This document shows, piece after piece, positions 1 to 64,000 of a stretch of 64,000 nucleotides of DNA. A program made the translations under genes and the position numbers. Under the pieces are notes generated by a model. The model worked only from the letters and a program-made list of their open reading frames with translations, was not told the DNA's origin and made no database searches. Location: positions 434,001 to 498,000 of the forward strand of contig NZ_NCSU01000007.1 of NCBI RefSeq assembly GCF_002088945.1, in the 5' to 3' direction. How positions within the stretch are numbered: the first letter of the stretch is position 1; every line of letters begins with the position of its first letter. The DNA comes from Henriciella pelagia (GTDB lineage Bacteria; Pseudomonadota; Alphaproteobacteria; Caulobacterales; Hyphomonadaceae).

Positions 1-80
1 AAGTCGAACCACTGGCGGGCGACTGGTAGATATGATTGCTCCCATCGCCCCTCCCCGCGCGCGGAGAAGGTCGGGATGGG
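1..80 (-). repeat. 3'-of-gene composite repeat, copy 1 (cut by window edge)
   Basis: Read on the minus strand, downstream of the citrate synthase stop at 115, this stretch has the same order of blocks as the copies after transketolase, the 37.8 kb methyltransferase and the 40.5 kb RNA methyltransferase. The order is a GCCCCATCCCGACC-like block, a GGGGAGGGGCGATGG block, then CGCCCGCCAGTGGTTCGACTT. It is cut off by the left edge of the window. No gene is seen in 1-114. Confidence 0.6.
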
Positions 81-114
81 GCTTTCGAACGCTCGGAGGC
101 CACGGCAATGGCTC

Positions 115-1182
115 TCAAGCTATTTGCGGTACCGGGCCGGTATAGACGGACTTGGGCCGCACCAGCCGCCCTTCTTCGATCTGCTCGCAGGCATGCGCGA
201 TCCAGCCGAGGATGCGCCCCATCGCAAAGATCGCCGTGAACGCTTCGCGCGGTATGTCGAGCGCTTCGAGCAGGACCGCCGTATAGAATTCGACATTCGT
301 CTCCAGCGACCGCTCGGGATATTTCACCGCGAGTGACTTCAGGACGGCGCTTTCGATATGTTCGGCAAAGCCGATGCGTCCCGCCGTTCCGGGCAGCTGC
401 GCAACCGCCGCCTTCAGCGCGTCGGCTCGTGGGTCGCGCACGCGGTAGACCCGGTGACCAAACCCCATAAGGCGCTCCTTGCGGGCCAGCGCCGCCTCGA
501 TCCACTCTTCGGCATTCTCCGGCGCACCAATAGCGTCCAGCATGTCGAGGACCGGCCCCGGCGCGCCGCCATGCAGCGGACCTTTCAGGGCTGATAGCCC
601 GCCAAGCGCAGCCGACGTCAAGCCGGCCCGCGTGGATGCGATCACGCGCGACGCAAAGGTCGATGCGTTCAGCCCATGATCGGACACCGTCACCAGATAG
701 GCCGAAAACGCCTTCACGTCCGGCGCGGGGGCGGGCCGACCGCGCATCATGCGCAGGAAATCCTCCGCCTGACCAAGCGACGCATCCGGTGCAATGGGTT
801 CAAGCCCCTGCAATTCGCGGATTGCTGCAGCGGTAAACACTGCCGCCGCAGCTGGCAGCGCCAACGCCGTCTCCAGCGTCTCATCGTCGGCAAGCAGGCT
901 CCATCCGGTGCGCAGATAGGAGACTACCCCGACAGCCGGGCCGAATGTGCCGACATGGCTGAATGCCGCCCGGCGCGCTTCGCCAAGGGCCCGACGGACG
1001 CTGCCCGCATCGCCGGGACAATCGAGAAAGCCGTCCCAGAGCAGCGCCAGCGTCTCTTCATAGCCAAGCTCGGCCGCCAGTTTCTCGACTGGCCAGCCCC
1101 GGATGACGAGGCGGCCGGCCTTCCCGTCCACATCGGAAAGAACCGTTTCGGCAGCGACAATGTTTTCAAGTCCAGAGTCCAT
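115..1182 (-). CDS. Citrate synthase family protein with Glu at the catalytic Asp position
   Basis: A 355-residue citrate/methylcitrate synthase fold protein, expected to condense an acyl-CoA with oxaloacetate in the cytosol. Family landmarks are visible: GPLHGGA with the catalytic His at 204, GFGHRVY with the second His at 243, and the DPR arginine at 250-252. The third catalytic residue, usually Asp in an NVDFY motif, reads NVEFY here (Glu298). Length is short for a TCA citrate synthase (about 430) but normal for the small bacterial/archaeal type. The start is supported by AGGAG at 1191-1195, 8 bases from ATG. It is divergent from the HTH-fused paralogue at 1260. The family is certain; whether it is the TCA enzyme, a methylcitrate synthase or a weakly active paralogue is not. 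Confidence 0.9.
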   Translation of the reverse strand: MDSGLENIVAAETVLSDVDGKAGRLVIRGWPVEKLAAELGYEETLALLWDGFLDCPGDAGSVRRALGEARRAAFSHVGTFGPAVGVVSYLRTGWSLLADDETLETALALPAAAAVFTAAAIRELQGLEPIAPDASLGQAEDFLRMMRGRPAPAPDVKAFSAYLVTVSDHGLNASTFASRVIASTRAGLTSAALGGLSALKGPLHGGAPGPVLDMLDAIGAPENAEEWIEAALARKERLMGFGHRVYRVRDPRADALKAAVAQLPGTAGRIGFAEHIESAVLKSLAVKYPERSLETNVEFYTAVLLEALDIPREAFTAIFAMGRILGWIAHACEQIEEGRLVRPKSVYTGPVPQIA

Positions 1183-1233
1183 TGCAATTTCTCCTGTTTT
1201 TCACCGGAGATGTCTGGTAACGACTCACGAACG

Positions 1234-1257
1234 TCAATCTTGATCAATAGCATCAAT
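1234..1257. promoter_or_regulatory. Three phased TCAAT repeats between divergent citrate synthase genes
   Basis: The 77-base gap between the two divergent genes holds TCAAT at 1234-1238, 1244-1248 and 1253-1257, spaced 10 and 9 bases, with a TTGATCAA palindrome at 1240-1247. About one helical turn between units suggests a protein-binding site, possibly for the HTH domain of the adjacent fused synthase (inference). The array abuts the ATG at 1260, which has no visible ribosome-binding site. Confidence 0.3.
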
Positions 1258-1259
1258 AT

Positions 1260-2390
1260 ATGAAGTGGATTCCCCGCGATGCCGCACTGGAGCGGCTCGG
1301 CGTCAAGCCTCAGACGCTCTATGCCTATGTCAGCCGCGGTGTGATCCACTCCCGCCCGGACGAGACCGATTCGCGCATCAGCCTCTATTCAGCCGCCGAT
1401 ATCGACGCCTTCCTCAAGCGGCGCCGCACGGGCCGCAACCGCAATGCCATCGCCCGCGCCGCTATCTCATGGGGCGACCCGGTCATGGAAACCGCAATCA
1501 CCACGGTACGAGACGGGGACCTCATCTATCGCGGCAATTCCGCCATCGAACTTGCCAGCACCGCGACGCTCGAAGAGACCGCCGCCATCCTCTGGCAAGC
1601 CGACGACTTTCCTGAGGTTCCGCCCATCCTGACCGCCGTTCCCGGCGCGACCGGCAAGGCCCGCCTGCTCTCCAGCCTCGCCGCACAGGCCGCCATCGAT
1701 CCGCCCGGCTTCGGACGCGGCCATGACGCTCTCATCCATGACGGCGCGCGATTGCTCGACAACGCCTCCCACGCCATCACGCGCCAGGGCGGCCCGAACC
1801 CGTTTCATACGCGCCTTGCCCGCTTCTGGAGCCTGAACGCTGAAGGCGAGGACCTTGTCCGCCGCGCCCTCGTCCTTGTCGCCGACCATGAACTGAATGC
1901 GTCGACCTTTGCCGCGCGTATCGCCGCCTCGACCGGCGCATCGCTCGCCGCAGCGGCGCTTGCCGGGTGCGCAGCGCTGACCGGTCCCCTGCACGGCGAA
2001 GCCAGCGCCCGCGCGCTCGCCTATCTTCGCCACGCCACCGAAACCTACCCGAATACGGCGCTGGGCGCTCTTGCAGCCCGGGGCGAGCGCGTGCCAGCTG
2101 TCGGTCACCCGTTATATACAGGCGGTGACCCGCGCGCGGCCCACCTCATCGACTGGCTGTCCCCCTCACGCCTGGTGCAAGACGCGATTGATGCCGCAGA
2201 AGACGCAGCCGGACAGGCCGCCAATATCGACATGGCACTGGCTGCGCTGACCATGGAGCTGAACCTGCCCGACGATGCGCCCTTCCTGCTCTTCGCCAGC
2301 GGTCGCCTCACCGGCTGGATCGCCCATGCCATCGAACAGCTTACCTCCGGCAAGCTGATAAGGCCGCGCGCCACCTATACCGGCACCTGA
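1260..2390 (+). CDS. Citrate synthase with N-terminal helix-turn-helix domain
   Basis: A 376-residue fusion. Residues 4-54 look like a MerR/excisionase-type helix-turn-helix: the AALERLGVKPQTLYAYVSRG helix pair, then DSRISLYSAADIDAFLKRR. The remainder is a small citrate synthase. All three catalytic positions are present: GPLHGEA (His245), VGHPLY (His283) and NIDMAL (Asp324), plus the DPR arginine. HTH-fused citrate synthases are known in proteobacteria, and their DNA target is generally uncharacterised. No Shine-Dalgarno lies upstream of ATG 1260, so the mRNA may be leaderless. It could act as a metabolite-sensing autoregulator, an enzyme, or both (inference). Confidence 0.85.
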   Translation: MKWIPRDAALERLGVKPQTLYAYVSRGVIHSRPDETDSRISLYSAADIDAFLKRRRTGRNRNAIARAAISWGDPVMETAITTVRDGDLIYRGNSAIELASTATLEETAAILWQADDFPEVPPILTAVPGATGKARLLSSLAAQAAIDPPGFGRGHDALIHDGARLLDNASHAITRQGGPNPFHTRLARFWSLNAEGEDLVRRALVLVADHELNASTFAARIAASTGASLAAAALAGCAALTGPLHGEASARALAYLRHATETYPNTALGALAARGERVPAVGHPLYTGGDPRAAHLIDWLSPSRLVQDAIDAAEDAAGQAANIDMALAALTMELNLPDDAPFLLFASGRLTGWIAHAIEQLTSGKLIRPRATYTGT

Positions 2391-2601
2391 CCCCACCCCT
2401 ACCCCCCAGAAGAGAGGGGGTGGCGCGCCAGCGGCGTCGTGGTTCGACTTCGCTCACCATGTCGCCTTTTGGAAGGTCAAGGAGAGCCCGACATGGTGAG
2501 CGAAGTCGAACCATAGAGGGCGGTATTCACAAGCGTCTCAGACCGACGCCCCTCCCCCCTCTATCCTGAGCCTGTCGAAGGAGGGAGGGTCGGGGCGTGG
2601 C
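2391..2601. repeat. Face-to-face composite repeats between convergent genes (25-bp inverted repeat)
   Basis: The two convergent genes (HTH-citrate synthase and transketolase) are separated by two mirrored copies of the 3'-of-gene repeat. Their ends form a perfect 25-bp inverted repeat, 2440-2464 against 2489-2513, with core GGTTCGACTTCGCTCACC. The tkt-side copy continues to 2601 through CTGAGCCTGTCGAAGGAGGG (2565-2584) and a GGTCGGGGCGTGGC block that ends at the tkt stop codon. Such a large stem-loop may terminate or stabilise transcripts from both sides. No gene is present. Confidence 0.7.
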
Positions 2602-4569
2602 TTAGGCCAGCTTCTCCGCCAGGACGACAACCGCCTCGGACGTAATGCCGAACTTCATGTAGAGGTCCTTGTACGGCGCGCTTGCACCGAAACTGTCCAT
2701 GCCGACAAAGCCGCCATCGAAACCGATCCAGCGGTCCCAGCCAAAACGCACACCGGCCTCAACTGCAATCTTCGGCAGGTCGCCGCCCAGCGTCTCGCGC
2801 TGATAGCTCGCCGGTTGCGCTTCAAACAGCTCCATACAGGGCATGGAGACGACGCGTGCGCCAATGCCCTTGCTTTCAAGCTCGGCCTGAGCGGCCACGG
2901 CAATCTCGACCTCTGAGCCTGTCGCGATCAGCACAAGCTTCTCGTCCGCCTTTGCCGGTGAGAGCACATAAGCGCCCTTTGCCGACAGGTTCTCATCCGT
3001 ATGCGTCTTGCGGACGCTCTTCACCTTCTGACGGGTCAAGGCGATAGTCGACGGGCCATCGGCATTCTTCAGCGCCAGCTCCCAGCATTCCGCCGTCTCG
3101 ACCCCGTCCGCGGGGCGGAAGACATGCATGTTCGGCATCGCGCGCAGCGAGGCGACATGTTCGACCGGCTGGTGGGTGGGGCCATCTTCACCCAGGCCGA
3201 TGGAATCATGCGTCATCACATGGATGACACGTTCGCCCATCAGTGCGCCAAGCCGGATCGCCGCGCGTGAGTAGTCTGCAAAGACAAGGAAGGTGCCAGA
3301 ATAAGGGATGATGCCCTTGTGCAGCGCCATGCCGTTCATTGCCGCCGCCATGCCATGCTCGCGTACGCCGTAATGTACATAACGGCCCGCCCAGTTGTCC
3401 GGCGTCATCGGCTCGGTCGCCTTGGTCTTGGTGTTGTTGGAGCCTGAAAGGTCTGCCGAACCACCGACCATTTCCGGAATGGCCTTGGTCAGTTCTTCAA
3501 GCACAGCGCCAGACCATTGGCGTGTCGCCTTGTCCTCGCCGCCATCCACGACCGCTTTCTTGTGCGCCTTGACGACAGCGGCGATGTCCCCCAGCTCGCC
3601 GGCCAGCGCCTTGTCGAACTCGTCTTTCAGCTTCGACGCATCATGGCGGGCCTTCCACTCATCGTGGAGGTGCGCGGCATGCGCGCCTTCGCGCTTCCAG
3701 GCGTGCTCGATGTCTTCGGGCACGACAAACGGTTCATGGCTCCAGCCGATATTCTTGCGGATCCCGGCGATCTCGTCAGCGCCATAAGGGCCGCCATGCG
3801 CCTTGCCTGTCCCGGCAATCGTCGGCGCACCATAGCCGATGATTGTCTTGCAGGCGATCATGGCCGGCTTGTCCTGGCGCTGCGCCCATTCGAGCGCACC
3901 ATAGATCTCGCGGGTATTGTGACCGTCAATCGCCTTGGTCGCCCAGCCAGCCGCCTCGAATCGCTTCAGCTGGTCAGTACCGTCGGAAAGATCCGTCGAG
4001 CCATCGATGGTGACGGAATTGTCGTCGAACAGAACGATCAGCTTGTTGAGCTTGAGGTGTCCGGCCAACGTGATCGCTTCCTGGCTGACCCCTTCCATCA
4101 GGCAGCCATCGCCTGCAATCACCCAGGTCTTGTGATCGACGAGGTCATCGCCGAAGCGCGCATTCAGGTGACGCTCAGCCATCGCCATGCCGACGGCGGT
4201 CGCAATGCCCTGCCCCAGCGGGCCGGTTGTCGTTTCAACACCCGGCGTCACGAAATTCTCCGGATGGCCCGGCGTCTTCTGGCCGACCTGACGGAAATTG
4301 CGGATCGCATCGCGCGTCACGCTTTCATAGCCGGTGAGGTGGAGCAGCGAATAGATCAGCATCGAGCCGTGGCCCGCCGACAGGACGAACCGGTCCCGGT
4401 CCGGCCAGAACGGGTCGCGCGGATCATGCTTGAGATAATGCGTCCACAGCACGGTGGCGACATCCGCCATGCCGAGGGGCAGGCCAACATGCCCCGACTT
4501 TGCCTGTTCGACCGCATCCATCGACAGAGCGCGGATGGCGTTCGCCATGTCCTTGTGTTCAACCGCCAT
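2602..4569 (-). CDS. tkt: Transketolase
   Basis: A 655-residue thiamine diphosphate enzyme moving two-carbon ketol units between sugar phosphates in the non-oxidative pentose phosphate pathway. N-terminal landmarks are KSGHVGLPLGMADV, the HGSMLIYSLLHLTGY segment and the ThDP motif GDGCLMEG...(N), all at normal spacing. The pyrimidine-binding domain (HDSIGLGEDGPTHQPVEHVASLR) and the C-terminal domain follow. The start at 4569 (MAVEHKDMANA) is chosen over the upstream in-frame M because AGGGG sits about 6 bases before it and homologues start here. It is divergent from DUF4164-zapA, a common alphaproteobacterial arrangement. Confidence 0.96.
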   Translation of the reverse strand: MAVEHKDMANAIRALSMDAVEQAKSGHVGLPLGMADVATVLWTHYLKHDPRDPFWPDRDRFVLSAGHGSMLIYSLLHLTGYESVTRDAIRNFRQVGQKTPGHPENFVTPGVETTTGPLGQGIATAVGMAMAERHLNARFGDDLVDHKTWVIAGDGCLMEGVSQEAITLAGHLKLNKLIVLFDDNSVTIDGSTDLSDGTDQLKRFEAAGWATKAIDGHNTREIYGALEWAQRQDKPAMIACKTIIGYGAPTIAGTGKAHGGPYGADEIAGIRKNIGWSHEPFVVPEDIEHAWKREGAHAAHLHDEWKARHDASKLKDEFDKALAGELGDIAAVVKAHKKAVVDGGEDKATRQWSGAVLEELTKAIPEMVGGSADLSGSNNTKTKATEPMTPDNWAGRYVHYGVREHGMAAAMNGMALHKGIIPYSGTFLVFADYSRAAIRLGALMGERVIHVMTHDSIGLGEDGPTHQPVEHVASLRAMPNMHVFRPADGVETAECWELALKNADGPSTIALTRQKVKSVRKTHTDENLSAKGAYVLSPAKADEKLVLIATGSEVEIAVAAQAELESKGIGARVVSMPCMELFEAQPASYQRETLGGDLPKIAVEAGVRFGWDRWIGFDGGFVGMDSFGASAPYKDLYMKFGITSEAVVVLAEKLA

Positions 4570-4665
4570 GCTGATACCCCTGCTTTTTGCAACGCTTTGG
4601 ACGCCTGCAGCCTTTAATGTCAACCTGCTTGGCGAACTGGCCTGCATCCTGCTATCGGGAAAGCT

Positions 4666-4941
4666 ATGGATAAATTGAATTCTGCTGCGGAAAGTCTCGA
4701 CCGGGCGCTGTCACGCCTTGAAGGCGCGCTCGACACGCTTTTCGAGCGCGCGGGAGATCCGGGCGTCGTAAAACGCGAGCTCGCCGCCATGGTCGCCGAC
4801 CGCGCACGCCTCGCCGATGAGCTTGACGCCTCGCTCGCCCGTGAGCGGCAATTGCAGGCGCTCGCCGATGAAGCCTCCGAAGCGCTCGGCTCGGCCATCA
4901 ATGAGGTCCGCGCCGCCCTCAACCGGGAAGGGTCAAGCTGA
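4666..4941 (+). CDS. DUF4164 family coiled-coil protein
   Basis: A 91-residue, almost entirely helical protein (SLDRALSRLEGALDTLFERA, then Arg/Glu/Leu-rich heptads) matching the small DUF4164 family that lies upstream of zapA in many alphaproteobacteria. No catalytic motif is seen. Its TGA overlaps the zapA ATG by one base (TGATG at 4939-4943), so the two are probably translationally coupled. A role with ZapA or the divisome is inferred only from this context. Confidence 0.8.
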   Translation: MDKLNSAAESLDRALSRLEGALDTLFERAGDPGVVKRELAAMVADRARLADELDASLARERQLQALADEASEALGSAINEVRAALNREGSS

Positions 4942-5246
4942 TGGCCAAGGCGGACATCACCATTCGCGGCCGTGAATACGCCGTCGCCTGCGCCCCCGGA
5001 CAGGAGGCCCGCCTCGTCGAGCTCTCGCGCCGTCTCGACAAGCGCGTGCGCCAGATCGCTGATGCTGTTGGCGATATTGGAGAAGCGCGCCTGCTCCTTG
5101 TTGCCGCGCTTGCCCTGCTCGACGAACTCGACGCCGCCCGCCGCAGCACGCCCGCCGATCTCAGCCAGCAGAAGGCCGCTTCGGCGCTGTCCGATGCCGC
5201 CGCACGCATCGAAGCCCTCGCCCGGCGCGTTGAGGCCGGCCAGTGA
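4941..5246 (+). CDS. zapA: Cell division protein ZapA
   Basis: A 101-residue FtsZ-ring stabiliser. The N-terminal ADITIRGREYAVACAPGQEARLVELSRRLDKRVRQIAD globular part is followed by a coiled coil (ARLLLVAALALLDELDAAR), the typical ZapA layout in which dimers and tetramers cross-link FtsZ filaments. It is the second gene of DUF4164-zapA-glycosyltransferase. Its TGA overlaps the GTG start of the next gene by 4 bases. 6S RNA often follows zapA in this class; the overlap leaves no space for it here. Confidence 0.92.
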   Translation: MAKADITIRGREYAVACAPGQEARLVELSRRLDKRVRQIADAVGDIGEARLLLVAALALLDELDAARRSTPADLSQQKAASALSDAAARIEALARRVEAGQ

Positions 5247-6019
5247 CCCCAGACGGGCGCCCACCCGGCCAGCGCGATCTCTCGGTCCTCATCCCTTTCT
5301 TCAATGAGGAAGGAAACGTCATCCCGCTGCTCGACGAGGTGCACGAAGCGCTCGCCCATCTCGACTATGAAATCGTCTGCGTGAATGACTGCTCGGCCGA
5401 TGCGACAGGCGCCGAACTCGCGGAGGCCCAGGCCCGGCACCCGGACCGCGTCATCATCCGCACCCATGTTCGCCGCGCAGGCAAGTCTGCCGCCCTGATG
5501 ACCGGCCTTCGTGCCGTTTCAGGACGCTGGACACAGCTCATCGACGGCGATGGCCAGAATGACATTGCCGATACGAAACGCCTCTGGGCCGAAATCATCG
5601 CGCCGGGAAACACCGGCAAGCTCGGCCTCATCGCCGGCAAGCGCAACAGCCGCAATGACAGTGGCTTCAAATGGCTGCAATCGCGCGTCGCCAATGGCAT
5701 CCGCCGCTTCATGCTGCGCGATGACGCCACCGACACAGGCTGTGGCTGGAAGCTGATGCGCACGGACGCGTTTCGTGAACTGCCCTATTTTGCCAGCATG
5801 CACCGATTTCTCCCCGCACTCATCAAGCGCGCCGGATGGGAGGTGCGCGAGGAACTGGTGAACGACCGCCGCCGCTGGCATGGCAGTTCAAAATACGGCT
5901 TTCTCGGCCGCCTCGGCGCCGGCATCGCAGACCTGATTGGCATGTTCTGGCTGGTGCGCCGCGGCAAGCCCGGCATCGCCGCAGAATGGGACGATCCGCG
6001 GGCGGACGATCGGAAGTAA
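5243..6019 (+). CDS. Family 2 glycosyltransferase, polyprenyl-phosphate sugar synthase type
   Basis: A 258-residue GT-A glycosyltransferase starting with GTG inside the zapA stop (GTGA at 5243-5246). LSVLIPFFNEEGNVIPLLDEV and VNDCSADAT are the donor-binding segments. LIDGDGQND carries the DxD-like metal site. The tail has no long membrane segments, so it resembles DPM1-type dolichol/undecaprenyl-phosphate mannosyl or glucosyl transferases rather than the two-TM GtrB type. The acceptor and sugar are unknown. Coupling to zapA suggests an envelope role (inference). Confidence 0.85.
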   Translation: MTPDGRPPGQRDLSVLIPFFNEEGNVIPLLDEVHEALAHLDYEIVCVNDCSADATGAELAEAQARHPDRVIIRTHVRRAGKSAALMTGLRAVSGRWTQLIDGDGQNDIADTKRLWAEIIAPGNTGKLGLIAGKRNSRNDSGFKWLQSRVANGIRRFMLRDDATDTGCGWKLMRTDAFRELPYFASMHRFLPALIKRAGWEVREELVNDRRRWHGSSKYGFLGRLGAGIADLIGMFWLVRRGKPGIAAEWDDPRADDRK

Positions 6020-6029
6020 CGCAACCGCC

Positions 6030-6120
6030 GACACCTGCGAAGGCAGGTGTCCATGCAGCGACTCCAAACCGCAATTGATCGTTGAGAAGGCGGTCCATGA
6101 ATGCCTGCCTTCGCAGGCAT
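6030..6120. repeat. Pair of mirrored hairpins between convergent genes
   Basis: Two perfect hairpins of one type in opposite orientation: GACACCTGC/GCAGGTGTC with loop GAAG at 6030-6051, and ATGCCTGC/GCAGGCAT with loop CTTC at 6101-6120. Each sits a short way downstream of a stop codon (glycosyltransferase at 6019, deaminase at 6137 on the minus strand). They look like a REP-type pair serving as a bidirectional terminator. No U-tract follows, so simple rho-independent termination is not shown. Confidence 0.6.
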
Positions 6121-6136
6121 CTGCGGAAAACTGGTC

Positions 6137-6580
6137 TCAGTCCAGCGACGCAAAGAAGTCCCGATAGAGCGCGGCTGCCTCGTCTCCCAGAAGTCCCGTC
6201 TCGACAGCAATACCCGCCGTCTCCAGCGCGCCCTTGCCGCCTGCACCCTGCGGGTGAAGGTCCATCACCGACACGAAGACTTTCGCAACACCCGCATCGA
6301 TGAGCCGCTTCGAACAGGCATCCTCACCGGTTGAGCGTTCCCGGCAGGGCTCCAGCGTCACATAGACGATCGCGCCGGCCGCCGACTTGCCCTTCAGCCC
6401 GCCCAGCGCGAGCTGCTCGGCATGCGGACGACCGCCATCACCAGTCGCGCCCTCGCTCAGCACCTTGCCATCCAGACCCACAATCACACAGCCTACGGAC
6501 GGGTTCTTGCCCGTGCGCCCATGCTGGACCTTCGCCAGGCCGATTGCGCGGCGCATATAGGCTTCATGGTCCAGACTCAT
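6137..6580 (-). CDS. RibD-like stand-alone deaminase domain protein
   Basis: A 147-residue zinc deaminase of the cytidine/RibD fold. HAEQLAL (His and catalytic Glu) and TLEPCRERSTGEDACSKRL (two Cys ligands) are visible. It opens like RibD (DHEAYMRRAIGLAKVQHGRTGKNPSVGCVIV) but stops after the deaminase domain, with no reductase half. It may act on a riboflavin-pathway pyrimidine or another aminopyrimidine. Its ATG overlaps the purU stop (ATGA at 6577-6580), so it is the last gene of a gpmA-purU-deaminase run. Confidence 0.82.
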   Translation of the reverse strand: MSLDHEAYMRRAIGLAKVQHGRTGKNPSVGCVIVGLDGKVLSEGATGDGGRPHAEQLALGGLKGKSAAGAIVYVTLEPCRERSTGEDACSKRLIDAGVAKVFVSVMDLHPQGAGGKGALETAGIAVETGLLGDEAAALYRDFFASLD

Positions 6581-7431
6581 TCGAACACCACCGTTCTGAC
6601 GCCATTGAGGAACACACGGCCTTCGGCATGCGCGGTTACAGCCCGCGACAGCACCCTTGCTTCGATATCGCGGCCAATCTGGGCCATGCGCGCCGGGCTC
6701 ATGCGGTGGTCCACAGGGGCGACATCCTGCGCGATGATCGGGCCTTCATCGAGGTCAGCCGTCACATAGTGGGCCGACGCCCCGATCAGCTTCACGCCGC
6801 GCTTGTGCGCCTGGTGATACGGCCTTGCGCCCTTGAAGCTTGGCAGGAAGGAATGGTGGATATTGATGCAGCGGCCTGAAAGCTCCTGGCAAAGCCCATC
6901 TGACAGCACCTGCATATAGCGGGCGAGCACGACGAAATCGCTGTCCGTCTCCGCGATCAGCTCAAGCAGGCGCGCTTCGGCGTCCGGCTTGGTGTCCCGC
7001 GTCACCGGCACATGGTGAAAGGGCAGCTCATGACGCTCGGCCAGCCAGCGCGCATCCTCATGGTTTGAGACAATCGCACTGACATCGCAGCCCAGCTGGC
7101 CGCGCCGATGACGATAGAGAAGGTCATTCAGGCAATGATCGCCCTTCGACACCATGATCAGCGCCCGTGGCACGTCATCCTTGCGCCGCAGCGACCAGCT
7201 CATCTCCCGCTTCTCCGCCAGCGCACGAAAGCCCGCCTCGAAGCTCCCACGGTCAAAGCCTTCTGGCGAATCGAACTCGACCCAGACGAAAAAGCGTTCC
7301 GAATCCGGGTCGCCGAAATCCTGGCTCTCGACGACATTCAGTCCGCCGCGCGCCAGATAGCCCGCCACATCGGCGAGGATACCAATGGCGTCGGGTGCGG
7401 CCGCTCGAAGGATATAGCGTTTACCGGGCAT
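6577..7431 (-). CDS. purU: Formyltetrahydrofolate deformylase
   Basis: A 284-residue enzyme hydrolysing 10-formyl-THF to THF and formate, balancing one-carbon units for purine synthesis. An N-terminal ACT domain (YILRAAAPDAIGILADVAGYLARGG, about residues 5-80) precedes the formyltransferase-like catalytic domain with NIHHSFLPSFKGARPYHQA (Asn and His), SAHYVTADLDEGPII (catalytic Asp) and QDVAPVDH. Length matches E. coli PurU (280). It lies 6 bases downstream of the gpmA stop on the same strand and overlaps the deaminase gene by 4 bases. Confidence 0.95.
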   Translation of the reverse strand: MPGKRYILRAAAPDAIGILADVAGYLARGGLNVVESQDFGDPDSERFFVWVEFDSPEGFDRGSFEAGFRALAEKREMSWSLRRKDDVPRALIMVSKGDHCLNDLLYRHRRGQLGCDVSAIVSNHEDARWLAERHELPFHHVPVTRDTKPDAEARLLELIAETDSDFVVLARYMQVLSDGLCQELSGRCINIHHSFLPSFKGARPYHQAHKRGVKLIGASAHYVTADLDEGPIIAQDVAPVDHRMSPARMAQIGRDIEARVLSRAVTAHAEGRVFLNGVRTVVFE

Positions 7432-7437
7432 CGTCGC

Positions 7438-8151
7438 TTATGGCAGCGTTGGCAATTCGGTCGCACGCGCCTCATCGAGATAGCGCGCCCCGGTTGGCTT
7501 CAGTGAGGCATCGAGCTCGATCAGCAGCGGATTGCCGGTCGGGATCTCTACACCGGTAATCGTCTCATCCGGCACGTTGAACAGATGTTTGACCAGCGCG
7601 CGAAGCGAATTGCCATGCGCCGCGATCACGACATCCGTGCCTGATTTCAGCACCGGCGCAATATCGCTCTCCCAGAAGGGCAGCACGCGCTCCAGTGTCA
7701 GTTTAAGGCTTTCGGTCGCGGGCACATCGACGCCGTCATAGCGCGGGTCCTTGGACAGATCGAACTCGCTGCCAGCCTCCATGGGCGGCGGCGGGACATC
7801 ATAGGAGCGACGCCAGATATGAACCTGCTCGTCGCCATGTTTCTCGGCAGTCTGTTTCTTGTCGAGGCCGGTGAGGCCGCCATAATGGCGTTCATTGAGA
7901 CGCCAGTGCTTCTCCACCGGCAGCCAGACCCGGCCCATCGCCGTCAGCGACAGCCACAGCGTGCGGATGGCGCGGGTCTGCACCGAAGAGAAGGCCTGAC
8001 GCGGTTCAAAGCCGGCTGCCTTGAGAAGCTCGCCTGCCCGTTTCGCTTCGGCTTCGCCCTTTTCGGTGAGGTCGGCGTCCCACCAACCCGTGAAGCGGTT
8101 TTCGAGGTTCCACTGGCTCTGGCCGTGTCGGATCAAGGCAAGCGTCGGCAT
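7438..8151 (-). CDS. gpmA: 2,3-bisphosphoglycerate-dependent phosphoglycerate mutase
   Basis: A 237-residue cofactor-dependent mutase interconverting 3- and 2-phosphoglycerate in glycolysis/gluconeogenesis. The phosphohistidine motif [10 protein letters not shown] opens the protein. [15 protein letters not shown], the catalytic Glu region [12 protein letters not shown] and the second histidine in [13 protein letters not shown] are all present. The start is set at 8151 ([10 protein letters not shown]) as in most homologues. ATG at 8160 (MIDMPTL) is an alternative, and an upstream TTG is unlikely. Confidence 0.95.
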
Positions 8152-8270
8152 ATCGATCATCCCGTGCAATTTGTTCTACAACAGCCGCCCTTAGAGCATG
8201 GCCATGCCAAATCCAAGCGCGACACAAAGCGCGCACGCAAGAAACGTGCGCTTCGACGCGCCTGTGCAAC

Positions 8271-9623
8271 CTACTCAAAGGCCAGAGATGCTGGCACGTT
8301 ATTGGACGCGTCTTCGAGCTGACGGACGGCCTCGGCGATATCGGCTTTGTCTGGGTCGGCATGACTTTCGAGCACCGCGCGTTCAAGCACAAGAATCTCG
8401 CTCAGGGCCTCGCAGGCGCATGCAAGCTGATCTGAAACCGACACGCCCTGCGTCCAGAAATCCTCGACGCCGTATGATGTCGCCCCGCCCGACAGGAAGG
8501 CTTTGCCGGCAAACCTCATTCTCATGTTCTCGAGTTTGGCAACAGCGAGCTTTGGCCACTGGATGAAACCGAGCGGATTATCATGCGTCGCTGCATCCTG
8601 AGCGACCCCATCCACATCGCCGCTGAGAAAGAATTCAAGCCGTCTGGTCACGTGCCAGGCGATCATCAGGAGCGAACTGGTCATCGCATCCGCCGCAATG
8701 GCAAGGCCAGGCAGGGCGAATGAACCGCTTGGCACGATGGTCGGCTCACCAGCGGCCGTCTCGGTAAGCTGCGGATTTCCGCTCGGAAGCAGCAGGGCAC
8801 GGTCCAACTCCACTGCGAGGTTTGACAGCGCCATCGCCGTCCCATCGATCACCTGGTCGATCGCGCGGACCGATACCGGCGGCTGACGCATGTCGCCAGC
8901 CGCCGGTCTGGCGTTTTCATACACGAAACCAAGCGCTTCACGGCTCAACGACCGTTGTTCGGGCCGCCGCGACCACTCATCCCGTCCGCCTCCAGGCACC
9001 CGCTCCAGAAAGGCCTTCGTGTTCGCGAGGAGCTGCTTCCAGGCCAGGTTGGCCTGCGACATCGCCCAGGCCGTCACCCCGACATGAACGAAGGCGCCAT
9101 TGATCAACGCCATCCCCTCACCCGGCTTCAGCGTATATCCGGGCGACCGGCCAAGAAGCTCCCGCGCCCAGTGCGCGGCGGGAATGACATCACCGGAAGA
9201 GTAGCTCGCATTTCTGGCAATGGCCGGGGCAAACCCCCTGTCAGCCGTTGCCGACAGAATGTGTCCATAGAGGTCTGGCGAGACGAGGCTTGCGCCAGCC
9301 GCAACCGCATAAGCCTTTGCCAGTGTCACACACACGCCGACATCGCCTGAAAACCAGTTATTCACCGGCACACAATGGCTCTCGATCAGCGTGTTCTGAT
9401 ACCGGGCACTATAATCATCGTCCGGTGCCTCGTCGTCGCGATGTCCCGGCAGGGTTGTCAGGCCATAGATGCGCAAGCCGGGTGAGGCCTCGCGCAGACG
9501 CTCGACCTTAGAATAATCCGCAGCGACGCGTGTCTCTGCCGCGTTCAGACCGGCCGGAAGCTCCCGCGCGGCGCAGGCCTGCAGGAAGGTTCTGAGCGTT
9601 TCAGTCTCGCTTGATCGTTGCAT
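8271..9623 (-). CDS. Divergent HAL/PAL-family (MIO enzyme) protein
   Basis: A 450-residue protein recognisable as a distant aromatic amino acid/histidine ammonia-lyase. Landmarks in order: IYGLTT (Tyr53, family YGxxTGFG), NTLIESHC (family LLxSH), NASYSSGDVIPAAHW at 138-152 (family GSxGASGDLAPLAH), GEGMALINGA at 168-177, ELDRALLLPSGNPQL (family NPL), and GVEDFW at 385-390 (family QEDHVSM). The MIO-forming triad is Ser-Ser-Gly (142-144) instead of Ala-Ser-Gly. The family GNFHG segment reads GSFAL, and the protein is about 50 residues short. It may be an ammonia-lyase, an aminomutase or a binding protein that has lost catalysis. Its start lies inside the 3' end of the 9601-10947 gene, with CGGAG upstream. 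Confidence 0.75.
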   Translation of the reverse strand: MQRSSETETLRTFLQACAARELPAGLNAAETRVAADYSKVERLREASPGLRIYGLTTLPGHRDDEAPDDDYSARYQNTLIESHCVPVNNWFSGDVGVCVTLAKAYAVAAGASLVSPDLYGHILSATADRGFAPAIARNASYSSGDVIPAAHWARELLGRSPGYTLKPGEGMALINGAFVHVGVTAWAMSQANLAWKQLLANTKAFLERVPGGGRDEWSRRPEQRSLSREALGFVYENARPAAGDMRQPPVSVRAIDQVIDGTAMALSNLAVELDRALLLPSGNPQLTETAAGEPTIVPSGSFALPGLAIAADAMTSSLLMIAWHVTRRLEFFLSGDVDGVAQDAATHDNPLGFIQWPKLAVAKLENMRMRFAGKAFLSGGATSYGVEDFWTQGVSVSDQLACACEALSEILVLERAVLESHADPDKADIAEAVRQLEDASNNVPASLAFE

Positions 9624-10947
9624 ACAGAGCTCCGGCTAGCACGAGGATAGCCACCACATGCATGGCGATATTGAAATCCATCCACCTAAAAAGATCGTAA
9701 GCGCCAGCGATTTCAAAGTTTCGCGTCTCACCCGCAAAGTCGAACAGGTCCACCACAAGGGACAAGAGCTGCGCTGCGCCGAGCAGGAAGATGACGAATT
9801 GCAGCGTCCTTCTGTCGGACCGCTGGAGCAGGAACGACTTGCGGTCCAGCCTCGACTGCACCAGCTCATCGCGCCTTCTAACAGCATCGATCAGTTGCCG
9901 TGTTCCGAACACCTCATTCAGGCTGTCGAAGAGAACGCGCCGGTTTCCCTGAAAGGATATCTCGGCATTCGACAGCTCATTGCCCGTGAACTCGATGAAG
10001 TTCTCCATCCTGTGATAATTCTTGATGGAGCGCCTCATCTGCTTCATCGAATCCTGCGAGGCAATCTCCCGGTACATCCTGTTCTGATTGGAATTGAGGA
10101 TGTCGAACAGGCAGTAGAAGTATTGCGAGACCGAACACGACCGCAGGAAGTCTTCGAGAAGGCCGGCCTCGCCGACCACGCTCGATCCGACGTGGAGATG
10201 GCAACCGTCCCTGACATTCTTTCCCAGGGTCAGGATGTCGCCCGCCCTCAGCAGCTGCATGACGGCCGGACTGTTCCGCATCTCTTCATCAACGACATAG
10301 ATGCGGTGCGCCCAGAACATGGCGTGGTCCTCCTGGCTCCATCTGGGATAGGGGTGATGGTTGAGATCGGAGAAAATGAGGTAGGCGTTCTGAGGTCTCG
10401 TGAACGGCGCGCCTCCAACCTTTCGGCCCGACAGCGCGCTGAGCGGCTCTGAAAGAATCGTATTGCTGAAGTCCTGAACCGCCGCGTCGGCAAGATCGGA
10501 AAGAAAGCACTCGAACACACTCGGATCCACACCAGACGGGACCCTTGAGAGGTCCAGCGCGCCGGTCAGGCTTGCGACTGCAAGCGTATTGTCGAAGCAC
10601 TCAATGTACCCGCCGAGTTCGAGCGATGCGATAAGCGGGCGCCAAAGCGGGTCATCATGGGCGTCTGCAAAGCGAGTGATCACCTCTCGAAAATACACAT
10701 CCGACAAGTGCACCTTGGCCAGTGGGCGACAGAACCAGGGGATTGAATCATCCGCCAGCGTTCTGAGCCCCCGCTTGGTATCATCCAGCGACGGCTCCAG
10801 CACCTCCACCGACATCACCTCTGCCCGCGCAGCCGCAGAGCTGAATGCCCGCTCCAGCTCCCTGGCCGCCTCCTGCCGGTGCACGCTCAGATGTTCGGAT
10901 TCGGCATTGAGCAAAGTCCTGAACGGAACGGAAAGCCCGAACTTCAT
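9601..10947 (-). CDS. Orphan protein with C-terminal two-helix membrane anchor
   Basis: A 448-residue protein with no recognised domain. About 350 soluble residues lead into a helical, charged stretch (NELSNAEISFQGNRRVLFDS, then VRRRDELVQSRLDRKSFLLQ). Two hydrophobic helices follow, about 380-403 and 420-443, and a short charged tail ends in IKRD. The long helix plus two C-terminal TM helices recall CorA topology, but no GMN motif is visible between them, so CorA is not claimed. His-rich and aromatic patches (LNHHPYPRW, DGCHLHVG) are notable. ATG 10947 has AGGGGGA upstream. The 23-base overlap with the MIO-family gene downstream indicates an operon. Base composition is visibly lower in GC than the neighbours, suggesting transfer. 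Confidence 0.7.
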   Translation of the reverse strand: MKFGLSVPFRTLLNAESEHLSVHRQEAARELERAFSSAAARAEVMSVEVLEPSLDDTKRGLRTLADDSIPWFCRPLAKVHLSDVYFREVITRFADAHDDPLWRPLIASLELGGYIECFDNTLAVASLTGALDLSRVPSGVDPSVFECFLSDLADAAVQDFSNTILSEPLSALSGRKVGGAPFTRPQNAYLIFSDLNHHPYPRWSQEDHAMFWAHRIYVVDEEMRNSPAVMQLLRAGDILTLGKNVRDGCHLHVGSSVVGEAGLLEDFLRSCSVSQYFYCLFDILNSNQNRMYREIASQDSMKQMRRSIKNYHRMENFIEFTGNELSNAEISFQGNRRVLFDSLNEVFGTRQLIDAVRRRDELVQSRLDRKSFLLQRSDRRTLQFVIFLLGAAQLLSLVVDLFDFAGETRNFEIAGAYDLFRWMDFNIAMHVVAILVLAGALYATIKRD

Positions 10948-11048
10948 ACACAGTCCCCCTTATTCGACCCTGAGAGGTGTACGGAACGAAGACGTCCTGA
11001 TCCAGACCTGCCGGCCAATTGCCTTGTGCCCGAACGCGATCGGACCTC

Positions 11049-12185
11049 TCAAACGCCCGTTACCCGGATCAGCTCGGCAAAGGCCAGCACGACATGATAC
11101 CCGGTCGAAGCCGGCATGACCTCCGTCGCGACCTGGCCGTCGGCATCGAACCGGTCAATCCAGCCGCCTTCCGGCGTCAGGTATTCATCCATCAGGATGT
11201 CGAAACTGCGCACGGCCTCAGCATCGCACGGGGTCTCGGTGCCAAGCTCCAGCATGGCAAGATGCGCCTTCAGCGCTTCGGTCTGCATCCATGTGCGGCG
11301 GGAGGCATCAACAATCGTGCCATCCCGCAGCGATGTCGTCAGCGCCCGGCCCTCCTCATCCAGCGTGCCGAGTGCAAATGTATAGAGCTTCAGGATGTCC
11401 GGGTGCAGCTCCTCGCCGGTCAGCGCCGCGTGACGTTGCAACAGCCACACCCATTCAAACTGGTGGCCGGGCTCGATTTCATCATGATGCTCACCGCTTG
11501 CCGGCGACCAGTCCGGCGCGAAATACTCGCCAAGCGTCACGCTCTCCTTGTCCAGCATGCGTGTCGTGAACAGCTGGATGATGCCATTCGCGCGCGCCAG
11601 GTGGCCGCCATGCGGGTCGGCCCGGTGCAGGGCGTGGCAAGCCTCCAGCAGGTGCATGTGCGGGTTCTGCAGCCGGTGGGCGCCCTTCGGCAGGCTCTCG
11701 GCATAACCGCCATAATCGGGATCCGCGAGCCCCCTGTCGACAGCCGCCAGGACCTCCTTTGCAATGCCCAGCGCATGGTCTTCGCCGGCCTCGGCCGCAT
11801 TCGCCAGCGCGTAGAGCGCAAACGCAGTGTCATAGAGATCAGCCGCCGCATCCACCATGCCGGACCCGTCGCTCGCCAGCACCTTGCCAATCAGGCCATC
11901 GGCCCGACGCGACGGCCCCTTCAGCGCATTGACGCCAAGCTTGATCAGCCGCTCGGCGCGCTCCCGCTCCCAGCCAAGACGCAGCGCTTCGCAGAACACA
12001 TAGGTCTGGCGCGCCTGCACCCTTACCCGCATCCTGTCGGCCTCGACTGGCCTGTGCGACAGGTCGAGCGCCTCGTGATAGAGGCCGTGCCCTGCCAGGC
12101 CATGTTCGGCCCAGAGCGGGAAACACGCATCCAGCATCCAGCTCCGCGCTTCACGCGCTCGCCGTTTCAGGGCAGATGAAATCAT
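11049..12185 (-). CDS. AGE family sugar epimerase/isomerase
   Basis: A 378-residue (alpha/alpha)6-barrel protein of the N-acylglucosamine 2-epimerase / mannose isomerase family. Motifs are RVRVQARQTYVFCEA, GYAESLPKGAHRLQNPHMHLLEA, EPGHQFEWVWLL (catalytic His region) and PASTGYHVVLAFAEL. The most likely substrates are mannose/fructose or their phosphates; the sequence does not separate these from cellobiose epimerases. The start is placed at ATG 12185 (MISSALKRR), because the longer frame begins with TTG. It is the only gene on its strand here and is not coupled to the neighbours. Confidence 0.85.
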   Translation of the reverse strand: MISSALKRRAREARSWMLDACFPLWAEHGLAGHGLYHEALDLSHRPVEADRMRVRVQARQTYVFCEALRLGWERERAERLIKLGVNALKGPSRRADGLIGKVLASDGSGMVDAAADLYDTAFALYALANAAEAGEDHALGIAKEVLAAVDRGLADPDYGGYAESLPKGAHRLQNPHMHLLEACHALHRADPHGGHLARANGIIQLFTTRMLDKESVTLGEYFAPDWSPASGEHHDEIEPGHQFEWVWLLQRHAALTGEELHPDILKLYTFALGTLDEEGRALTTSLRDGTIVDASRRTWMQTEALKAHLAMLELGTETPCDAEAVRSFDILMDEYLTPEGGWIDRFDADGQVATEVMPASTGYHVVLAFAELIRVTGV

Positions 12186-12315
12186 ACCGGGCTGACTCTC
12201 CAACAGGTTTCAGGCCAATGGGTTTGAGGGCTCGCCTCTTCCTGCGGGCATTGCTATCAAGCCGCCAACATGATTTCCACTGCCACGACCGGGCATATTT
12301 GCATCAAGGGCGACC

Positions 12316-12918
12316 ATGTCTGACAGGATCTTCTTCACCGTCGCCATTCTGGTCGCTGCCCTGATGGTCGGCATTGCCCTCTTTCCGGGGCTGAACCAGC
12401 TGCCCTCCGGCCCGGTCAGCGGGGGCAATACGGACTATAAGCGCATCGAGATCAGCGGCACCCAGCTCAATCGCATGGTGGCCGGGTCCCAGGCCCTCAT
12501 CGAGCTACAGCAACTCGATGGCCAGACCGTTCTCTATGTCGAAGCCGATATCGAAGAACTGAATGGCGACCCGCTGCGCAGCCCGCATTTCGTCCTCGCC
12601 ACCGATCTTGAAACGGTTTTTGCCGGCCGCAAGGTGCGCATCACTGTTTCTGCCCGTGCCGCAGACCGCTATGGCGCCGAAGCGCTGCAGATGAACTACG
12701 CCCTCGGCAATTCCCAGGCATCCGGCTGGAAGGAATTCGTCATGACCAAGGACTTCCAGGAGGTCAGCTTTGAATATGACGTGCCCCCACGCAACAAGGG
12801 CAGCGAGCCGGGCTATGACTATCTCGCCATCGTCCCTGTTGTGCCGGAACGGCAGCGGGCCATTCTCATCCGCTGGGTAACACTGGAGCCGCTCACCCCT
12901 CCGCGGCCCGTAGAGTAA
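12316..12918 (+). CDS. Membrane-anchored periplasmic protein of unknown function
   Basis: A 200-residue protein with one N-terminal hydrophobic helix (RIFFTVAILVAALMVGIALF) and a beta-rich remainder containing RKVRITVSARAADRYGAEALQMNYALG and a GYDYLAIVPV segment near the end. It resembles a jelly-roll or carbohydrate-binding-like periplasmic domain, but no family is recognised. It lies 18 bases before kpsF on the same strand and probably shares its transcript, hinting at envelope polysaccharide metabolism (inference). Confidence 0.65.
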   Translation: MSDRIFFTVAILVAALMVGIALFPGLNQLPSGPVSGGNTDYKRIEISGTQLNRMVAGSQALIELQQLDGQTVLYVEADIEELNGDPLRSPHFVLATDLETVFAGRKVRITVSARAADRYGAEALQMNYALGNSQASGWKEFVMTKDFQEVSFEYDVPPRNKGSEPGYDYLAIVPVVPERQRAILIRWVTLEPLTPPRPVE

Positions 12919-12936
12919 CAAAGAGCAAGCAGACAC

Positions 12937-13896
12937 ATGAGCCACGATACCATCCTTGCCTCCGGCCAGCGCGTCATCCAGACCGAGATTGACGCCCTCC
13001 AACAACTGTCGGAGACGCTCGGCGAGTCCTTTTTGAAATCCGTCGAGGCGACCGTGGCCTGCCAGGGCCGCATCATCCTCGCAGGGGTCGGCAAGTCCGG
13101 CCATGTGGCGCGCAAGATTGCCGCCACTCTTGCATCTACGGGCACGCCGTCCCTCTATGTCCACCCGACCGAAGCCAGCCATGGCGATCTTGGCATGATC
13201 ACCAGGGGCGACGTCGTCATCGCCCTGTCGCGCTCGGGCGAGACCAGGGAACTCGACGACCTGCTGACCTATACCCGCCGCTTCACCATTCCCCTGATCG
13301 GGATGACCGCCGTGCCGGACAGCGCGCTCGGCCGGGCCTCGGATATCTGCCTCACCGTGCCCAACGCCCCCGAAGCCTGCGACGAGACCCGCGCGCCGAC
13401 CACATCGACCACGCTGATGATGGCGCTCGGCGATGCGCTCGCCGTGGCGGTGCTCGAACAACGCGGCTTCACCGGCAATGACTTCAAGCTCTACCATCCC
13501 GGCGGCAAGCTGGGGGCCATGCTGCGGACCGCTGGCGACCTCATGCATTCGGGCGACGAACTCCCCGTCGTGGCAACAGGCACGATGATGTCGGAAGCGC
13601 TCGAAATCATGGCCGCCAAAGGCCTTGGCTGCCTCGCCGTCATTGAACCGGGCGGCGACCTTATCGGCATGGTCACTGATGGCGACATCCGCCGTCTTGT
13701 TGCCAAGGGCCGGATGGCCATGGTCATCGATGAGGGCATGACCCGCGACCCGATCACCATCGAAGCCTCAATGCTGGCTTCGTCGGCGCTCGCCCTGATG
13801 AATGACAGGCGCATTACCCAGCTGATCATTACTGATGGCAGCACACCTGTCGGCGTGGTGCACATGCATGACTTCCTGAAAGCGGGGGTCGCATGA
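12937..13896 (+). CDS. kdsD: KpsF/GutQ family D-arabinose-5-phosphate isomerase
   Basis: A 319-residue isomerase converting ribulose 5-phosphate to arabinose 5-phosphate, the first step to Kdo of lipopolysaccharide. The SIS domain (GRIILAGVGKSGHVARKIAATLASTGTPSLYVHPTEASHGDLGMI and ALSRSGETREL) covers about residues 25-175. Two CBS domains follow (TMMSEALEIMAAKGLGCLAVIE and DGDIRRL; MTRDPITIEASMLASSALALM). Length matches E. coli KdsD (328). It overlaps the lipoprotein gene downstream by ATGA (13893-13896). Confidence 0.93.
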   Translation: MSHDTILASGQRVIQTEIDALQQLSETLGESFLKSVEATVACQGRIILAGVGKSGHVARKIAATLASTGTPSLYVHPTEASHGDLGMITRGDVVIALSRSGETRELDDLLTYTRRFTIPLIGMTAVPDSALGRASDICLTVPNAPEACDETRAPTTSTTLMMALGDALAVAVLEQRGFTGNDFKLYHPGGKLGAMLRTAGDLMHSGDELPVVATGTMMSEALEIMAAKGLGCLAVIEPGGDLIGMVTDGDIRRLVAKGRMAMVIDEGMTRDPITIEASMLASSALALMNDRRITQLIITDGSTPVGVVHMHDFLKAGVA

Positions 13897-14531
13897 TCCG
13901 CTTCCTGGCCGCCGCCCTCATTGGCGCCTGCCTGCTGCTGCCCGCTGCCTGCCAGAGCCGTGACAAGACATATTTCCCCGCTGTCGAGGGCACGGCCATC
14001 GATGTCTCGACCGGTTCGCCGGTGGAAGGCGCGACGATCAGCGCAGAGCGTACCGATGAAACCGCGATCACCGGTGCCGAGGGCAGGTTTTCCCTGTCCG
14101 CCGTTATCGCCGTCGACAAATCGATCCCGCTGCCCGTCTCTGGTGTCTACCGCGACAGCGCAACGCTCGAGGCGCAGGCCGATGGGGCCCGTGCCTATAG
14201 TCCGGCCGATTTTATCTCGGTCGGCGCGGGCGCGCTCTCGCCCGTCACTTTCTTCATGATGGGCTGGGACGCGCCTTATACGCGCGGCGATGTTCCCGAA
14301 GCCTGCGAGCTCTCGGACCAGGACGTTTACGCCCTGCAGGTGCTTGGCCTTGAAGACCGCGGTGTCATGCGCGGTGTGTTCGCCCGCGAGCTGGAATTTG
14401 CCTTCGCCTTCCAGAACTGGCTTGACCAGAGGCTGGTGCGGAAACTTCCGAAAAGCTGTGACGTCGCCCTGCCGCAGCTCATGACCTGGCTCGAAGAGAT
14501 CGACACTCTGTTCGACGGGCTCGGAAATTGA
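13893..14531 (+). CDS. Lipoprotein with carboxypeptidase-regulatory-like fold
   Basis: A 212-residue protein with a lipoprotein signal (FLAAALIGACLLLPAAC, lipobox LPAAC with Cys at 20). The segment VEGTAIDVSTGSPVEGATISAERTDETAITGAEGRFSL is typical of a carboxypeptidase-regulatory/CNA-B-like beta domain. The C-terminal half (residues about 120-212) is helical and unrecognised. Translational coupling to kpsF (ATGA overlap) suggests an envelope function. The partner is unknown. Confidence 0.7.
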   Translation: MIRFLAAALIGACLLLPAACQSRDKTYFPAVEGTAIDVSTGSPVEGATISAERTDETAITGAEGRFSLSAVIAVDKSIPLPVSGVYRDSATLEAQADGARAYSPADFISVGAGALSPVTFFMMGWDAPYTRGDVPEACELSDQDVYALQVLGLEDRGVMRGVFARELEFAFAFQNWLDQRLVRKLPKSCDVALPQLMTWLEEIDTLFDGLGN

Positions 14532-14605
14532 TTCTGCGCCCAAATCGCTCAATCCTGCATTCCAGTTAATCCTGTAGTCATCACCCGTGTGGCAGGGATG
14601 GGGGC

Positions 14606-15835
14606 ATGTCATTCAAGCTGCGCCTCGCTCTCATTGCGCTTGCCGGATTGCTCATCGCAGCAACGCCGAGTGAGTTCACGCGAGAGGAATTGAGAGCGCT
14701 TGAGGCCGAACGCGACGCAGCGCTGCGCCAGCTCGAAGCACTGGAGAAGGCTGAGACCTCCGCCGTCCGGGACGTTACCAATCTCGAAGCCAACCTCATC
14801 GCTGCGGCCATGGAAAGCCGGCGGCGCGAGGAACAGGCCGCCGCCTCCGAACTGAAGCTGATCGATCTGTCGACCCGCCTCACCTCGGCCCGCGCCGAAC
14901 TGGTCGAAAGCTATGAGAATCTTGAAGACGTGATGGCCAGCCTTGCCATTTCCGGTCGCAACCGGCCCCCTGCCCTGGTCGCCGCGCCGCATGAAGCCAA
15001 TCAGGCGATCCGCGCCGCCATCCTGATGAGCGCAGCCGCCCCGGCGCTCAACGCCCGCACCGACCAGCTTGCCAACGAGATCACGGAGCTGAAGTCCCTC
15101 GAAGCCCAGATCCGGCGCGAGAATGCCCGGCTCGAGACGACCGAAGCGCGACTTGCCGTCAAGAAGATGGAGATCGAGCAGCTCGTCGCCACCAAGCGCG
15201 CCCAGTTCGAGAGTGTCAGCACCGAGGCGGCAGCGCTCCGCCGACGCGTCGAGAAGATCGGCTCCGAAGCACGCACGCTGCAGCAGCTTCTTGCCGCCCT
15301 CGAATCCACGGCGCCCCACGCCCCCGGCATCAAGCCCGGCGCCCGCATACAGCTTGCCGCCAACACGTCCGGCGGCATTCGTACCGATGCGCCGGTAACA
15401 GCCCCGCGCCCGGCGGCCGTCGCGAACGCCAATCTGAAGCCCCTCGGCGCAGAAGCGCTTGGTGGGCTCCTCAGGCCGACAAATGGCCTTGTATCGCGCA
15501 GCTGGGGAGACAAGCTGCCGGGAGGAGAATCTTCCAAGGGCATCTACATACAGCCGCGCCGCAATTCTGACGTGGTTGCCCCTGTAGATGGTACAATTGA
15601 ATATGCCGGGATGTTCCGCAGCTATGGTCAGCTCTTGATCATTTCGACAAGTGATGGCTACCATATTCTCTTGAGCGGAATGGGCCGCATTTACGCGTCC
15701 CCCGGCCAGACGGTAAAGACAGGCGAACCGGTGGGTCGCATGCCAGACCGTGAAATTCCGGCTCCGGAACTCTATCTTGAGGTACGGCAGGCGGGCACAC
15801 CAATGAATCCAGCGCGCTGGATGAAGAGCGGGTAA
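14606..15835 (+). CDS. EnvC-like murein hydrolase activator with degenerate LytM domain
   Basis: A 409-residue secreted protein: signal-like N-terminus (LRLALIALAGLLIAATP), then coiled coil (about 25-235) and a C-terminal M23/LytM domain (about 290-405; LVSRSWGDKLPGGESSKGIYIQ, VVAPVDGTIEYAGMFRSYGQLLII). The zinc ligands of active M23 peptidases are missing: no HxxxD precedes the PVDG segment, and the HxH motif reads LYLEV. As in EnvC this implies activation of amidases at the septum rather than hydrolysis. It starts the envC-ctpA-deacetylase-rppH run. Confidence 0.88.
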   Translation: MSFKLRLALIALAGLLIAATPSEFTREELRALEAERDAALRQLEALEKAETSAVRDVTNLEANLIAAAMESRRREEQAAASELKLIDLSTRLTSARAELVESYENLEDVMASLAISGRNRPPALVAAPHEANQAIRAAILMSAAAPALNARTDQLANEITELKSLEAQIRRENARLETTEARLAVKKMEIEQLVATKRAQFESVSTEAAALRRRVEKIGSEARTLQQLLAALESTAPHAPGIKPGARIQLAANTSGGIRTDAPVTAPRPAAVANANLKPLGAEALGGLLRPTNGLVSRSWGDKLPGGESSKGIYIQPRRNSDVVAPVDGTIEYAGMFRSYGQLLIISTSDGYHILLSGMGRIYASPGQTVKTGEPVGRMPDREIPAPELYLEVRQAGTPMNPARWMKSG

Positions 15836-15860
15836 AAGCCGCGACAGGGAGAAGACGAAT

Positions 15861-17183
15861 ATGCGTGCAATGCTCACAGGTGCAGCCATCGGAGTGGTTC
15901 TTGGGGGTCTTGCAGTAGGTGTTTCGTCTTTCGCCTGGCCTGAGACGAAGCCCCTGGACAGCCGCGCGGAGACCTATCGCCAGCTTGATCTTTTTGCCGA
16001 AATCCTGGCCCGCGCCCGCGCCGACTATGTGACTGAGATCGACGAAACTGAAGCCATGAAAGCGGCCATTAATGGCATGCTCGGCTCACTCGATCCGCAT
16101 TCATCCTATCTGGCACCGGACGATTTCGAAGCCATGCAGGTACAGACCTCCGGTGAATATGGCGGCCTCGGCATCGAGGTCACAATGGAAGACGGCTTTG
16201 TAAAGGTCGTCACGCCGATGGACGATACCCCTGCCAGCCGGGCTGGCCTTGAAAGCGGGGACCTGCTTACCGCCATCAACGGACAACCGATTGTCGGCCT
16301 AAACATTGACGACGCTGTGCGCGACATGCGCGGCGCCCCCGGCACGGAAATCATCGTCACCGTGCTGCGCGAAGGTGAAGACGCCTTCGACGTCACGCTG
16401 GAGCGCGAAGTCATCCGCCCGAAATCGGTGACCTGGAAAGTCCTTGAGGACGACATCGCCTATTTCCGCATCTCGACCTTCAATGAGCGCACAACCGAGC
16501 TGCTCGAAGATGCGATTTCCGGTGTCTCGCGCGAAATTGGCGGGCGGCCAGCCGGCCTCGTCCTTGACCTTCGCAACAATGGCGGCGGCCTGCTTGACCA
16601 GGCAATTTCTGTCAGTGACAAATTCCTCTCAGGCGGTGAAGTCGTTTCCACCATTGGCCGGCGACCGGGTGATATCGCCCGCTATAATGCCCGCAATGGC
16701 GAGGTTTTCCGCAATGTGCCAATCGTCGTCCTGATCAATAATGGTTCGGCCTCTGCCTCTGAAATCGTCGCCGGTGCCCTGCAGGACCGTGGTCGCGCCA
16801 CAGTTCTCGGCACGACCAGCTTCGGCAAGGGCTCCGTCCAGACCGTGATCCCGCTCGGCGCGGACCGCGGCGCGATCCGTCTCACCACGTCGCGCTATTA
16901 CACGCCATCGGGCCGCTCCATCCAGGCCACCGGCATCGAGCCGGACCTTGAAGTCGCGCAGGCCCGCGTCACTGAGGAAGAACTCGCCCGGATCCGCCGC
17001 TATTCTGAAGCGGACCTGCCAAACGCCCTCACCAATGAGGACGGGGCCGAGCGCCGCATCCCGCACCTGCCGGATGACCAGCCGCCTGAGGATTATGATG
17101 GCGAGGATTATCAGCTCGACCGCGCCATCGAAACGCTTCGCGGCGGCCAGATGACCAGCACGCAAAAGTCTAACGCCGGTTAA
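15861..17183 (+). CDS. ctpA: C-terminal processing peptidase (S41 family)
   Basis: A 440-residue periplasmic serine protease. A signal-type N-terminus (MLTGAAIGVVLGGLAVGVSSF) is followed by a PDZ domain (about 95-180, GLGIEVTMEDGFVKVVTPMDDTPASRAGLESGDLL). The S41 catalytic region has NNGSASASEIVAGAL (nucleophile Ser) and TTSFGKGSVQT (general-base Lys). The acidic C-terminal tail (DDQPPEDYDGEDYQL) is variable in the family. It probably degrades periplasmic or cell-wall substrates and is often partnered with LytM proteins such as the gene upstream, 25 bases away. Confidence 0.94.
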   Translation: MRAMLTGAAIGVVLGGLAVGVSSFAWPETKPLDSRAETYRQLDLFAEILARARADYVTEIDETEAMKAAINGMLGSLDPHSSYLAPDDFEAMQVQTSGEYGGLGIEVTMEDGFVKVVTPMDDTPASRAGLESGDLLTAINGQPIVGLNIDDAVRDMRGAPGTEIIVTVLREGEDAFDVTLEREVIRPKSVTWKVLEDDIAYFRISTFNERTTELLEDAISGVSREIGGRPAGLVLDLRNNGGGLLDQAISVSDKFLSGGEVVSTIGRRPGDIARYNARNGEVFRNVPIVVLINNGSASASEIVAGALQDRGRATVLGTTSFGKGSVQTVIPLGADRGAIRLTTSRYYTPSGRSIQATGIEPDLEVAQARVTEEELARIRRYSEADLPNALTNEDGAERRIPHLPDDQPPEDYDGEDYQLDRAIETLRGGQMTSTQKSNAG

Positions 17184-17267
17184 CAAGTATTTGCGACTTC
17201 TTAACCAATCACCTGCAATCTGTCTGTTCGGGATCAGATTTCGTTGATTGAGGAAGAGGCATTTTTC

Positions 17268-18584
17268 ATGGGTGATCGTGTAGTCAGGGAGCCTTCGCCC
17301 CTGCGGAGCGGCATTGTACATACGACACTCAGCTTCGCTGCATTCTCCAGCGTTGCCGCCATTGCCGCAGCTGCCATCCACTTCACCGGCGAGCCGAGCG
17401 CCGCAAGCCCGGCCCTCCAGATCGCACTGTTCGAACCGACGGATGTCGAGCGACCACAGCTCAAGACCCGCTTCGCATCCAACGACGCCGCCGTCAGTGC
17501 GACCGGCACTCCGACGTCCGCCGGGAGCGACCTCAGCAAGATCTATGAGAGCGCCGACGATGAACCGAGCCTCGGCGTCGACTATAATGACGGCGCTGTG
17601 CTTGTCCGCGCTTCGATGAGCGACAGTGTCCGCATCAATGGCGTTTCCGTGTCCTCTGGCCAGTCCTGGCAGGAGACGCGCGAAGTCGCCGCCCTGCCCC
17701 GCGCACCGATCAATGACGTTACCGAGCGCACCTCGCTCGGCTACCTGCCGAAAATTGCAGAGGACGGCCGCACGCCAGCCGGCGCCTATGCCCGTCCCTT
17801 TGCCAATCCTGAGAACCGCCCGACCGTATCCATCGTGCTCGGCGGCCTCGGCATTAATTACACGCACACCAAGTCCGCAATCGAAGAACTGCCGCCGGAA
17901 GTGACCCTGTCCTTCGCGCCGAGCGCCCGCAACCTTCAGGGCTGGATCAACCAGGCCCGCGCCGCTGGCCATGAAGTCCTGCTCGAAGTGCCGATGGAGC
18001 CCTATGAGTATGGCCGCGAGCGCCCGAACGCGCAGGCCCTCGCCGTCGGCCTTGACGAAGATGGCCTGACCGGCCGCCTCGACTATCTCATGTCACGCGC
18101 AACCGGCTATTTCGGTATCACCAATTATCAGGGCAGCAAGTTCGCGACCGATGAAGTCGCCACGGCGCAGATCGCCGCCGCCCTGGCAAATCGCGGTGTT
18201 GCCTTTGTTGAAGATGGCAGCCTCAACCGGTCGACGTTCGACGATGCGGCAAAATCCACCGGCCTTCGCTATCGTCAGGCCAATATGCCCATCGATGCGC
18301 GCCCCGATGGCAGCGAAATTGAAAACAAGCTCCTCGAACTGGAAGTCCTCGCCCTGGAGAACGGCTCCTCGCTCGGATCGGGCTTTGCCTATCCCATCAC
18401 CATCGACATCCTGAAAGCCTGGACCGACCAGCTCGGCGAGAAAGGCATCGTGCTTGCCCCCGCCTCTGCGGTGACACGCGCCAGCGCAAAGCCTGCATCA
18501 CCCGAGGTTGCAGGCGACGCCGCCACGCTAGATACAGCTGCGACTGGGCAAGACGCCAAGAAAGCCTTAAGTACAGCTGGGTGA
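17268..18584 (+). CDS. Divergent polysaccharide deacetylase family protein (YibQ-like)
   Basis: A 438-residue protein with an N-terminal membrane helix (LSFAAFSSVAAIAAAAIHF) and a low-complexity linker. The C-terminal divergent polysaccharide deacetylase domain runs from about 190 to 410 (PTVSIVLGGLGINYTHTKSAIEELPPEVTLSFAPSA, EVLLEVPMEPY, FVEDGSLNRSTFDDAAKSTGL). The domain pairs with ctpA/envC in alphaproteobacteria and is probably involved in peptidoglycan or glycan trimming. The start is ATG 17268 with AGGAAGAGG upstream; an earlier in-frame TTG is rejected. Its TGA overlaps the rppH GTG. Confidence 0.88.
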   Translation: MGDRVVREPSPLRSGIVHTTLSFAAFSSVAAIAAAAIHFTGEPSAASPALQIALFEPTDVERPQLKTRFASNDAAVSATGTPTSAGSDLSKIYESADDEPSLGVDYNDGAVLVRASMSDSVRINGVSVSSGQSWQETREVAALPRAPINDVTERTSLGYLPKIAEDGRTPAGAYARPFANPENRPTVSIVLGGLGINYTHTKSAIEELPPEVTLSFAPSARNLQGWINQARAAGHEVLLEVPMEPYEYGRERPNAQALAVGLDEDGLTGRLDYLMSRATGYFGITNYQGSKFATDEVATAQIAAALANRGVAFVEDGSLNRSTFDDAAKSTGLRYRQANMPIDARPDGSEIENKLLELEVLALENGSSLGSGFAYPITIDILKAWTDQLGEKGIVLAPASAVTRASAKPASPEVAGDAATLDTAATGQDAKKALSTAG

Positions 18585-19072
18585 ACACCAAGACGCTGGA
18601 CCCAAAACTCTATCGCCCCAATGTCGGCCTCGCCCTTTTCTCGGACGCAGGATACGTCTTCGTTGGCCGACGGATAAATGGGCGCGGCGCGTTCCAATGG
18701 CAGCTGCCCCAGGGCGGTATCGATGAAGGTGAAGCTGCCGCCGATGCAGCCCTGCGCGAGCTTGAGGAAGAGATCGGTGTCTCCGGAAAGCTGGTCGAGA
18801 TCCTCGAAGAAACGACCGACTGGCTGAACTATGAATTTCCCGCAGAGGTAAAACGCCGCCTGCCCGGCCCCTATATTGGCCAGCGCCAGAAATGGTTCGC
18901 GCTGCGTTTCAAGGGGTCCGACAGCGACATCCGTCTCGACAAGCACACCCCTGAATTCGACGCCTGGCGCTGGGCGCGACTTTCGGAAATTCCCGGCCTG
19001 ATCGTGCCCTTCAAGCGGCCCGTCTATTCAGAAGTCGCAAAACGCTTCGCACACTGGGCGACTGAGGACTAA
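18581..19072 (+). CDS. rppH: RNA pyrophosphohydrolase (Nudix)
   Basis: A 163-residue Nudix hydrolase that removes pyrophosphate from mRNA 5' ends to start decay, or cleaves dinucleoside polyphosphates. It shows YRPNVGLALFSDAGYVFVGRR, WQLPQGGIDEGE and the Nudix box continuing through RELEEEIGV, then WLNYEFP and GQRQKWFALRF as in RppH. It begins with GTG inside the upstream stop (GTGA, 18581-18584). Its TAA shares bases with the hpt stop on the other strand (CTAA, 19069-19072). Confidence 0.94.
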   Translation: MNTKTLDPKLYRPNVGLALFSDAGYVFVGRRINGRGAFQWQLPQGGIDEGEAAADAALRELEEEIGVSGKLVEILEETTDWLNYEFPAEVKRRLPGPYIGQRQKWFALRFKGSDSDIRLDKHTPEFDAWRWARLSEIPGLIVPFKRPVYSEVAKRFAHWATED

Positions 19073-19602
19073 TCCAGCGCGCCGATATAAGGCAGGCCGC
19101 GATATTTGCCCGCATCGTCCATGCCATAGCCGACGAGAAACCGCCCCGGCGCATCGAAAGCGTGGTAATCGACATCGCCCTCACCCTTCGGCGCCCACGG
19201 CTTGCGCGCCAGCGCGACCGTGATCACCTCGCGCGCGCCCTTCGTCATCAGGTGCGAGCGGGCAAAGGCCAGCGTGCGGCCCGTGTCGAACACATCGTCA
19301 ATGATCAGCACGCCGCGGCCCCGCACGGACCGCACAATATCAGCGCGAACTAGCACACGGCCAGAGCTTTCGCGCTCATCGCGATAGCTCTCCAGCCACA
19401 GCGCATCGAGCACTGGGTGAATGCCGCGCCGGGCCAGCGCCTTCATCAGGTCACTGGTAAAGGGCGTCGCCCCGACGAGGATATTGATCGCCGACCAGTC
19501 TCCGGCAAGACGCGGCGCCAGCACATCGGCCAGCGCGTCAATCTTGGCCATCAGGTCTTCTTCGCTGAGGACGACGTCAATCTTTGGAAGGTCCCCGCTC
19601 AC
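19069..19602 (-). CDS. hpt: Hypoxanthine phosphoribosyltransferase
   Basis: A 177-residue type I phosphoribosyltransferase converting hypoxanthine/guanine plus PRPP to IMP/GMP. The PRPP-binding loop VLIIDDVFDTGRTL, the PPi loop region (NILVGATPFTSDLM) and the C-terminal DYHAFDAPGRFLVGYGMDD (purine-binding Asp) are present. Its ATG overlaps the stop of the zinc-ribbon gene upstream (ATGA, 19599-19602), and its TAG overlaps the rppH stop tail to tail. Confidence 0.92.
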   Translation of the reverse strand: MSGDLPKIDVVLSEEDLMAKIDALADVLAPRLAGDWSAINILVGATPFTSDLMKALARRGIHPVLDALWLESYRDERESSGRVLVRADIVRSVRGRGVLIIDDVFDTGRTLAFARSHLMTKGAREVITVALARKPWAPKGEGDVDYHAFDAPGRFLVGYGMDDAGKYRGLPYIGALD

Positions 19603-20300
19603 TCGTCATCCCCGCCTTCGGCAAGGCGGACATCGGCCACCGCCTGCGTTTCGGTCGCCGGGTCCGGAGCTTCTGCGAACTGCAATTCCAGTTCAAACGC
19701 TTCAAAAGGCGGGTTTTCCACGCGCGTGGTGAAGGAGCCGAGCGCACCAGGCGGGATGCGCGACGGCGTCACCGGCGCATAGGATTCGCCGATCATTGCC
19801 CCGCTCTCATCGAGCAGGATGACCCGCACATTCGGCGCATCGCGTTCGCGCCGCGAGGCATTTTTCACATCCCCGGTAATTTCCAGTATCGGCGTCGTGC
19901 CATCAAAATAGCGCTCAGCCTGGGTCTCCTCGAATTCGAGGCCGAACCGGTTCACTTCAAGTCCGATCGCCTTGAAGGTCGATGCCGACTGTGGCCAGGC
20001 ATCGACCACACGGTCGCGGAAGACCACGCTGCCTGCAATGGCTGCACCGAACACGCAGCCGACAACCAGCCACGACATCATGGCAACAGACCGGCTGGCG
20101 CGGGCCCGGCGTGCGCGGACTTTTTCGCGATAGGCCTCATGCGCGCCGGCAATCGGGCCTTTCTCGTTCTTAACCTCGCCTTCAGGACCAACAAACCATG
20201 AATGATCGCAGGCCGCGCACTTCACAGTGCGGCCGGATTCACCAATCGTTGTGTCGTCGGCGAAATACTGGGTATCGCAATCAGGACAGGTGAGGATCAT
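19599..20300 (-). CDS. MJ0042-type zinc-ribbon membrane protein with DUF3426
   Basis: A 233-residue protein. Residues 1-37 form a zinc ribbon with two CxxC pairs (LTCPDCDTQY, KCAACDHSWF). A basic cytoplasmic linker follows, then one TM helix (MMSWLVVGCVFGAAIAGSVVF, about 73-95). The periplasmic beta-rich DUF3426 domain has TPILEITGDVKNASRRERDAPNVRVILLD. The family is widespread in alphaproteobacteria, often near hpt or ftsE, and its function is not established. It is divergent from ftsE, with a 66-base shared promoter region. Confidence 0.85.
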   Translation of the reverse strand: MILTCPDCDTQYFADDTTIGESGRTVKCAACDHSWFVGPEGEVKNEKGPIAGAHEAYREKVRARRARASRSVAMMSWLVVGCVFGAAIAGSVVFRDRVVDAWPQSASTFKAIGLEVNRFGLEFEETQAERYFDGTTPILEITGDVKNASRRERDAPNVRVILLDESGAMIGESYAPVTPSRIPPGALGSFTTRVENPPFEAFELELQFAEAPDPATETQAVADVRLAEGGDDE

Positions 20301-20366
20301 GGCTTGGACATTCGGGCAATTCGCTGGAATAGTCGATTAGACGCTTACAGGATTGAAAGGTCGTTA

Positions 20367-21080
20367 ATGAACCGTTTCAGGCCAGACTTCTCTGACGACC
20401 CTGCCGTCGAACTGAATGGCGTGAGCCTCCGTTATGACACAGCTGACGACGTCCTGTCAGATATCAATATCAGACTGAAGCCGGGAAGTTTCACTTTTCT
20501 CACCGGCGCATCGGGCGCCGGCAAGTCCTCGCTGCTGAAACTGCTCTACCTTGCCCTCGCCCCGACCGCCGGCGACATTCGCCTGTTCGGACAGCGCACA
20601 GGCATGCTGAAGCGCAAGCAGCTTTCTGCCATCCGCCGGCGTATCGGCGTGGTTTTCCAGGATTTCCGCCTGCTGGAACACTTGACGGCCTTCGAGAATG
20701 TCGCCCTGCCCCTGCGTGTCGCCGGTCAGAAGGAGGCCGCCTATCGCACCGAAGTGGTGGACCTGCTGCGCTGGGTCGGCCTTGGCGAACGCCTGAATGC
20801 GCGCCCGCCGCAGCTTTCAGGCGGCGAACAGCAACGCGTTGCCATCGCCCGCGCCCTCATCAACAAGCCGGACCTGCTCATCGCCGACGAGCCGACGGGC
20901 AATGTCGACCCGGACATGGCGCGGCGGATTTTCCGCCTTTTCCAGGAGCTGAACCGACGCCTCGACACCACTATCATCATCGCGACACACGACATGCATA
21001 TCATCCGTGAGTTCGAATCACCGGTGCTGCGTCTCCAGCATGGCATCCTGGTCGAAGACGTGGAATTTCAGGGCGCCTGA
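20367..21080 (+). CDS. ftsE: Cell division ATP-binding protein FtsE
   Basis: A 237-residue ABC ATPase that with FtsX controls periplasmic peptidoglycan hydrolysis at the septum, through EnvC-like partners such as the gene at 14606. Walker A GASGAGKSS, the Q-loop VVFQDFRLL, signature LSGGEQQR, Walker B LLIADEPTGNVD and the H-loop THD are all intact. The start at 20367 has AAAGG 7 bases upstream, and the longer frame upstream is not conserved. Its TGA overlaps the ftsX ATG by one base. Confidence 0.95.
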   Translation: MNRFRPDFSDDPAVELNGVSLRYDTADDVLSDINIRLKPGSFTFLTGASGAGKSSLLKLLYLALAPTAGDIRLFGQRTGMLKRKQLSAIRRRIGVVFQDFRLLEHLTAFENVALPLRVAGQKEAAYRTEVVDLLRWVGLGERLNARPPQLSGGEQQRVAIARALINKPDLLIADEPTGNVDPDMARRIFRLFQELNRRLDTTIIIATHDMHIIREFESPVLRLQHGILVEDVEFQGA

Positions 21081-21949
21081 TGAGTAAACCAACGCCACTC
21101 CTGCCGGAAAGCGATGCCCGGGAAGCGGCCCTGTTCTTTGTGGTCGCCGCGCTCTGCTTTCTGGCTGTTCTCGCGGCCCTGACGGCGCGCGGCACCTATA
21201 CCGCCGCAAAGGCCTGGTCGGCGCAGGTCGAAGGGCAGATGACCGTCCGCCTGATGGATACAGATCGCAGGGGCGCTGACGAAGCCGCCGCCATCGTTCG
21301 CGGCCTGTATGGCGTCGAATCGGCCAGCGTGCTCTCCCAGGCAGAGATGGAAGCCCTGCTTGCACCGAGCTTCGGGCCGGGCGGCATCCCCGAAGGCGTC
21401 CCCCTTCCGCTGCTGATCGCCGTGGAGACCATGGCGAGTGCGCCGGCCGATGCAGAAACGGTTTCTTCCGCGCTCAAGGCGGCCGGCTTCAACGCCGTCG
21501 CCGAAGCGCACGCCACCTATGCCGCAGAGGCTCGCCGTGCGCTCGGCACATTGAGGGTCGCGGCGATTGGCGTGGTCGTGCTGCTCACCGCAACCGCCAT
21601 CGCCGTCATCGCCTTTGCCACCCACGCCGCCCTGCTCGCCCGCAAGGACATTGTGGACGTCCTGCACCTTGCCGGCGCCGAGGACAGTTTTATCGCCCAT
21701 CTGTTCGAGCGGCGCTTCTGGATCCTCGGCCTCAAGGCCGGGGCCGCCGGCTCGGTCTCGGCCCTCGCCGTGACCGCCATGATCGTTTTCTCGGCCCGCA
21801 GTGCCGGGTCGCAGAGCCAGCTCCTGCCGCAGCTGTCGCTCGATTTCTGGGACCTTCTCATTCTCGCCATTACACCGGTGGCCGCAGGCCTTGCCGCCCG
21901 CTGGGCTGCACGCGGCACCGTGACCCATTCCCTGCGGGCAACGCTATGA
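21080..21949 (+). CDS. ftsX: Cell division permease FtsX
   Basis: A 289-residue membrane subunit of FtsEX. A first TM helix (ALFFVVAALCFLAVLAALTA) and a periplasmic loop (about 50-155) are followed by three more helices (IGVVVLLTATAIAVIAFATHAALL, SVSALAVTAMIVF, LLILAITPVAAGLAARWAA), the FtsX layout. Between helices 2 and 3 lies VDVLHLAGAEDSFIAHLFERRF, the conserved cytoplasmic coupling segment. It is coupled to ftsE (TGATG) and overlaps plsC by ATGA (21946-21949). Confidence 0.93.
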   Translation: MSKPTPLLPESDAREAALFFVVAALCFLAVLAALTARGTYTAAKAWSAQVEGQMTVRLMDTDRRGADEAAAIVRGLYGVESASVLSQAEMEALLAPSFGPGGIPEGVPLPLLIAVETMASAPADAETVSSALKAAGFNAVAEAHATYAAEARRALGTLRVAAIGVVVLLTATAIAVIAFATHAALLARKDIVDVLHLAGAEDSFIAHLFERRFWILGLKAGAAGSVSALAVTAMIVFSARSAGSQSQLLPQLSLDFWDLLILAITPVAAGLAARWAARGTVTHSLRATL

Positions 21950-22692
21950 ACACGCTTCGCTCCATCCTCTTTGCCGCCTGGTTGTATGGCGCGATGGCCG
22001 CCGTCGCCATTACGGCCCTTCCGACGCTGCTCATGCCGCGACGTTTCGCCATGGGTGCCATTCGCATCTATGCACAGGCGGTGCGGTTCGGCCTTCGCCT
22101 GTTCTGCGGCGTGCGGGTCGAACTGCGCGGACAGGAAAACATCCCGGACGGCCCTTTCCTCGTCGCCGGCAAGCACCAGGCGATGCTGGATGTCTTCATC
22201 CCGTTCCTGATGGTCAGGGACCCGGCCATCATCATGAAGCGGGAACTGCTCTGGTATCCGGCGCTCGGCTGGTACGCCCTCAAGGCAAGGATGATCCCGA
22301 TCGACCGGGCCGGCACAGCAAGGACGCTGAAGAAAATGCTGGGCGATGCCAAGGACCGCGTCGCCAGGGGTCGCCAGGTCGTGATCTATCCGGAAGGCAC
22401 GCGTCAGCCTGCCGGCGCACCGCCTGATTACAAGCCTGCCGGCCTTACCGCGCTCTACAATGCGCTGGACGTGCCTGTCCTGCCCCTCGCCACCAATTCC
22501 GGCCTCTGCTGGAAACCGCGCGGCATCACGCGCCGACCGGGGCTCGTGGTGTATGAGGCCCTGCCTCCCTTGCCGGCCGGGCTGCACCGCAAGGAGATGA
22601 TGCCAAGGCTCCAGTCAGAACTTGAAGCCGCCTCGGACCGCCTTCTGGAAGAAGGCCTCGCCGCACAGCGCCGCACCCGGGACGATCTGTAA
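21946..22692 (+). CDS. plsC: 1-acyl-sn-glycerol-3-phosphate acyltransferase
   Basis: A 248-residue lysophosphatidic acid acyltransferase making phosphatidic acid at the inner membrane. Motif I KHQAMLD (HxxxxD, about 81-86), ARMIPIDRA (motif II), YPEGTRQPAGAP (motif III) and VPVLPLATNSG (motif IV) are in order. An N-terminal membrane helix is present. It is translationally coupled to ftsX, linking phospholipid synthesis to division genes. Confidence 0.93.
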   Translation: MNTLRSILFAAWLYGAMAAVAITALPTLLMPRRFAMGAIRIYAQAVRFGLRLFCGVRVELRGQENIPDGPFLVAGKHQAMLDVFIPFLMVRDPAIIMKRELLWYPALGWYALKARMIPIDRAGTARTLKKMLGDAKDRVARGRQVVIYPEGTRQPAGAPPDYKPAGLTALYNALDVPVLPLATNSGLCWKPRGITRRPGLVVYEALPPLPAGLHRKEMMPRLQSELEAASDRLLEEGLAAQRRTRDDL

Positions 22693-22843
22693 CCGCCACC
22701 GAGGGCGCTGGCTCCAGATGTTTGCGCTTTCCGCCCGCCAGTGGTTCGACTTCGCTCACCATGTCGGGCTATTTCTGGCGTCGCATCAGGCCGACATGGT
22801 GAGCGAAGTCGAACCATGAGGCCATTCGTCGGACCCGCCAGGC
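22693..22843. repeat. Face-to-face composite repeats, 26-bp inverted repeat, between plsC and the HD gene
   Basis: From 22693 the plus strand carries the same block order seen after other genes (GAGGGCGCTGG, CAGATGTTTGCGCTTTC, CGCCCGCCAGTGG). It ends in TGGTTCGACTTCGCTCACC... at 22742-22767. The mirrored arm at 22791-22816 is a perfect 26-bp inverted match and belongs to the convergent HD gene. The two convergent genes thus again share a strong stem-loop. No gene is present. Confidence 0.7.
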
Positions 22844-23446
22844 CTAAGCCTCGGCAGCCTGCTTTTTCAGATACATCGAATTCTTCGGCCTGGAGAACAC
22901 GCGCTCGACCATCGGCTCGAAGAATTCCAGCGGCTCGCTCTCATAATCGGGGTCGAACGCGGCCTGGTCGTATTTGTGACAGAACTCGGCGCAGCGCTGA
23001 TAGTGCGGGCTGTCCTTGAACTGGTCGCGCATATTCTTGTCGAGGCCGAGATGTTCGAAAAAGTAATAGCCCTGGAACGCGCCATGATTGGCCACCATCC
23101 AGAGATTTGCCTCTGACACGAAGGGCTTCAGGATCGCGGCAGCCACATCGGGGTGGTTCATGCTGCCCAGCGTATCGCCAATATCGTGCAGCAGCGCGCA
23201 GACGACATATTCCTCGTCGCGGCCATCGCGGTGGGCGCGCGTGGCTGTCTGGAGGGAATGCTGCAACCGGTCGATCGGAAAGCCGCCAAAGTCACCGTCG
23301 AGCAGGCGCAGGTGATCGAGTACGCGCTTGGCGAGACCCTTGTTGAACACCTTGGAATGCTCAGCGATGATTTCCCAGTCTTCCTTGGTGCCTTCCAGCA
23401 TCTCGCGGAACTGGGCGCGTTTTCCACCTGCGTGACCGTCTGCCAT
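22844..23446 (-). CDS. HD-domain protein, PhnZ-like subgroup
   Basis: A 200-residue HD-superfamily protein. DRLQHSLQTATRAHRDGRDEEYVVCALLHDIGDTLG carries the first His, the HD pair and the conserved Gln/His spacing. NHPDVAAAILKPFV, MVANHGAFQGYYFFEHLG and CHKYDQAAFD supply further potential metal ligands. The HSLQ...ALLHDIG pattern is shared with the PhnZ/TmpB diiron oxygenases of phosphonate breakdown, so oxygenase chemistry is possible, though phosphohydrolase activity cannot be excluded. No phosphonate genes are nearby. GGGAGGA lies 6 bases from ATG 23446. It is divergent from alkA. Confidence 0.75.
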   Translation of the reverse strand: MADGHAGGKRAQFREMLEGTKEDWEIIAEHSKVFNKGLAKRVLDHLRLLDGDFGGFPIDRLQHSLQTATRAHRDGRDEEYVVCALLHDIGDTLGSMNHPDVAAAILKPFVSEANLWMVANHGAFQGYYFFEHLGLDKNMRDQFKDSPHYQRCAEFCHKYDQAAFDPDYESEPLEFFEPMVERVFSRPKNSMYLKKQAAEA

Positions 23447-23592
23447 GTCATTCCTCCCTTATTATCTCTGCACAGGATAACTTCGCGGCAGATTTCTTCA
23501 ATGTCGACGTTGCGGCAAGTCGCGAGAGGCGGGTGGCGGCCGCCCCGCGCTGGCGCTAGTCTCACGCGGCGACACCAGACCGGACAGCAACC

Positions 23593-24237
23593 ATGACCCG
23601 CCCGACCCCAGAAGCCCTTCTTGAGGCCTGTGAACACCTCGCCGGCTGCGATCCAGTCTTCGCCCGCGCGCATCGCAGCGTCGGTGTGCCCGACTGGCGT
23701 TATGGCGCGCCGGACTATGCCGTCATTGCCCGCATGATCGCATTCCAGCAGATCACGACGAAAGCCGCCGCGACCATCTGGGGCCGCGTCGAAGAGGCGC
23801 TCGGCGAGGTCTGCACCGCTGGCATTCTCGGCGCGAGCGAGGAGACGCTGCGCGGCTGCGGCCTGTCGCGGCCCAAGATCCGGCACCTGCGCTCGATTGC
23901 GGAGGCTGTGGAGACGGGCGCACTGGACCTTGCCCGCGTCCATGCCGCCGATATGGACGCTGCCCGCAAGGAGCTGATTGCCGTCAAGGGGATCGGCCCG
24001 TGGACCGCCGATCTCTTCCTTCTCTATTGCGGCCGGCTCGATGCCTGGCCATCGGGCGATGTCGGCCTGATGGAATCCTACCGCATGCTCAGCGAGGCCG
24101 AAGCCCGCCATGAGACCAGGGCTTTCGACCAGCTCGCCCAATCATGGCGGCCCTATCGCGGCGTCGCGGCGCATCTTCTCTGGAACTGGATCAATGCTGA
24201 GCGGGCAAAGGCCTATGCAGCCGATGGCGGCAGATGA
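23593..24237 (+). CDS. DNA-3-methyladenine glycosylase II (AlkA-like)
   Basis: A 214-residue HhH-GPD glycosylase excising alkylated bases. The helix-hairpin-helix LIAVKGIGPWTADLFLLYCG is followed by the segment RLDAWPSGDVGLMESYRML, which holds the catalytic Asp. It lacks AlkA's N-terminal TATA-like domain, as is usual for the short bacterial form. Its stop codon is followed immediately by a 14-bp hairpin. It is monocistronic and divergent from the HD gene. Confidence 0.9.
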   Translation: MTRPTPEALLEACEHLAGCDPVFARAHRSVGVPDWRYGAPDYAVIARMIAFQQITTKAAATIWGRVEEALGEVCTAGILGASEETLRGCGLSRPKIRHLRSIAEAVETGALDLARVHAADMDAARKELIAVKGIGPWTADLFLLYCGRLDAWPSGDVGLMESYRMLSEAEARHETRAFDQLAQSWRPYRGVAAHLLWNWINAERAKAYAADGGR

Positions 24238-24270
24238 GCCCCACCCCGACGGGAAGGTCGGGGTGGGGCT
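24237..24270 (+). terminator. Strong hairpin directly after the alkA stop
   Basis: AGCCCCACCCCGAC pairs perfectly with GTCGGGGTGGGGCT around a GGGAAG loop, overlapping the last base of the stop codon. The GCCCCACCCCGAC arm is the same block that opens the composite repeats after other genes. There is no U-tract (GTCAT follows), so it may be a REP-like processing/stability element rather than a classical terminator. Confidence 0.6.
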
Positions 24271-24448
24271 GTCATGCGCCATGATAGCAACATATCCAGC
24301 CACAATATGCGCCTGCCTCTAGCCAAGCGCCGAAACTGTCATAAACTCTTTGCAGGGAATCAGTAATGATGCCCGCGAAATCGATGGAGGTGCGTGTTCA
24401 CTAGCGAAGCACTCAGAAGATCGAGCAGGACAATCGGAGGGCAGCTTG

Positions 24449-25012
24449 ATGCCTGAAGTCCTGACGAAGCCCCCGCAAGGGCGACCAGCTCTCGTATTGA
24501 ACGCGGATTACCGCCCACTTTCCTATTACCCGCTATCGCTCTGGCCATGGCAGGATGTCGTCAAGGCCGTCTTTCTCGACCGGGTCGATATCATCGCCGA
24601 ATATGACCAGATCGTGCGCAGCCCGAGCTTCGAGATGCGCCTGCCTTCAGTGATCGCGCTGCGCGAATTCGTGCGCCAGGATCGCTCACCGGCCTTTACC
24701 CGCTTCAACGTCTTCCTGCGCGACGGCTTCCAGTGCGTCTATTGCGGCTCCGACGAGGAGTTGACATTCGACCATGTGATCCCGCGCTCCAAGGGCGGGC
24801 GGACAAGCTGGTCGAACATCGCGACCGCCTGCTCGCCGTGTAATCTCAAGAAGGGCGGCAAGATGCCTGCTGAGGCGGGCATGATCCCCAACCGCAAGCC
24901 ACTGCGGCCGTCCAATTACCAGCTGCAGGAAATCGGTCGGCGCTTCCCGCCAAACTTCCTGCACGAGACCTGGATGGATTACCTCTACTGGGATGTGGAA
25001 CTGGAGTCATGA
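24449..25012 (+). CDS. HNH endonuclease family protein
   Basis: A 187-residue protein with a conserved N-terminal part (LVLNADYRPLSYYPLSLWPWQDVVKAVFLDRV). An HNH nuclease module spans about 90-140: CVYCGSDEELTFDHVIPRSKGG, then WSNIATACSPCNLKKGGK. The two CxxC pairs hold a structural zinc, and DH plus N form the active site. It is a housekeeping-type family common in alphaproteobacteria, with no restriction or mobile genes alongside. The start at 24449 is chosen for GGAGG 8 bases upstream. Confidence 0.88.
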   Translation: MPEVLTKPPQGRPALVLNADYRPLSYYPLSLWPWQDVVKAVFLDRVDIIAEYDQIVRSPSFEMRLPSVIALREFVRQDRSPAFTRFNVFLRDGFQCVYCGSDEELTFDHVIPRSKGGRTSWSNIATACSPCNLKKGGKMPAEAGMIPNRKPLRPSNYQLQEIGRRFPPNFLHETWMDYLYWDVELES

Positions 25013-25016
25013 GAAA

Positions 25017-25044
25017 AGCCCCGCCAGCTTTCGCCAGCGGGGCT
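25017..25044 (-). terminator. Hairpin terminator for the acidic protein gene
   Basis: AGCCCCGC at 25017-25024 pairs with GCGGGGCT at 25037-25044 around a 12-base loop. Read on the minus strand it is followed by TTTTCTC, so it best fits termination of the minus-strand gene ending at 25076. It also lies right after the HNH stop and may act on both sides. Confidence 0.6.
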
Positions 25045-25075
25045 CTCAGTACTCTACTCTGTCGGGCGGGGAATA

Positions 25076-25873
25076 TTACCACTCGCCATCAGCGTCGGCT
25101 TCTGCCTCGACCTCAGTCTCAACCGTCATGCCGTCCGTTTTGATCGAGTTCAGCACATAGCTGTTGAGGCCGTCGGTATCGAGTGCCTCGACATCTGCCG
25201 GAACTTCGGCTTCAGGCGTCGCATTCAGATTGGCGAGCTTGGCGATGGCTTCATTACGGCTCTCGATATAGGGGCCGCCCGTACCGGCTTCTGCGTCAAG
25301 CTCGGTTTCGGTTTCAACCTCGCCATCAGCGTCCGGCGTCTGCACCGTCACTGAGGGGCTGTTCACAGCCGGGGTGTCGACACCGACATTGGCACCGGCA
25401 TTGAGGTCAGCATCGGCTGCAGCGTCACCTTCGCTTTCATAGTAGACGCCGCCTTCGCCATCGACGGAGGTGTCAACATTGACATCCACGTCGCTGTCTT
25501 CCGGCATCTGGTCTTCGACATAGTCGCCATACGACTCGCTATGGGTCTCAACCTCGATACCGGTCTCCAGATCGGCATCGGCTGAAGCATCCGCCTCATT
25601 CTCGTAGAATTCGCCACCAATACCGGTTTCAGCCTCAGTATCCGTCTCGACTTCGACGTCGGCCGTCTGGTCCTTGGCTTCCTCAGTCATCTTGTCGGTC
25701 TGGGTGCGAACCGTCGTGGTGATGTCAGAACCGGTCTCAAGCGCGGTTTCCGGCACGCTCGTGGTGACGTCCGTATTCGTGGTCACGCCAACGTCGCCAT
25801 CGACAATCTGCGCAATGGCCGGGGTGGTCATCAGCGCAATTGCAGCGGTAGCGGTCAGAAGTGTGCGTTTCAT
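25076..25873 (-). CDS. Secreted acidic repeat protein
   Basis: A 265-residue exported protein with signal peptide KRTLLTATAAIALMTTPAIA (cleavage after AIA). The mature part is dominated by Asp, Glu, Ala, Thr and Val, with almost no basic residues in long stretches. Three imperfect units can be aligned: TDTEAETGIGGEFYENEADA, VDTSVDGEGGVYYESEGDAA and ELDAEAGTGGPYIESRNEAI, each followed by a segment rich in Asp/Ala/Leu. The tail is again acidic (EVEAEADADGEW). The function is unknown; calcium or cation binding, or an envelope spacer, are possibilities. AAAAGGAGA precedes ATG 25873. Confidence 0.72.
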   Translation of the reverse strand: MKRTLLTATAAIALMTTPAIAQIVDGDVGVTTNTDVTTSVPETALETGSDITTTVRTQTDKMTEEAKDQTADVEVETDTEAETGIGGEFYENEADASADADLETGIEVETHSESYGDYVEDQMPEDSDVDVNVDTSVDGEGGVYYESEGDAAADADLNAGANVGVDTPAVNSPSVTVQTPDADGEVETETELDAEAGTGGPYIESRNEAIAKLANLNATPEAEVPADVEALDTDGLNSYVLNSIKTDGMTVETEVEAEADADGEW

Positions 25874-26149
25874 CTGGGGTCTCCTTTTAGCTTTCTGCTA
25901 TGCCTCATTAACGACAGGGCTTGCGAGGCGTTCCAGCCACTGGGTTAATTCTATTTAAGACCCGGCAGGATCCCTTATAACACTCTGATATAAATCTGCT
26001 TTTCATAGGCTTCGGCCTGCGGTTCCCCGCCTTTAGGCAAATGCCGCACCTGCGCCCTGCGGGGCGCGGTCGGCCTGTCGGGCTTTATCCTTGCAGAAAA
26101 GCAGGGCAAACAGGGGCAGATTCTTCTCCAGTCCCGGAGCACCCGTCCC

Positions 26150-27553
26150 ATGCCTCGTCTTCCCCGCCTTCGCGGCCGTAACGCCAAGATCGTCGCCACG
26201 CTCGGGCCGACCAGCCGTTCGTCAAAGACGATCCGCCTGCTCGCTGAAGCCGGTGCCGACATCTTCCGCCTCAATTTCAGCCATGGCAGCCATGAGGACC
26301 ATCGCCAGACCTTCGACAATATCCGCACCGCTGAACAGGCGATTGGCCGCCCGCTCGCCATCCTCGCAGACCTTCAGGGCCCGAAAGTCCGCGTCGGCGC
26401 GTTTCCAGGCGGCAAGCTGAAGCTCGGCTTCAACAAGGAGTACGCCCTCGTCGCCGCGGAGGACACCGATCAGCCGGACACCATCCCCGTCCCGCATCCG
26501 GAAATTCTCGAAGCCCTCGAAGTTGGCGACAATGTCCTCTGCAATGATGGCATGATCGCCCTCACCGTCACCGCCGCTGGCAAGAGCCCCCGCGTCAAAT
26601 CCGACTTCCCGGCAGAACTCTCAGACCGCAAGGGCTTCACCGTGCGCGGCAAGGCGCTGCCCGTTCAGGCCCTGACAGACAAGGACCGCGCAGACCTCGA
26701 TTTCGCCCTTGAGCTCGGTGTGGACCTCATCGCGCTCAGCTTCGTGCAGTCCGTCAGCGACATCGAAACCGTCCAGGCCATCATCGCTGACCGCGCCCCC
26801 CTCATCGCCAAGCTGGAAAAACCGGCTGCCATTGATGACCTTGAGAACATCGTGGCCGCAGCCGATGGCGTCATGGTCGCGCGCGGGGATCTTGGCGTCG
26901 AATACCCGGCCGAACAGGTGCCGATCATCCAGCGCCGCATCGTGCGCGCCGCCCGCGCCATTGGTCGCCCGGTCATCGTGGCAACGCAGATGCTGGAATC
27001 CATGATCGACAATGCCGCCCCGACGCGTGCCGAGACGGGTGATGTCGCCACGGCCATCTATCAGGGTGTCGATGCGGTGATGCTGTCGGCCGAGACTGCA
27101 GTCGGTCGCCATCCGGCCACCGCCGTCGCCATCATGAGCCGCATCATCCGCGCAACCGAGCACGCCGAGGACTATCGCGACTCGCTGCGCCAGTTCATGG
27201 GCGACCGCAGCCAGGAACTCACCATCGACGTCATCGCCCGCGCGGCGCAGGCCCTCGCCTATGCCGAGAAGGCCGCCGCCCTCACCCTGCGCACCGGCTC
27301 GGCCCGGCGCCTCGCCCAGTTCTCAAAGCATCGCGGGCGCTACATGATCCTGTATGGCTCGCAGGAGGCATCCCGACTGCGCAAGGCGCAACTTCTATGG
27401 GGCGTCCACCCGATCCACATCGCCGATATCGACACCGATGACTGGCCGCTGACCCTGCTGAAAACCGCAGAGCTGGAAGGTGCCGTCGCCTATGCCGCCT
27501 GGAAAGGCGACGGCAGTGACGACGCGGCCTGGGAACTTGGTTTGCGACGCTAG
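26150..27553 (+). CDS. pyk: Pyruvate kinase
   Basis: A 467-residue enzyme making pyruvate and ATP from phosphoenolpyruvate. KIVATLGPTSRS, FRLNFSHGSHEDH, DLQGPKVRVG, IAKLEKPAAI (catalytic Lys), MVARGDLGVEYP, RPVIVATQMLESMI and AVMLSAETAVGRHP are all present in order. The C-terminal domain (about 350-467) is divergent in sequence, as is normal for regulatory domains. It is monocistronic. The 276 bases upstream (25874-26149) hold no gene. Confidence 0.96.
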   Translation: MPRLPRLRGRNAKIVATLGPTSRSSKTIRLLAEAGADIFRLNFSHGSHEDHRQTFDNIRTAEQAIGRPLAILADLQGPKVRVGAFPGGKLKLGFNKEYALVAAEDTDQPDTIPVPHPEILEALEVGDNVLCNDGMIALTVTAAGKSPRVKSDFPAELSDRKGFTVRGKALPVQALTDKDRADLDFALELGVDLIALSFVQSVSDIETVQAIIADRAPLIAKLEKPAAIDDLENIVAAADGVMVARGDLGVEYPAEQVPIIQRRIVRAARAIGRPVIVATQMLESMIDNAAPTRAETGDVATAIYQGVDAVMLSAETAVGRHPATAVAIMSRIIRATEHAEDYRDSLRQFMGDRSQELTIDVIARAAQALAYAEKAAALTLRTGSARRLAQFSKHRGRYMILYGSQEASRLRKAQLLWGVHPIHIADIDTDDWPLTLLKTAELEGAVAYAAWKGDGSDDAAWELGLRR

Positions 27554-27625
27554 CAGATCACCCCTTTCCGTTCCCGGTTTCCGCAGCCATAGTGAAGCTC
27601 GGCATATCAGGGCAGGAGGGTTTTC

Positions 27626-28816
27626 ATGAAAGTTCAGGCATTGGTGGCGCTGGGCGCGCTGACACTCGCATCTTGTGTCACCCAGGAGGGGGCGTCGGTG
27701 TTTCCCAACTTCTTCGAGCCCGCCCCGACCTCGGCGGTCGAAGCCCTGAACCGGTATTATGAAGACTTTCCCGAAAACCGCCTGCCCACCGCGCCCGAAG
27801 GCGTCCCGCTTCCCGCTTCTGATGCCGTCATCAGCCGGGTCCTCGTGGCCTCCTGCAATGATGAGGAGCTGGACAGCCCCACCCTGGCCCGCCTCGCCGA
27901 AGAGGAGGCAGACCTGTTCCTGATGATTGGCGACAATGTCTATGGCGACCGCGATGGGCGCGACTATGCCGTCAATGATGTCGAACTGACCGAGCTGCGC
28001 GAAAGCTTTTCAGACCTCGCCGCCCGCCCCGAATTTCAGGCCGTGCGCGCCAAATTCCCGATGATGGTCGCCTGGGACGATCATGACATGGGCGAGAATG
28101 ATGGCGGCAAGCACTTCCCCTTCAAGGTCCTCGCCGAACGGATCCACGAGACCTTCTGGGGTCTCACCGGTGAAGATGTCGGCCATTGGCCCGGCACCTA
28201 TTACGCCCGCGCCTTCGGGCCTGAAGGCCAGCGCGTGCAGGTGATCGTGCTCGACACCCGCTTCTTCCGGTCGGACCTCACCCCGACCGATGAGTACGGC
28301 GCGAAGGGCAAGGAACGCTACGTCCCGGCGCCTGCCGGCTCCTATCAGGACATGCTCGGTTCGGCGCAGTGGACCTGGCTGCAGAACAAGTTGCAGGCCC
28401 CTGCCGATATCCGCCTCATCGTCTCGTCCATCCAGGTCATGCCGACCACGCATGGCTGGGAGGCCTGGTCCACCCTGCCGGAAGAGCGCCAGCGCCTGTT
28501 CAACCTGATCCAGAAGACGAATGCCAATGGCGTCGTCTTCCTTTCCGGCGACCGCCATACCGGCTTCATCTATGAAGAGCGCGGTGTGCTGCCCTATGCC
28601 GCCAATGAGCTGACAGCCTCCTCGCTCAACGTCTCCTTCGCCACCGAAACCTCAGAGCGTGATGACCGCCAGATTGGCGCGGGCTTTCCGCCAGAGAATT
28701 ACGGCGCGGTGGAAATCGACTGGGCTGCAAGGAAAATTTCACTTGTCCTGAAAGACACCAATGGCCAGACCGCACGGCGCAATGATATTGCCTTTTCCGA
28801 GATTGGAATCGAATAA
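27626..28816 (+). CDS. PhoD-like alkaline phosphatase/phosphodiesterase lipoprotein
   Basis: A 396-residue protein of the alkaline phosphatase D metallophosphatase family with a lipoprotein signal (LVALGALTLASC, Cys at about 17). Metal-binding motifs are VASCNDEE, MIGDNVYGDRDG, AWDDHDMGENDGG and LSGDRHTGFIYE. The family hydrolyses phosphodiesters or phospholipid head groups, usually outside the inner membrane. The substrate is unknown. SD GGAGGG precedes the start. The MFS gene follows after 48 bases. Confidence 0.88.
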   Translation: MKVQALVALGALTLASCVTQEGASVFPNFFEPAPTSAVEALNRYYEDFPENRLPTAPEGVPLPASDAVISRVLVASCNDEELDSPTLARLAEEEADLFLMIGDNVYGDRDGRDYAVNDVELTELRESFSDLAARPEFQAVRAKFPMMVAWDDHDMGENDGGKHFPFKVLAERIHETFWGLTGEDVGHWPGTYYARAFGPEGQRVQVIVLDTRFFRSDLTPTDEYGAKGKERYVPAPAGSYQDMLGSAQWTWLQNKLQAPADIRLIVSSIQVMPTTHGWEAWSTLPEERQRLFNLIQKTNANGVVFLSGDRHTGFIYEERGVLPYAANELTASSLNVSFATETSERDDRQIGAGFPPENYGAVEIDWAARKISLVLKDTNGQTARRNDIAFSEIGIE

Positions 28817-28864
28817 GCGGGTCTGAAACGGGGGGCGATTCGCGGATAGGAGTCGCCAGGCGCT

Positions 28865-30103
28865 ATGGCCGATTATCGCAATGTCTGGGTACTGATTGCC
28901 GCTGTGGTCTTCCTGCAGCTGGGCGGCGGTGTGCTGGGCGTCGTTACCCCTCTCGGACTTGAGACCCTCGGCGTGTCCCCGGCTCTGATCGGGGCGATTG
29001 CAGCCGGTCACGCGGTCGGCTTCATGGCGGGCGCGTGGACCTCGTCCAATGCGATCATCGCTTTCGGCAATATCCGTGTCTTTTCCGCCGCCGCGGCTGT
29101 TTGCGGCGCGAGCGTTCTTGCCATGCAGCTCGCCCTCGACCCATGGGGCTGGACGGTCATCCGCATCATCCAGGGCGCCGCCTTTGCGTGGATGTTCTCC
29201 AGTATTGAAAGCTGGCTGAGCTCTGCTGTCTCCGCCAAGAGCCGGGGCAGTGTCAGCGGCTTCTACCACCTCATGGCCAAGGTCGCTCTCGTCGTGGGCC
29301 CTTTCTTCGTGTCCGGCCTCGCGCCGATCGATTTCAGGCCATATCTCTGGTGCGCCATTTTCATCACCCTGTCGCTGCTTCCGATCTGCCTGACCCGGCG
29401 CGGAGAGCCTGCACCGCCATCCTCGGAGTCGGTTCCGCTATCGCGCCTGTTCGAGCTTGCTCCCGCTGCCGTCATCTCTGTCTTCCTCGCCGGCGTCATC
29501 AATAGCGGAACCATGGCGCTCCTGCCGATCTATGCCGGCATCTCCCTGCCGGATGTTGCCGGTGGCGCAACGGGGGCTGCCGCCCTTGCCGCAGCTGCGG
29601 CGTGGACCGGCGGCATGATCACGCAATGGCCGGCGGGCCGCATTTCGGATGTCATCGACCGCCGCATCGTGGTTGCCATCATGGCGGCCATAGCCGGCAC
29701 GGCGGCCCTGGTCCTCGGCCTCTTCCCCAATCTGCCGGAACTATACATCCTGATCGCGCTCGGCGTCTGGGGCGCAGGCTCGCTCTCCTTCTATGGCATT
29801 GGCGTCGCCCATGCGATTGACCGCGCCGAACATGGCCAGATCTCGCGCGTCATGGCCGGGCTCCTCTTCGTCTGGGCAGTCGGCTCAGTCATCGGTCCGC
29901 CGCTCTCCGGCGTCGCCTTCCGCCTTCCCTTTACCGAGGGTGGGCTCTTCCTGCTGGCCGCGCTTCTGTCGGGGGTGCTGATGTTTTCCATGTTGTGGCG
30001 CCGCGCCGCCCGGAAAGAAGCACCCAAGGAAGCGCAGGAGCCGTGGAATATTACGCTCCCGACACTGGGCTCAACCGGTGAAATTGACCCTCGCGCCGAA
30101 TAG
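28865..30103 (+). CDS. MFS transporter (YcaD-like)
   Basis: A 412-residue polytopic protein with about 12 hydrophobic helices: [40 protein letters not shown], and a last one before [34 protein letters not shown] and [14 protein letters not shown] are the segments typical of the YcaD/YfkF-like MFS group. The direction and substrate cannot be read from the sequence. It is on the same strand as the PhoD-like gene, possibly co-transcribed. Confidence 0.88.
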
Positions 30104-30228
30104 CGAAGGCTGAGTTCGGCATACGGACCCACGCGGTTGCTTCAACAGATTGCGGTGTTATAAGACGCGCCAAGTTTCAAAGGGGCGGGCCCGCCGCCTC
30201 ATGCCGATATCAAAGAGGCCAAATCTCC

Positions 30229-31419
30229 ATGAACATTCACGAATATCAGGCCAAAGCCGTCCTGAAATCCTATGGTGCGCCCGTTGCTGATGGTGTGCCG
30301 GTGCTCTCGCTCGATGACGTCCAGAAGGCCGTCGACTCGCTGCCAGGGCCGCTCTGGGTGGTGAAGAGCCAGATCCATGCCGGTGGACGCGGCAAGGGCA
30401 AGTTCGTGGAAGCCGAAGCAGGTGAGAAGGGCGGCGTTCGCCTCGCCTTCAACAAGGAAGACGTGTTCAAATTTTCCGAGCAGATGCTCGGCAAGCACCT
30501 CGTCACCGCTCAGACCGGCAAGGATGGCAAGCAAGTCAACCGCCTCTACATCGAAGATGGCGCCGACATCGAGAAAGAGCTTTACCTCTCCCTCCTTGTT
30601 GACCGCGAGACCGGCCGTCCGGCCTTCGTCGCCTCGACCGAGGGCGGCATGGACATCGAACAGGTGGCCCACGACACTCCTGAGAAGATCCTGACCCTGC
30701 CGATCGACCCGACCGCTGGTGTCACCGCCGCTGACGCAGGCAAGCTCTGCGACGCGCTGAAGCTCGACGGCACGGCCCGCGAAGACGGCATGAAACTCTT
30801 CCCGATCCTCTACAAGGCCTTCACCGAGAAGGACATGTCGATGCTCGAGATCAACCCGCTCATCGTCATGGAGAACGGCCATCTGCGCGTCCTCGACGCC
30901 AAGGTCAGCTTTGACGGCAATGCCCTCTTCCGCCACCCGGACATTGTCGAGCTTCGCGACACGACCGAGGAAGACGAGAAGGAAATCGAGGCCTCCGAAT
31001 GGGACCTCGCCTATATCGCCCTCGACGGCACCATCGGCTGCATGGTCAATGGCGCAGGTCTCGCCATGGCGACGATGGACATCATCAAGCTCTATGGCGA
31101 AGAGCCTGCGAACTTCTGTGACGTCGGCGGCGGCGCCAATGCCGAGAAAGTCGCAGCCGCCTTCAAGATCATCATGAAGGACCCGAACGTCAAAGGCATC
31201 CTGGTCAACATCTTCGGCGGCATCATGAAGTGTGACGTCATCGCCGAAGGCGTGATCGCCGCAGTGAAGGAAACCAACCTCGCCGTGCCGCTCGTTGTCC
31301 GTCTCGAAGGCACCAATGTCGAGCAGGGCAAGGAAATCATCAAGAATTCCGGCCTCAACGTCATCCCCGCTGATGACCTCGATGACGCGGCCAAGAAAAT
31401 CACCGACGCGGTGAAATAA
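30229..31419 (+). CDS. sucC: Succinate-CoA ligase beta subunit
   Basis: A 396-residue ATP-grasp subunit of succinyl-CoA synthetase, which couples succinyl-CoA cleavage to NTP synthesis in the TCA cycle. [37 protein letters not shown] (nucleotide loop), MLEINPLIV (metal site), [17 protein letters not shown] and [16 protein letters not shown] are conserved. Its partner sucD is separated by a 194-codon lipoprotein gene, instead of being adjacent. Confidence 0.97.
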
Positions 31420-31431
31420 GGCCCGCCCCTG

Positions 31432-32013
31432 ATGCTCGCGACCCGCTCTCCTGTTCCGGCCCTGGCCGCTGGCGCGCTGCTTCTGGCAGCGTGCGACGAC
31501 GAGGCTGACCTGACGCCAACCCTTGAGGCTGGCGCCACGGATATCGAGCAGGACGGGTCGCTCGTGTCAGAGTTCGTGTCCCTGTGCGGCGACATCGTCA
31601 TCAATGGGGCCGCCCCGGCCAGCGCTGCCGGCAAGTTCGACTGGGACAAGCCGGTTACGTCCGACATGGCGCAGATGGCGGCGATGGGCGGGTATGCCGC
31701 CGACAAGCCGGAAGGCAGCGTCACCCTTCAGGTCGTCCCGCTCGATTTCCCGCACCTGCAGGGCATCACCTGCACGGTCTCCGCGCTCGACCCGATGACG
31801 GTCGACACATCGCCGCTTGATCCGCTGAAGGCCATCGACGGGTTCTCCGGCGAGGTAAAGTGGATCGGCAGCAGCGGCGACCGGACCGAACTTGGCCGCT
31901 TCAGCGGCGTCGCCTCCGACGGCGCAGTCGTCACCATCCACGCCATGAGATTCGAGGACGGGCGTTACATGACCCTGTCCATGTCCAAATCTAGGCCGGT
32001 CGATCCGGCATAA
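31432..32013 (+). CDS. Putative lipoprotein between sucC and sucD
   Basis: A 193-residue protein with a lipobox at its N-terminus ([12 protein letters not shown], Cys at about 21) and a mature part that is acidic at first ([20 protein letters not shown]). The rest is mixed, with two further Cys (SLCGD, ITCTV) that could pair in the periplasm. No family is recognised. It begins 12 bases after the sucC stop and ends 25 bases before sucD, so it is probably transcribed with both. It is a real-looking gene by codon pattern, and an unexpected insertion in a normally tight pair. Confidence 0.75.
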
Positions 32014-32038
32014 CGAGTTACGAAATAGGAAGCACTGA

Positions 32039-32941
32039 ATGTCCATCCTCATCGACAGCAGCACCAAAGTCATCGTCCAGGGCCTGACCGGCAATACCGG
32101 CTCGTTCCACACCAACCAGGCGCTGGAATATTACGGCACCAAGATGGTGGCCGGCACGCATCCGAAGAAAGCCGGCCAGAAATGGACGGCTGACAATGGC
32201 ACCGAGCTTCCCATCTATGCGACCGCCGGTGAAGCGAAAGAAGCAACCGGTGCAAACGCTTCGGTGATCTATGTGCCACCTGCTGGCGCTGCTGCCGCCA
32301 TCGAGGAAGCCATCGACGCGGAAATCCCACTGATCGTCTGCATCACCGAAGGCGTTCCGGTCCTCGACATGGTTCGCGTCAAGGCAAAGCTCGACAAATC
32401 GAAGTCACGCCTGATCGGGCCGAACTGCCCGGGCCTTCTGACCCCTGAGCAGTGCAAGATCGGCATCATGCCGGGCAAGATCTTCCAGAAGGGCTCTGTC
32501 GGCGTCGTCTCGCGCTCCGGCACCCTCACCTATGAAGCAGTGTTCCAGACTTCCCAGGTCGGCCTCGGCCAGACCTCGGCTGTCGGCATTGGCGGTGATC
32601 CGGTCAAGGGCACTGAATTCATCGACGTGCTGGAAATGTATCTCGCAGATGACGAAACCAAATCGATCATCATGATCGGCGAAATCGGCGGTTCTGCCGA
32701 AGAGGAAGCGGCCCAGTTCCTGATCGACGAGGCGAAGAAGGGCCGCAAGAAGCCGATGGTCGGTTTCATCGCGGGCCGCACCGCACCAAAAGGCCGCACC
32801 ATGGGCCATGCCGGTGCCATTGTTTCAGGCGGCAAGGGCGATGCAGAGTCCAAGATCGCGGCAATGGAAGAAGCGGGTATCCGTGTGAGCCCGAGCCCTG
32901 CCCGGCTCGGCGATACCATGGTAGAGGTTTTGAAAGGTTAG
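32039..32941 (+). CDS. sucD: Succinate-CoA ligase alpha subunit
   Basis: A 300-residue CoA-binding subunit carrying the phosphohistidine. [65 protein letters not shown] and [12 protein letters not shown] (active His) are all present. It works with sucC upstream. A 7-bp hairpin (GCGGAAA/TTTCCGC, 32943-32962) follows directly and may modulate read-through to sucA. Confidence 0.97.
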
Positions 32942-33035
32942 TCGCGGAAAACTATCTTTCCGCATGGCGGCAAGACGAGGCCCTTAAAAAAGACCCCGCC
33001 GGGCCGTCCAACAGGTTCTTAGGACGGTAATAGAC

Positions 33036-36000
33036 ATGGCAGATGACGGTTCCCCAGTAACGGGCAAACGCAGCGCGCTGAACAGTGCGATGCTGGACAC
33101 CGCATTCCTTTATGGTGGCAGCGCAGTCTGGATCGAGAAGATGCAGGCTGCCTATGCGCGCGACCCGAATTCTGTGCCCGAAAGCTGGCGCGACTTCTTC
33201 CGCGAGCTTGGCGATGGCAGCGAAGACGCCGCCCGCAATGCCGATGGCGCAAGCTGGAAGCGCGAAAGCTGGCCCAGGCCGGCCGATGCCGACCAGGTCG
33301 CTGCCTTTGACGGCAACTGGGCTGCGCTCGAGACCAAGATTGCGAGCAAGGTCAAAGGGGCCGCGCCAGCGGCCAGCGCCGAGGATGTTGCCGGCGCGGT
33401 CAAGGATTCCATCCGCGCCATCATGATGATCCGCGCCTACCGGGTTCGTGGCCACCTCGCCGCGCAACTCGACCCGCTGGCCATGGAAACCGATGTCGAG
33501 CATCCAGAGCTTGAGCCGGAAAGCTATGGCTTCGGCCCGGGCGACATGGACCGCAAGATCTATATCGACGGCTATCTTGGCCTTGATTACGCGACCATCC
33601 CGCAGATCCTGACGATCCTGAAGCGCACCTACTGCTCCACGATCGGCATCGAATTCCAGCACATCTCGAACCCGGAAGAAAAATCCTGGCTTCAGGAACG
33701 CATCGAAGGCCCGGACAAGGGCGTCGCCTTCACACCGGAAGGCAAGAAGGCGATCCTCGCCAAGCTGATCGAGGCGGAAACCTTCGAACGCTTCCTGCAT
33801 CGGCGCTACCCCGGCACCAAGCGCTTCGGTCTTGATGGCGGCGAAGCGGCTGTGCCCGCGCTTGAGCAGATCATCAAGCGCGGCGGCGCGCTCGGCGTCA
33901 ACGAGATCATCGTCGGCATGCCGCACCGTGGCCGTCTCAACATGCTCGCTGCCGTCATGGGCAAGCCGTATGAGAAGATCTTCCACGAATTCCAGGGCGG
34001 CTCGACGCAGGGCGCGGAAGGCTTCGGCTCCGGCGACGTGAAATACCATCTCGGCGCATCCTCGGACCGCTCATTCGATGGCAATGAAGTTCACCTCACC
34101 ATGAACGCCAACCCGTCTCACCTTGAGGCGGTTGACCCCGTGGTTCTCGGCCGCGCCCGCGCCAAGCAGGCCATGGAAGCCGAAGAGACCGGCAAGCTCG
34201 ACCGGTCGACCAAGCTGCCCCTGCTGCTGCACGGCGATGCCGCCTTTGCCGGCCAGGGTGTCGTGGCCGAATGTTTCGCCCTGTCCGGCCTTCAGGGCTA
34301 TCGCACGGGCGGCACCATCCACTTCATCGTAAACAACCAGATCGGCTTTACGACCAGCCCGATGTATTCGCGCTCCTCGCCCTATCCGTCGGACGTTGCG
34401 CTGATGGTTCAGGCGCCGATCTTCCACGTCAACGGCGATGACCCGGAAGCAGTGACCTATGTCGCCAAGGTCGCGACCGAGTACCGCCAGAAATTCGGCA
34501 AGGACGTCGTTATCGACATGTTCTGCTATCGCCGGTTCGGGCACAATGAGGGTGACGAGCCGATGTTCACCCAGCCGGTCATGTACACCAAGATCAAGGG
34601 TCATGAATCGACCCGCGAAATCTATGCCCGCCGCCTCGTCGAAGAGGGGCTGGTGACGGCTGCAGAGGTCGAACAGCAGGTCAAGGATTTCGAGGGCTTT
34701 CTCGACAAGGCCTTTGACGAAGGCAAGGACCTCGAGACCCAGAAGGCCGACTGGCTGGACGGGGAATGGGAAGGCCTCGGCCTGCCAGAAGATGATGAGC
34801 GCCGCGGCAAGACCGGCGTTTCGAAGAAAAAGCTGCAGGAGCTTGGTGAAAAGATCACCACGATCCCTGAAGGCGTCGATGTTCACAAGACGCTCGGCCG
34901 CGTGATCGATGCGCGCCGCGAAGCGATCAGCTCCGGCAAGGGCCTCGACTGGGCCACCGCCGAGCATCTCGCCTATGCGACGCTGCTTGATGAAGGTTTC
35001 CCGGTCCGCCTGTCCGGCCAGGACTCAGGCCGCGGCACCTTCTCCCAGCGCCACAGCCATTTCATCGACCAGAACACCGGCGAGCGCTACACGCCGCTGA
35101 ACAATCTCGGGCCGGACCAGGCGCATTACGAAGTCATCGATTCACTTCTCTCCGAAGAGGCCGTCCTTGGCTATGAATATGGCTATTCCCTCGCCGACCC
35201 GAACTGCCTCGTCCTCTGGGAAGCGCAGTTTGGCGACTTCTCGAACGGTGCGCAGGTCTTCTTCGACCAGTTCATTTCCTCGGCAGAGCGCAAATGGCTG
35301 CGCATGTCGGGCCTCGTCTGCCTCCTGCCGCACGGCTATGAAGGCCAGGGCCCGGAGCACTCCTCCGCCCGGCTTGAGCGCTTCCTGCAAATGTGCGCAG
35401 AAGACAATATGCAGGTCTGCAACCTGACCACGCCGGCAAACTATTTCCACGCCCTGCGGCGTCAGATCCATCGCGACTTCCGCAAGCCGCTGATCATCAT
35501 GACGCCGAAATCGCTGCTGCGTCACAAGCTCGCAACGTCGAGCCTCGATGATCTCAACACCAAATCCTCCTTCCACCGCGTGCTGTGGGACGATGCCGAG
35601 ACGCCGGGCCGCGAAGGCAAGGTGAAACTCGTCAAGGACAAGGAGATTCGCCGCGTCGTGATCTGCTCCGGCAAGGTCTATTACGACCTGTTCGAGGCGC
35701 GCGAGGAAAAGGGCATCGACGACATCTATCTCCTGCGCGTCGAACAGTTCTATCCGGTGCCGCGCAAGTCGCTGATGGCCGAGCTGAAACGCTTCAAGCA
35801 GGCCGAGATGGTCTGGTGCCAGGAAGAGCCGCGCAATATGGGCGGCTGGACCTTCATGCGCGACGAGATCGAATGGACTGCCAATCAGGTCGGCTGCCAG
35901 AAGCCGCGTCCGAAATATGCCGGACGTCCCCCTGCCGCGGCCACCGCAACCGGCCTCATGTCTCAACACAACAAGGAAAAGAATGCTCTCATCGGTGCTG

Positions 36001-36044
36001 CGCTGGGCGACCAGCCGGTTGAAGACAGCATTGTCTCCGCCTGA
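33036..36044 (+). CDS. sucA: 2-oxoglutarate dehydrogenase E1 component
   Basis: A 1002-residue ThDP-dependent decarboxylase of the 2-oxoglutarate dehydrogenase complex. The N-terminal E2-binding part ([26 protein letters not shown]), [45 protein letters not shown] and [12 protein letters not shown] are characteristic. C-terminal [14 protein letters not shown] and [22 protein letters not shown] follow. It is slightly longer than E. coli SucA (933), which is common in this class. sucB begins 34 bases after the stop. Confidence 0.97.
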
Positions 36045-36078
36045 CCCTGACACGACCCAAATACGAAACGGACAAGTT

Positions 36079-37620
36079 ATGACTGATATTGTAGTCCCCC
36101 AGCTCGGCGAAAGCGTCACAGAGGCGACCGTCGGCCAGTGGCTGAAAAAGGCCGGGGAATCGGTCTCCAAGGATGAGGTGCTCGTCGAACTGGAAACCGA
36201 CAAGGTTTCAGTCGAGGTTGCCGCGACGGCAGACGGCACACTGTCTGAAATCGTCGCCAAGGAAGGTGACACGGTTGAAATCGGTGCGATTCTCGGCCGG
36301 CTCGGCTCTGGAAATGGCGCTGCCAAGGCTGCCCCGGCCGCCAAGGCTGAAGCCGCCCCGGCTGCAAAGGCGGAAGCGCCGAAATCGTCCGGCGGCTCGA
36401 CCGTCGATGTCGCCGTACCCGCCATGGGCGAAAGCGTCACCGAAGGCACCATCTCCGAATTCCTCAAAAAGGTCGGCGACAGCGTCTCCAAGGACGAAAC
36501 CATTGCAGAGATCGAGACCGACAAGGTTGCGCTCGAAGTGCCTGCCACCGCGGACGGCGTGATCACCGAGCTGCTGGTTTCTGCCGGCGACACGGTCAAT
36601 CCGGGCACGGTCATCGCCCGCATCAGCGCCGGCGCCAGCGCCGGTGAGACGGTCGCCAAACAGGCACGCGTCACTGAAGGCGCGCCAACAACACAAACGC
36701 CCGCAGAGACCGGCCAGTCCGCCTCGGGCCAGGAAGACCGCCCCGTCTCCCCATCGGTGCGCCGGGTGGCCTCCGAAGGCGGCGTGAATCCCGCTGATAT
36801 TCCGGGCACTGGCCGCGATGGTCGCGCCACCAAGGCCGATGCGATCAATTATGTGAACAATGCTGCGAAATCTGCCTCTTCCAGCCAGCCGCAGCAGGCC
36901 CGCGCGCCGCGCGACATCGGCCCTCGCGAAGAGCGGGTGAAGATGACGCGCCTGCGCCAGACCATTGCTCGCCGCCTGAAAGAGGCGCAGGACACCGCAG
37001 CCATGCTCACCACATTCAACGATGTGGACATGAGCGCGGTCATGGATCTGCGGTCGAAGTACAAGGAAAGCTTCTTTGAGAAGCATGGCGTGAAGCTCGG
37101 CTTCATGGGCTTCTTCACCAAGGCCATCGTGTCCGCACTGAAGGAAATCCCCGCCGTGAACGCCGAAATCGACGGCACGGACATCATCTACAAGAACTTC
37201 TACGACATCGGCATGGCTGTCGGCACCGACAAGGGCCTCGTCGTGCCGGTTATCCGTGACTGTGATGAGCTGTCGCTGGCCGGTATCGAGCGCGAGCTTG
37301 GCAATCTCGCAAAGAAGGCACGTGACGGAGATCTGTCCATTGCAGACATGCAGGGCGGCACGTTCACCGTGACGAATGGCGGTGTCTATGGCTCGCTGAT
37401 GTCGACGCCGATCCTCAACCCGCCGCAATCGGGCGTGCTCGGCATGCACCGCATTGAGCAGCGCCCTGTCGCGATCAATGGCAAGGTCGAGATCCGCCCG
37501 ATGATGTATCTCGCCCTCTCCTATGACCACCGCATCGTCGACGGCAAGGAAGCAGTGACCTTCCTCGTCCGCGTCAAGGAAGCCCTGGAAGATCCGGAAC
37601 GCCTGCTGCTCGACGTTTAG
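36079..37620 (+). CDS. sucB: 2-oxoglutarate dehydrogenase E2 (dihydrolipoyl succinyltransferase) with two lipoyl domains
   Basis: A 513-residue E2 transferring succinyl groups to CoA. It has two lipoyl domains instead of the usual one: [20 protein letters not shown]...[11 protein letters not shown] (about 3-75) and [20 protein letters not shown]...[11 protein letters not shown] (about 112-185). Both lysines are present, separated by an Ala/Lys/Pro linker. A peripheral E1/E3-binding domain ([26 protein letters not shown]) and the catalytic core ending in [20 protein letters not shown] follow. The start at 36079 begins [12 protein letters not shown]; the longer upstream frame overlaps sucA and is rejected. 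No E3 (lpd) gene follows in this window. Confidence 0.96.
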
Positions 37621-37644
37621 GTCCTGCGCACAGACAGGCAACCG

Positions 37645-37681
37645 AAAGCCCTTATCCTTCGCTCAGGATGAGGGCTTTTTT
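37645..37681 (+). terminator. Rho-independent terminator after sucB
   Basis: AAAGCCCTTATCCT pairs with AGGATGAGGGCTTT (one mismatch) around TCGCTC and is followed by T's (GGGCTTTTTTGT). Its top, ATCCTTCGCTCAGGATGAG, is the same sequence as the TTCGCTCAGGATGAG-type repeat core seen elsewhere in the window. Confidence 0.85.
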
Positions 37682-37702
37682 GTACTTGCGGAAATAGCCC
37701 GA

Positions 37703-37834
37703 CATGGTGAGCGAAGCATGCCCCGGCGCAGGCCGGGGTCGAACCACTGGCGGGCAAATGGCGAAAAGCCTGAGACCATCGCCCCCTTCCCGCTTATGCT
37801 GAGCCTGTCGAAGGAGGGAGGGCCGGTGGCGGGC
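37703..37834 (-). repeat. 3'-of-gene composite repeat after the methyltransferase, with inserted GC hairpin
   Basis: Read from the methyltransferase stop on the minus strand: GGCCCTCCCTCCTTCGACAG, GCTCAGCAT, GGGAAGGGGGCGATGG, TTGCCCGCCAGTGGTTCGA. There the GGTTCGACTTCGCTCACC arm is split by a hairpin, CCCCGGC/GCCGGGG (37721-37738), before resuming GCTTCGCTCACCATGTCGG. The copy after the RNA methyltransferase (40391-40536) has the same split at the same point. Confidence 0.7.
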
Positions 37835-38515
37835 TCAGCGCGCCCTCGTCATGTAGACGCGGATCAGCAGCGGCTGGAAGATCAGCACTGGCGGCTCGAA
37901 CCCGGCCACCTCGACCGCGCGTTCAAGCTCTGCCGGCGTGTGCGCCGCAAAATCCCGCCCGAACGCTTCGCGGTAAGCGGCAACATTCTCTTCCGGCATG
38001 TCGCACAGCCGGAGCGCATTGAGCCAGGCGCCCATCAGATCATCAAAGCCCGGCGCCTCACGGTCGGCAGCCAAGTCTGCAAAGACGAGCGGGCAGCCCG
38101 GCGAGAGTCGCCCCGCAATGTCCCGGAAGAAGTCGGTGCGCGCCTTCAGGTCGGTCAGGAAATGCGAGACGAGCAGCGCCGTCGCCCCATCGAAAGGCGC
38201 TGTCTCCGGCAGGCTCTGCAGAAAACCGTCATGAATGGCGCAGCGCTCCAGTATCCCCGCTGCCTTCAGACGCTCACGTGCGACGCGGAGCATGGCCGGG
38301 GCTGGGTCGACCAGCTGGAATGACCAGCCGGGATTGGGCGCGGCGAGCTTGATCGCATCCTCGCCGGTCCCCGCCCCCACGCACAGCACCCGCGCCGAAT
38401 CAGGCAGCGAAGACAGGGCAAGCCGCGCCCCCAGATGCACCGCGTCCCGCGCGGTCGCCAGCCTGTCGAACTGGCTATCGTAGACTTTTGCGTGTTCTTC
38501 GCCGAAGGGCTCCAT
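37835..38515 (-). CDS. Class I SAM-dependent methyltransferase
   Basis: A 226-residue Rossmann-fold methyltransferase. The SAM-binding motif VLCVGAGTGEDAIKLA (about 45-60), acidic strand end QLVDPAPAMLRVARERLKAAG and motif IV region FDGATALLVSHFL are present. The substrate is unknown. The start is placed at 38515 (MEPFGEEHAKVYD) because AGG lies 6 bases upstream. A 17-bp perfect palindrome at 38530-38546, resembling a Zur box, lies just upstream and may make it zinc-regulated. Confidence 0.85.
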   Translation of the reverse strand: MEPFGEEHAKVYDSQFDRLATARDAVHLGARLALSSLPDSARVLCVGAGTGEDAIKLAAPNPGWSFQLVDPAPAMLRVARERLKAAGILERCAIHDGFLQSLPETAPFDGATALLVSHFLTDLKARTDFFRDIAGRLSPGCPLVFADLAADREAPGFDDLMGAWLNALRLCDMPEENVAAYREAFGRDFAAHTPAELERAVEVAGFEPPVLIFQPLLIRVYMTRAR

Positions 38516-38529
38516 GACCATCCTCACAA

Positions 38530-38546
38530 TTGTTATACTATAACAA
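38530..38546. promoter_or_regulatory. Perfect palindrome resembling a Zur operator
   Basis: TTGTTATACTATAACAA is a perfect 8+1+8 palindrome, AT-rich in a GC-rich genome, centred 23 bases upstream of the methyltransferase ATG. Its core TGTTATA-N-TATAACA equals the core of the published proteobacterial Zur-box consensus (established knowledge). It lies between the DUF2306 stop (38595) and the methyltransferase, so it can only face the latter. Confidence 0.6.
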
Positions 38547-38594
38547 GCGTGAGGATGGCGCGTCTGTCAATCGACAAATCCCTGATAATGGCCC

Positions 38595-39146
38595 TCAGAC
38601 CGCGAAGAAGACATGCCACATCATCCGGCCCGGCAGCATTGAGAACAGGCCCGCCACCAGCATTCCGCCAACAAACATGTTTGTCATTGTCGTGCGATGC
38701 TTCCTGATGTCCCGGCGCTTCACCGCCGCGATGCCGAATGGAAGGCCGAGCATGGTCCAGGCCGAGAGGGCGTGGATCGGGCTGTAATGGGTCTGGAAGA
38801 TGGCCGTGATGAAGAAGGAGGAGCCCGCCGTCACCGCCATGCTGGCCACCCAAATCCACCCGAAGGTCCGGTGCAGGCGAAACCCCTTGGGCGCAACCAT
38901 CAGGAAGAGGCCGATGGACAGTGTCAGGAGCGCCGCCACCACGTGCACCTGTATCGCCGGCCCGGCCGACAGGATGGGCGAGAGGTCAATGCGCGGGCGC
39001 GGCACCACTCCGGCATCGATCAGGATGGCAGCCGATAGCGCCGTGTAGATTGTCAGCGCCCCGCCAATCACCCACTGGTGCATGCCTATACGCTTCAGCC
39101 GCTCACGCAGGGTGCGGGCCGATCGGGAGGATTCTGCAAGGCTCAT
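38595..39146 (-). CDS. DUF2306 family membrane protein
   Basis: A 183-residue protein with four to five hydrophobic helices: GALTIYTALSAAILIDAGV, HVVAALLTLSIGLFLMVAP, WIWVASMAVTAGSSFFI, ALSAWTMLGLPFGIAAV, and MLVAGLFSMLPG. The KGFRLHRTFGWIWV and RKHRTTMTNMFVGG signatures match DUF2306. The start at 39146 has GGAG 8 bases upstream. It is divergent from a LytTR regulator with integral helices, a recurrent pairing, suggesting that regulator controls it. The biochemical role is unknown. Confidence 0.82.
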   Translation of the reverse strand: MSLAESSRSARTLRERLKRIGMHQWVIGGALTIYTALSAAILIDAGVVPRPRIDLSPILSAGPAIQVHVVAALLTLSIGLFLMVAPKGFRLHRTFGWIWVASMAVTAGSSFFITAIFQTHYSPIHALSAWTMLGLPFGIAAVKRRDIRKHRTTMTNMFVGGMLVAGLFSMLPGRMMWHVFFAV

Positions 39147-39253
39147 TGTCTTTTCTCCAGTCTTGCGGCAGGGCCAGTCCCTCGCCTGTGAGAGGAAACT
39201 TGCCGGACCACCCACCAGGCGCGAGCCCAACTACGTCAGCGGACTGGAATCCT

Positions 39254-39284
39254 TCGCGAAATGCCGCCAATGTCAGTCGCGAAA
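39254..39284. promoter_or_regulatory. Direct repeats TCGCGAAA, candidate LytTR sites
   Basis: TCGCGAAA occurs at 39254-39261 and 39277-39284, 23 bases apart (about two helical turns), in the region between the divergent DUF2306 and LytTR genes. LytTR proteins typically bind two direct repeats about two turns apart. An inverted pair ATGTCA/TGACAT (39270-39275, 39290-39295) overlaps the second copy. Confidence 0.4.
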
Positions 39285-39308
39285 CGTGAATGACATGGGG
39301 CCTGCAGC

Positions 39309-40076
39309 TTGCGTATCGCGATTGACTGGAAGAAACGGGCGCGCGAAACCCTGATCCTCACCGGGATCGCCCTGTTTCTTGCCTTCCTGCGCCCATTCGG
39401 CACTGACACAGACACGCCGCTCTACATCATTTTCGGCTTCTGGCTGCTGCTCATTCTGGCCGGCGCGCTCGTCGGCGAGCTTTCGGTCTGGGCCTTCTAC
39501 CGGCTGTGGCCCGAAGGTCCGACCTGGGCGATGATCGCCATCGTGTCCATGGTGACAGCGGTCGCCGTGACGCTGCTCCTGCTCGGCCTTGATGCCGGCC
39601 TTGGCGACACGGTTTCGGTCGGCGGCGGCCCGGTCCACATCCTCTATCTCTATGTGCTGGTGATCTCGGTCGCCATGACCCTGCTCGGCTACACGCTCAG
39701 CCGCGCCTTCAACATGGCGGGCCCAGACTTCGTCCACGAGACCGATGACCGCTCGGCCGTCGACGTCTTCCTCGAGCGCCTGCCGGTCAAATACCGCACC
39801 GCCGATCTCTACGCCGTCTCTTCCGAGGACCATTACTGCCGCGTGGTCACCAGCCTCGGCAGCGAGCTGATCCTGATGCGGCTCTCCGATGCCGAAAGAG
39901 AGCTGGCGAGCGTTGACGGGTTGCGGGTCCACCGCTCATGGTGGGTGTCCCGTAAAGGGATCGCAGAGAGCCGCCGCGAAGGCGGAAAAATCGTTCTGAC
40001 ACTGAAATCGGGCGACGAAGTCCCGGTCTCGCGCTCCTATCAGGACGCGGTAAAGGATGCCGGTCTGGTCCACTAG
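39309..40076 (+). CDS. Membrane-anchored LytTR transcriptional regulator
   Basis: A 255-residue protein with four N-terminal membrane helices (LILTGIALFLAFLRPF, IIFGFWLLLILAGALVGELSV, AMIAIVSMVTAVAVTLLLLGL, ILYLYVLVISVAMTLLGYTL). The LytTR DNA-binding domain is C-terminal, about 160-250: LYAVSSEDHYCRVVTSLGSELILMRLSDAERELASVDGLRVHRSWWV. The membrane part is probably the sensor. The start is a TTG at 39309. It is divergent from DUF2306, with candidate binding repeats between them. Confidence 0.82.
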   Translation: MRIAIDWKKRARETLILTGIALFLAFLRPFGTDTDTPLYIIFGFWLLLILAGALVGELSVWAFYRLWPEGPTWAMIAIVSMVTAVAVTLLLLGLDAGLGDTVSVGGGPVHILYLYVLVISVAMTLLGYTLSRAFNMAGPDFVHETDDRSAVDVFLERLPVKYRTADLYAVSSEDHYCRVVTSLGSELILMRLSDAERELASVDGLRVHRSWWVSRKGIAESRREGGKIVLTLKSGDEVPVSRSYQDAVKDAGLVH

Positions 40077-40221
40077 ATCCTTGTAAAATTCAGACTTTGT
40101 TAACTGCCCGAAAACGGCCCTATTCCGGCCCCGCATGGAACCTATTCCGGCGCGAGCATGTTAATTGCAGCAGATGATCCCCAGATGGCCTTCAACAGAA
40201 ATGGGCCACAAAGGGGGCCCG

Positions 40222-40356
40222 ATGAAGAAGGACGAGAAGACGATGAATACCGGTAGCATCCTTGCCAAGAGCGCCAGCCTGGTCGTGCTCGGTGTCATCG
40301 CCGCCGTGACCCTCATCATGGCCTTCGCCCCCGCCGGCTCGATCTATAACGGCTAG
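40222..40356 (+). CDS. Small single-pass membrane peptide
   Basis: A predicted 44-residue peptide: charged N-terminus (MKKDEKTMNTGS) and one hydrophobic helix (ASLVVLGVIAAVTLIMAFAPA). AAGGGGG lies upstream of ATG 40222; ATG 40243 (MNTGSILAKS, AAGGA upstream) is an alternative giving 37 residues. It has no recognised family. It lies between the LytTR gene and the repeat at 40391. Confidence 0.5.
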   Translation: MKKDEKTMNTGSILAKSASLVVLGVIAAVTLIMAFAPAGSIYNG

Positions 40357-40390
40357 GCTTTTCTCAAAATCAAGAACTCTCAAACGCCCT

Positions 40391-40536
40391 CATGGTGAGC
40401 GAAGCATGCCCCGGCGCAGGCCGGGGTCGAACCACTGGCGGGCGATAAGCGCAGACATCTGAAACCATCGCCCCCTCCCCGTTTATCCTGAGCCTGTCGA
40501 AGGAGGGAGGGTCGGGGTGGGGCGACCGCCGCCGCC
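40391..40536 (-). repeat. 3'-of-gene composite repeat after the RNA methyltransferase
   Basis: This is the most complete copy. Reading away from the stop on the minus strand: GCCCCACCCCGACCCTCCC, TCCTTCGACAGGCTCAGGAT, AAACGGGGAGGGGGCGATGG, TTTCAGATGTCTGCGCTTAT, CGCCCGCCAGTGGTTCGA, an inserted CCCCGGC/GCCGGGG hairpin, then GCTTCGCTCACCATG. The first 53 bases of the plus-strand form match the 37.7 kb copy almost exactly. Confidence 0.75.
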
Positions 40537-41019
40537 CTAAACCTTCGGCCCGCCCGGCATCACAGGGCGCTCTCGAAACGTCCCCATCGACAGCACCCGG
40601 TCATACATGACCAGCGCGCCGGCAAGGCTCACATTGATGCAGAACTTGGTCGGGATCTTCACCACATGGTCGCATTTGGCCAGCATCTCCGGCGAGAGAT
40701 CGCCCCGCTCGCGCCCCAGCACATAGGCCGCCGCCTTGGGGTGCTTGAACTCCGGCAGCTCCACCGCATCCTCGGTCAGTTCCACACCCACCAGCTGGCA
40801 GCCCTTGGGCAGCGCCATGTCGCCGACCGCGTCCCACTGATAATACGGCACGCTCTCGAAGGTCTTTGACGTGTCGGCCTTGTAGGCAATCTTCAGTTTC
40901 GGCTCGGCATCGACCGAGAACACAAAGCTCGCCCCGAACGCGTTTGCCGTGCGCATCAGCGCGCCAAGGTTCATCGGCTTGGAAATCCCTTCCGCCCCGA
41001 TCGCGAAATAGCCCCGCAT
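40537..41019 (-). CDS. TrmH/SpoU family RNA 2'-O-methyltransferase
   Basis: A 160-residue SPOUT methyltransferase acting on tRNA or rRNA ribose. Motif 1 NLGALMRTANAFGA, motif 2 AYVLGRERGDLSPEML and motif 3 VKIPTKFCINVSLAGALVMYDRV (trefoil-knot SAM site) are present. It lacks the N-terminal substrate-binding domain, as in the short TrmL-type proteins. Its ATG overlaps the stop of the upstream two-TM gene by one base (TGATG on the minus strand). Confidence 0.9.
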   Translation of the reverse strand: MRGYFAIGAEGISKPMNLGALMRTANAFGASFVFSVDAEPKLKIAYKADTSKTFESVPYYQWDAVGDMALPKGCQLVGVELTEDAVELPEFKHPKAAAYVLGRERGDLSPEMLAKCDHVVKIPTKFCINVSLAGALVMYDRVLSMGTFRERPVMPGGPKV

Positions 41020-41366
41020 CAGCCAGCTCCTCCGGTAAAGCGCCAGGCGGCGATCACAGCGATCAGCAAGACTGCGAACAGCATCGTCCCCTTGCGGGCG
41101 AACCGGATGTGCGAAATCGCCTGCGGATACTCGCCCGCCAGGTGCTGCGCTACTTCGCCCTCGATACCAGCCGTCTCCAGCGCCGTCCCGCCATTCACCG
41201 CCTGCACCACGCCGATCCGCGCCGAACGCTCGTCCAGCCCGTCAAACTTCGCCTTTGCCGCCCGCTTCAGCGCGACACCGGCCAGCATCCGCATCTGGAC
41301 GCAGAGCCCAAAGGCGAAAACCATGAACAGGCCCGCGACAAAGTAGAGGAGGTCATGCTGGGTCAT
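41019..41366 (-). CDS. Small two-TM protein of unknown function
   Basis: A 115-residue protein with an N-terminal helix (LLYFVAGLFMVFAFGLCV) and a C-terminal helix (GTMLFAVLLIAVIAAWRF), separated by about 60 charged residues (LKRAAKAKFDGLDERSARIGVV). No family is recognised. It overlaps both neighbours: ATGA with the asparaginase-like gene (41363-41366) and TGATG with the RNA methyltransferase. All three probably form one operon. Confidence 0.65.
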   Translation of the reverse strand: MTQHDLLYFVAGLFMVFAFGLCVQMRMLAGVALKRAAKAKFDGLDERSARIGVVQAVNGGTALETAGIEGEVAQHLAGEYPQAISHIRFARKGTMLFAVLLIAVIAAWRFTGGAG

Positions 41367-42235
41367 CGCATCGTCGCCACTTCGAACCGCCCGGCGCTTG
41401 TCACGACGCCGCGCTTCATTGTTTCGGCATTGAACGGCATTTCGACATGGCCGAGCACATCCATCGCGATCAGGCCGCCATCCCCGCCCAGCAGGTTGAG
41501 ATCCTCCAGCGAACCGTTCGCGGCGCTTCTGAGGTCCTGCTTGCCATAGCGCACCCGCGAAGAGACATCCGCGGCCGCATTGGTGCGCAGGAAATACTCG
41601 CCCTGTCCCGTACAGCAGACAGCGACCCGCTCATCGGCCCAGATGCCAGCGCCAATGATCGGCGTATCGCCCACCCGCCCCGGCGTCTTCCCCAGAAGAC
41701 CGCCCGTCGACGTCGCCGCCGCGAGCCGCCCTTCAGTGTCCAGCGCGATGACCCCCACCGTGCCATGCGCCAGCTCACCCTTCTTCACCGGGATCGTCAC
41801 GGCGGGCGTGTAATACTTCTTCGGGCTGTGCACCCGTTCGAGCTTGTGCCTGCGCGCAATCATCGCCGCGCCCTTGCCGACGATCAGCACATGCGGCGTC
41901 TCGTCCATGATGAGGCGCGCCGCCGTCACCGGGCTCTTGAAGCCCCTGAGAGACGCCACCGCCCCGGCATTGCGCGTGCGCCCGTCCATGATGGCCGCAT
42001 CCAGCTCCCACTGGCCGATTGCATTCGGCGACGACCCGCGTCCCGCAATATGATGCCCGCACTCTTCCAGCGCCACCGTCAGCTTCTGCACCACGTCCAG
42101 CGCCGCCTCGCCGCGCGCCAGCAGGGTCTCGCCCTCGCGCAGCAGGCTCGCCATATGCGTTTCGGCAGCGGCATGATCGCGCGGACGCAGCGGTCCAGCG
42201 CCGCCATGCATTGCAAGAGCCCAGCTTTTGGCCAT
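41363..42235 (-). CDS. Isoaspartyl peptidase / L-asparaginase (T2 family)
   Basis: A 290-residue Ntn-hydrolase that autocleaves to expose an N-terminal Thr. ALAMHGGAGP opens the protein, SSPNAIGQWELDAAIMDG follows, HGTVGVIALD contains the Thr nucleophile, and GRVGDTPIIGAGIWAD is the substrate-binding loop. It hydrolyses isoaspartyl dipeptides and/or asparagine. The start at 42235 has GGAG 9 bases upstream; a longer TTG-initiated frame is rejected. It is the first gene of a three-gene run. Confidence 0.9.
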   Translation of the reverse strand: MAKSWALAMHGGAGPLRPRDHAAAETHMASLLREGETLLARGEAALDVVQKLTVALEECGHHIAGRGSSPNAIGQWELDAAIMDGRTRNAGAVASLRGFKSPVTAARLIMDETPHVLIVGKGAAMIARRHKLERVHSPKKYYTPAVTIPVKKGELAHGTVGVIALDTEGRLAAATSTGGLLGKTPGRVGDTPIIGAGIWADERVAVCCTGQGEYFLRTNAAADVSSRVRYGKQDLRSAANGSLEDLNLLGGDGGLIAMDVLGHVEMPFNAETMKRGVVTSAGRFEVATMR

Positions 42236-42355
42236 GCGGCAATTCTCCACAGACAAAGGGTTTCTGACGCCTTAGCGCTTCACACGGCCCGGTGCCACCG
42301 ATAGGTTCGGCCCGTCAATCACCGTACACAGCACAAAACACAAGAGGAAACGAAC

Positions 42356-43348
42356 ATGAAAGCCCTGCTCTCAAAATCACCCGGCGGCCCGGACACCCTG
42401 GTTCTGGAAGACGTTCCCTCCCCTCAGCCGGGCGATGGCGACGTTGTCATTGATGTGAAAGCCGTTGGCGTGAACTATCCCGACGTCCTCATCATCCAGG
42501 ACCAGTACCAGTTCAAGCCAGAGCGCCCCTTCTCCCCCGGCGGCGAGATTTCCGGCACGGTCAAGGCCGTCGGCAAGAACGTCACCAAATACAAGGTCGG
42601 CGACCGTGTGATGGGCTCGATTGGCTGGGGCGGCATGGCCGAGGAAGCCGTGGTCGACCAGGCCCGCGTGCGCCCTTTCCCGGAATCCATGTCCTATGAA
42701 GAGGCCGCCGCCCTCCTCATGACCTATGGCACCTCCTATTACGCCCTGAAGGATCGCGGCAATTGCAAGCCGGGCGAGAGCCTGCTCGTCCTCGGCGCAG
42801 CCGGCGGTGTCGGCCTTGCCGCTGTCGAGCTTGGCAAGGCAATGGGCATGGACGTGATCGCCGCCGCCTCAAGCCAGGACAAGGTCGACCTTGCCATGGA
42901 AAAAGGCGCTTCCAAAGGCTTCGTCTATGATCGGGGGCCCCTCGACCGCAGCCAGCAAAAAGCCCTCTCCGACAAGATCAAGGAACTTGGCGGCGGCGGC
43001 GTGGACGTCATCTATGACGGCGTCGGCGGCGACTATGCAGAGCCGGCCCTGCGCGCCATGAACTGGGATGGCCGCTTCCTCGTGATCGGCTTCCCGGCCG
43101 GCATCCCGAAAATGCCGCTCAACCTCACCCTCCTGAAGTCGTGCAACATTGTCGGCGTCTTCTGGGGCGCTGCCGTCGCGCGCGACCCGGAAGCCAATGA
43201 GCAGAACATCAAGGAGCTGTTCGAGATGTACGAAGCCGGCAAGATCAAACCGCACGTCTCCAACACCTACCCCCTCGCCGAAGCCCCCGCCGCCATCACC
43301 GAACTGATGGAACGGAAAGCGAAGGGGAAAGTGGTTGTGACGGTTTAG
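42356..43348 (+). CDS. NADPH:quinone oxidoreductase family protein (zinc-free MDR)
   Basis: A 330-residue medium-chain dehydrogenase/reductase. The N-terminal GroES-like domain (KAVGVNYPDVLIIQDQYQFKPERPFSPGGEISG) and Rossmann motif LLVLGAAGGVGLAAVELGKAMG are present, as is the quinone-oxidoreductase signature region (GVGGDYAEPALRAMNWDGRFLVIGFPAG). No catalytic-zinc ligands are visible. It probably reduces quinones or enoyl-type substrates. SD AAGAGGAAA precedes the ATG. Confidence 0.9.
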   Translation: MKALLSKSPGGPDTLVLEDVPSPQPGDGDVVIDVKAVGVNYPDVLIIQDQYQFKPERPFSPGGEISGTVKAVGKNVTKYKVGDRVMGSIGWGGMAEEAVVDQARVRPFPESMSYEEAAALLMTYGTSYYALKDRGNCKPGESLLVLGAAGGVGLAAVELGKAMGMDVIAAASSQDKVDLAMEKGASKGFVYDRGPLDRSQQKALSDKIKELGGGGVDVIYDGVGGDYAEPALRAMNWDGRFLVIGFPAGIPKMPLNLTLLKSCNIVGVFWGAAVARDPEANEQNIKELFEMYEAGKIKPHVSNTYPLAEAPAAITELMERKAKGKVVVTV

Positions 43349-43364
43349 GCTGTTAGCTGGCGCC

Positions 43365-43958
43365 ATGGACACGACCGAAGTTCTTTCTCAGCTCTCGAGG
43401 CGGGTCTTGCTTTACATAGCAGGGGGCGCGATCGTGTCTGTGGTCGCATCATTGATCACCTTTCATGCACTCATAGGCCAAAATTTTGACTCGGTGCATC
43501 GGAGAATCGACGATGCCAGATCGACCTTAGCGTCACAGGTTTCCAAGCTAGAAGCGAGCGTCGATAGCGTTGGAGCACAAGTAAGCCAGATCGATAAGGA
43601 CTTGCTCTTTGTTCGCGAGTTCGTATCCGAAATCGACTCCTTAGAAGACAAGCTTGGCTACGGACCAGAGTTGATTGAAGCTAGGCTTGAGAGACTTCCT
43701 ATTGGTGGTCCGGGAAGCACCCCGGTTCCTGAGTTTCCCACCTACACAAAAGAGCTGCCTTTTGATTCGGAAAGATCAACGATTGAAGACTGGAAGACTC
43801 GTATGACGCGACTTCTAGAAACTCGATTGACCACTGACCGACGATACTCTTTCGATCCTGAAAAGCACGACATCGAGGTATTCGAGAATGTGGTAATCCC
43901 AATTGAAGCGGATGCGCCGCGTTTAGACTTAACCGCCGTCGCTGTATTCAAGGAATGA
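43365..43958 (+). CDS. Low-GC orphan membrane coiled-coil protein
   Basis: A 197-residue protein with an N-terminal TM helix (VLLYIAGGAIVSVVASLITF) followed by a coiled coil (RIDDARSTLASQVSKLEASVDSVGAQVSQIDKDLL) and an unrecognised C-terminal domain. Base composition is clearly lower in GC, and codons such as AGA, TTA and ATA appear, unlike the flanks. This suggests recent acquisition. It starts 17 bases after the quinone oxidoreductase stop, and no partner gene is evident. Confidence 0.65.
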   Translation: MDTTEVLSQLSRRVLLYIAGGAIVSVVASLITFHALIGQNFDSVHRRIDDARSTLASQVSKLEASVDSVGAQVSQIDKDLLFVREFVSEIDSLEDKLGYGPELIEARLERLPIGGPGSTPVPEFPTYTKELPFDSERSTIEDWKTRMTRLLETRLTTDRRYSFDPEKHDIEVFENVVIPIEADAPRLDLTAVAVFKE

Positions 43959-44165
43959 TATGTGCTCTTTGATGCAATTCCTTTCAGAAAAGTCTCAAAG
44001 ATAGAGTCACTTACGCTCTTGCTCGACAATCGGAATCACAGATAGAAAATGCGTGACGGTTGCCGTCCATGCCCATTTCCGATGCACGAACCCTAATACG
44101 CCCGAGGGCAATCGTGCTTCTCGGTGAAAGCTGGCTCTATCCAGCTGCCAGAAAGGAGGTTGGCC
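43959..44165. other. Low-GC stretch with no recognised gene
   Basis: No ORF with coding character and no RNA gene is recognised in this stretch, which continues the lower-GC composition of the preceding gene. Long frames exist on the minus strand through 44007-44498, but their translation has no conserved motif and they conflict with the small plus-strand frame at 44166. Confidence 0.4.
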
Positions 44166-44273
44166 ATGGAACGTGTATTCGTTCGGGCCTATGTCCGCTG
44201 GCGGTACGGTCGGGAGGAGCACGTTTGTGCTCACACCCGCCGCTGGCCGCGGCAACTCAGCTTTGACTTCTAG
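44166..44273 (+). CDS. Candidate 35-residue basic small protein
   Basis: A short frame, MERVFVRAYVRWRYG at its start and PRQLSFDF at its end, rich in Arg (8 of 35) and aromatic residues. A near-perfect Shine-Dalgarno (AAGGAGG, 44153-44159) lies 6 bases before ATG, which is much better than chance. It sits in the low-GC island. It resembles small Arg-rich phage or mobile-element peptides only in general character. No function is assigned. Confidence 0.4.
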   Translation: MERVFVRAYVRWRYGREEHVCAHTRRWPRQLSFDF

Positions 44274-44419
44274 ACGGGTCGGCTGAGGTGGGCGGTGACC
44301 GTCACCTTCCTGAATCAAAAGGGAATCGCCGTCAAGAGTCTGGCGAACATCGTTCCTTTGCTCGCTGCTCATTCGCGCCGAAAGGCAGACCCTGCCATTC
44401 GGCCACAGCCAGCCCCTTT

Positions 44420-44493
44420 CGATCTGACTCAGGCGGTCAAGGCTGCCGCAGGCACGGCGAAGCCGCTTGGCCTTGACCGCCTGAGGCAGATCG
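44420..44493. repeat. 24-bp inverted repeat with 26-base loop
   Basis: 44420-44443 and 44470-44493 are inverted copies with one mismatch (CTCAGGCGGTCAAGGC against GCCTTGACCGCCTGAG as core). It is unrelated to the other repeats in the window. It could be a large terminator, a structured RNA, or remnant ends of a mobile element. No transposase gene lies inside. Confidence 0.55.
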
Positions 44494-44522
44494 GACACAT
44501 GCCGTGTGCCGCAGCCAATCCC

Positions 44523-44643
44523 GTCACAATTCCCGTGACCTTCTTCAACTGGCGCCTCCCCGTGGCTTGACCACGGGGTCCATCTCCCGTCCGTGCGACC
44601 AGACTCTATGTCCGGAGATGGGCACCGCGATCAAGTCGCGGTG
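44523..44643. repeat. Tandem array of hairpins (GATCAAG-loop type)
   Basis: Four stems occur in 120 bases: GTCAC/GTGAC (44523-44539), CCCCGTGG/CCACGGGG with loop CTTGA (44558-44578), CCATCTCC/GGAGATGG (44580-44621, long loop) and CACCGCGA/TCGCGGTG with loop TCAAG (44623-44643). The second and fourth have reverse-complement loops, so they are opposed copies of one REP-like type flanking the third. Confidence 0.6.
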
Positions 44644-44677
44644 AACCGCCTCAAAGAGAAGGACACCTCTCAAAGCC

Positions 44678-44748
44678 GCCATGGTGAGCGAAGTCGAACC
44701 ACGGCGGCGCGCCAGGTCGCTTCATGGTTCGACTTCGCTCACCATGGC
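44678..44748. repeat. 24-bp perfect inverted repeat of the GGTTCGACTTCGCTCACC family
   Basis: GCCATGGTGAGCGAAGTCGA... at 44678-44701 and its exact inverse at 44725-44748 enclose 23 bases. The arms are the same sequence as at 2440/2489 and 22742/22792. Confidence 0.7.
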
Positions 44749-44779
44749 GTTGCGTTTTGCCGCGAAGCCTTCGCCCTTC

Positions 44780-45037
44780 CTAAAGCCCCGCCCGCAGCGC
44801 CTTCAGCGCGCCCTCTTCCATGCCCATGAATTTCGGGTCGTCGGCGAGCGGTGCGACCAGCAGCGCCTCAGGCCGCGTCGCATGCTTCACACTGTGATAG
44901 ACCTTTGAGCGCGAAAGGCCCGAACAGATCAGGTAGAGCCCGTCATCAAGCGCCAGCAGCCTGTCAAACTCCGCCGGATCAAGCCGGCGCTGAGGCCCGC
45001 GAACATAGACGAGATAGAGCGTGGTGTTGTCAGCCAT
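44780..45037 (-). CDS. Small conserved-looking cytoplasmic protein
   Basis: An 85-residue protein (MADNTTLYLVYVRGPQRRL start; SGLSRSKVYHSVKHATRP in the middle). Mixed alpha/beta character with no signal or TM is seen, and the family is not recognised. The start at 45037 is chosen because the upstream extension reads through low-quality, proline/arginine-rich sequence; no clear Shine-Dalgarno is visible. It is flanked on both sides by hairpin repeats. Confidence 0.55.
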   Translation of the reverse strand: MADNTTLYLVYVRGPQRRLDPAEFDRLLALDDGLYLICSGLSRSKVYHSVKHATRPEALLVAPLADDPKFMGMEEGALKALRAGL

Positions 45038-45514
45038 GGCAGAAGGACGCCGCAGCGGCCTGTCTGTTCCCTGATCGAACGGAAGACCGCGCTCCACCCA
45101 ACTCATCCCCGCTAGGGAGATCAGGGGAATGGGGCCTGACCGAGGTCGCCCCCCCAAAAAGCCGTCATGGTGAGCGAAGTCGAACCATGAAGGCGGGCCC
45201 GTCAGGCTTCCTCATGGTTCGACCCTCATCCTGAGCGAGGCCAAAGGACGCTCACCATGAAGTAAGAATGGTGCCGCCGACCCCTGCGCAGGTATCTGCG
45301 GCGTCACACTGCCCTTCCCCCAACACCGCTCATCCTGAGCGAAGGCGGGGATCTCAGTCAGCCTGGATCAAACCCGGCCCAACCCCACCCCGACCCTCCC
45401 CACTGGGGAGGGTCCGCGGTGGGGTATCCGCCCTTGCACGGTAATTGGACGGGTTCTGGACGGGTCTCACACCAGATCCATCCACCCCCTCGCCCGCCCG
45501 TCTATGATGCGCGC
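45038..45514. repeat. Gene-free, repeat-rich stretch
   Basis: No gene is seen in these 477 bases. 45165-45190 is a GTGAGCGAAGTCGAACC arm. Its mirror at 45212-45260 is split by an inserted CTCATCCTGAGCGAGG repeat. 45272-45300 resembles the CCTGCGCAGG hairpin type of 6030-6120. 45330-45345 is another CATCCTGAGCGAAGG core. 45383-45424 is a nested hairpin (CCCCACC/GGTGGGG outside, ACCCTCCCC/GGGGAGGGT inside). Confidence 0.6.
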
Positions 45515-46228
45515 ATGTCCGGGCTCGACCATCATGTCTCCATCGCCATGCAGAAGGCGATCCCGCTCCTGATGAGCCTGATTGCGCAGGCCTCAGCCAT
45601 TCTCGCCCTTGCCTCGCGCGCCGGCACCACCCGCATCTCTCGCATCGCCCATGCACGGGCGCTGCGTCTCATCCGCCCGGCCGAAGCGCTGGTCCGCCGG
45701 CTGATCGTTCTTCTGGCGAACAAGCTGCACACGACACCGCTGCCACCTCGGGCTCCAACGTCCGCCATGGTGAGCGAAGCCGAACCACAAGGGCCGGGCA
45801 GTCGCAGCGCGGCGGCGCATGGTTCGACGTCGCTCACCATGTCGCCGCGTGGAGGAGCCCCCAGTTTCGCCCTGTTCGAGCCCAACCCCGCCTTCGCGCG
45901 CATGTATGCCGAGGGTGAGGCCATCCCCGTCCCGGCGCGCGCCTTCGGCCCGCCTGCCCCGACCTGTCATCCCGCCCGGCTCCTCGCACGACTAGAAGCG
46001 CTGCAGGCGGCCATAGAGAACCGAGAGGCGCTGGCGCTTCGCCATGCCCGCTCCATCCCTCGCAAGATCGCGAAGGACTGTTTTGCCCGCGTCAATCCAT
46101 GGCGCGTTGGGGCCGCGCCGGGCGTGCGCTCCCGGCACACAGAGCCCTGGCTCGCCGACATGCTCAGCCTGTTCATGATGGCCATCCGGCGCATCCCGCC
46201 GCCCGAGCGTCCACGCCCTGCCCTCTGA
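45515..46228 (+). CDS. Hypothetical protein with an in-frame palindromic repeat insertion
   Basis: A 237-residue protein of unrecognised family. The N-terminal part is helical and basic (RISRIAHARALRLIRPAEALVRRLIVLLANKL). After a proline-rich joint there is a block MVSEAEP...HGSTSLTM (about residues 85-109). The C-terminal part starts PSFALFEPNPAFARMY and has two helical segments (LLARLEALQAAIENREALALRH, EPWLADMLSLFMMAIRR). The middle block is exactly the translated inverted repeat found between genes elsewhere, so a repeat seems to have inserted without breaking the frame. The start at 45515 (MSGLDHHVS) is preferred to upstream in-frame codons in repeat sequence. Confidence 0.6.
   Translation: MSGLDHHVSIAMQKAIPLLMSLIAQASAILALASRAGTTRISRIAHARALRLIRPAEALVRRLIVLLANKLHTTPLPPRAPTSAMVSEAEPQGPGSRSAAAHGSTSLTMSPRGGAPSFALFEPNPAFARMYAEGEAIPVPARAFGPPAPTCHPARLLARLEALQAAIENREALALRHARSIPRKIAKDCFARVNPWRVGAAPGVRSRHTEPWLADMLSLFMMAIRRIPPPERPRPAL
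45766..45841. repeat. Palindromic repeat inside a coding frame
   Basis: Arms 45766-45787 (CATGGTGAGCGAAGCCGAAC...) and 45820-45841 are inverted copies with two mismatches. Each mismatch is a single change from the intergenic consensus. In the reading frame the right-arm change is synonymous (ACT to ACG) and the left-arm change gives Val to Ala. Confidence 0.7.
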
Positions 46229-46236
46229 ACGGCCCG

Positions 46237-46259
46237 CCCCGCCAGACCGTCTGGCGGGG
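46237..46259 (+). terminator. Hairpin after the 45515-46228 gene
   Basis: CCCCGCCAGA pairs with TCTGGCGGGG around CCG, 8 bases after the stop codon. No U-tract follows. It also separates this gene from the VIT transporter gene. Confidence 0.5.
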
Positions 46260-46331
46260 GCGAAGGCGCACGGCTTTTCATTAACGAGAGCGGCTATACT
46301 CTGTCCCGGCGACAAAAGAGGGAGCGGTCCA

Positions 46332-47039
46332 ATGAGCTATGAAGGCCACGAAGAACACCATCTGATGCACCGCTCGAACTGGCTTCGCGCCGCGGTGCTC
46401 GGCTCGAATGATGGCATCCTCTCGACCGCCAGCCTGCTCGCCGGTATCGCCGCCGCCTCTGCCGGGCGCGCCGACCTCCTGCTTGTCGGCGTCGCGGCCC
46501 TGATCGCCGGGGCAATGTCCATGGCCGCCGGGGAATATGTCTCGGTCAGCTCCCAGGCCGATACGGAACGCGCCGACCTCGCCAAGGAAAAGCGCGCCCT
46601 GAAGGAGATGCCGGAGGAGGAATTGCGCGAACTTGCCGACATCTATGAACAGCGCGGTGTGGAACCGAAAACTGCGCTCGCCGTCGCCAGGCAGCTCACC
46701 GAGCATGACGCGCTCGACGCCCATGCGCGCGACGAGATCGGCATTTCGCCGGTGGTGACGGCGCAGCCCCTGCAGGCCGCGGTGTCATCCGCGCTGAGCT
46801 TTGCGGTCGGCGCGCTCCTTCCCCTCATCGCCGCCATGCTGGCGCCGGCTGGCTGGGTGGTGTTCACCGTCATCGCCGCCTCGCTGGCAAGCCTTGCCCT
46901 GCTCGGCCTGTTCTCCGCCCAGATGAGCGGGGCCGGCGCCACCCGCGCCGTGCTGAGGGTTGTGATCTGGGGAGCCGCAGCGATGGTCGCAACGTCACTC
47001 GTCGGCCATCTCTTCGGTGCGAATGTGGCAGCCGTCTAG
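46332..47039 (+). CDS. VIT1/CCC1 family iron/manganese transporter
   Basis: A 235-residue membrane protein of the vacuolar iron transporter family, which moves Fe2+/Mn2+ out of the cytoplasm. [30 protein letters not shown] and [24 protein letters not shown] are the family's first metal-binding helices. A charged cytosolic region ([27 protein letters not shown]) and three further helices follow, five in all. There is no N-terminal rubrerythrin domain, unlike MbfA. Its TAG overlaps the sdhB stop on the other strand (CTAG, 47036-47039). Confidence 0.92.
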
Positions 47040-47818
47040 GAGACGCGCTCGACCATCATCGTCTTGATCTTGGCAATTGCCTTGGCCGGATTGAGACCCT
47101 TCGGGCAGACCTGGGCGCAGTTCATGATCGTATGGCAACGATAGAGCTTGAACGGGTCTTCAAGGTCATCGAGACGCTCGCCGGTCGACTCGTCGCGGCT
47201 GTCGATCAGCCAGCGATAGGCCTGCAGCAGCGCGGCGGGGCCGAGATACTTTTCGCCATTCCACCAATAGGAGGGGCAAGAGGTCGAACAGCAGGCGCAG
47301 AGGATACACTCATAGAGGCCGTTCAGCTCATTGCGCTGTTCCTCGGACTGCTTCCACTCCTTCTCAGGCTCCGGCGTGTCCGTCTTCAGGAAGGGCTGCA
47401 CATAGGCGTGCTGCGCGTAGAAGTTGGTGAGGTCGGGAATGAGGTCCTTGACGACCGGCAGGTGCGGCAGCGGCGCGATGGTGATCGACTTGCCGGCCAC
47501 TTCGTCCCAGCCCTTGGTACAGGCGATGGTGTTGTGGCCACCAATGTTCATCGAACAGGAGCCGCAGACGCCCTCGCGGCAGGACCGGCGGAAGGCGAGC
47601 GTCGGGTCGATATTGTTCTTGATGTAGATGAGCACGTCGAGAACCATCGGGCCGCACTTGTCCATGTCGACCCAGTAAGTGTCCCAGCGCGGATTGCCGC
47701 CTTCTTCAGGCGAATAGCGGTAGATCTTGAACGCCTTGGCATTCTTCGCGCCATCCGGCTTCGGCCATTCCTTGCCCTTCTTCGGGGCAGAGCCTTTGGG
47801 CAGAGTGAGCTGAACCAT
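47036..47818 (-). CDS. sdhB: Succinate dehydrogenase iron-sulfur subunit
   Basis: A 260-residue electron-transfer subunit of complex II. The [2Fe-2S] motif [16 protein letters not shown] and clusters II/III motifs [16 protein letters not shown] and [17 protein letters not shown] are intact. The start at 47818 (MVQLTLPKG) has AAGGGG 7 bases upstream. It is the last gene of sdhC-sdhD-sdhA-sdhB and lies 10 bases after sdhA. Confidence 0.96.
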
Positions 47819-47828
47819 ATAAAACCCC

Positions 47829-49619
47829 TTAGTAAACCCGCGCCTTCGGCTCGATATACTCAATGTCGTTGGACATGGTGTACTCGTGAACCGGGCGGTA
47901 ATCGATGGTCACCTTGCCGGCCTCATCGACCCAGGCAAGCGTGTGCTTCATCCATTCCTTGTCATCGCGGTCTGCAAAGTCCTCGCGGGCATGCGCGCCG
48001 CGGCTTTCCTTGCGATTGGCAGCCGAATTCACCGTCACGGCCGCCTGGCCGATCAGATTGTCGAATTCGAGCGCTTCCAGCAGGTCCGTATTCCAGATCA
48101 GGCCGCGATCCTTCACGTCCATGCCGCCAATGCGGCCATAGATCTCCGCGATCTTGGCAACGCCCTCCTCCAGCACTTCACCAGTGCGGAAGACGGCGCA
48201 GTTGTTCTGCATCGCCTTCTGCATGTCGAGGCGCAGCTTGGCGACTGGCTGGTCGCCCGATGCGTTGCGGATCCTGTCGAAGCGGGCAAGGTGGCTGTCG
48301 GTCTGGCTCGCGCGGACCTCTGGCTGGCTGGCACCGGCTTCAAGCGTCGCGCCGCAGCGCAGGCCTGCGGCCCGGCCGAAGACGACAAGGTCGATCAGCG
48401 AATTGGAGCCGAGGCGGTTTGCGCCGTGTACCGACACACAGGCCGCTTCGCCGACCGCCATCAGGCCCGGCACGACACTGTCAGGGTCAGCGCCCTTCTT
48501 GGTCAGGACCTCGCCGTGATAATTGGTCGGGATACCGCCCATATTGTAGTGGACCGTTGGCAGGACCGGGATCGGCTCCTTGGTGACGTCGACCCCGGAG
48601 AAGACTTTCGCGGTCTCGGAGATGCCCGGCAGGCGTTCGGCCAGTGTTTCCGGCGGCAGGTGTTCAAGGTGAAGGTGAATATGGTCACTCTCGGCCCCCA
48701 CACCGCGCCCTTCGCGGATCTCGACCGTCATGGCGCGCGAGACAACGTCGCGGGACGCAAGGTCCTTCACGCGCGGCGCATAGCGTTCCATGAAACGCTC
48801 GCCATCGGAATTGGTGAGATAGCCGCCCTCGCCGCGTGCGCCCTCGGTGATGAGGCAGCCCGCGCCATAGATGCCGGTCGGGTGGAACTGGATGAACTCG
48901 GTGTCCTGCAGCGGAAGGCCTGCGCGAAGCACCATCGCATTGCCGTCGCCCGTACAGGTGTGGGCCGACGTACAGGAGAAGAAGGCGCGGCCATAACCGC
49001 CAGTGGCGAGAATGGTCTTCTGCGCACGGAAGCGATGCAGCGTGCCATCGTCGAGCTTCCACGCGGTCACACCGCGGCAGGCACCTTCCTCATCCATGAT
49101 GAGGTCGAGCGCGAAATACTCGATGAAGAACTCGGTCTCTTCCTTGACGCACTGGCCGTAGAGCGTGTGCAGCATGGCGTGACCGGTCCGGTCGGCCGCC
49201 GCGCAGGTGCGCTGCACGGGAGGACCCTCGCCATATTCGGTCGTGTGACCGCCGAACGGGCGCTGATAGATCTTGCCTTCCTCATTGCGCGAGAACGGCA
49301 TGCCCCAATGCTCAAGCTCGTAAACCGCCTTGGGCGCTTCGCGGCAGAGATATTCGATGGAGTCCTGGTCGCCGAGCCAGTCCGAGCCCTTGACCGTGTC
49401 ATACATATGCCAGCGCCAGTTGTCGGGTCCCATATTGCCCAGGGAGGCGGCGATCCCGCCCTGGGCTGCCACCGTGTGGGAGCGCGTCGGGAAGACCTTG
49501 GTGATGCAGGCGGTGCGAAGCCCGGCCTGTGCAGCACCGAGCGCGGCGCGCAGGCCTGAACCGCCCGCGCCGACAACCACGACATCATAGGTATGATCGA
49601 CAAATTTATAGTCAGACAT
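47829..49619 (-). CDS. sdhA: Succinate dehydrogenase flavoprotein subunit
   Basis: A 596-residue FAD subunit oxidising succinate to fumarate. [21 protein letters not shown] (FAD), [13 protein letters not shown] (His carrying FAD is in this SHT), [32 protein letters not shown] and [18 protein letters not shown] are all present. The C-terminal capping region [18 protein letters not shown] is conserved. It lies 27 bases after sdhD. Confidence 0.97.
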
Positions 49620-49646
49620 TTGGATCGTTTCCTTTCAGGCCGCGCC

Positions 49647-50039
49647 TCAGGCGCCTGCCGAAATCCAGATTTTCAGGACTGAAAGCGCGGTTGCCGCGAA
49701 CAGCCCAAGCGTGACGAATGTATTGAGAATGAGCAGGGTCTGCTTCATGCCAGCCTTGCCGATATAATCCTCGATGACGGTCTGCATACCAAGGCGCATA
49801 TGATAGAAGGCCGCGCCCAGGGTGAGGATCATCAGAATGGCATTCCACGGTGCCGACAGGAAGGCGACGGCGCCGTCATAGCCCGAGCGGCTGGCGGCGA
49901 TCACGGCATAGAGAAACCACGGAACGAGGAAGACCAGCGCGATGGCCGAGACCCGCTGGCGGATATAATGCTCGGTCCCCGACTTGGCCGAACCAAGCCC
50001 GCGGGCAGCAGCGGTGGGCGTTTCGAAATTGGTGCTCAT
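49647..50039 (-). CDS. sdhD: Succinate dehydrogenase membrane anchor subunit
   Basis: A 130-residue protein with three TM helices: VSAIALVFLVPWFLYAVIAA, WNAILMILTLGAAFYHMRLGMQTVIEDY (heme-region His and quinone-site Asp-Tyr), and LLILNTFVTLGLFAATALSVLKIW. The HYIRQRVSAIAL opening (Arg near the quinone site) is typical of SdhD. It is preceded 9 bases upstream by the sdhC stop. Confidence 0.92.
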   Translation of the reverse strand: MSTNFETPTAAARGLGSAKSGTEHYIRQRVSAIALVFLVPWFLYAVIAASRSGYDGAVAFLSAPWNAILMILTLGAAFYHMRLGMQTVIEDYIGKAGMKQTLLILNTFVTLGLFAATALSVLKIWISAGA

Positions 50040-50048
50040 ATCCGCCTC

Positions 50049-50450
50049 CTAGAACAGGTTGGTCGCGAGCGACCAGATCGTCGCAGCGGCAAGGATGGAG
50101 ATGGCGAAATTGAAGACCGACCAGCCGCTCGCCACCTTTGGGTCGAAGCCGACTTTCGGCCCGTCCCAGAGCATGTGCCGGATGCCGTTCACCAGATGGA
50201 ACAGGACAGACGCCAGCCAGAAAAAGAGGAGGATCTGGCCAACCGGGTGAAGCATGATGCCTTCCACAGTGGCATAGGTCTCCGGCCCGGCGGCAATGGC
50301 GATCACCCAGGCGCTGACAAGAAATGCGCCGATATAATTGCCGACACCGGTCACGCGATGAAAAATTGAGGCGGCCATCGTCCAGTGCCACTTCCACACC
50401 TGCAGGTGTGGTGACATCGGGCGGGGATCAGTCCACTCCGAACCTGACAT
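50049..50450 (-). CDS. sdhC: Succinate dehydrogenase cytochrome b556 subunit
   Basis: A 133-residue three-helix subunit. MSPHLQVWKWHWTMAASIFHRVTGVGNYIGAFLVSAW contains the SIxHRxTG signature (quinone-site Ser/Arg). LLFFWLASVLFHLVNGIRHMLWD holds the heme His. VFNFAISILAAATIWSLA is helix 3. It is the first gene of the sdh operon and is divergent from the DUF885 gene, with an 89-base shared upstream region. Confidence 0.93.
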   Translation of the reverse strand: MSGSEWTDPRPMSPHLQVWKWHWTMAASIFHRVTGVGNYIGAFLVSAWVIAIAAGPETYATVEGIMLHPVGQILLFFWLASVLFHLVNGIRHMLWDGPKVGFDPKVASGWSVFNFAISILAAATIWSLATNLF

Positions 50451-50539
50451 TTACTATCTCCCGAACCTTCTGCTTTGCTATGACGGGTTCTAGAATGGTC
50501 GATGAGCGTGTCAACGCGACAAGAGAGGCAGGAACCGTC

Positions 50540-52339
50540 ATGAATAAAGCGATCTGGACCTGTTTTGGCTGTTTGGCACTCACAATGCTGGCCGATGCCC
50601 GCACACCGGAACCCCAGTCGATTGTTGCCGAGACCGATGACGCCGCCATTCTCGAGCAGGTTGCAGATGCCTATGAAGCGCTGATGATCGCTGCAAACCC
50701 GGCCGATGAAGCGCGTGCGGAACAACGCGCACCGACCCGTTGGCCGGACGTCTCACCGGAACACATCTCGAGCCTCGCCAACGAAGCGCGTCTGCTGAAG
50801 GGCAGGCTGACAGCCATGGTAGACCATTCCTCTCCCGAATGGGCGATTCTGTCGCACCTGCTGGAACAGCTGATCATGGAAGATCAGTTCGATACCGCCC
50901 GGATACCGTTCACCGGCGACTGGGGGTTTCATGCCAGCCCCTTCTTTGAAGCGGCCAATCTGCGCATTCGTACCGAAGAGGATGCCGAGGCCTGGATCCA
51001 GCGCCTGAATGACCTGCCTCGCTATTTCGACGATCACATCACCAATATGCGGCGCGGCATCCGCACTGGCTGGACGTCGCACAGCGACCCGATGACCACG
51101 ACGATCAACCAGATTCGCGAGCAGGTGGTCGCAACCGCCGAGGACAGCCCGCTCTGGACACCGTTCGAAACCCTTCCCGAGCGGATTGACCCTGAAACGC
51201 AGACAGCCCTGCGCGCAGCGGGACGCATCGCCGTCATGAATGCCGTCCAAGCCTATGGCGACCTTCTGGCCTTCATGGAGACCGAATACGCGTCCCATGT
51301 CAGACCCGATCCGGGCGTGAACTCCCTGGCGGGTGGACAGGAATATTACGACGCAGCGATCCGCGACCACACCGCAGGCGCCGGATACACGCCAGGGCAG
51401 ATCCATGAACTTGGTCAGCAGGAAGTCGCCCGCATCCGCGCCGAGATGGAAGCCATCATCGCAGAGCTTGGATATCCGGGCACGTTTGCCGATTTCCTGA
51501 ACTTCCTGCGAACCGACCCGCAATTCTACCCTGAGACCGCCGAAGACCTGCTGGAGAAAGCCTCACGCATCTCCAAACGCCTCGACGCCATACTGCCTGA
51601 ATATTTCCGCACCCTGCCGCGCCTGACTTATGGTGTGAAGCCTGTGCCGGACGACATCGCACCGGGATATACAACAGGCCGCTATTCTGGCGGCGACCCG
51701 GAGGAAGGCGTTGCCGGCACCTATCTTGTCAACACCTACGCGCTCGACCAGCGGCCGCTCTATGAACTTCCGGCGTTGTCGGCTCATGAAGCGGTCCCCG
51801 GACACCATCTGCAGATTTCGCTCGCGCAGGAACTTCGGGACGTGCCGCGTTTTCGCCGCCAGTATTACGCCACAGCGTTCGGCGAGGGCTGGGGGCTCTA
51901 CGCCGAGAAGCTGGCCGGCGAGGCGGGCATCTACCAGACGCCCTATGAACGTTTCGGCCAGCTCTCCTATGAGATGTGGCGCGCCTGCCGTCTCGTCGCA
52001 GACACCGGCATGCACTGGTACAACTGGACCCGCGAAGAGGCCGAGGCCTGCTTTGTCGAGAACTCGGCACTGGCCCCGCTGAACATAAAAACAGAAGTGA
52101 CGCGCTATATTGGCTGGCCGGGACAGGCGACCGCCTACAAGATCGGCGAGCTGAAAATCCTCGAGCTTCGCCAGAGAGCGAAGGACGTGCTCGGCGATGA
52201 CTTCGACATCCGCGCATTCCACGATGCGATACTGGGCCAGGGTTCGATGCCGCTCAACGCCCTGGACCTCCAGATCGATGCCTGGATCGCCAATCAGCTT
52301 GCAGCCGACGACGAACTGACAGACACGCATTCCCCATGA
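50540..52339 (+). CDS. DUF885 family exported metallopeptidase-like protein
   Basis: A 599-residue protein with a signal-peptide-like N-terminus (KAIWTCFGCLALTMLADA). LSAHEAVPGHHLQISLAQEL holds the HExxPGHH zinc motif characteristic of DUF885, and FGEGWGLYAEKL supplies a further ligand region. Members are thought to be carboxypeptidase-like enzymes of M32/gluzincin relatives. The start at 50540 is chosen at the signal peptide with AGGAA upstream. Its stop overlaps the amidotransferase ATG (ATGA, 52336-52339). Confidence 0.88.
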   Translation: MNKAIWTCFGCLALTMLADARTPEPQSIVAETDDAAILEQVADAYEALMIAANPADEARAEQRAPTRWPDVSPEHISSLANEARLLKGRLTAMVDHSSPEWAILSHLLEQLIMEDQFDTARIPFTGDWGFHASPFFEAANLRIRTEEDAEAWIQRLNDLPRYFDDHITNMRRGIRTGWTSHSDPMTTTINQIREQVVATAEDSPLWTPFETLPERIDPETQTALRAAGRIAVMNAVQAYGDLLAFMETEYASHVRPDPGVNSLAGGQEYYDAAIRDHTAGAGYTPGQIHELGQQEVARIRAEMEAIIAELGYPGTFADFLNFLRTDPQFYPETAEDLLEKASRISKRLDAILPEYFRTLPRLTYGVKPVPDDIAPGYTTGRYSGGDPEEGVAGTYLVNTYALDQRPLYELPALSAHEAVPGHHLQISLAQELRDVPRFRRQYYATAFGEGWGLYAEKLAGEAGIYQTPYERFGQLSYEMWRACRLVADTGMHWYNWTREEAEACFVENSALAPLNIKTEVTRYIGWPGQATAYKIGELKILELRQRAKDVLGDDFDIRAFHDAILGQGSMPLNALDLQIDAWIANQLAADDELTDTHSP

Positions 52340-53061
52340 AACTGACAATCATCGAAACCGGAATGCCGCCGGAAGCGCTGCGCAGCGACTGGCCGGGCTA
52401 TCCTGCCATGTTCCGCGACCTGATCACCCCGCACCTGCCGGGCCTCGAGACCGAGACAGCATCAGTCGTCAACGGGGATTCGTTTCCCGACCTCGACGCG
52501 GTTCAGGCGATCCTGATCACCGGCTCTGCCGCCGGTGTCTATGAGCACCATCCCTGGATGCAGCCGCTCTTCAACTTCATCCAGCGGGCCGCCGCGAAAT
52601 CCATTCCCCAGATCGGTGTCTGCTTCGGCCATCAGGCCGTCGCAAAGGCGCTTGGCGGGCGGGTCGAGAAATCCGAAAAGGGCTGGGGTATCGGCCGCCA
52701 CGTCTATGAAGTCTGCGCCCGCCCCGACTGGATGGGCGACTATGCCGAAGACAGTTTCTCGCTTGGCGTCAGCCACCAGGACCAGGTGCTCAGCCTGCCG
52801 CCCGGCGCGACTGTCGTGGGCGCGTCCGATTTCACACCTTTCGCGGCGCTCGACTATGGCGCCGTCCCGGCCATCAGCTTTCAGGGCCATCCAGAGTTCT
52901 CGAGCAGCTTCAACTGCGCGCTCTACAATGTCCGGCGCGGGACCGCATTCTCCGGTGACCGTGTGGATGCGGCCTGCAAGAGCCTCGACCATCCCGTCGA
53001 TAATGGCCTTGTCGGGGGATGGATGGCGCGCTTCCTGGCAAGCCGCACCGTCACGACATAA
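52336..53061 (+). CDS. Class I glutamine amidotransferase-like protein
   Basis: A 241-residue GATase1 domain, GMP-synthase-like but stand-alone. IPQIGVCFGHQAVAKALGG has the nucleophile Cys, and SFQGHPEFSSSF carries the catalytic His and Glu. HPWMQPLFNFIQRAAAKSIPQ is typical of the YfeJ/GuaA-like group that may hydrolyse gamma-glutamyl compounds. Coupling by ATGA to a DUF885 peptidase suggests a joint role in peptide or gamma-glutamyl turnover (inference). Confidence 0.85.
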   Translation: MKLTIIETGMPPEALRSDWPGYPAMFRDLITPHLPGLETETASVVNGDSFPDLDAVQAILITGSAAGVYEHHPWMQPLFNFIQRAAAKSIPQIGVCFGHQAVAKALGGRVEKSEKGWGIGRHVYEVCARPDWMGDYAEDSFSLGVSHQDQVLSLPPGATVVGASDFTPFAALDYGAVPAISFQGHPEFSSSFNCALYNVRRGTAFSGDRVDAACKSLDHPVDNGLVGGWMARFLASRTVTT

Positions 53062-53136
53062 ATCGGCCAGGCACTGGAAAAGCGTTACACTTCTGTGCCA
53101 AGTGAAGCAGACTGAATATCAAGGAGATACCGGCCC

Positions 53137-54654
53137 ATGATGCCGAAACCACGCGCTGACATTGCCCCCAACTCAATTGAATTCGAGACGCTTCCACTGG
53201 TCAAGCCGACAGGGTTTCGAGAATATGATGCGCGCTGGTGGTTCGGGGTGCCCGGCCATTCGAAAGCTCCTGAACTGAATCTGCTCGGCGCCGAAGCGCT
53301 CGGTCTCGGCATGGCCACTCTGTTTCACGAACTGGGCGTTTCTCCGAAGGTGGTTACGGGCCATGATTTCCGCTCCATCTCCCTGCCGATCAAGAATGCG
53401 CTGAAACTTGGTCTGGTTGCCGGCGGCTGCGACGTTCTGGATATCGGCCTTGCCCTGTCACCGATGGTCTACTGGGCGCAGTTCGAGCTTGACGTGGACT
53501 GCTGCGCCATGGTGACGGCGAGCCACAATGAGAATGGCTGGACCGGCGTGAAGATGGGCGCGAACAAGCCGCTGACCTTCGGGCCGGACGAGATGGGCCG
53601 CCTCAAGGAAATCGTCCTCAACGGCGAATTTCACCCGCATGCCCGCGGCGGATCGTTCCGCGTCGATGGCATGCGCGAGCGCTACATCGCATCGGTCTCC
53701 AAAGGGATCGAACTGAAGAGAAAGATCAAGGTCATTGCCGCCTGCGGTAACGGCACGGCCGGTGCCTTTGCGCCGGATGCCCTGCGCGCCATGGGCGCAG
53801 AGGTCATCGAGATGGATTGCAACCTCGACAACACATTCCCGAAATACAATCCGAATCCGGAAGACAGCGAAATGCTGCACGCCATGGCGAAAGCCGTGAA
53901 AGAGCTTGGCGCAGATGTCGCCCTTGGTTTCGACGGCGATGGCGACCGCTGCGGCGTTGTCGACAATACGGGCGAAGAGATCTTCGCTGACAAGATCGGC
54001 CTGATGCTGGCGCGCGACCTCTCCAGGGTTCATCCCGGCGCGAATTTCGTCGTCGATGTCAAATCCACGGGCCTCTACAAGACTGACCCGGTTCTGAAAG
54101 AGAACGGATCAAGTGTCGACTATTACAAGACCGGTCATTCCTACATCAAACGCCGCACGACAGATCTCGGCGCCCTGGCCGGTTTCGAAAAGTCCGGCCA
54201 CTTTTTCTTCCGCCCCCCCATCGGCCTTGGCTATGATGACGGTATCGTGGCAGCCGGCGCGATCCTGCAGATGCTGGACCGCAATCCGGACAAGACGATG
54301 GCCGATCTCAAATCCGAACTCGGCACCGCTTACACTTCGCTCACCATGTCGCCGCATTGTGATGACGAGATCAAATACAGCGTGATCGACAAGATGGTTG
54401 CTGAATATGAAACCATGGCTGGCGGTGAGATCCTCGGCCGCAAGGTCGTCGATGTGAACACAGTGAACGGTGCCCGCGTGACGCTGGATGATGGCTCCTG
54501 GGTGCTGGTGCGGGCCTCATCGAACAAGCCGGAGCTGGTGGTTGTGGTCGAAAGCCTGCAGTCCGAAGACGACATGCGCGACCTCTTCCACAAGGAAGTG
54601 AAACCCCGCCTCGCAAAACACCCGGAGGTTGGGGCCTATAATCAGGAAATCTGA
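53137..54654 (+). CDS. Phosphomannomutase/phosphoglucomutase
   Basis: A 505-residue alpha-D-phosphohexomutase supplying mannose-1-P or glucose-1-P for nucleotide sugars. The phosphoserine loop VTASHNENGWTG, metal loop GFDGDGDRCGVVDN, sugar-recognition loop FEKSGHFFF and C-terminal phosphate loop RASSNKPELVVVVES are all present. Glucose-1-P from this enzyme could feed the UDP-glucose dehydrogenase at 55360. SD AAGGAGAT precedes the ATG (53137; the second Met at 53140 is equally possible). Confidence 0.92.
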   Translation: MMPKPRADIAPNSIEFETLPLVKPTGFREYDARWWFGVPGHSKAPELNLLGAEALGLGMATLFHELGVSPKVVTGHDFRSISLPIKNALKLGLVAGGCDVLDIGLALSPMVYWAQFELDVDCCAMVTASHNENGWTGVKMGANKPLTFGPDEMGRLKEIVLNGEFHPHARGGSFRVDGMRERYIASVSKGIELKRKIKVIAACGNGTAGAFAPDALRAMGAEVIEMDCNLDNTFPKYNPNPEDSEMLHAMAKAVKELGADVALGFDGDGDRCGVVDNTGEEIFADKIGLMLARDLSRVHPGANFVVDVKSTGLYKTDPVLKENGSSVDYYKTGHSYIKRRTTDLGALAGFEKSGHFFFRPPIGLGYDDGIVAAGAILQMLDRNPDKTMADLKSELGTAYTSLTMSPHCDDEIKYSVIDKMVAEYETMAGGEILGRKVVDVNTVNGARVTLDDGSWVLVRASSNKPELVVVVESLQSEDDMRDLFHKEVKPRLAKHPEVGAYNQEI

Positions 54655-54656
54655 TA

Positions 54657-55169
54657 TCAGGCGTTCCTGACCAGCCAGTCATACGCCTCATTGATCGCGC
54701 TCATGCGCTCACTCGCCCTGTGGCGGTCGGCATCGGAATGCGCCGGTGAGGCGTACTGGTCCGGATGATAGGTCTTGGCGAGCTTGCGATACGCCATGCG
54801 CAGCGCCTTGCTGTCCGGTGAGCCCGACAGGCCGAGCGTTCGCAGATGCGCGCTTCGCGGTGTCAGTGGTGGCGCGGGAGGAGGTGGCGGAGACGGCGGC
54901 GGTGGCGGTGGTGACGCTGGGCGTGTCTTGCCCGACGCCTCAGAGAATGCCTGGGCAAAGCGTTCCGAATGGGGGCCCCAGTGTTGCTCCATGCCTGCCT
55001 TTGCCCGGGATTCGAAACCGGACGCAGCGATCTCTTCATCAACCGGCCAGGCGCTCGCCAGCCTGCGCCCCGCCCACGCCGCAAAACGGCGCAGCACCGG
55101 CCAGCCTATATAGGCAAATGCAAGTGCCGCCTGCGCGACAAGGATGGGGAAATAGGATTTCCAGAACAC
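54657..55169 (-). CDS. Membrane-anchored J-domain protein with polyproline linker
   Basis: A 170-residue protein: N-terminal TM helix (YFPILVAQAALAFAYIGWPVL), about 55 charged residues, then a linker that is almost pure Pro/Ser/Ala (about 86-103). The C-terminal J domain (about 108-170, LRTLGLSGSPDSKALRMAYRKLAKTYHPDQY) has an intact HPD. It can recruit DnaK to the membrane. The TM-linker-J order, with J at the C-terminus, is like TerB-less DjlA. It is convergent with the phosphohexomutase gene, 2 bases apart. Confidence 0.85.
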   Translation of the reverse strand: MFWKSYFPILVAQAALAFAYIGWPVLRRFAAWAGRRLASAWPVDEEIAASGFESRAKAGMEQHWGPHSERFAQAFSEASGKTRPASPPPPPPSPPPPPAPPLTPRSAHLRTLGLSGSPDSKALRMAYRKLAKTYHPDQYASPAHSDADRHRASERMSAINEAYDWLVRNA

Positions 55170-55359
55170 GGTTCATTCCTGCCAGGCCCAGCCACGGCCA
55201 TATCAGGTCATGTTTATGCCAGATCAGGCCATAACCCCCGATTAGGCAAATCGGTGAAATTTCATCCTGTCTGGCATGCCCTGCACACTTGACCTTTAAG
55301 CATAAAAATCGCACCCCTCGCCCCACTCTGAAGGCGTAAAAGAATACAGGACAAGAACC

Positions 55360-56664
55360 ATGCGCGTAGCGATGATCGGGACAGGCTATGTGGGCCTGGT
55401 GAGCGGGGCGTGTTTCGCCGATTTCGGCCACGTCGTGACTTGCGTCGACAAGGACGCGTCCAAGATCGAACGCCTGAAAGAGGGGGAAATCCCGATCTTC
55501 GAACCCGGCCTTGATGATCTTGTCGCACAGAATGTGAGTGCTGGGCGCCTGCACTTCACCACCGAGGCCAAGGATGCCATCGCCGATGCGGACGCCGTCT
55601 TCATCGCGGTCGGTACGCCGTCGCGCCGCGGCGACGGTCATGCCGATCTCTCCTATGTCTACGCCGCCGCCGAAGAAATCGCGTCGCTGATGGACGGCTT
55701 CACCGTCGTCGTCACAAAGTCCACCGTTCCTGTCGGCACGGGCGATGAAGTCGAGGCCATCATCCGCAAGACCAGGCCGGATGCGGACTTTGCCGTTGTC
55801 TCCAACCCTGAATTCCTGCGCGAAGGCGCAGCGATCAAGGACTTCAAGATCCCGGACCGCGTCGTCGTCGGCACAGACAGTGAGCGCGCCCGCGAAGTGA
55901 TGCGTGAGCTTTATCGCCCGCTCTTCCTCAACGAAACGCCGATCCTGTTCACCAGCCGGCGCACCTCCGAGCTGATCAAATACGCCGCCAATGCCTTCCT
56001 CGCCGTGAAGATCACCTTCATCAACGAGATGGCTGATCTCTGCGAAGCTGTTGGCGCAAATGTGCAGGAAGTCTCGCGCGGCATCGGTCTTGATGGCCGG
56101 ATCGGGCGCAAATTCCTCAATGCCGGTCCTGGCTATGGCGGCTCCTGCTTCCCGAAAGACACGCTGGCCCTCACCAAGACGGCCAATGACTACAAGTCAC
56201 CCGTGCGCATCGTGGACACGGTGGTCGAGGTCAATGCCGCCCGAAAGAAGGCGATGGCAGACAAGGTCATCAAGGCCATGGGCGGCGACGTGAAGGGCAA
56301 GACAATCGGCGTTCTGGGCCTCGCCTTCAAGCCGAACACCGATGACATGCGCGACGCCCCAAGCCTCGACATTATCCCGGCGCTGATCGCAGCGGGCGCG
56401 ACCGTGAAAGCCTATGATCCGGAAAGCATGCACGAAGCCCAGAAGATGATGACGGGTCTTGATTATGCCGATAACGCCTATGCGGCGATTGATGGGGCGG
56501 ACGCAATGGTCATCATCACGGAATGGGACCAGTTCCGCGCCCTCGACCTCGACCGCGTGAAAGACGCCTTGAGCAGCGATATCGTCGTCGACCTGCGCAA
56601 CATTTACTCGCCCGAAGACATGGCGCGGCGCGGCTTCAAATATATTAGCGTCGGACGGCCATAA
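55360..56664 (+). CDS. ugd: UDP-glucose 6-dehydrogenase
   Basis: A 434-residue enzyme oxidising UDP-glucose to UDP-glucuronate with two NAD+. [85 protein letters not shown], and [16 protein letters not shown] (catalytic Cys) are all conserved. [21 protein letters not shown] is in the C-terminal domain. It is followed 5 bases later by UDP-glucuronate decarboxylase, so the operon makes UDP-xylose. Confidence 0.96.
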
Positions 56665-56669
56665 CGCCC

Positions 56670-57617
56670 ATGCACCTTGCGCCCCGCATTCTCGTCACAG
56701 GTGGTGCCGGTTTCATCGGTTCCTTCCTTTGCGAACGCCTGCTGGACCAGGGCGCGGAAGTGCTCTGCGTCGACAATTTCTTCACAGGCCGGCGCAGCAA
56801 TGTTGCGCACCTGATGCCCAATCCGCGCTTCGAGCTGATGCGCCATGACGTCACCTTCCCGCTCTTCGTGGAAGTGGACGAGATCTACAATCTCGCCTGC
56901 CCGGCGAGCCCTGTTCACTATCAGTTCGACCCGGTGCAGACGACCAAGACGAGTGTCCACGGCGCGATCAATGTGCTCGGCCTCGCCAAGCGGACCAAGG
57001 CAAAAATCCTCCAGGCCTCGACGTCGGAAGTCTATGGCGACCCGGAAATCCACCCCCAGCGCGAAGAATATTGGGGCAATGTGAACCCCATCGGCCCGCG
57101 TTCGTGCTATGATGAGGGAAAGCGCTGCGCGGAGACGCTGTTCTTCGACTATCACCGCCAGCACGGCACAGAAATCAAGGTCGCGCGGATCTTCAACACC
57201 TATGGTCCGCGCATGCACCCGAATGATGGGCGCGTTGTTTCGAATTTCATCATGCAGGCGCTGCGCGGCGAGGACATCACGCTTTATGGCGACGGCCAGC
57301 AGACGCGCAGTTTCTGCTATGTCGACGACCTCGTGGAAGGCCTGATCCGCCTGATGAACACCGCGCCCGAAGTGACCGGCCCGATCAATCTTGGCAATCC
57401 GGGCGAGTTCACCATCCGGGAGCTGGCCGAGCTTGTGATTGAACTTACCGGGTCGAAGTCGAGCCTGGTCCACAAGCCCCTGCCGCAGGACGATCCGCGC
57501 CAGCGCCAGCCAGACATTTCCCGCGCGAGGGAAACCTTGGGCTGGGAACCGACCCTCCGGCTCCGCGATGGGCTGGAAAAAACCATCGCCTATTTCCGGC
57601 AACTGACAAACGCCTAG
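56670..57617 (+). CDS. UDP-glucuronate decarboxylase (UDP-xylose synthase)
   Basis: A 315-residue extended [22 protein letters not shown] (NAD), [36 protein letters not shown] and [14 protein letters not shown] are typical of UXS; the active Tyr/Lys are in YDEGKRCAE. It takes UDP-glucuronate from Ugd upstream to UDP-xylose for envelope polysaccharide. It is joined to ugd (5 bases) and to transaldolase (12 bases). Confidence 0.93.
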
Positions 57618-57629
57618 GAAGGAAACGCC

Positions 57630-58280
57630 ATGAAGTTCTTCGTCGACACTGCTGACACAGCAGAAATCAAGGATCTCGCCGCCACGGGCCTCATCGATGG
57701 CGTGACCACCAATCCGTCGCTCATCGCGAAATCCGGCCGCAACTTCGCCGAGGTGATCGAAGAAATCTGCGGCCTCACCGAAGGCCATGTCAGCGCCGAA
57801 GTGGTCGCCACCGATTACGAAACCATGGTCAGCGAAGGCAAGAAACTTCAGGCCATCGCGTCCAACGTCGCCGTAAAACTGCCGCTCACCATGGACGGGC
57901 TGCGCGCCTGCCGCACGCTGAGCGATGCCGGCACGGCCGTGAACGTCACGCTCTGCTTCTCGGCCAACCAGGCCTTGCTGGCCGCGAAGGCTGGCGCCGC
58001 CTATATCTCCCCCTTCATCGGCCGTCTCGACGATATCAATATCGACGGCATGGAGCTGATCGAGGACATCCGGACGATCTATGACAATTACATGTTCGAG
58101 ACCGAAATCCTCGCCGCTTCAATCCGCAGCGCCAATCATGTGAAACTGTCTGCGCTCGCCGGCGCTGATGTCGCAACCGTTCCACCGAACGTTCTGAAAG
58201 GCCTCGTCAGCCACCCGCTGACCGACAAGGGTCTTGCCGCCTTCCTCGCAGATGCCGAAAAGGGCGGCGTGAAGGTCTAG
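57630..58280 (+). CDS. tal: Transaldolase (small TalC/FSA-type)
   Basis: A 216-residue decameric-type transaldolase of the pentose phosphate pathway, or fructose-6-P aldolase. [45 protein letters not shown] (Schiff-base Lys) and [19 protein letters not shown] are conserved. It complements transketolase at 2602. Its TAG shares CTAG (58277-58280) with the convergent ATP-grasp gene. Confidence 0.94.
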
Positions 58281-59149
58281 GCCGCCAGCCGCTTTCGAAC
58301 CGCACTGGCCAGTAATCGGCCAATATCCGGCCCCTGTACTGGATAGAGATAAGGCTCTATCAGTTCGAGCTCCATCAGTAGGAGGCCGCCCTCACCATCC
58401 CGCAGCATGTCAACGCGGGCATAGAGCGGCGTGTCATCGAGGGTGTCGAGAACAGCGCGCGCTGCCCTGACGTCCTCTCCGTCTGGCACAATTGCCGTCT
58501 CCACCCCGCCATAGAGCGACTGGATGCGGTAATCGCCGGGTGCGGCGCGCTTGATCAGCGCATGCGACAGCTCCCCATCTATGAAGATGAAGCTGAGCTC
58601 GCCCTCGGTTTCGATCATCGGCAGGAAGGGTTGCACCATCATCGGGTGCGTCATAGCGGGGATCGGGTCGCCTGCCCTCAGCCTGTGCTGGTCGAAGGCG
58701 CCCGCACCGATCTGTCGCTTGAACACCAGATCCTCCGACTGGAGGTCCCGGAAGGCTGCCCGTGCCTTCTGCTCGGTCATCTGGTCAATCCAGAGCGTCG
58801 GGATAAGTTTCGCGCCCCGCGCTTCAAGGTCACGCAGATAGGTCTTGTGAATATTCCAGTGTACCAGCTCGAGCGGGTTATAAAGCCGGGTCGCCGAAGC
58901 AATATGGCCGAGCGTCGCCAAAAATTCCTCAAGCCTGTCCCAATAATCCCAGGCGGTACCGATTATCGCAGCATCGTAGGATGACCAGTCTGCTTGCGGA
59001 TCACTCCAGGACACATCCATGATCGAGCCGCCGATTTCAGAGAACCCCGCTTGCAGCAAGGCCATCATGTGATCGTGCTCGAAACCGTCGCCGCGCCGGA
59101 TGGTTGATCCGGGCAAAGTGACGTCTGAAGCGATGTAAGCGATGCGCAT
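58277..59149 (-). CDS. ATP-grasp domain protein (RimK/DcsG-like)
   Basis: A 290-residue ATP-grasp-fold ligase candidate. The N-terminal pre-ATP-grasp part ([20 protein letters not shown]) and LEDLV-like region [23 protein letters not shown] lead to [19 protein letters not shown]. Then come [27 protein letters not shown] and the metal-binding end [14 protein letters not shown]. The family includes DcsG-like and RimK-like proteins that join carboxylates to amines. No pathway genes are adjacent. The start at 59149 is chosen because homologues begin MRIAYI. Confidence 0.82.
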
Positions 59150-59231
59150 ATCTGCGCTATATCTGCGGCCTTGACTTGCGTCCACGGGCGAGGTCTGCAA
59201 ATCCGGACGGGAAGGAATCCAAGAGGTTTTT

Positions 59232-60230
59232 ATGGCTGGAATTCTCTACGACGTCGTCGGGCTCGGCAATGCGATTGTCGATATCATCGCCCCCGTCGAA
59301 GACAGCTTCCTCGACCGGTTCAACATTCGCAAGAACGGAATGACTCTCATCGATGAGGCGCGCGCCGATGCCCTGACCGCCGCAGCACCTGAGGCCCGGC
59401 AGCTCTCTGGCGGGTCCGGCGCAAACACGATTGTCGGCGTTGCCAGCTTTGGAGGTACCGCCGCCTATATCGGCAAGGTCGCGGACGACCCGCTCGGCTC
59501 AGTCTTCCGCCGCGACATGAATGAGAGCGGCATTCCGTTCGATACCCCACCCCTGGATCATGGCCCAGCCACCGCCCGGTCAATCATCTTCGTGACACCA
59601 GATGGCGCCCGCAGCATGAATACCTATCTCGGCGCATCAGTCCGGTTCAGTGCAGAGGATGTTTCAGCCGAAACCGTCAAGGCTGGCGCGATCCTCTACC
59701 TCGAAGGCTACCTTTTCGACGAGGAGCCCGCCAAGCAAGCCTTCGTTCACGCATCCGAGATCGCAAGGGCGGCTGGCCGCCGCGTGGCCCTGACCCTTTC
59801 CGACAGCTTCTGCGTCGAGCGCCACCGCGACAGCTTCCTGCATCTGATCCGCAACCATGTCGATATCCTGTTCGCCAATGAGGACGAACTGCTGTCGCTA
59901 TACCAGACAGACGACTTTGACGGCGCGGTCGAAAAGCTCCGTGCCGATACGGCCCTGGCTGCTGTGACCCGCTCGGAAAAGGGATCGGTTGTGATCGGGG
60001 AAGGCGAACCGATCCATGTGGCAGCCGAGCCGGTCGACAAGGTGGTCGATACGACCGGCGCTGGCGACCAGTATGCGGCGGGTTTCATGTTCGGTCTGTC
60101 GCGGGAGCTGCCACTTTCGCTGTGCGCGAGGCTCGGCCACATTGCAGCGGCAGAAGTCATCTCGCATTACGGGCCTCGCCCTGAAGTTGCTTACAGGCGT
60201 CTCGCAAGAAGCGCAGGCATTACCAATTAA
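59232..60230 (+). CDS. Adenosine kinase (PfkB family)
   Basis: A 332-residue ribokinase-family kinase. YDVVGLGNAIVDIIAPV opens it, RQLSGGSGANTIVGVASFGG is the first signature, DILFANEDELLSLY follows, and VVDTTGAGDQYAAGFMFGL contains the anion hole and catalytic Asp. Most alphaproteobacterial proteins of this type are named adenosine kinase; other nucleosides or sugars are possible. SD AAGAGG lies upstream of the start. Confidence 0.9.
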   Translation: MAGILYDVVGLGNAIVDIIAPVEDSFLDRFNIRKNGMTLIDEARADALTAAAPEARQLSGGSGANTIVGVASFGGTAAYIGKVADDPLGSVFRRDMNESGIPFDTPPLDHGPATARSIIFVTPDGARSMNTYLGASVRFSAEDVSAETVKAGAILYLEGYLFDEEPAKQAFVHASEIARAAGRRVALTLSDSFCVERHRDSFLHLIRNHVDILFANEDELLSLYQTDDFDGAVEKLRADTALAAVTRSEKGSVVIGEGEPIHVAAEPVDKVVDTTGAGDQYAAGFMFGLSRELPLSLCARLGHIAAAEVISHYGPRPEVAYRRLARSAGITN

Positions 60231-60333
60231 TTTACCATGGCCCGCGCAGGCTACCCCTACAGGCGTCAATTGTCCTTCGACGGACAGGCAGCGCATTGCT
60301 TGTTGAGTATCGCTGGGTAAGGTTGGTGATTGA

Positions 60334-61071
60334 ATGGGTATAGCTGAAGATGTCGAAAAGGAACTGCCATATCTTCGTCGCTATGCGCGCGCGGTGACCG
60401 GCAGCAGTCTTCAGGGTGATACTCTTGTTGAGGGCGTGATCGTCGATCTTCTCGAACGCTCAGATCCAGGCATTGGCCGTCTGACACTGTTTTCGATGCT
60501 GGAACGCAAGGTGAGCGACTTCAACGCATCGGCGCCGGGGTCTGCATCGCCTGCCCTTTCATCCAATCCCCGCCGCGCCCAGCTGCTTACGACGATGGAA
60601 GGCTTCACCCTGGAAGATGCGGCCCGCATCATGGGAGCAGACGCCAGCACCGTTTCGGACTTTGTAGCCGACGCTGAAGACGAGCTGAAGGCGTCACTGG
60701 CAACGGATGTCTTCATCATTGAGGACGAAGCACTCGTCGCCGCCCATATCGCGCAGATCGCCAAACAGATGGGTCACCACATTATCGGGCAGGCAGTCAC
60801 GCGTGAGACCGCGGTCGAAGCCTGCCTTGCAAATCCGCCTGCACTTCTCCTGGCGGATGTACAGCTAGCAGATGGGTCGTCTGGCGCGGAAGCAGCCAGG
60901 GAAATTACCGATCAGCTCGATATTCCGGTAATCTTCATTACCGCCTATCCGCAGCGCCTCCTGAAGGGCGAGCGCGGCGAGCCAGCCTTCCTGATTCCGA
61001 AGCCCTTCCGGCCCGACATGGTGAAAGCGGTGATCAGCCAGGCCCTGATCCAGAAAGCCGCTAAACTCTGA
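60334..61071 (+). CDS. phyR: PhyR-type response regulator of the general stress response
   Basis: A 245-residue protein with a sigma-like N-terminal domain (LPYLRRYARAVTGSSLQGD, LLTTMEGFTLEDAARIMGAD) followed by a receiver domain from about 125. IIEDEALVAAHIAQIA, LLADVQLADGSSG (phospho-acceptor Asp) and AYPQRLLKGE with PKPFRPDMVKAVISQAL are present. Phosphorylated PhyR captures the anti-sigma NepR and frees EcfG. No nepR, ecfG or PhyK-type kinase gene lies next to it, unlike the usual locus. A hairpin follows the stop. Confidence 0.93.
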   Translation: MGIAEDVEKELPYLRRYARAVTGSSLQGDTLVEGVIVDLLERSDPGIGRLTLFSMLERKVSDFNASAPGSASPALSSNPRRAQLLTTMEGFTLEDAARIMGADASTVSDFVADAEDELKASLATDVFIIEDEALVAAHIAQIAKQMGHHIIGQAVTRETAVEACLANPPALLLADVQLADGSSGAEAAREITDQLDIPVIFITAYPQRLLKGERGEPAFLIPKPFRPDMVKAVISQALIQKAAKL

Positions 61072-61189
61072 GAAAAAATACCGACGCCGTAGCGCCGGTA
61101 TGAGGGGTGTCTTTGAAGCTGGAGAATAATGCTTCACCTGTCCTATGCCCATGGGCGACGAACCGTTCCAAGTTTTCTCCATTATTCTC
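61072..61189. terminator. Hairpins between phyR and the convergent isomerase gene
   Basis: ATACCG-A-CGC pairs with GCG-C-CGGTAT at 61078-61102, just after the phyR stop. A second, wider inverted repeat, GAGAATAATG (61122-61131) with CATTATTCTC (61180-61189), reaches the isomerase stop codon and encloses a GCCCATGGGC palindrome. They probably insulate the two convergent genes. Confidence 0.45.
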
Positions 61190-61790
61190 AGGCCGCCAGC
61201 AGGGCCTCTTTCACATAGTCCAGACGGTCATGTCCGAAGAACATGTCGCTGCCCACAAAAAAGGTCGGCGCACCAAAGGCGCCGCGCTCGATCGCGCTGT
61301 CAGTATTGGCCTTCAGCACGGATTTCGTGTGCTCGGATTCGGCCAGTTCAAGGATGCGGTCCGCGTCGAAACCTGCCTCCGCACACATGGCACGCACCTG
61401 ATCTGGCTCATCGGTCTTCAGCGATGAGGGTGCCGCCCAGACATGGTGCAGAACGGTTTCGATAAAGCGTTTCTGCTCGTCTGGCGTATCCGAAAGCCCG
61501 ATGGCAGCCCGCAGCATGGGGCGGGTGTTCATCATCGGAAAATGCGGGTTCAGCCTGAACGGAATACCATACCGCCTGGCGCACCGGGCAAGATCGACAG
61601 GCAGATAAGCCCCTTTGGCAGGTACGAGGCCCGGCGGGCGATTGCCCGTTGTCTGCATCACTGCGCCGAGAAACATCGGCCTGTATTCGACCTGTGATAC
61701 GAGGTCACCGAGCTCCGATGGAAGCGCGTGATACGCGATATAGGAGAACGGACTGATAAAGTCGAAAAAGAATTCGAGGGTCTTGGCCAT
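61188..61790 (-). CDS. 2-hydroxychromene-2-carboxylate isomerase (DsbA/GST-kappa family)
   Basis: A 200-residue thioredoxin-fold isomerase using glutathione. LEFFFDFISPFSYIAYHAL contains the active Ser in place of the DsbA CxxC. NPHFPMMNTRPMLRAAIGL and GAFGAPTFFVGSDMFFGHDRLDYV are family segments. It may act in aromatic degradation or as a general GST-kappa-like enzyme. The start at 61790 has GGAGG 6 bases upstream. It lies 23 bases after the SDR gene on the same strand, probably in one operon. Confidence 0.88.
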   Translation of the reverse strand: MAKTLEFFFDFISPFSYIAYHALPSELGDLVSQVEYRPMFLGAVMQTTGNRPPGLVPAKGAYLPVDLARCARRYGIPFRLNPHFPMMNTRPMLRAAIGLSDTPDEQKRFIETVLHHVWAAPSSLKTDEPDQVRAMCAEAGFDADRILELAESEHTKSVLKANTDSAIERGAFGAPTFFVGSDMFFGHDRLDYVKEALLAA

Positions 61791-61813
61791 CGGGGCCTCC
61801 AATCTGTTCGGGG

Positions 61814-62539
61814 TCAAAAACTTTCCATCCAGGGCCGAAGGTCCAGCTCATGGGTCCATGCGCTGCGCTCCTGGGTGTGCAGCATCCAGTATGCATCGGC
61901 GATGGCTTCCGGATTGAGGATTCCATCGTGGTCCTTGAGCGCGTAGCGGTCTGGAAAATTATCGCGAATGAAGGCGGTATCGATGGCCCCATCGATCACT
62001 GCATGGGCGACATGAATACCCTTCGGTCCAAGCTCGCGCGCCAAGGACTGGGCCAGTGCCCGAAGTGCGAACTTGGCCCCGGCAAAGGCGGAAAAACCGG
62101 CCGCGCCGCGCATCGATGCCGTCGCGCCGGTAAAAATGATGGTGCCCGCGCCGCGCGGCAGCATCACCCGCGCCGCCTCACGCCCGGCCAGGAAGCCAGC
62201 GAATGCCGCCATCTCCCACACTTTCCGATACACACGAGCCGTGGTCTCGGTGATCGGGAACCGGACATTCGCACCGATATTGAAGACCATGACCTCGACC
62301 GGGCCGACCTCCTGTTCCACGCGGTCGAACAGGGCGACCATCTGGTCTTCATCACGCGCATCGCAACCGATGCCGATTGCCTTGCGACCGGAGACGCGGA
62401 TATCATCGACCAGTGGCACCACGGCCTCTTCAGTCCGTCTGGTGCAAATCGAGGTCAGGCCTTCCCTGGCAAATCTTCGGGCAATCGCGCCGCCCGTTGC
62501 ATCGCCCGCGCCAATTATGATGGCGGCAGGATCAGTCAT
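61814..62539 (-). CDS. SDR family protein lacking the catalytic Tyr
   Basis: A 241-residue short-chain dehydrogenase fold. The N-terminal IIIGAGDATGGAIARRFARE replaces the usual TGxxxGIG, and CDARDEDQM and VFNIGANVRFPI (NNAG equivalent) follow. GATASMRGAAGFSAFAGAKFALR has the Ser and Lys, but Phe stands where the YxxxK Tyr is expected. HVAHAVIDGAI and a non-standard C-terminus follow. It is read divergently from an HxlR regulator, which probably controls it. It may use a different acid or be a binding protein; some SDR subgroups share this Phe. Confidence 0.85.
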   Translation of the reverse strand: MTDPAAIIIGAGDATGGAIARRFAREGLTSICTRRTEEAVVPLVDDIRVSGRKAIGIGCDARDEDQMVALFDRVEQEVGPVEVMVFNIGANVRFPITETTARVYRKVWEMAAFAGFLAGREAARVMLPRGAGTIIFTGATASMRGAAGFSAFAGAKFALRALAQSLARELGPKGIHVAHAVIDGAIDTAFIRDNFPDRYALKDHDGILNPEAIADAYWMLHTQERSAWTHELDLRPWMESF

Positions 62540-62545
62540 TTGTTC

Positions 62546-62560
62546 GTTCCATTTTGGAAC
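62546..62560. promoter_or_regulatory. Inverted repeat between SDR and HxlR genes
   Basis: GTTCC-ATTTT-GGAAC lies 7 bases upstream of the SDR start and 30 bases before the HxlR start. In a 50-base divergent region it is a reasonable HxlR operator candidate, positioned to block SDR expression. Confidence 0.4.
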
Positions 62561-62589
62561 TTTAGCAAATCAGGGTATCACTTGTCACC

Positions 62590-62937
62590 ATGAAATGGAC
62601 CGAACTTGACGAAAATTGGTGCCCGGTCGCCCGAACGCTCACGCTGGTTGGTGATCGCTGGACACTGCTCATCCTGCGGGACTGTTTTCTCGGGCGGTCC
62701 AAATTTGAGGAGTTTGCCGAGACCACGGGCGCGACGCGGCACATCCTGTCATCGCGCCTGAAACGGCTTGTGACGGCTGGCGTGCTTGAACGTCGCCCTT
62801 ATCAGGACAGGCCGAAACGCCATGAATACGTGCTCACCGAAAAGGGCAGGGAATTTGGCCCAGCCCTCATAGCCTTCCGCGACTGGGGCAAGAAGCACAT
62901 GCCTGTCCGCCGGACTGCGACAGCGACTAAAGAATGA
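62590..62937 (+). CDS. HxlR family transcriptional regulator
   Basis: A 115-residue winged-helix regulator. [65 protein letters not shown] and a dimerisation C-terminus match HxlR/HypR proteins. Cys11 is at the position that senses disulfide or electrophile stress in some members (HypR). It probably regulates the divergent SDR-isomerase operon. Its stop overlaps the hslU 3' end by 11 bases on the opposite strand. Confidence 0.92.
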
Positions 62938-64000
62938 ACTTCGAGAGGTCGGCGTTTCCGGCAAGATCGGACAGCTGAGCTTCAACATAGTCAGCCGTGA
63001 TCGTGACTGTTTCACCAGAGCGGTCCGGCGCTGTGAAGCTGATCTCGTCCAGTAGACGTTCAAGAACAGTCTGAAGACGGCGTGCACCGATATTCTCGAC
63101 CGTGTCATTGACCCGGACCGCAATGTCGGCAAGTGCATCGATCGCGGCGTCTTCAAAGGTAAGCTCGACCCCTTCTGACTTCATCAGCGCCTCATGTTGC
63201 TTGATCAACGAGGCTTCCGGCTCCACCAGGATGCGGCGCATATCGTCGCGCGACAGGGGCTTCAGCTCCACCCGGATGGGCAAACGGCCCTGCAATTCCG
63301 GCAGCAGGTCTGACGGCTTTGACACATGGAATGCGCCAGACGCGATGAACAGGATGTGGTCGGTGCGCACCGGTCCGCGCTTGGTCGAGACTGTTGTACC
63401 CTCAATCAGCGGAAGCAGGTCTCGCTGCACGCCTTCACGGCTCACATCGGCGCCGCTGCGACCGCTCGATCCGGCGACCTTGTCGATCTCGTCGAGGAAG
63501 ACAATGCCATCAGACTCGACGATGCGCACAGCTTCGCGCGTGACGCTCTCCTCATCGATCAGCTTGTCGGCTTCTTCGGCGATAAGCGGCTTGTAGGCAT
63601 CGCGCACAGTGGTCTTTACGCGCTTGGTACGGCCGCCCATCGCCTTGCCCAGCAGGTCGCTCAGATTGACCATGCCCATTGAGCCACCGCCGCCTGGCAG
63701 ATCCATCATGGGCAGCGGATTGCTGGTGTCGGCCAGCTCGATATCGATGTCCTTGTCATCAAGCTCGCCGTCGCGGAGCTTGCGGCGGAACACTTCGCGC
63801 GTCGATGACTGGGCGTCTTCGCCAACCAGCGAATCGAGAAGACGTTTTTCAGCCGCCTCGCGGGCCTGGTCTTCAACCGACTTGCGACGCTGGTCTTTCA
63901 CCATGCCAATGGCGGACTCGACGAGATCACGAACGATCTGCTCGACGTCCCGGCCGACATAGCCAACTTCGGTGAACTTTGTCGCTTCCACCTTGAGAAA
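62927..64000 (-). CDS. hslU: ATP-dependent protease ATPase subunit HslU (3' part)
   Basis: The C-terminal 357 or so residues of the AAA+ unfoldase of the HslUV protease; the 5' part lies beyond the right edge of the window. [21 protein letters not shown], the I-domain, [16 protein letters not shown] (Walker B), [68 protein letters not shown] and the conserved C-terminal LSKFIL tail that activates HslV are present. hslV would be expected just upstream, outside the window. Confidence 0.95.

What the first reader, a model, noticed from the sequence alone, without database searches (positions are those of the whole stretch)
8271..9623. Divergent MIO-family lyase homologue with Ser-Ser-Gly triad and missing active-site segments
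The order of HAL/PAL landmarks is unmistakable, but several catalytic segments have changed: Ser-Ser-Gly at 142-144 for the MIO-forming Ala-Ser-Gly, GSFAL for GNFHG, and VEDFW for QEDHV. This points to a branch with altered substrate or chemistry, or a pseudoenzyme. It is not next to histidine-utilisation or phenylpropanoid genes.
Basis: partly seen in the sequence, partly recalled or inferred. Interest (0 to 1): 0.7.

Follow-up and report, generated by a model that had tools for sequence, protein, structure and literature searches.

The report
MIO-lyase relative paired with CorA-like protein
A relative of histidine-degrading enzymes that keeps the catalytic core but has a changed pocket is encoded, in each of the few genomes where it was found, together with a magnesium-channel-like membrane protein, which suggests that it handles a small amino-acid-type signal for that membrane protein rather than feeding on histidine.

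Summary
The ORF is real: minus strand, 8271-9623, 450 aa, PF00221 at 91 bits, HAL/TAM fold in the predicted model. Ser-Ser-Gly, GSFAL and VEDFW are as described, but the catalytic residues are not missing: Tyr53, His83, Gly144, Asp145, Asn175, Gln247, Arg253, Phe302 and Glu387 are identical in 12 of 12 family members and 27 of 27 ordinary homologues. [quoted passage not shown] Clade-specific changes: Ser142, Val/Ile250, Ala/Val/Leu303, Phe/Leu/Ile389.

The main finding lies next door. In 12 of 12 loci, in Alpha- and Gammaproteobacteria, the gene follows a ~450-aa CorA-like membrane protein; 11 of 12 pairs overlap. The pair is a two-gene cassette beside gpm in 2 of 30 gpm loci (29 genus genomes); in 10 others AGE and gpm are adjacent. 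The own genome has no other PF00221 gene and no urocanase.

Best reading: a probably active MIO enzyme that turns over an amino-acid-type ligand for a CorA-type membrane protein, as in CorA plus SAM-AMP-degrading-enzyme pairs of type III CRISPR. The CorA kinship is weak by sequence; ligand and chemistry are not shown.

The parts
8271..9623 (-). MIO-fold lyase homologue, 450 aa; the finding
   Evidence: PF00221 91.3 bits; AlphaFold2 mean pLDDT 84.2, pTM 0.87; PDB fold matches TAM/HAL; 12-member family alignment A3
9192..9200 (-). Ser142-Ser143-Gly144, the MIO-forming triad position
   Evidence: Alignment with 27 ordinary homologues, 27 of 27 Ala-Ser-Gly; family: position 142 Ser 12 of 12, position 143 Ser 9, Cys 2, Ala 1
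9601..10947 (-). CorA-like membrane protein, 448 aa, no Pfam or NCBIfam hit; soluble alpha/beta plus helical domain, long stalk helix, two C-terminal TM helices
   Evidence: AlphaFold2 pLDDT 87.6; first 15 Foldseek PDB rows all CorA, best E 7.1e-3, prob 0.91-1.00; PADLOC CorA E = 0.0013
9601..9623 (-). 23-nt overlap of the end of the CorA-like gene with the start of the lyase-like gene (probable translational coupling)
   Evidence: overlap in 11 of 12 loci (4 to 59 nt), 11-nt gap in L039; start codons chosen by me
9742..9798 (-). predicted TM helix 1 (residues 384-402)
   Evidence: Hydropathy, inside helix 349-407 of the model
9613..9669 (-). predicted TM helix 2 (residues 427-445)
   Evidence: Hydropathy, helix 425-445 of the model
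8170..11048 (.). extent of the two-gene cassette between gpm (7438-8169) and the AGE-like gene (11049-12203)
   Evidence: AGE and gpm matches lie 43-108 bp apart in 10 of 30 gpm loci from 29 genomes of the genus; lyase gene beside gpm in 2 of 30
7438..8169 (-). flank: 2,3-bisphosphoglycerate-dependent phosphoglycerate mutase (housekeeping)
   Evidence: NCBIfam 336 bits
11049..12203 (-). flank: N-acylglucosamine 2-epimerase-like protein (AGE)
   Evidence: PF07221 205 bits

Best explanation
The gene encodes a member of a separate clade of the MIO (HAL/PAL/TAL) fold that is a constant partner of a CorA-like membrane protein encoded just upstream. Shown: the pair stands as one two-gene unit, overlapping in 11 of 12, in all 12 loci found, and the catalytic core of MIO enzymes is intact while the pocket is changed. 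Inferred: the protein still forms MIO (possible in 11 of 12 members) and binds the alpha-amino/carboxylate group of an amino-acid-type ligand. By removing or altering that ligand it controls opening of the CorA-like channel, much as SAM-AMP-degrading enzymes accompany CorA effectors in type III CRISPR. The ligand is unknown; free histidine as a food source is unlikely.
For: Partner directly upstream in 12 of 12 loci that were collected by the lyase sequence alone. Genes further out differ where scanned (8 proteins from 5 of the 12 loci: DAHP synthase, acyl-CoA dehydrogenase, HemN-like, glutamine amidotransferase, ankyrin ORF and others). Core residues identical in 39 of 39 sequences, pocket residues switched in 12 of 12. 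One group in the tree, 100/100. Partner model matches CorA first, with distant similarity to PADLOC CorA proteins (hhalign E 5.6e-4 but probability only 30). Most published type III CRISPR CorA effectors are accompanied by NrN, DEDD or SAM-AMP lyase (passages). Other members of the same CorA-like family sit beside other genes: SBP_bac_3-like ORFs in 5 loci, SET-like ORFs in 4, a small unclassified ORF in 2.
Against: No ligand, activity or MIO formation is shown. The CorA kinship is weak by sequence: PADLOC CorA matched 1 of 11 partner-family proteins scanned; a profile of 12 partners found no CorA in the PDB; Foldseek gives none at or below E 0.001; hhalign probability is 30. The family lacks GMN or GGN near the C-terminus in 16 of 16, while 5 of 6 PADLOC-type CorA proteins have it. 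A divergent CRISPR CorA clade has no degrading enzyme. No Cas10 over the Pfam cut-off in the own genome, so no messenger maker is identified. PADLOC does not recognise the lyase-like protein; flanks were not scanned for defence genes. The clade is rare: 0 of 369 genomes of one class at E 1e-30, the two matches there being ordinary Ala-Ser-Gly homologues. L039 has Ser-Ala-Gly. The small ORF that I took by eye for SAM-lyase-like failed the tests made.
Confidence: 0.4

Rival explanations
1. A ligand-sensing pseudoenzyme: the MIO-fold protein no longer does chemistry but binds an amino acid or derivative and regulates the CorA-like channel by direct contact.
For: Tyr250 of the 27 ordinary homologues is Val/Ile in 12 of 12; L039 has Ala at the MIO serine yet keeps the other core residues. 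Overlapping genes fit a stoichiometric complex. Other members of the CorA-like family sit beside SBP_bac_3-like, presumably ligand-binding, proteins.
Against: 11 of 12 keep Ser or Cys at the MIO position, and all keep Tyr53, His83, Asn175 and Glu387, whose counterparts abolish HAL activity when mutated. A pure sensor has no evident need for Asp145 and the full catalytic set.
Confidence: 0.26
2. An ordinary catabolic or biosynthetic ammonia-lyase/aminomutase for an unusual amino acid, with the CorA-like protein acting as its uptake or efflux partner or as an ion-homeostasis protein.
For: Conserved catalytic core and His83 (the review names the corresponding TAL residue, His89 in Rhodobacter, as a selectivity switch; the correspondence to His83 is recalled); PF00221 membership.
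Against: I saw no pathway genes recurring around the pair (8 outer proteins from 5 loci scanned). The CorA fold is a channel, not a known amino-acid transporter (general knowledge). The pair is sporadic, and the two copies in the genus are 59-68% identical while the six flanking genes compared are 79-91% identical, which is unusual for housekeeping metabolism.
Confidence: 0.24
3. An ordinary histidine ammonia-lyase whose motifs only look odd.
For: Same fold, His83 and Glu387 retained; 5 of 12 carrier genomes have a urocanase.
Against: 19% identity to P. putida HAL in the structural match; hutH model 59 bits against a cut-off of 539; separate clade; no urocanase found in the own genome and 6 other carriers (7 of 12; some are incomplete assemblies); the 5 carriers with urocanase (G060, G120, G681, G684, G685) also hold a second, lower-scoring homologue.
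Confidence: 0.04

Closest known systems
Histidine ammonia-lyase and aromatic MIO enzymes (PF00221)
   Same: Fold, order of landmarks, Tyr53/His83/Gly144/Asp145/Asn175/Gln247/Arg253/Phe302/Glu387, and a triad able in principle to form MIO
   Different: Ser at triad position 1; Tyr to Val/Ile, His to Ala/Val/Leu and His to Phe/Leu/Ile in the pocket; 450-467 aa against 494-709 in the 27 compared; no hut neighbours seen; overlapping CorA-like gene
Ergothionase (PDB 6s7j), a MIO-fold enzyme with a non-standard substrate
   Same: MIO fold put to another substrate; among the nearest solved structures
   Different: 16-17% identity in the structural match; whether ergothionase genes have a CorA-like neighbour was not checked
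CorA plus NrN, DEDD or SAM-AMP lyase pairs of type III CRISPR
   Same: Gene pair of a CorA-type membrane protein with a soluble enzyme; in CRISPR the enzyme degrades the amino-acid-containing messenger SAM-AMP (passages)
   Different: No cas genes noticed in the flanks read; a MIO fold instead of DHH, DEDD or PII fold; partner lacks GMN; messenger unknown; CorA kinship weak by sequence

Membership tests
PF00221 aromatic amino acid lyase (MIO superfamily) | Significant profile match over most of the domain | tested here: met
   E 7.2e-26, residues 28-415 to profile 21-437 of 466
PF00221 aromatic amino acid lyase (MIO superfamily) | HAL-type all-helical fold | tested here: met
   Model pTM 0.87; PDB TAM/HAL TM-score 0.78-0.79 by query, prob 1.00. 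Residues 378-387 have pLDDT under 50, so the Glu387 loop is not validated by the model.
[quoted passage not shown]
   Window: Ser-Ser-Gly; triad rule from a review passage (PMC9002059). 9 of 12 family members fit it; 2 are Ser-Cys-Gly and 1 is Ser-Ala-Gly.
PF00221 aromatic amino acid lyase (MIO superfamily) | MIO actually formed, ammonia elimination or 2,3-amino shift | not testable with these tools
   Needs purified protein
Histidine ammonia-lyase (HutH) | Passes the hutH equivalog cut-off | tested here: not met
   TIGR01225 59 bits against 539
Histidine ammonia-lyase (HutH) | Works in histidine utilisation (urocanase present) | tested here: not met
   No urocanase in G000; 5 of 12 carrier genomes have one
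CorA superfamily (partner gene) | Alpha/beta cytosolic domain, long stalk helix, two C-terminal TM helices | tested here: met
   Foldseek prob 0.91-1.00 in the first 15 rows but E only 7e-3
CorA superfamily (partner gene) | Recognisable CorA sequence (Pfam, PADLOC or PDB profile) | tested here: inconclusive
   Pfam none; PADLOC CorA 1 of 11 proteins, E 0.0013; PDB profile search no CorA; hhalign to six PADLOC-type CorA proteins E 5.6e-4, probability 30
CorA superfamily (partner gene) | GMN selectivity motif at the end of TM1 (motif recalled) | tested here: not met
   Neither GMN nor GGN in the last 120 residues of 16 of 16
Type III CRISPR CorA/SAM-AMP system | cas genes or Cas10 nearby as messenger maker | tested here: not met
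   No PF22335 match over cut-off in G000; matches over cut-off in 4 of the other 11 carriers (26-35 bits), but the model also rings in the E. coli control, so it is unspecific. No cas genes noticed by eye in the ORFs; no systematic cas search of the flanks.
Type III CRISPR CorA/SAM-AMP system | Partner enzyme is NrN, DEDD or PII-type lyase | tested here: not met
   Partner is a MIO fold

The most novel reading that the evidence does not exclude
A MIO-fold enzyme has been recruited as the messenger-processing half of a stand-alone signalling unit: an unknown amino-acid-containing signal opens a CorA-type membrane effector, and the MIO enzyme destroys or edits that signal. The same effector family would be paired elsewhere with other amino-acid- or SAM-related partners (SBP_bac_3-like, SET, a small unclassified ORF).
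Probability: 0.3. Interest if true: 0.85.

Novelty: new variant of a known kind. Interest (0 to 1): 0.6.

Why it matters
MIO enzymes are known as catabolic or natural-product enzymes. A clade tied in every locus found to a CorA-like membrane protein would be a link between MIO chemistry and membrane-effector signalling that I did not find in the paper searches made, and could reveal an amino-acid-derived second messenger outside CRISPR. It also corrects the view of this gene as a broken HAL.

Tried and rejected
Pseudoenzyme by loss of the catalytic core: not supported for the window protein. Ordinary HAL: rejected. Phage or plasmid carriage: two viral contig scans, with A3 and A4, confirmed 0 relatives (46 and 13 pattern stretches); a plasmid search with the partner gave none, and the lyase query hit 113 plasmid records, all under 60% identity, 24.6-26.9% in the 40 rows listed. 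Small ORF beside L053/L075 as a SAM-AMP-lyase homologue: suspected by eye, not supported by PDB searches, plasmid and phage searches or comparison with the T3 protein annotated 'SAM-dependent methyltransferase', which I recall as SAM hydrolase/lyase; only a weak PADLOC Csx1 match (E 8e-4) and a sub-cut-off DUF4899 match. L047 and L079 are false hits of the partner profile (a 970-aa frame and a subtilase-like ORF, judged by eye). Searches turned out to be the same order searched twice. PF22335 as a Cas10 detector is unspecific, ringing in E. coli. Paper searches, of which I read the listings: CorA with histidine ammonia-lyase and operon (8 of 8 listed), MIO pseudoenzymes (3 of 3), natural triad variants (15 of 26 listed, none holding Ser-Ser-Gly, 4 of 4), HAL active-site residue numbers (none), CorA with SAM-AMP, AdoMetDC, stand-alone or SET terms (8 of 8, 12 of 890, 6 of 6, 6 of 11). 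No listed title concerned this pairing. Passages were read in PMC12255297, PMC11229360, PMC10600005, PMC9002059, PMC11432326, PMC8195603 and PMC12839542; in the last two the hits for the word CorA were to corals.

Full report
Observation. The finding's coordinates hold a 450-aa ORF on the minus strand. Pfam PF00221 matches residues 28-415 at 91.3 bits (cut-off 27.3), while the histidine ammonia-lyase equivalog model gives only 59 bits against 539. It is the only PF00221 match in its 3.44-Mb genome. An AlphaFold2 model from an alignment of 12 sequences (mean pLDDT 84.2, pTM 0.87) matches Streptomyces tyrosine aminomutase and Pseudomonas HAL first (E about 3e-13, TM-score 0.78-0.79 by query). 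Residues 378-387 of the model are below pLDDT 50.

What is and is not changed. I aligned the 12 family members with 27 ordinary MIO homologues: 25 loci (the best-scoring 25 of its 89 other matches, the ones for which loci were given) and 2; none of these 27 was dropped. Tyr53, His83, Gly144, Asp145, Asn175, Gln247, Arg253, Phe302 and Glu387 are the same in 39 of 39. In Geobacillus HAL, mutation of Y52, H82, N194 and E411 abolished activity, and mutation of Q274, R280 and F325 reduced it (passages of PMC11432326); I pair these with Y53, H83, N175, E387, Q247, R253 and F302. The family differs at position 142 (Ser in 12 of 12; Ala in 27 of 27), 250 (Val/Ile; Tyr), 303 (Ala/Val/Leu; His), 389 (Phe/Leu/Ile; His) and 61 (His in 12 of 12; not His in the 27). 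The reactive position 143 is Ser in 9, Cys in 2 (L037, L040) and Ala in 1 (L039). [quoted passage not shown] Thus no catalytic residue of that set is missing; the spacing between His83 and Asn175 is about 20 residues shorter. By recall, not from a call, a Cys in place of the MIO serine is tolerated in HAL.

A separate clade. In a maximum-likelihood tree of the 39 rows the 12 members are one side of a branch with support 100/100. Branches are long and four rows (L004, L038, L041, L059) have an unusual make-up, so only the split is used.

The partner. An upstream ORF (9601-10947, 448 aa) overlaps the lyase-like gene by 23 nt. I collected relatives using the lyase sequence alone: 4 close ones besides the window's own genome among 299 genomes of the order and 10 loci among the species genomes. 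Three of those 10 are contigs of the same length and range as (L032, L033, L035), which leaves 12 distinct loci with the window. In 12 of 12 a homologue of the upstream ORF lies directly before the lyase-like gene on the same strand, overlapping by 4 to 59 nt in 11 and separated by 11 nt in L039 (start codons chosen by me). Named hosts include Ponticaulis, Hyphomonas, Erythrobacter, Rubrimonas, and MAGs of Kangiella, Oleiphilaceae and another gammaproteobacterium. Genes further out differ where scanned (8 proteins from 5 loci: DAHP synthase, aspartyl protease, acyl-CoA dehydrogenase, alpha/beta hydrolase, a HemN-like protein, a solute-binding protein, glutamine amidotransferase, ankyrin repeats). 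The clade is rare: in 369 genomes of the class of G617 only 2 matches passed E 1e-30, and both are ordinary Ala-Ser-Gly homologues.

What the partner is. It has no Pfam or NCBIfam match (relatives). Its model (pLDDT 87.6) has an alpha/beta domain, helical bundle, a long helix 349-407 and a last helix 425-445; the two hydrophobic stretches fall at 384-402 and 427-445. The first 15 PDB rows are all CorA, with probability 0.91-1.00 but E no better than 7e-3. PADLOC's CorA model matches the window protein at residues 315-406, E 0.0013, but none of the 10 other family members scanned. A profile of 12 partners found no CorA in the PDB by sequence. A profile of 16 relatives aligns with six PADLOC-type CorA proteins over 161 columns at E 5.6e-4, probability 30. 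I read this as CorA superfamily, distant, resting mainly on the fold. Neither GMN nor GGN occurs in the last 120 residues of 16 of 16; 4 of the 6 PADLOC-type proteins have GMN and 1 has GGN.

A cassette. In 30 gpm loci from 29 genomes of the genus, the lyase-like gene stands beside gpm in 2 (the window and G060). AGE and gpm matches lie 43-108 bp apart in 10; in 2 (L089, L092) another small ORF lies between them; in 16 no AGE was seen within the fetched stretch. In G060 the six flanking genes compared are 79-91% identical to the window's, but the CorA-like protein is 68% and the lyase-like protein 59% identical, so the pair was gained and diverges fast, or was gained twice.

Context of the partner family. 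A profile search of 398 genomes of the phylum with the partner alignment found 6 with a match, one of them (L047) false by eye, and 197 genomes of one order gave 11 with a match, one of them (L079) false by eye (one search repeats 46). Outside the lyase type, members sit before an SBP_bac_3-like ORF in 5 loci (L055, L056, L072, L073, L074), before a small unclassified ORF in 2 (L053, L075), and after a SET-like ORF in 4 (L076, L077, L078, L080). Pfam was run on 2 of the 5 SBP ORFs (L045 = L055, below its cut-off; L072, above it) and on 2 of the 4 SET ORFs (L076, L080); the rest are by eye. The SET-associated members match the profile only at E 1e-14 to 3e-7 where the output shows it. Two copies in G639 have none of these partners.

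How it may work. In type III CRISPR, CorA-family effectors bind SAM-AMP and most are encoded beside enzymes that degrade it (NrN, DEDD or SAM-AMP lyase); CorA alone showed some toxicity and the enzyme was needed for immunity (passages of PMC10600005, PMC12255297 and PMC11229360). By analogy I propose that the MIO-fold protein removes or edits an amino-acid-type ligand of the CorA-like protein. Shown: pairing, intact core, changed pocket, cassette nature. Inferred: MIO formation, ligand class, gating, and any role in conflict or defence. The own genome has no urocanase and no PF22335 match over the cut-off; I noticed no cas genes by eye in the flanks but did not search them systematically.

Limits. 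The homologue set is small (12, two of them 422 of 453 positions identical: L005 and L034). The CRISPR analogy is functional, not a proven homology. I did not find a messenger synthase. A resemblance of the small ORF to SAM lyases was tested and not supported.

Noticed in passing
L085:2985-4385 and L086:1-1173: In G801 and G900 a PADLOC-type CorA gene is followed by an ORF with a Cas10/Cmr2 palm2-like match (Pfam E 1e-5, just under the cut-off, for the L085 ORF; genome-search matches over the cut-off at both places). It could be a stand-alone CorA plus cyclase-like pair; the model is unspecific.
   Followed up: partly
L076:4369-4842, L080:1585-2133 (also ORFs in L077, L078): A SET-domain ORF lies directly before a divergent CorA-like membrane protein (Pfam run on L076 and L080 only).
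   Followed up: partly
L055, L056, L072, L073, L074: The CorA-like protein is followed by an SBP_bac_3-like ORF; in 4 of the 5 (not L055) an ORF of 181-207 aa that looks like a membrane protein (YgjV-like by recall) comes next.
   Followed up: partly
L053:6741-7202 and L075:6950-7300: Small ORFs (153 and 116 aa, 34% identical) overlap the end of the CorA-like gene and share a VTAHHFKL ending; function unknown.
   Followed up: partly
L089:2338-2961 and L092:2366-2866: Another small ORF (207 and 166 aa), unrelated to the cassette by eye, lies at the same site between AGE and gpm in two relatives, so the site may be an insertion hot spot.
   Followed up: no
L054 (G639:C1) and L048 (G639:C5): One genome carries two copies of the CorA-like gene with no lyase-like partner beside either.
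   Followed up: no
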